A DNA stretch of 11,493 nucleotides from JBFJWU01 sp041623475 [NCBI: bacterium] (GTDB taxonomy: Bacteria; J088): assembly GCA_041623475.1 (NCBI GenBank), contig JBFJWU010000076.1, positions 1-11,493 on the forward strand. The letters are read 5' to 3'. Under the pieces are notes generated by a model that was not told where the DNA came from, ran no database searches, and saw only the letters and a list, made by a program, of their open reading frames with translations. Below are positions 1-11,493 of the stretch, one piece after another. Each line of letters starts with the position of its first letter. The stretch's first letter is position 1. Both the position numbers and the translations under genes were made by a program.

Positions 1-229
1 GCCGCCAATTGTTCAGGTAGCTGCCAAATTCCAGATAGGCATAGTTGCGTCCGGCCATGTCCAGAATTCGGCGCGCCCGACGGCAGTGCGGGTTCTGTGC
101 CATCCCGACGACGACAATTCGGCTCTTGCCGATTTCAGCCTGGACCTCATCGACGATCTCGCGCCGGTTGTGGGCAATCTTTTCACGAATTGCCGAATGA
201 ATCATGTCAAGTTCGAGTATCTGCCGCAT
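1..229 (-). CDS. Glutaredoxin-like protein, N-terminal 76 residues (runs off left edge)
   Basis: The reading frame opens with ATG at 229 on the minus strand, preceded by a GGAG ribosome site about 10 bases upstream, and stays open to the window edge. Residues 1-35 form a charged helix. A thioredoxin-fold start follows: beta strand SRIVVVG at 36-42, then the active-site loop AQNPHC at 44-49 and a basic helix. The segment ending YLEFGSYLNNWR at 65-76 matches my memory of glutaredoxin-domain proteins of marine gammaproteobacteria. A normal glutaredoxin carries CPxC with the first Cys as nucleophile. Here that position is Asn46 and only Cys49 remains, so classical dithiol chemistry is unlikely. 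The C-terminal half, with the glutathione-binding cis-Pro region, lies outside the window. The family call rests on the loop and on remembered similarity only. Confidence 0.6.
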   Translation of the reverse strand, partial: MRQILELDMIHSAIREKIAHNRREIVDEVQAEIGKSRIVVVGMAQNPHCRRARRILDMAGRNYAYLEFGSYLNNWR

Positions 230-287
230 TTTTGGTTGTCTCCAGGATCGTATCTACACAACGGTACGCAATGACCGTCATCCAGAA

Positions 288-299
288 ATGATTAATCAT
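288..299. repeat. 12-base perfect palindrome, possible operator
   Basis: ATGATTAATCAT is identical to its reverse complement. It lies about 60 bases upstream of the start of the minus-strand glutaredoxin-like gene, a plausible place for a dimeric regulator. No well-placed promoter hexamers were found beside it, so its role is a guess. Confidence 0.25.
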
Positions 300-452
300 C
301 CCAGGAACCACGACCTGGCTAACCAATCGATGGCCCGACATGATTCTGGACGTTATACGAATGCCGCTACAGGATGACATGTTAACGGTGTCGGTGGTTT
401 GAACTGCAAGAAGCCCGACCTGAACCATATCTAACAGGAGTATAGACATACC

Positions 453-470
453 GGAGACAGGTACTGTCCC
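453..470. repeat. REP-like short hairpin
   Basis: GGAGACAG and CTGTCCCC face each other around a three-base GTA loop, with one mismatch in an eight-pair stem. Motifs of the form GGGGACAGTACC are common beside REP-associated (RAYT, Y1-type) transposases in gammaproteobacteria, as I recall. No transposase is present here. The element sits directly against the TATAAT box, so it may affect expression of the 39-residue peptide gene. Confidence 0.35.
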
Positions 471-471
471 C

Positions 472-477
472 TATAAT
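472..477 (+). promoter_or_regulatory. Candidate -10 box for the small peptide / ceramidase pair
   Basis: A perfect TATAAT lies about 45 bases before the ATG at 524. No good -35 hexamer is found at 16-18 bases spacing, because that position is taken by the hairpin. The site may need an activator or may be fortuitous. Confidence 0.3.
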
Positions 478-523
478 CAAAGTAACCCGGTAAGATCAAA
501 GCGCACACCAAAGGAATCCCGAC

Positions 524-643
524 ATGGCCGGATTAATCCCCCTGCTTATTGCATTTGGTATTGGCTACGCAGTTGGTGAAGCCCGCGGGCGCGCGCGCGG
601 CAGACTGGAGGCGGGCACGGCCCCACCCCGCGACGTCAACTGA
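524..643 (+). CDS. 39-residue small membrane protein
   Basis: This short frame starts with ATG at 524 behind an AGGAA ribosome site (512-516) and ends at TGA 641-643. Residues 1-18 are a hydrophobic helix with small-residue spacing (AGLIPLLIAFGIGYAVG), enough for one membrane span or a membrane anchor. It is followed by a strongly basic Gly/Arg/Ala stretch (EARGRARGRLE) and a short polar tail. By the positive-inside rule the tail would lie in the cytoplasm. It stands 26 bases upstream of the ceramidase-like gene on the same strand and is likely co-transcribed with it. I do not recognise the family. The ribosome site and clean hydrophobic/basic design support a real gene, but its length makes this uncertain. 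Confidence 0.55.
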   Translation: MAGLIPLLIAFGIGYAVGEARGRARGRLEAGTAPPRDVN

Positions 644-669
644 CGGCCTTCTGAACGAGTCAGAGCAGC

Positions 670-1386
670 GTGACATTCAGTTTCTGCGATGCGGCGCATC
701 TTGTGCCTCCGACGATCGAGTTTTGTGAACGCCGACTTTGTCAGTTCCCCGCAGAGCCGGCAAACGCGTGGTCCAACCTGGCCTACGTGTTGTTCGGGCT
801 GCTTATCTTGCGCCTGGCAAAACGTGAACAACGCTGGAACCTGTGGCCTGCTGGCGTAACCGCAATACTGATCGGATTCTGCAGTTTTTCGTTTCACGCA
901 TATCCGGTCTTCCTGACTGAATTCGTGGATCTGTTCAGCATGTACCTGCTGAGCATCTACATGCTGGCTGTCCAACTGTACCGTGCTCTTGGGTGGGGAA
1001 TACGCAATTCGGTCGCAGCATATTTCCTGCTGCTGACGTGCAGCACAATGGTTCTTTGGTGGGCGAGGGAACCCGGCATTACTATTTTTTCAATTCAGAT
1101 CGTCGGCGCACTGGCCCTTGAAGCCTGGATCGCAAGCAGGCAACGGGACAATCCGACGGAGTACCGATATTTCTTTGTCCTGATCGGTTTTTTCGCCCTT
1201 TCTCTGGGATTCTGGCTGCTTGACCTGCACCGGATTGTCTGCATCCCCGACAACCACCTGTTGCAGGGACACGCCCTGTGGCACATAACCAATAGTACAT
1301 GCTTCTACTGGATGTATCGCTATGCCGCCCAGTTCGACTGGTCACGGGCCGCCTTCTGGGGGTCAACCTCGGGGTCGTCGTCCTGA
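670..1386 (+). CDS. Alkaline ceramidase-like integral membrane hydrolase (CREST superfamily)
   Basis: This 238-residue protein with about seven hydrophobic segments has the layout of the alkaline ceramidase family (PF05875). These enzymes use a zinc ion to hydrolyse amide bonds in lipids such as ceramide. The metal and catalytic set of human ACER3 (Ser77, His81, Asp92, His217, His221) is fully matched by Ser72, His76, Asp87, His201 and His205, with the same internal spacing (S-x3-H-x10-D and HALWH). The N-terminal part carries WSNLAY at 34-39 and an IEFCE segment near 16-20, where eukaryotic members bind calcium. The start is GTG at 670, with only a weak ribosome site. The 3' end overlaps the convergent VTT-like gene by 24 bases. 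The bacterial substrate is unknown: an N-acyl lipid such as ceramide or an ornithine-type lipid is possible. The fold assignment is strong, the substrate is inference. Confidence 0.8.
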   Translation: MTFSFCDAAHLVPPTIEFCERRLCQFPAEPANAWSNLAYVLFGLLILRLAKREQRWNLWPAGVTAILIGFCSFSFHAYPVFLTEFVDLFSMYLLSIYMLAVQLYRALGWGIRNSVAAYFLLLTCSTMVLWWAREPGITIFSIQIVGALALEAWIASRQRDNPTEYRYFFVLIGFFALSLGFWLLDLHRIVCIPDNHLLQGHALWHITNSTCFYWMYRYAAQFDWSRAAFWGSTSGSSS

Positions 1387-2016
1387 TTTTCCGGCCCCCA
1401 GCCACCGCCGTCCCTGGGTACCAATCACCAGGATGATGCAGACAATCGTCAGCGGCAGGACATATCGTCGTGCAAACGTGATCAGGATCGTAACCTGGTC
1501 CGCGAGCGCGGCACCGGCGAAATAAAAGAGCGAAATCCAGGTCAAATGGCCGGCGATCGTAATTGCCAGAAAAACCGGAAAACGCATGCGAACCTTTGCG
1601 GCCAGCGTACAAACCAGGCTCGCGGGAACAAAGTACAGAATGACAAAGCCGTAGCGAACGAAAACCGATTCGACCGTGCTGATCAACTCGTCGAATTCAG
1701 GGGATCGTTTCTTGGCCCAGTCCAGTATTTCGTCAGCATACTCCTGTCCAAGCCCGAAGAAGATGACCGAACTGAACAATCGTCTGGCAAGGGCTATACC
1801 GAATATCACGGACGCTGGCGCCAGTGGTACAAGCAATACGATATTGCGACCATTCGGATTCATTGCCAGCATCAGGCGCGGGGCTTCAGTAAGTAGCGTT
1901 GGCAGCAGTGCACTGGCTGTACCAGCCACCGCAATCATCATTAACAGCATCCAGAAATAGACCGACCTGCGCAACGGTTTCTTTTTCAGGACTGGAATAA
2001 TGGCACCGGAGTTCAT
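1363..2016 (-). CDS. DedA/VTT-like multispanning membrane protein
   Basis: The 217-residue version begins at ATG 2016. An in-frame TTG at 2049 would add 11 residues but has no ribosome site. Hydrophobic segments lie near residues 18-40, 56-86, 117-138, 142-168 and 185-205, and the protein ends in a basic tail (GRRWLGAGKSGRRPRG). The stretch from about 115 to 170, a YGFVILYFVPASL segment followed by an amphipathic part and AGHLTWISLFYFAG, resembles the re-entrant helix and glycine-rich helix of VTT (SNARE-associated/DedA) proteins, which include phospholipid scramblases and flippases. The usual DedA F-x-R-x-x-P arginine is not seen, so this is a divergent member or a look-alike. It converges on the ceramidase-like gene with a 24-base tail overlap. 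Confidence 0.55.
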   Translation of the reverse strand: MNSGAIIPVLKKKPLRRSVYFWMLLMMIAVAGTASALLPTLLTEAPRLMLAMNPNGRNIVLLVPLAPASVIFGIALARRLFSSVIFFGLGQEYADEILDWAKKRSPEFDELISTVESVFVRYGFVILYFVPASLVCTLAAKVRMRFPVFLAITIAGHLTWISLFYFAGAALADQVTILITFARRYVLPLTIVCIILVIGTQGRRWLGAGKSGRRPRG

Positions 2017-2160
2017 GCGGGATATGGTCTCACAACCGCCCACAGGCAATCATTATTCACTGAGCGATCAGAAATACCGATGCCGGCCGCCCTGTTCGCA
2101 CCGCCCAGATAAGCGTCCAAATTACCCACCAACGCCAAATTTATCGATAGGCAACCCTGT

Positions 2161-2189
2161 TTGCATAATCCTGAAACGTTCTTTATAAT
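2161..2189 (+). promoter_or_regulatory. Promoter of the BLUF operon
   Basis: TATAAT at 2184-2189 is a perfect -10 box. TTGCAT at 2161-2166 is a weak -35 at the ideal 17-base spacing. Transcription would start near 2196 and give a short leader to the GTG at 2222. The weak -35 and flanking palindromes suggest a controlled promoter. Confidence 0.5.
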
Positions 2190-2203
2190 GTTTTTGAACG
2201 TTT
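2174..2203. promoter_or_regulatory. Paired AACGTT operator flanking the -10 box of the BLUF operon
   Basis: AAACGTTC (2174-2181) and GAACGTTT (2196-2203) form a perfect inverted repeat with a 14-base spacer that contains the -10 box. Each arm also contains the six-base palindrome AACGTT, and the two centres are 22 bases apart, about two helical turns, so both would face the same side of the DNA. A dimeric or tetrameric repressor binding here would block RNA polymerase directly. The regulator is not in the window and cannot be named. Confidence 0.5.
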
Positions 2204-2221
2204 TAATAAAGGAGCAAGAAC

Positions 2222-2698
2222 GTGGAACTTACTCAACTTGTATATGTCAGTGTGCGCAAGTCAACGTGCACCGAATATGACATCAACGCAATCCTGCGGT
2301 CATCCCAGAAGAATAACGCCGGTCTGGATATTACAGGGGTCCTGCTTTACTCGGACACCCATTTTTTTCAATATCTCGAGGGCGACAAGGGAATCATCAC
2401 CGATCTGTATGAGCGAATCAAGGATGACGATCGTCATAGCAACGTCGTGCTGATTACCCGAACGCCAATCACGTCGCGCACGTTCCCCAGTTGGCAGATG
2501 GCTGGCAAACGCTACGAACAGAACAGTATCGAGTTCCAGACCGCACTTTCACCGAACGAGCGCGCGTTGTTCCGAAGCATGCTGGACGGTGATTCGAGCA
2601 ACGGTGATCGCGCACTGGGATTGATGAAGAAACTGTTTAAGACAAAAACGAAAGGAGGCCAGCGCAATGAACGAAGAACTGCAACGGCGCTTGGCTGA
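2222..2698 (+). CDS. BLUF-domain blue-light photoreceptor
   Basis: This 158-residue protein starts with GTG at 2222 behind GGAG (2211-2214). Residues 1-95 are a BLUF domain, which binds FAD and shifts its hydrogen-bond network under blue light. The key residues fall at the same numbers as in cyanobacterial PixD (Slr1694): Tyr8 (LVYVS), Asn32 (KNNAGLDITGVLLY), Gln50 (FFQYLEGD), Trp91 and Met93 (SWQMAG). The chromophore site therefore looks intact. Residues 100-145 form the usual C-terminal cap helices, and the last 15 or so are basic and probably disordered. No catalytic output domain is present, so it would signal by protein-protein contact, as PixD and PapB do. The gene heads a five-gene cluster, and its last 32 bases overlap the next gene, a possible partner. 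Confidence 0.92.
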   Translation: MELTQLVYVSVRKSTCTEYDINAILRSSQKNNAGLDITGVLLYSDTHFFQYLEGDKGIITDLYERIKDDDRHSNVVLITRTPITSRTFPSWQMAGKRYEQNSIEFQTALSPNERALFRSMLDGDSSNGDRALGLMKKLFKTKTKGGQRNERRTATALG

Positions 2699-2888
2699 TA
2701 TCCGGGCCATCGAATTTGGCGACGACACTGTCGAAATCGCCTCAACGCTGAACCTGGTCCTGACATTTTATGAGGCGGATGACGAGCCGGAAATCATTGG
2801 CGCATGTAAAGCCAAACTGGAAGAAGGTGTCGCTCGACTTGAGGTACTGGGTCAAAACGAACTGGCACAGGAATACGCCGTCAATTAG
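2667..2888 (+). CDS. 73-residue acidic helical protein of unknown function
   Basis: ATG at 2667 follows a very strong ribosome site (AAAGGAGG, 2651-2658) embedded in the BLUF coding region, and the gene overlaps the BLUF 3' end by 32 bases in another frame. The protein is acidic and predicted mainly helical: a first helix near residues 1-14, an ISTLNLVL-like amphipathic helix near 22-34, and a third from about 42 to 68 (EIIGACKAKLEEGVARLEVLG). It has no signal peptide, membrane span or metal motif, and a single Cys at 46. I do not recognise the family. Tight coupling to a BLUF protein with no output domain makes a downstream binding partner a reasonable guess. A small ferritin or transporter accessory is the alternative. 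Confidence 0.8.
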   Translation: MNEELQRRLADIRAIEFGDDTVEIASTLNLVLTFYEADDEPEIIGACKAKLEEGVARLEVLGQNELAQEYAVN

Positions 2889-2920
2889 TTGGGGCAATAC
2901 ACCACAGAAAGGAATAGAAC

Positions 2921-3346
2921 GTGGACAAAGAAACAATGATCGCAAACTTGAACAATGATCTGGCCGGAGAGCTCGGGGCCATTATTCAGTACATCACGTA
3001 CGCGGCCCGAACGACGGGGCCATACCGCCCGCAACTGTCCGAATTCTTCCTGGCAGAAGTCAGCGACGAGCAGAAGCACGCTGAATTCCTTGCCAAAAAG
3101 ATTGTTGCTCTCGGCGGGACGCCGACAACCGTGCCTCGCCCCGTGCCTGAGTCCCGGTCAAATCGAGACATGCTGGAAGCAGTCGCCGAGGCAGAAGCAC
3201 GCGCGGTGTCTGACTATTCTGAACGAGCCCGACAGGCGGAAGCGTTTGGTGACAAAGGGCTGGCCGTAGAATTGGAAGATATGGTCCGTGACGAATCGGG
3301 GCACCTTGAAGAAACGCAGCGCATTCTCAAGGACTGGCCGTCATGA
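2921..3346 (+). CDS. Ferritin-like di-iron protein
   Basis: This 141-residue protein starts with GTG at 2921 after AAAGGAA and has the four-helix ferritin-like layout. Helix A carries Glu17 (GELGAIIQY). Helix B has E50-x-x-H53 (DEQKHAE). Helix C carries an acidic patch at Glu90/Glu92, and helix D has E125-x-x-H128 (DESGHLEE). Two ExxH motifs plus the helix A and C glutamates are the standard carboxylate/His di-iron set. Such proteins oxidise and store iron or consume peroxide. The length is at the short end, close to bacterioferritin cores and Dps-related proteins. No heme-ligand Met was identified. The stop overlaps the next gene's start (ATGA at 3343-3346), indicating translational coupling. 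Whether it forms a 24-mer shell or a dimer cannot be told. Confidence 0.8.
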   Translation: MDKETMIANLNNDLAGELGAIIQYITYAARTTGPYRPQLSEFFLAEVSDEQKHAEFLAKKIVALGGTPTTVPRPVPESRSNRDMLEAVAEAEARAVSDYSERARQAEAFGDKGLAVELEDMVRDESGHLEETQRILKDWPS

Positions 3347-4344
3347 AACTTAACACCGTGAAACCTCGAAATACCGACTGGCGCAACGTTTATGAACTGC
3401 GCCCTGTCGTTCTGATATCTGCGTGCCTGGCGCAGGTGCCGGTTCGCTTTAGCGGTGACACCGCATCCAACAAGCACGTCAAACGCATACTCCCGGGTGT
3501 TGACCTGGTCCCTGTTTGCCCTGAAATGTCCATCGGACTTGGAACGCCACGCCCGACGCTGCGACTGGTCAAGCACGCCGACGATATTCGCCTGATACAA
3601 CCGGACGGCCAGGTCGACCGTACGGATGCAATGCACGCGTTTTCAAACTCAGTGGTTGCAGGCTTCGACGTTGACGGCATCCTCCTCAAAGCCTACTCAC
3701 CGACGTGTGGACCAAGGGGTGTAAAAGTATACAACGAGGCGGGAACAGGCCTGCACCCGGTCACAACAGCTGGCGTTTTTGCGAAATTATTGCTGCAGGC
3801 CCAACCAGACGTAGCAACCGAAGACGAAGGCAGATTGAATGATGCCAGCCTTCGCCAGGCATTCCTGATTCGGATCTACGCTTCGGCACGCTGGCGGGCA
3901 TTCCGTGAAACAGCGAAACGGCTGGCGGACTTACAGGAATTCCACGCGGCAAACAAGATTCTCTACTACGCCTTTCACCCTGACGTACTGCGGGAAATGG
4001 GTGACATAGCGGCTGGCCACGGTAGTTGCAATCTGGACAGTTGTCTGGAGGATTATGCAGCAGCATATTTCCGCCTGCTTGCCAGCATGCCAACCCGCGG
4101 GCGCTGGGTAAATGCCCTGCAACACGCGTCGGGATTTGTATCCCGATCAATTACACCCGCGCAGCGGCAGCAGGTCAGCCAGACGATATCCGCGTTCGCA
4201 GATGCGCTGGTTCCCCTGTCTGTTCCGGTTTTTCAACTGCGTGCCCTGGCCGAAGCCAATTGCTCGGGGTATTTGTCGAAACAGACGTTCTGGGAGCCCT
4301 GGCCGCTGGCGCTGGCCCAACCCGACTCATCTGTGGCAACATAG
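3343..4344 (+). CDS. TudS-type thiouracil desulfidase (DUF523) fused to DUF1722
   Basis: Residues 20-160 match DUF523. Its three conserved cysteines are present as Cys28 (ISACLAQVPVRFSG), Cys59 (VPVCPEMSIGLGTPR) and Cys122 (SPTCGPRG). In TudS enzymes these hold a catalytic [4Fe-4S] cluster that removes sulfur from 4-thiouracil or 4-thio-UMP, which arise from tRNA thiouridine. Residues 185-310 match DUF1722 (FHAANKILYYAFH, then MGDIAA), the domain of E. coli YbgA, which lies next to the photolyase gene phr. The same fusion is linked with light-induced gene sets in other proteobacteria, as I recall. Here no photolyase follows, and the next gene is a metal transporter. Translation is coupled to the ferritin-like gene through ATGA. 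The domain call is firm. Desulfidase activity of the fusion is inferred from the family. Confidence 0.88.
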   Translation: MKLNTVKPRNTDWRNVYELRPVVLISACLAQVPVRFSGDTASNKHVKRILPGVDLVPVCPEMSIGLGTPRPTLRLVKHADDIRLIQPDGQVDRTDAMHAFSNSVVAGFDVDGILLKAYSPTCGPRGVKVYNEAGTGLHPVTTAGVFAKLLLQAQPDVATEDEGRLNDASLRQAFLIRIYASARWRAFRETAKRLADLQEFHAANKILYYAFHPDVLREMGDIAAGHGSCNLDSCLEDYAAAYFRLLASMPTRGRWVNALQHASGFVSRSITPAQRQQVSQTISAFADALVPLSVPVFQLRALAEANCSGYLSKQTFWEPWPLALAQPDSSVAT

Positions 4345-4379
4345 GCAACCGGCACGCCCAGGCGTCGCCTTGCCGGCTA

Positions 4380-4405
4380 CGACGGACCTGAATAATTGTC
4401 CGTCG
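4380..4405 (+). repeat. Perfect 8-bp hairpin between desulfidase and transporter genes
   Basis: CGACGGAC (4380-4387) and GTCCGTCG (4398-4405) pair perfectly around a ten-base AT-rich loop. No T-run follows, so it is not a standard intrinsic terminator. It could be an operator, an RNA processing or stability element, or an attenuator that lowers expression of the transporter relative to upstream genes. Confidence 0.5.
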
Positions 4406-4425
4406 CAGCGAATTGAGTGTATTGT
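4396..4425 (+). promoter_or_regulatory. Weak candidate internal promoter before the transporter gene
   Basis: TTGTCC (4396-4401) and TATTGT (4420-4425) are each four of six matches to sigma70 boxes, with 18 bases spacing. The -35 lies within the hairpin arm, so a protein bound to the palindrome could control it. Evidence is slight. Confidence 0.2.
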
Positions 4426-4463
4426 GTTCGGATAGAGGCGAACATCGTCAGGCGGCACAGCTT

Positions 4464-5210
4464 ATGTCATCGGTACCGGCCGAACACAGCCATGATCCCA
4501 ACGCAATTTCAACCAGACTGGACCAACTGAACGAGGCCCCATACATCGACGACGCGGTGCTCGGCGCGATTGACGGCAGCGTTACAACAGTGGCTATTGT
4601 TGCTGGTGCGCTCGGGGCACAATTGTCCGGCCTGACCGTACTCATCCTGGGTGTGGCCAACTTGCTGGCCGATGGGGTCAGCATGGCGGTCGGTAATTAT
4701 CAACGCGCGCGCAGCGATGAAAAGCACCACGCGTCAGTCAGGCGTATCGAAGAATCCCATATCGACCATCACCCCCAAGGCGAACGGGAAGAAATCCGTC
4801 AGATCTACGCCCGCAAGGGCTTTCAGCCACCGTTGCTGGACGACATCGTTGACACGATTACACAGGACCGCGATCGTTGGGTCCAGACCATGTTGCAGGA
4901 AGAATGGGGCCTGGCAATGTCCAGCCAGAGCCCGGTCCGGGTCGGCATTGTCACATTCGTGTCATTTGTCGCTGCGGGTGCAATCCCGCTTTTGCCGTTT
5001 CTGTGGCAGGCATCCGGAGAATCGCCCGTCGGTGTCGGTGCCAGTGCGGCTCTGGCGGGTGCAACGTTTGTCGCTATTGGCGTATTGCGGGCCCGTATTT
5101 TTGGCGAGAACGTCTTGTTGGGCGGACTGGGCACACTGGGGACCGGTGGGGGCGCAGCATTTCTTGCCTATGCGGTCGCGTGGGGCCTGGCCACGGCTTA
5201 CGGCATTTAG
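4464..5210 (+). CDS. VIT1/CCC1-family metal (iron/manganese) transporter
   Basis: This 248-residue protein starts at ATG 4464, behind a weak AGGCGG. A TTG at 4413 in the same frame would add 17 poorly hydrophobic residues and has no ribosome site. TM1 (about 30-52) carries the family signature AVLGAIDGSV with Asp37, equivalent to the translocation Asp43 of eucalyptus VIT1. TM2 (56-80) ends in SMAVGNYQRARSDEKH with Met74. A cytoplasmic Glu/Asp-rich hinge (about 85-150, including EESHIDHH and QEEWGL) corresponds to the metal-binding domain, and TM3-TM5 fill 157-246. The family exports Fe2+ or Mn2+ from the cytosol by proton antiport. Its position beside a ferritin-like gene recalls MbfA, in which both parts are one polypeptide. 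It converges on a lipoprotein gene with a six-base gap and no clear terminator. Confidence 0.88.
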   Translation: MSSVPAEHSHDPNAISTRLDQLNEAPYIDDAVLGAIDGSVTTVAIVAGALGAQLSGLTVLILGVANLLADGVSMAVGNYQRARSDEKHHASVRRIEESHIDHHPQGEREEIRQIYARKGFQPPLLDDIVDTITQDRDRWVQTMLQEEWGLAMSSQSPVRVGIVTFVSFVAAGAIPLLPFLWQASGESPVGVGASAALAGATFVAIGVLRARIFGENVLLGGLGTLGTGGGAAFLAYAVAWGLATAYGI

Positions 5211-5216
5211 CCAGAC

Positions 5217-5681
5217 TTATTCGACGACAAATGCCGCGTTATTCGGCCACAGGTCATAGGGAGCAATACACGCAAATGTTCGCTCTCGGAAGTGGTCAAG
5301 CAGGGAACTGCTGGCAATATCAACCGCGACCTTGCCTTCCTTCCGGCAGTGCGATGTCGACAGGCTCGCTGCGTCCTGCTCGTTTTTGAGGTCACTATGG
5401 TAGCGGACCGAGATCGAATCCGGTGTAGCGGCATAGACCCAGATCGGCCGAACACACAGGTACGACGAGTCTTGCTGTCCACCGGGCCGCCCGGATCGGG
5501 TTTCCAGCACAGACTGCAGATCTGATCGCCCGCAGATTCGCGATGCACGGCGATCTGCATCCGAGTTCGTGTAATAGTCGTGCCTCAGGGTCAACATCGG
5601 TGACGAGTTGTAGATCACTTGTATACCTGGGGCACAAGAAGCGACCCCCAGCAGCAAAAGTAAGATTAGAATCCGGTTCAC
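5217..5681 (-). CDS. Small cysteine-containing lipoprotein, unknown function
   Basis: This 154-residue protein starts with GTG at 5681. Residues 1-16 are a short lipoprotein signal peptide (Met-Asn-Arg, then an Ile/Leu-rich core) ending in the lipobox VASC, with lipidation predicted at Cys16. The residue after Cys is Ala, which favours outer-membrane sorting under the Lol rule. The mature part holds four further cysteines (50, 76, 112, 138), enough for two disulfides in the periplasm. I recognise no domain. The ribosome site is weak. The gene is convergent with the transporter gene and shares an upstream AT-rich region with the recombinase gene on the other strand. Confidence 0.65.
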   Translation of the reverse strand: MNRILILLLLLGVASCAPGIQVIYNSSPMLTLRHDYYTNSDADRRASRICGRSDLQSVLETRSGRPGGQQDSSYLCVRPIWVYAATPDSISVRYHSDLKNEQDAASLSTSHCRKEGKVAVDIASSSLLDHFRERTFACIAPYDLWPNNAAFVVE

Positions 5682-5733
5682 GGTGGCGGTAGACCCCGGC
5701 TTGTGACGGCACCAGGGTGCCTGCCATTTTTGT

Positions 5734-5762
5734 TTGTCAATAAATTACTGGTTTTATATAAA
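5734..5762 (+). promoter_or_regulatory. Near-consensus sigma70 promoter upstream of the recombinase
   Basis: TTGTCA (5734-5739) and TATAAA (5757-5762), each five of six matches to consensus, are separated by exactly 17 bases in a locally AT-rich stretch. Transcription would begin near 5769 and leave a leader of about 100 bases before the ATG at 5870. Confidence 0.6.
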
Positions 5763-5869
5763 AGTAGCAAATTTGGTATACATGAATCGGCATTGAGGTT
5801 GTTTGAAGAACACGGGACTACGCAACATTGGCCGGAAGAAAGCACAGAAAAACAAAACGAGTTTCGCCA

Positions 5870-6427
5870 ATGCGGCCCTATGCCTTGGTCCGTGAACGCG
5901 AATTCTTGATGCCGGATGAGGTCAAACGACTTGCATCCAGCGCGCGCGATGCCGGTCGGTTTGGGCTTCGCAACAGCCTTCTGATCCGCCTGGCCTACCA
6001 TCACGGGATGCGAGTACAAGAGCTAATTGACCTCGAATGGCGTGACATCGACCTGGACAATCAGGTGCTTTGCCTTCGGCACCGGCGCACCACCGGACGG
6101 TCCCATCCGATCGCGTCTGGTCTGCTCACAGACCTGGAAGCTCTGCGTGATACCAGCGCCGCGACACCAGTCTTGCTTAGCGCTCGCCGCAGCAGATTGT
6201 CCGACCGCACCGTCCATTTTGTCGTTCGGCAGGCCGGCCAACTGGCGGGCATCGGGTTCTCGGTTCACCCATATATGCTCAGGCATTCCTGTGGTCGACG
6301 ATTGGCAGAACGAGGCGTTCCCGCAGAAGCAATACAGCAATACCTTGGACTCAATAATCTGGCCAATACGCAGCGATACCTGAATGACAACAATTGCGAC
6401 CCAGGAGACCTCACCGAATTGCTATAG
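5870..6427 (+). CDS. Short FimB/FimE-type tyrosine recombinase with altered active site
   Basis: The 185-residue version starts at ATG 5870. An in-frame TTG at 5828 would add a basic 14-residue extension. Like FimB/FimE it consists almost only of the catalytic domain, without the N-terminal core-binding domain of phage integrases. Box I Arg48 (HGMRVQELIDLEWRDIDL) is present. Box II reads HPYMLRHSCG, so Arg138 is kept but the HxxR His is Tyr135. The second His of the LGH motif is Leu161 (QQYLGLNN), nine residues before the nucleophile Tyr170 (NTQRY). The beta-hairpin Lys seems to be Arg in the HRRTTGRSH segment. Reported variants tolerate other residues at the first His, but Leu at the second is unusual. 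It may be a slow, domesticated or DNA-binding-only recombinase. No inverted repeats of fim-switch type were found nearby. The AT-rich upstream region hints at horizontal origin. Confidence 0.8.
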   Translation: MRPYALVREREFLMPDEVKRLASSARDAGRFGLRNSLLIRLAYHHGMRVQELIDLEWRDIDLDNQVLCLRHRRTTGRSHPIASGLLTDLEALRDTSAATPVLLSARRSRLSDRTVHFVVRQAGQLAGIGFSVHPYMLRHSCGRRLAERGVPAEAIQQYLGLNNLANTQRYLNDNNCDPGDLTELL

Positions 6428-6505
6428 GAACCCTGGTCGCCTGCCCGATCGCTTTTCCATCCCGGGAATTCGTGGTCAAAGTTCTGGCTGTCCTTAACAT
6501 TCGCC

Positions 6506-6514
6506 TGATAAAAT
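6506..6514 (+). promoter_or_regulatory. Extended -10 element before the receiver gene
   Basis: TGA followed by TAAAAT (6506-6514) matches an extended -10 promoter. No convincing -35 accompanies it. A start near 6521 would leave only about 15 bases before the ATG at 6536, consistent with the lack of a ribosome site there. Confidence 0.3.
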
Positions 6515-6535
6515 CACCAGTATCCGACGTGTCCA

Positions 6536-7318
6536 ATGCCGCCGTATTTGCAAGATCTCCCTGCGGCGCCAAACGCAAGTGAACAACCAGTGAAGAAAGT
6601 CTTGATTTCCGCACCGTTTGATGATCCGTCAACCGAACTTGTGCGAACATTGGACCAGTCCAACTACCACCCGATCGTTCGGGACAACTTGACCGAGTTG
6701 CTCGAACTGCTTTCCGAAGCAACACCGGCAGTGCTGGTCGCCGATGTCAGTTTTGCCGAAATTGAGCTTCGCGACTTGCTGGATGGAATCGAGCGAATCA
6801 CACCAACCTGCCAGGTCGTCGTTTATTCCGGCGATGAGTTTAAAGACCTGGAACGTGGCTCACGTACATTTAACGCGAGGATTGCAAGGATCAAGGCGGC
6901 TGTCGACAGCGTTTCAGCCGATCTCACCACTGTGGCAGTTGTCCCGGCGAACACGACGAACTGCATTCTGCTGGTCGACGACGATACTGACCAGCACAGC
7001 CTGATCGAGTCCCTGATGTGTGACGAAAATACGGACGTTGTTGCAACCGAATCAACAATGGTTGCCAGTTTGATCCGCAAGCATAAACCGGCAGTGATCC
7101 TTTTGGACGTCGGCCTTCCAGGGGTCCGGCAGGGCACCGACATCGCCCGATTCCTGAAAGAATCAGGGCTCGCGGAAGATGCGCCGGTCGTTCTGTATTC
7201 AGGACGATCCGATGAAGAACTCGCAACGCTCGCCGCGTCGTGCGGCGCCGACGGCTACATTACCAAGGCCAGGCCACCAGCAGAGCTAAAGGTCCGGATT
7301 CGTTCCTGGATCAAATAG
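6536..7318 (+). CDS. Tandem receiver protein: truncated receiver plus full receiver, no output domain
   Basis: In this 260-residue cytoplasmic protein, residues 142-258 are a complete response-regulator receiver: acidic cluster Asp148-150 (LLVDDD), phospho-acceptor Asp191 (VILLDVGLPG), switch Ser222 (VVLYSGRS) and Lys244 (YITKAR). Residues 20-105 read as a second, incomplete receiver, with strand KVLISAPFDD, a possible acceptor Asp70 (VLVADVSF) and VVVYSGDEF with Ser98. The final strand carrying the Lys is missing, and a helical linker (about 105-130) follows. No DNA-binding, GGDEF, EAL, HD or kinase domain is present, so it probably acts as a phosphate relay or by contact. The start is ATG 6536 without a ribosome site, and GTG at 6590 is an alternative. 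No histidine kinase is encoded nearby. Confidence 0.8.
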   Translation: MPPYLQDLPAAPNASEQPVKKVLISAPFDDPSTELVRTLDQSNYHPIVRDNLTELLELLSEATPAVLVADVSFAEIELRDLLDGIERITPTCQVVVYSGDEFKDLERGSRTFNARIARIKAAVDSVSADLTTVAVVPANTTNCILLVDDDTDQHSLIESLMCDENTDVVATESTMVASLIRKHKPAVILLDVGLPGVRQGTDIARFLKESGLAEDAPVVLYSGRSDEELATLAASCGADGYITKARPPAELKVRIRSWIK

Positions 7319-7699
7319 AATCGCGGCACCCGACCTATTTCAAAGTTCCTTGCGCTACCCTTGAGCGAGTCGGCACTCCGGACGCGACCTGCCCGTCGAA
7401 CAGCAAGCTCAGGCATATAGCCAGATCCCTGGGCAATAACCTGTTTTGGCAACTGCCACGACTGGCAGACTCTGGATAATCAGAACCCGAAGCGCCAGAC
7501 TCGCGCACCGTCGTTTCATTGTCAGTCGACGACAAGCTTTGTCCGGCGTTTGTCCGGTTTCCCGTCCCTTTGCTCAGCGACGGTGGCGCACAGTATCAGA
7601 CGAAAAACCGCACCGCCACGAAATCCCGGGACAACAGCTGGCAGCAGAGTTTCCCCGCGCTGTCATTTCATCGACCCAACAAATCCGGACGTTCGGGAA
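7319..7699. other. Intergenic region without a convincing gene
   Basis: These 381 bases separate the receiver gene from the 3' end of the propeller gene. They contain a small hairpin (CTGCCA/TGGCAG, 7453-7468), two copies of TTTGTCCGG at 7538-7546 and 7549-7557, and a weak secreted-peptide-like frame on the minus strand (7409-7519). No T-run terminator and no recognisable protein remnant were found. Confidence 0.45.
7409..7519 (-). CDS. Doubtful 36-residue frame with signal-peptide-like start
   Basis: ATG at 7519 opens MKRRCASLALRVLIIQSLPV, a basic start followed by a hydrophobic core, with a possible signal peptidase site after AVA. It then stops at 7409-7411 after a few residues (TGYCPGIWLYA). 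There is no Shine-Dalgarno sequence. It may be chance, a tiny secreted peptide, or the stump of a decayed secreted-protein gene. Confidence 0.15.
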   Translation of the reverse strand: MKRRCASLALRVLIIQSLPVVAVAKTGYCPGIWLYA

Positions 7700-9217
7700 C
7701 TAACGCCGTGGCCGGAAAATGGCGTCTCCGAACGTGCCTGGATATCCGCCCCACGACACAGCCCGCCCGGAGGAAGCTGATAGATTACGGCGCTGCAATA
7801 CCCAAGACGGGGACTCACCCAAAACTGCCTTTGCCCGGCTGGACGCCACGATCATTTCCAGAAGCCCGTCGCCATCCAGGTCGGTAATCAGCGGGGCCGC
7901 TTGCAGCGTCCCGGGCAGGTCCGGTAACTGGATAGAATCCATAGTGGTCGGATCCAGTACCCGCGCGACATCCAGTAATTGGAACTCGTTGGCGGGCTGC
8001 AGATATGACCGCAAGGTCAGTCCATAAATGATCTCGTCATCCCGGTCACTGTCCAGATTAACGGCCATTGGCGCGTACCACGTGTATCGCTCGTTCTGGA
8101 CCAGTTCCCACCGCACTTCGCCCGTGCTGCCGTCAATCAGCAATTGACGTGAGCCGTTGAACCGGTCGCCAGCGCGGGTCGGGAAATTTCCCGTCAAATA
8201 CGACACAAAAACGTCGGGCACATTATCGCCATCGAAATAGCCGATGGCAGGAGTCACATAGGCACTGCTTTTCGTAACCGGATCCACCTGCCACAATATT
8301 CCACCGGTCGCACCGTCGATCGCAATGGTCCTTGCGTCGTGCGGCACCGCGACGACATCGCGAACGCCATCCAGGTTCAGGTCCACGACAGACGGTACGC
8401 CGATGACCCCCTTGCTGGTGACTGACGTGACCAGAAGCGACCAGTTTTCCGGCGTACCGGCGACCAGTTCGTCCAGCGGCAACTCCCACAGGCCACCTGC
8501 CAGTGTTTCCCCCCCGGTGCCAACCAGGACATATTGGGGTCCGTCGTCCTGTTTGCGGTAAACCACGGGCGACATATATGTTTCGGCCGCGTCCGGTGTC
8601 CGGACCAGCGACAAGATTTGACCGGTCGCCCCACTCAGGACCAGGACATGCCCCGGGGGGCGTGGTGACTGGTATGGCTGGGCGGTGAACATCCCGCCGT
8701 TAGCAGCAACAAGTTCATCGATTCCATCGCCGTCGACATCCTCGATCACCTGCGATGTGTAGAAGTTGAAAAAAAGGACATCTTCCCGCTGCCCGGGATC
8801 AAAGGACCAAAGCAACGTCCCGTCGGCGCCGGACAATGCCACCAGTTCCTTGTCTCGTCCGCCAATCACGATATCGGGCACACGGTCCGAATCGATATAA
8901 AGGACGGACGCCGATCCCACCATCTGGTGGACGGTCGGATAGGTCCAGATCAGCGTACCGTCGCGTCCGTCGACAGCCGCGACCTCGCCCCCGATCTCTG
9001 CATCGAAACTGCCAAACTCGGACCCCCACGCGGTGATGATGTCCTTGACACCATCGCGATTGACATCGACAGCCCGTGGCGAGGAAAACAACGTTGCCTC
9101 ACCTTCGATGGCCCAGCGGATGCCGAACGTGGGCGGATATTCCGTGTTCCGTTCACAGGCAACCAACCCCAGCAAAAAAAGTACAGTAAAGGTTATGAAA
9201 TGCTGTCTAATCACCAT
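7700..9217 (-). CDS. Lipoprotein beta-propeller with hybrid FG-GAP / PQQ-type repeats
   Basis: The 505-residue form starts at ATG 9217 behind GAGG, with GTG 9214 as the next codon. Residues 1-21 are a lipoprotein signal peptide with lipobox GLVAC (Cys21, then Glu). The mature protein repeats a calcium-loop motif of the DxDxDG type about every 55 residues: near 51, 108, 160, 279, 328, 388 and 446. An eighth, degenerate unit sits around 221 (RKQDDGPQYVLVG). Between these lie PQQ-enzyme-like motifs such as VDGRDGTLIWTYP, LSGADGTLLWSFDP and IDGATGGILWQVDP. Eight units suggest an eight-bladed propeller anchored to a membrane. The role is probably binding or scaffolding; catalysis by a quinone is not supported by any seen residue. 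It is divergent from the protease gene and their first codons overlap. Confidence 0.82.
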   Translation of the reverse strand: MVIRQHFITFTVLFLLGLVACERNTEYPPTFGIRWAIEGEATLFSSPRAVDVNRDGVKDIITAWGSEFGSFDAEIGGEVAAVDGRDGTLIWTYPTVHQMVGSASVLYIDSDRVPDIVIGGRDKELVALSGADGTLLWSFDPGQREDVLFFNFYTSQVIEDVDGDGIDELVAANGGMFTAQPYQSPRPPGHVLVLSGATGQILSLVRTPDAAETYMSPVVYRKQDDGPQYVLVGTGGETLAGGLWELPLDELVAGTPENWSLLVTSVTSKGVIGVPSVVDLNLDGVRDVVAVPHDARTIAIDGATGGILWQVDPVTKSSAYVTPAIGYFDGDNVPDVFVSYLTGNFPTRAGDRFNGSRQLLIDGSTGEVRWELVQNERYTWYAPMAVNLDSDRDDEIIYGLTLRSYLQPANEFQLLDVARVLDPTTMDSIQLPDLPGTLQAAPLITDLDGDGLLEMIVASSRAKAVLGESPSWVLQRRNLSASSGRAVSWGGYPGTFGDAIFRPRR

Positions 9218-10469
9218 AATGCCCGGCCTCGCGTTGTTGGCAGGTTGCCAGTTCGGGGACACAGAAAGCCTGACAACATCGCCAGCCCTGACCCTGCCCG
9301 GTATCGAATGTCCTGTTGTCTACGATTCTGCCGCAACGACGGAATCCGATCCAGATCAATGTACATTTTTTTCATCGGTCGGGTCGTTTGCAATATCCCA
9401 GTCTGGCCGCAGCGCCACAGCAACTATATCATGGCCGCCGCAGGCTGAATCCCTTTGGCTGCGGATTACGGCAGAAGCTGAAACGGCAGACGACATCTGC
9501 CTGCAACTGGAATCTGTTGAAACGTCGGACGGCCGTGTCTGGGTACCGACGGCAGCGGGACAATCGAACGCTGGACCGCATTGCGCCGATTGCATCCAAC
9601 GCGTCGGCGTCGGACGGAACCAGGTACTGTTTGGATTCCCTAATTCCGGTTCTGACAGTGATGACGCTGCGCCGGAAAGCCTGTCGCTGCAGGTAGCCGC
9701 CAGGGACTGCGGGACGTTTCTACCGGCCTGGGTGTCTGCTGACACACCGCGCCCGGACCACGTATTGATTGAAGCGGCCTTTGTCAGCGCCAGACCGGCA
9801 GCGCAACCGATGGTACTGCCGCTGGCCCTGGTTTTTGCCGGAAACGGGCAGTTCGCCATCCAGGACCTGGACACCGGTATTCTGGGCCAGGCGTTTGATA
9901 TTGCGTCAGATCACATTTCCGAAGCGACTCAATTGCGCATCGTAACCGCTGTGACAGCCGCCCTGCCTGGCGACTGGCAGCAGTCAGTAGATGTGTCCGA
10001 CCGGAATTTCGCTGCACTGGACGCAATGTACCGCGCGGCTGTTGCGCCGATTTCCGATATCGTCGGCAGCGGCAAGGCGGTCCCGTTGATCCTTGCCCCC
10101 TGCCTGAGAATCGAAAATACTGGCAATGGACAGATTCGCGAGCCGGATGGGTGGACATCCCACGTGCCGGCCTGGATGTTCGCACAGGACTCTTTTGACG
10201 GGATCTACATCCGCAATGGTAGTTGTACGACAGGCCAATCGTACTGGCTGGGTCCGGATGCCCTCGGCAAAGTCATAGCTCATGAAATCGGTCACGCGCT
10301 GGGGCTCTTCCATTCCGTCGAAGCAGATGGGTCAACCGATCACATTGCCGATACGCACGGCGACAACCTGATGAACAGTAACGTTCTGGCAGCTGGCAGT
10401 ACCGGCCTGACACCCCGGCAGATTGCCGTGGCCAGGCGACATCCTGCATTGCGATGGGCACGCCAGTGA
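9195..10469 (+). CDS. Metzincin-type zinc metalloprotease, lipoprotein
   Basis: This 424-residue protein is read from ATG 9195. Residues 1-18 form a signal peptide ending in lipobox LLAGC (Cys18), which is why I reject the longer upstream frame. The zinc motif H363-E364-x2-H367-x2-G370-x2-H373 (HEIGHALGLFH) is followed 20 residues later by Met393 in a DNLMNS segment, the expected Met-turn. Together these place it among metzincins (M10/M43-like peptidases). The catalytic region occupies about 320-420. Residues 20-310 are a Cys-containing beta-rich region without a recognised domain, possibly a prodomain or substrate-binding part. The protein would act in the periplasm or at the outer surface. 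The ribosome site (AAAGG) is unusually close to the ATG. The 3' end overlaps the VCBS gene, suggesting an operon. Confidence 0.82.
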   Translation: MKCCLITIMPGLALLAGCQFGDTESLTTSPALTLPGIECPVVYDSAATTESDPDQCTFFSSVGSFAISQSGRSATATISWPPQAESLWLRITAEAETADDICLQLESVETSDGRVWVPTAAGQSNAGPHCADCIQRVGVGRNQVLFGFPNSGSDSDDAAPESLSLQVAARDCGTFLPAWVSADTPRPDHVLIEAAFVSARPAAQPMVLPLALVFAGNGQFAIQDLDTGILGQAFDIASDHISEATQLRIVTAVTAALPGDWQQSVDVSDRNFAALDAMYRAAVAPISDIVGSGKAVPLILAPCLRIENTGNGQIREPDGWTSHVPAWMFAQDSFDGIYIRNGSCTTGQSYWLGPDALGKVIAHEIGHALGLFHSVEADGSTDHIADTHGDNLMNSNVLAAGSTGLTPRQIAVARRHPALRWARQ

Positions 10470-11493
10470 TCCGGGCAGTTGCGATCACGGCCGCATTCCT
10501 GGCATTGGTTCCTGGCTGCACGGACGGCGCCATTATCCAGTTTGTCGAGTTGACTGGGCAGCCATTGTCAGGACTGGCTTATCAGCGAACTCCGTCGCTC
10601 TCCCACCAGCTAATTGTTGACTCAATTGCCGGCGGCATCACCGAACGGACCGAGGCCGGCCTGCCGGTTCATTCGCGGGGCGCCCCGGGGGCCGCCATCG
10701 TCGATGTCAATAACGACGGCTGGAACGATATTTATGTGACCAATGGACCGGATGCCGCCAACGCCCTGTTCATCAACCTGGGACAACACGGTGGGATTCT
10801 GCGGTTCCGTGATGAATCCGTCGAACGGGGAGCTGATCTGTCTGACATGGATTCGACCGGGACCTGTGTTGGAGACCTGGATAACGACGGGGACCAGGAT
10901 CTTGTTGTTGTCGGAATGGATGTCGCAGTATTGGAAAATGACGGTGGCGGGATGTTCAAAGACCGGCGACCGATACTGACCCCCGCCCAGTCAGGCGGCA
11001 CTGCTGCAACGTGCTCGCTGGGAGATGTCGACGGCGATGGAGTCCTGGATGTTGCGATTGGCAATACCTTTGACTGGTCCCGCAGCAATGCCCTGAACAC
11101 AGTCGGCACCGCATTGAACCAGCACAACCTGCTGTTGTTCGGGGACGGCGCATTCGGATTTTCAGAGCGCTCGGAGGACTGGGGATTACGGGATTTTCCG
11201 GCTATCACCTGGGCATTGGCTCTGGTTGACATTGACCAGGACGGCGACGTTGACCTGCTTACCGCCGACGACCAGGCCGCAGTGCCGGGATCGATCGTTG
11301 AGCGCGGCGGCATACAAGTCTACCTGAATAATGACACCCACTTTGAAAAACGCGCCCCCGACCAGTCAGCTCTGGGCTCGCCAACCGCATGGATGGGCCT
11401 GTCTTTTGGCGATCTGGACAATGACGGTTTCCTGGACCTTTTTGGCACGAACATGGGCCTGTATTTTGTCACCAGCAACCGCGTCGGCGGACA
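10454..11493 (+). CDS. VCBS/FG-GAP repeat lipoprotein, CRTAC1-like (runs off right edge)
   Basis: The frame is open from ATG 10454 to the edge (346 residues seen, no stop). GTG at 10466 is an equally good start because it gives a GTGA overlap with the protease stop. A short signal peptide ends at Cys22 (LVPGC), a plausible though imperfect lipobox. Calcium-binding repeats follow: DVNNDGWND near 84, DLDNDGDQD near 141, DVDGDGVLD near 191, DIDQDGDVD near 259 and DLDNDGFLD near 320. The intervening pattern (NALFINLG, then RFRDES, then GTCVGDLDNDGDQDL) is that of CRTAC1/ASPIC-UnbV proteins, secreted calcium-loaded propellers usually ending in an ASPIC domain. That end lies beyond the window. Likely role: extracellular binding or adhesion, together with the overlapping protease. 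Confidence 0.8.
   Translation, partial: MGTPVIRAVAITAAFLALVPGCTDGAIIQFVELTGQPLSGLAYQRTPSLSHQLIVDSIAGGITERTEAGLPVHSRGAPGAAIVDVNNDGWNDIYVTNGPDAANALFINLGQHGGILRFRDESVERGADLSDMDSTGTCVGDLDNDGDQDLVVVGMDVAVLENDGGGMFKDRRPILTPAQSGGTAATCSLGDVDGDGVLDVAIGNTFDWSRSNALNTVGTALNQHNLLLFGDGAFGFSERSEDWGLRDFPAITWALALVDIDQDGDVDLLTADDQAAVPGSIVERGGIQVYLNNDTHFEKRAPDQSALGSPTAWMGLSFGDLDNDGFLDLFGTNMGLYFVTSNRVGG

Follow-up and report, generated by a model that had tools for sequence, protein, structure and literature searches.

Gene organization

Five closely spaced genes, all read in the same direction, lie between positions 2222 and 5210 (+) of the 11,493-nucleotide stretch of DNA analysed here (the window), as judged from the list of ORFs and from Pfam profiles (Table 1). 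They specify a BLUF photoreceptor, a small helical protein (ORF2), a ferritin-like protein, a RudS-type protein and a VIT1/CCC1-family metal transporter. The co-directional row of five, including BLUF, ferritin-like, TudS-DUF1722 and VIT1 genes, which was announced in the preliminary description, is borne out by the ORFs and the Pfam matches.

From the coordinates, the BLUF gene overlaps ORF2 by 32 bases, 32 bases separate ORF2 from the ferritin-like gene, and the latter overlaps rudS by four bases. Three of the four junctions had been called tight within 2222–4344; this holds for all three that lie there, but the fourth, between rudS and the VIT1 gene, falls outside that range and is loose (119 bases, or 68 if VIT1 starts at the TTG at 4413). 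Because this 119-base gap with its hairpin separates the two genes, VIT1 may not share the transcript of the others. Purine-rich, Shine-Dalgarno-like stretches are present 5' of the BLUF, ORF2 and ferritin-like genes. A tyrosine-recombinase-like gene follows about 600 bases downstream of the row. Neither photolyase nor MerR/LitR genes were found among the searched ORFs of the window, in which rudS has 3.3 kb on its left and 7.1 kb on its right; nor was a Fur gene found in the window, and domain searches detected no DNA-binding domain in the five proteins.

Table 1. Genes and sequence elements of the 2222–5210 gene row and its flanks
Feature	Position	Strand	Evidence
Short BLUF photoreceptor, 158 aa	2222..2698	+	PF04940, E=1.6e-30
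ORF2, helical protein, 73 aa	2667..2888	+	No family above cut-off; best Pfam match sub-threshold, E=0.084
Ferritin-like (mini-ferritin) protein, 141 aa	2921..3346	+	PF00210, E=2.2e-23
RudS-type protein, TudS [4Fe-4S] domain + DUF1722, 333 aa	3343..4344	+	PF04463, 2.1e-29; PF08349, 9.9e-22
VIT1/CCC1-family metal transporter, 248 aa	4464..5210	+	PF01988, E=5.1e-54
Sigma-70-like promoter candidate	2160..2189	+	TTTGCA, 18 nt, TATAAT; 10/12 consensus positions
Inverted repeat, operator candidate	2174..2203	.	Perfect 8-bp arms, AAACGTTC-14 nt-GAACGTTT, around TATAAT
Inverted repeat, RudS/VIT1 gap	4376..4409	+	12-nt arms, 92% complementary

Regulatory elements

The promoter candidate upstream of the BLUF gene is weak evidence, because shuffled sequences hold about as many promoter-like sites (a mean of 1.7) as the two found in 2000–5800. 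When the 172-base region was resampled at first order, an 8-bp dyad like the one surrounding its -10 box turned up in 271 of 5000 cases (5%), and of 128 stretches taken from elsewhere in the window, 6 have a comparable one; since such repeats arise there as well, the dyad is no more than suggestive of an operator. It has no exact copy in the 298 loci compared. The equal frequency of promoter-like sites in shuffles and the 5% of resamples with a dyad led us to reject the idea of a special promoter at this position.

The inverted repeat between rudS and VIT1 is possibly an attenuator or a processing hairpin. The gap has a folding energy of -46.4 kcal/mol (z=-1.84), and 11 of 200 shuffles were as stable. 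Rfam gave no matches in the window.

The photoreceptor and ORF2

The BLUF protein scores 105.5 bits against a curated cut-off of 25, and its best solved relative is the BLUF-family blue-light receptor 2byc. It carries Y8, N31, N32, Q50, W91 and M93, which we take to be the flavin-pocket positions; with these residues and the PF04940 match, the earlier statement that the photoreceptor is intact can be upheld. In BlsA a Tyr, a Gln and a Trp (Y7, Q51 and W92) are stated to be important (PMC6695109). No second domain was found in the protein.

Modelled by AlphaFold2 from its sequence alone, ORF2 folds into four helices (pLDDT 94.1 for the best and 66.9 for the worst of five models), and because of this confident prediction it is probably a real protein. 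In view of the fold and the Shine-Dalgarno-like stretch we rejected the idea of a chance ORF. Kinship to its fold matches was rejected as helical background, the best Foldseek match having E=0.5 and the VIA Z scores of up to 9.8 being against designed helical repeats. No homologue was found among the loci compared. ORF2 may possibly serve as a partner of the BLUF protein.

Iron-handling proteins

Among solved structures, 2qqy [E=1.1e-32], labelled "Sigma B operon", comes nearest to the ferritin-like protein. Residues E17, E50, H53, E92, E125 and H128 align with identical residues of 2qqy and, by comparison with bacterioferritin, presumably represent the diiron ligand positions. Beside the second-helix Glu, at what we assume to be the haem-ligand position, the Met of bacterioferritin is replaced by Q51. 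The VIT1 protein scores 183.8 bits against a curated cut-off of 28.1, and its residues 27–229 align with solved VIT1 6iu3 [E=3.6e-19]. D37 and M74, which presumably line the metal path, are kept.

The RudS-type protein

PF04463 (residues 23–162) and PF08349 (205–321) are both matched over their cut-offs in the one protein. RudS is defined in PMC11417400 as a TudS-DUF1722 fusion, a [4Fe-4S] eraser of 4-thiouridine in tRNA. The preliminary description had this gene recycling thiolated bases; that wording has to be given up, the DUF523-DUF1722 fusion being the make-up of RudS, a tRNA eraser (PMC11417400). Matched by motif through Pseudomonas relatives rather than through the KT2440 protein itself, C28, C59 and C122 correspond to the cluster cysteines Cys17, Cys49 and Cys114 of Pseudomonas putida RudS, and E61, R70 and S119 to the catalytic Glu51, Arg60 and Ser111. 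Catalytic Ser113 is not kept; Thr121 takes its place, a conservative change seen also in three other loci (L001, L004 and L005), and a Ser replaces Asn26 (P. putida numbering). We have filed the protein as RudS-type despite Thr121, because the published definition is by the domain fusion (PMC11417400). On the basis of its sequence, the product is predicted to be a tRNA 4-thiouridine eraser. It forms a long branch in trees, which were built after removal of short matches and of rows containing internal stops.

Distribution of the genes

The five-gene set was not found outside the window in the genomes and loci surveyed. Around RudS in 80 GTDB loci, a photolyase gene lay within 5 kb in 36 and a MerR gene in 35, while a ferritin-like gene did so in one (L023) and BLUF and VIT1 genes in none. 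These counts include 42 gammaproteobacterial RudS loci that are mostly lower-scoring matches and not a random sample; the tblastn search for neighbours used few query proteins and a threshold of E<=1e-4 and may miss diverged ones, and several stretches stop at contig ends. One further ferritin-like gene, in L233, is some 5.5 kb away from BLUF. The RudS alignment was limited to the 80 best among 580 confirmed relatives, which are 30–40% identical.

The RudS sequence alone gave no confirmed match against genome contigs, nor did BLUF and VIT1 match viral contigs. RudS occurs in 38 of 62 genomes of the order of G305 (identity at most 39%), in 68 of 287 of the phylum of G025 (at most 36%) and in none of three of the order of G163. 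VIT1 was matched in 37 of 229 Gammaproteobacteria, at best with 50% identity; the stretches fetched around its eight nearest homologues yielded no ferritin, RudS or BLUF match, and in one genome (G210) RudS lies about 23 kb from a VIT1 homologue on the same contig. The FG-GAP protein had no match at E<=1e-20 in 369 Gammaproteobacteria.

BLUF is found again next to genes that act on 4-thiouridine. In 398 Pseudomonadota genomes the 88 BLUF places with the highest scores were compared, a set to which some weaker places, such as that of G519, do not belong. RudS lies no more than 2.5 kb from BLUF in four of the 88, and in two BLUF directly follows thiI, the 4-thiouridine synthetase gene, as a BLUF-PsiE gene 46 and 37 bases behind it. 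The other 82 places show neither RudS nor thiI within about 6 kb, some of these stretches ending at contig ends. All six cases (L181–L186) belong to one order and are therefore not independent; they make up six of the ten BLUF-bearing genomes of that order. Three of the four BLUF-RudS genomes have a close-packed row that includes photolyase, ferrochelatase is immediately behind BLUF in L183 and L184, and a MerR gene is nearby in some of the six and absent in others. Most of these BLUF proteins carry a PsiE domain, which that of the window lacks. Thus the neighbourhood survey proposed beforehand did bring to light BLUF beside RudS in four genomes and beside thiI in two, if in one order, but not the exact five-gene set.

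In Gammaproteobacteria, a search of 80 of the 97 genomes with DUF1722 found BLUF in 15 of these 80 RudS-bearing genomes, adjacent to RudS in none. Two weak DUF1722 matches, each with a separate TudS alongside, were rejected as RudS: that in G488 belongs to a pyrimidine-dimer glycosylase-DUF1722 protein, and that in G463 is short.

Proposed function

4-Thiouridine is a main near-UV target in bacterial tRNA. The reading that we favour, at somewhat under an even chance, is a photoprotection operon linked to blue light, in which this target is removed from tRNA and Fe2+ is kept from Fenton chemistry. We infer a single transcript and its control by light, including the direction of that control. 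The short BLUF protein would sense blue light through its bound flavin and, having no output domain, probably signals by binding a partner, which may be ORF2 or a regulator that works through the dyad at the -10 box. RudS would strip the sulfur from 4-thiouridine, removing the chromophore that near-UV crosslinks to the neighbouring cytidine. The ferritin-like protein would oxidise and hold Fe2+ and VIT1 would export it, like the halves of MbfA placed on separate genes, and less Fe2+ would be left for light-generated peroxide. The logic of light, iron and 4-thiouridine put forward earlier is plausible, as are its parts, but ferritin and VIT1 genes were not seen with RudS or BLUF in the other loci surveyed, bar L023 and L233.

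The BLUF/tRNA-sulfur gene pairings of the other order suggest that light may control tRNA thiolation. A broader and more doubtful proposal is that BLUF is the sensor of a thiolation switch, its gene having become linked with that of the eraser RudS or with that of the writer ThiI, so that blue light would set the near-UV sensitivity of tRNA, the window adding Fe2+ removal. In another reading control is post-translational, lit BLUF, alone or with ORF2, binding RudS (or ThiI) and setting thiolation without transcriptional control. The lack of a detected DNA-binding domain in the five proteins fits this, as do the genomes in which BLUF is linked with RudS or with thiI, whether MerR is nearby or not; but well-studied short photoreceptors bind transcription regulators, PmSB-LOV its partner PmlR2 (PMC9758184) and BlsA Fur (PMC5955987), and we regard such direct control of the enzymes as very unlikely.

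Alternatively the row may be a photo-oxidative or iron-stress operon with the mini-ferritin and VIT1 as its core, in which BLUF mainly tunes iron handling, while RudS edits tRNA as an accessory in times of stress or is carried along as an iron-sulfur protein. The short BLUF protein BlsA antagonises Fur (PMC5955987), a ferritin-like plus a VIT1 part is the make-up of MbfA (PMC7762939), two members of the row are iron-handling genes, RudS carries an iron-sulfur cluster, and the label of 2qqy indicates a stress setting. Yet in other genomes it is with RudS, photolyase or ThiI that BLUF recurs, rather than with ferritin or VIT1, and the window showed no Fur gene; we consider this explanation unlikely. 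It is decidedly unlikely that the genes came together by chance or for a time in one lineage and share no light control, with BLUF regulating something elsewhere. The failure to find the five-gene set elsewhere, the loosely attached VIT1 gene and the nearby tyrosine-recombinase-like gene would agree with this, but co-transcribed genes commonly overlap as these do, by 32 and 4 bases, BLUF is near RudS or thiI in more than half of the BLUF-bearing genomes of another order, and photolyase and MerR genes often adjoin RudS.

With a blue-light receptor in a row with the presumed eraser, or behind the writer gene, light control of tRNA modification becomes directly testable. To our knowledge few partners of short BLUF proteins are known, and such control would give these proteins a defined target. 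Coupling to Fe2+ removal would join two routes of light damage under one switch. In Enterobacter, 4-thiouridine is lowered after UVA by an "unidentified mechanism" (PMC11417400).

Comparison with known systems

RudS acts on tRNA and lessens the UVA growth delay, and most species which have it have ThiI in the same genome (PMC11417400). As in the window, rudS of Pseudomonas and others stands in presumed light-linked operons, published earlier as light-responsive and containing photolyase and LitR (PMC11417400). In P. mendocina a short LOV blue-light receptor, comparable to the short receptor here, works on a LitR-type regulator (PMC9758184). The window differs from the class II LitR rudS operons in that its receptor is a BLUF protein and that ferritin-like and VIT1 genes stand instead of photolyase/MerR, which were not found there (PMC11417400, PMC9758184). 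In E. coli the BLUF receptor BluF controls the paired regulator BluR (PMC9758184), whereas the window yielded no MerR gene.

L181–L186 resemble the window in that their BLUF gene lies near RudS or immediately follows thiI, and the RudS proteins of their order are the rows nearest to that of the window in a tree of a chosen subset of loci, several long-branch loci being left out, although identity is only about 35–36%. Neighbouring genes there encode photolyase, lipocalin, MerR, glutathione peroxidase or ferrochelatase, and none of the ferritin-like or VIT1 type was found.

BlsA of Acinetobacter baumannii is a short BLUF protein that acts on iron metabolism by protein binding, as we imagine for the window, but its target is the global regulator Fur, and the abstract of PMC5955987 mentions no genomic association with ferritin, VIT1 or RudS. 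The exporter MbfA unites ferritin-like and VIT1-like parts in a single fused protein of alpha-proteobacteria, whereas the window has two genes with rudS between them (PMC7762939). The preliminary description knew of no system with this exact set. A RudS-BLUF link was not found in print; a link of RudS with light is published, for operons with photolyase and LitR (PMC11417400). RudS in light-responsive operons is thus already known; what is new is BLUF as the partner photoreceptor of RudS, together with the iron genes.

Gene organization

The preliminary description of five co-directional genes at 2222–5210 is sound by gene coordinates and domain searches (see table), and both annotated flanking genes in the window are on the opposite strand. 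A TATAAT upstream of the cluster is enclosed by a perfect 8-bp inverted repeat. Because a comparable repeat occurred in 271 of 5000 resampled regions, and promoter-like sites were no more frequent than in shuffled sequence, we regard both as leads only. The hairpin in the RudS/VIT1 gap has no T run 3' of its arms and no Rfam match. The VIT1 gene may be attached less tightly to the cluster than the other genes.

Features of the window and of loci with BLUF near RudS or thiI (G, sampled genome; L, locus around a match)
Feature	Location	Strand	Remarks
Ceramidase-family membrane protein	670–1386		5' of cluster; PF05875, E=1.1e-17
VTT-like gene	1363–2049	opposite to cluster	Pfam score under cut-off
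Inverted repeat	2174–2203
TATAAT	2184–2189
BLUF protein, 158 aa	first of five genes in 2222–5210	+
ORF2, 73 aa		+	start overlaps BLUF gene end by 32 bases
Ferritin-like protein, 141 aa		+	32 bases after ORF2
TudS-DUF1722 fusion, 333 aa		+	4-base overlap with ferritin-like gene
RudS/VIT1 gap	4345–4463		strong hairpin, 12-nt arms
VIT1-family transporter, 248 aa		+	119 bases beyond TudS-DUF1722 gene
Small lipoprotein-like ORF	5217–5681	opposite to cluster
Tyrosine-recombinase-like gene, 199 aa	5828–6427		about 600 bases 3' of cluster; Phage_integrase catalytic part without usual N-terminal domain
Response-regulator protein	6536–7318		receiver domain at 144–255; N-terminal part, no family above its cut-off in the domain search
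FG-GAP repeat protein, then metallopeptidase-like protein with HEIGHALGLFHS	within 7700–11493	−, then +
Further FG-GAP-looking frame	also in that range; runs off window end		judged by eye alone
L181 (G602)			MerR, photolyase, RudS, unknown gene, lipocalin, BLUF
L182 (G445)			glutathione peroxidase, BLUF without PsiE, photolyase, RudS
L183 (G623)	L183:5421–12123		gene order like L184; overlaps of a few bases
L184 (G473)	L184:6114–12815		MerR, small gene, photolyase, RudS, unknown gene, lipocalin, BLUF-PsiE, ferrochelatase
L185 (G463)	L185:11602–13720		thiI, then BLUF-PsiE 46 bases on
L186 (G488)	L186:10746–13219		thiI, then BLUF-PsiE 37 bases on

Proteins of the cluster

Every cluster protein looks functional, judging from kept residues and solved relatives and, for ORF2, from its predicted fold. 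Among solved structures the BLUF protein is closest to 2byc, a receptor of the BLUF family, and it keeps Y8, N31, N32, Q50, W91 and M93. In the ferritin-like protein E17, E50, H53, E92, E125 and H128, which we take to be diiron ligands, align with identical residues in 2qqy, the solved structure nearest to it. Residues 27–229 of the VIT1 protein align with solved VIT1 6iu3. Predicted from its own sequence, ORF2 would fold into four helices (pLDDT 94.1); searches of Pfam, NCBIfam and PHROGs placed it in no family above cut-off, and it had no homologue among the loci collected for comparison.

By its domain make-up the TudS-DUF1722 fusion is assigned to the RudS type. RudS is a [4Fe-4S] enzyme which strips 4-thiouridine from tRNA, and changing each of seven essential residues abolished its activity (PMC11417400); the window enzyme keeps six of these, with Ser113 replaced by Thr. 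Rather than recycling thiolated bases, as was proposed earlier, it therefore probably erases a tRNA modification. In E. coli overexpressing RudS the UVA growth delay was lessened, rudS is often found with photolyase or carotenoid genes in light-responsive operons, and LitR control has been described for Pseudomonas rudS (PMC11417400); the light link of this enzyme type is thus already published and not new. The earlier interpretation was right in spirit, but off the mark on the enzyme and on what was already known.

The window RudS is diverged, with an identity of at most 41% to any compared row. In a 74-row tree it sits on a branch of 1.77 within a set of 18 (support 99/97), together with 12 rows from other lineages and five from the single order in which BLUF is linked to RudS or thiI; these five are the nearest to it by path. 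An earlier tree, built without the RudS rows of that order, had placed it beside Thermus and others. The top RudS matches in 287 additional genomes (at most 36%) were again headed by the BLUF-linked order. Since the branch is so long, its placing is unsure.

Genomic neighbourhoods of RudS and BLUF

Among the best 80 of 580 GTDB relatives (L006–L085) the genes within 5 kb of RudS included photolyase in 36 cases, MerR in 35, ferrochelatase in 10, and ThiI and a ferritin-like gene in one each; BLUF and VIT1 were found there in none. The 42 gammaproteobacterial RudS loci (L101, L110 and L121–L160), mostly lower-scoring matches, had MerR (13), photolyase (11), ferrochelatase (6) and ThiI (1) as neighbours, and no BLUF, ferritin or VIT1. 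DUF1722 was present in 97 of 369 Gammaproteobacteria; 80 of the 97 were searched for BLUF, which occurred in 15 and adjoined RudS in none of these. In one of the 15, G307, some 10.6 kb separate BLUF and RudS, and the stretch also contains matches to MerR, FAD-oxidoreductase and DUF1365.

BLUF was found in 117 of 398 Pseudomonadota genomes. A DUF1722 match accompanied it in 34 of 116 (25/80 plus 9/36), and the 117th (G147) has a RudS unlinked to BLUF. The short DUF1722 matches of G488 and G463 were rejected as RudS, the former as tested and the latter by analogy. BLUF and a full RudS are no more than 2.5 kb apart in at least four of the 33 genomes with both (L181–L184). The RudS, unknown, lipocalin and BLUF-PsiE genes of L184 overlap one another by four bases each; the BLUF frame of L181 is broken close to the contig end. 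In L185 and L186 the partner is thiI, encoding the 4-thiouridine synthetase. No more than 5 kb upstream, L186 also encodes a pyrimidine-dimer glycosylase-DUF1722 protein and, in a gene of its own, TudS; 3' of BLUF-PsiE comes a gene for SelR, of the methionine sulfoxide reductase type.

All six genomes belong to one order. BLUF occurs in 10 of 78 genomes searched there, and in 6 of the 10 its distance from RudS or thiI is less than 2.5 kb. In G457, G484, G521 and G653 BLUF is not near either gene within the stretches reached, that of G653 stopping at the BLUF gene. When the 88 BLUF places with the best scores in the 398 genomes were taken in rank order, with about 6 kb on each side and less at contig ends, a RudS or ThiI match near BLUF was seen in these six alone. 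By a rough estimate, chance alone would bring two given genes to within 2.5 kb in about 0.2% of genomes 2.4 Mb in size. The six cases are related, not independent, and comprise two kinds of join, with the eraser and with the writer of 4-thiouridine. In members of this order that have no BLUF match (L269, L270 and L274) a separate TudS gene and a lipocalin gene adjoin RudS.

The neighbourhood survey suggested in the preliminary description thus did not reveal the five-gene set elsewhere in the loci examined, but the link of BLUF with 4-thiouridine recurs in six genomes of one order. That BLUF is the sensor of a tRNA thiolation switch is a bolder reading which we consider less likely than not. 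In the open-licence literature we found no report of BLUF together with DUF1722 and, judging from the listing, none concerning both BLUF and RudS or TudS; for BLUF with thiouridine or ThiI there was none among the matches listed (15 of 1,051), a weak negative.

Light and iron

Ferrochelatase lies immediately 3' of BLUF in L183 and L184 and, with its occurrence near rudS in both sets of loci, fits a wider bond of the light response with iron or porphyrin handling. A short BLUF protein works on iron genes via Fur (PMC5955987). Among the papers listed that bear on BLUF, ferritin or VIT1, BLUF occurs in two, both of which also mention ferritin: PMC9758184, where ferritin is a size standard, and PMC11904115. 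No locus among those examined had both ferritin-like and VIT1 genes joined to RudS or BLUF. MbfA exporters consist of a ferritin-like part and a VIT1-like part (PMC7762939), for which the cluster has two separate genes.
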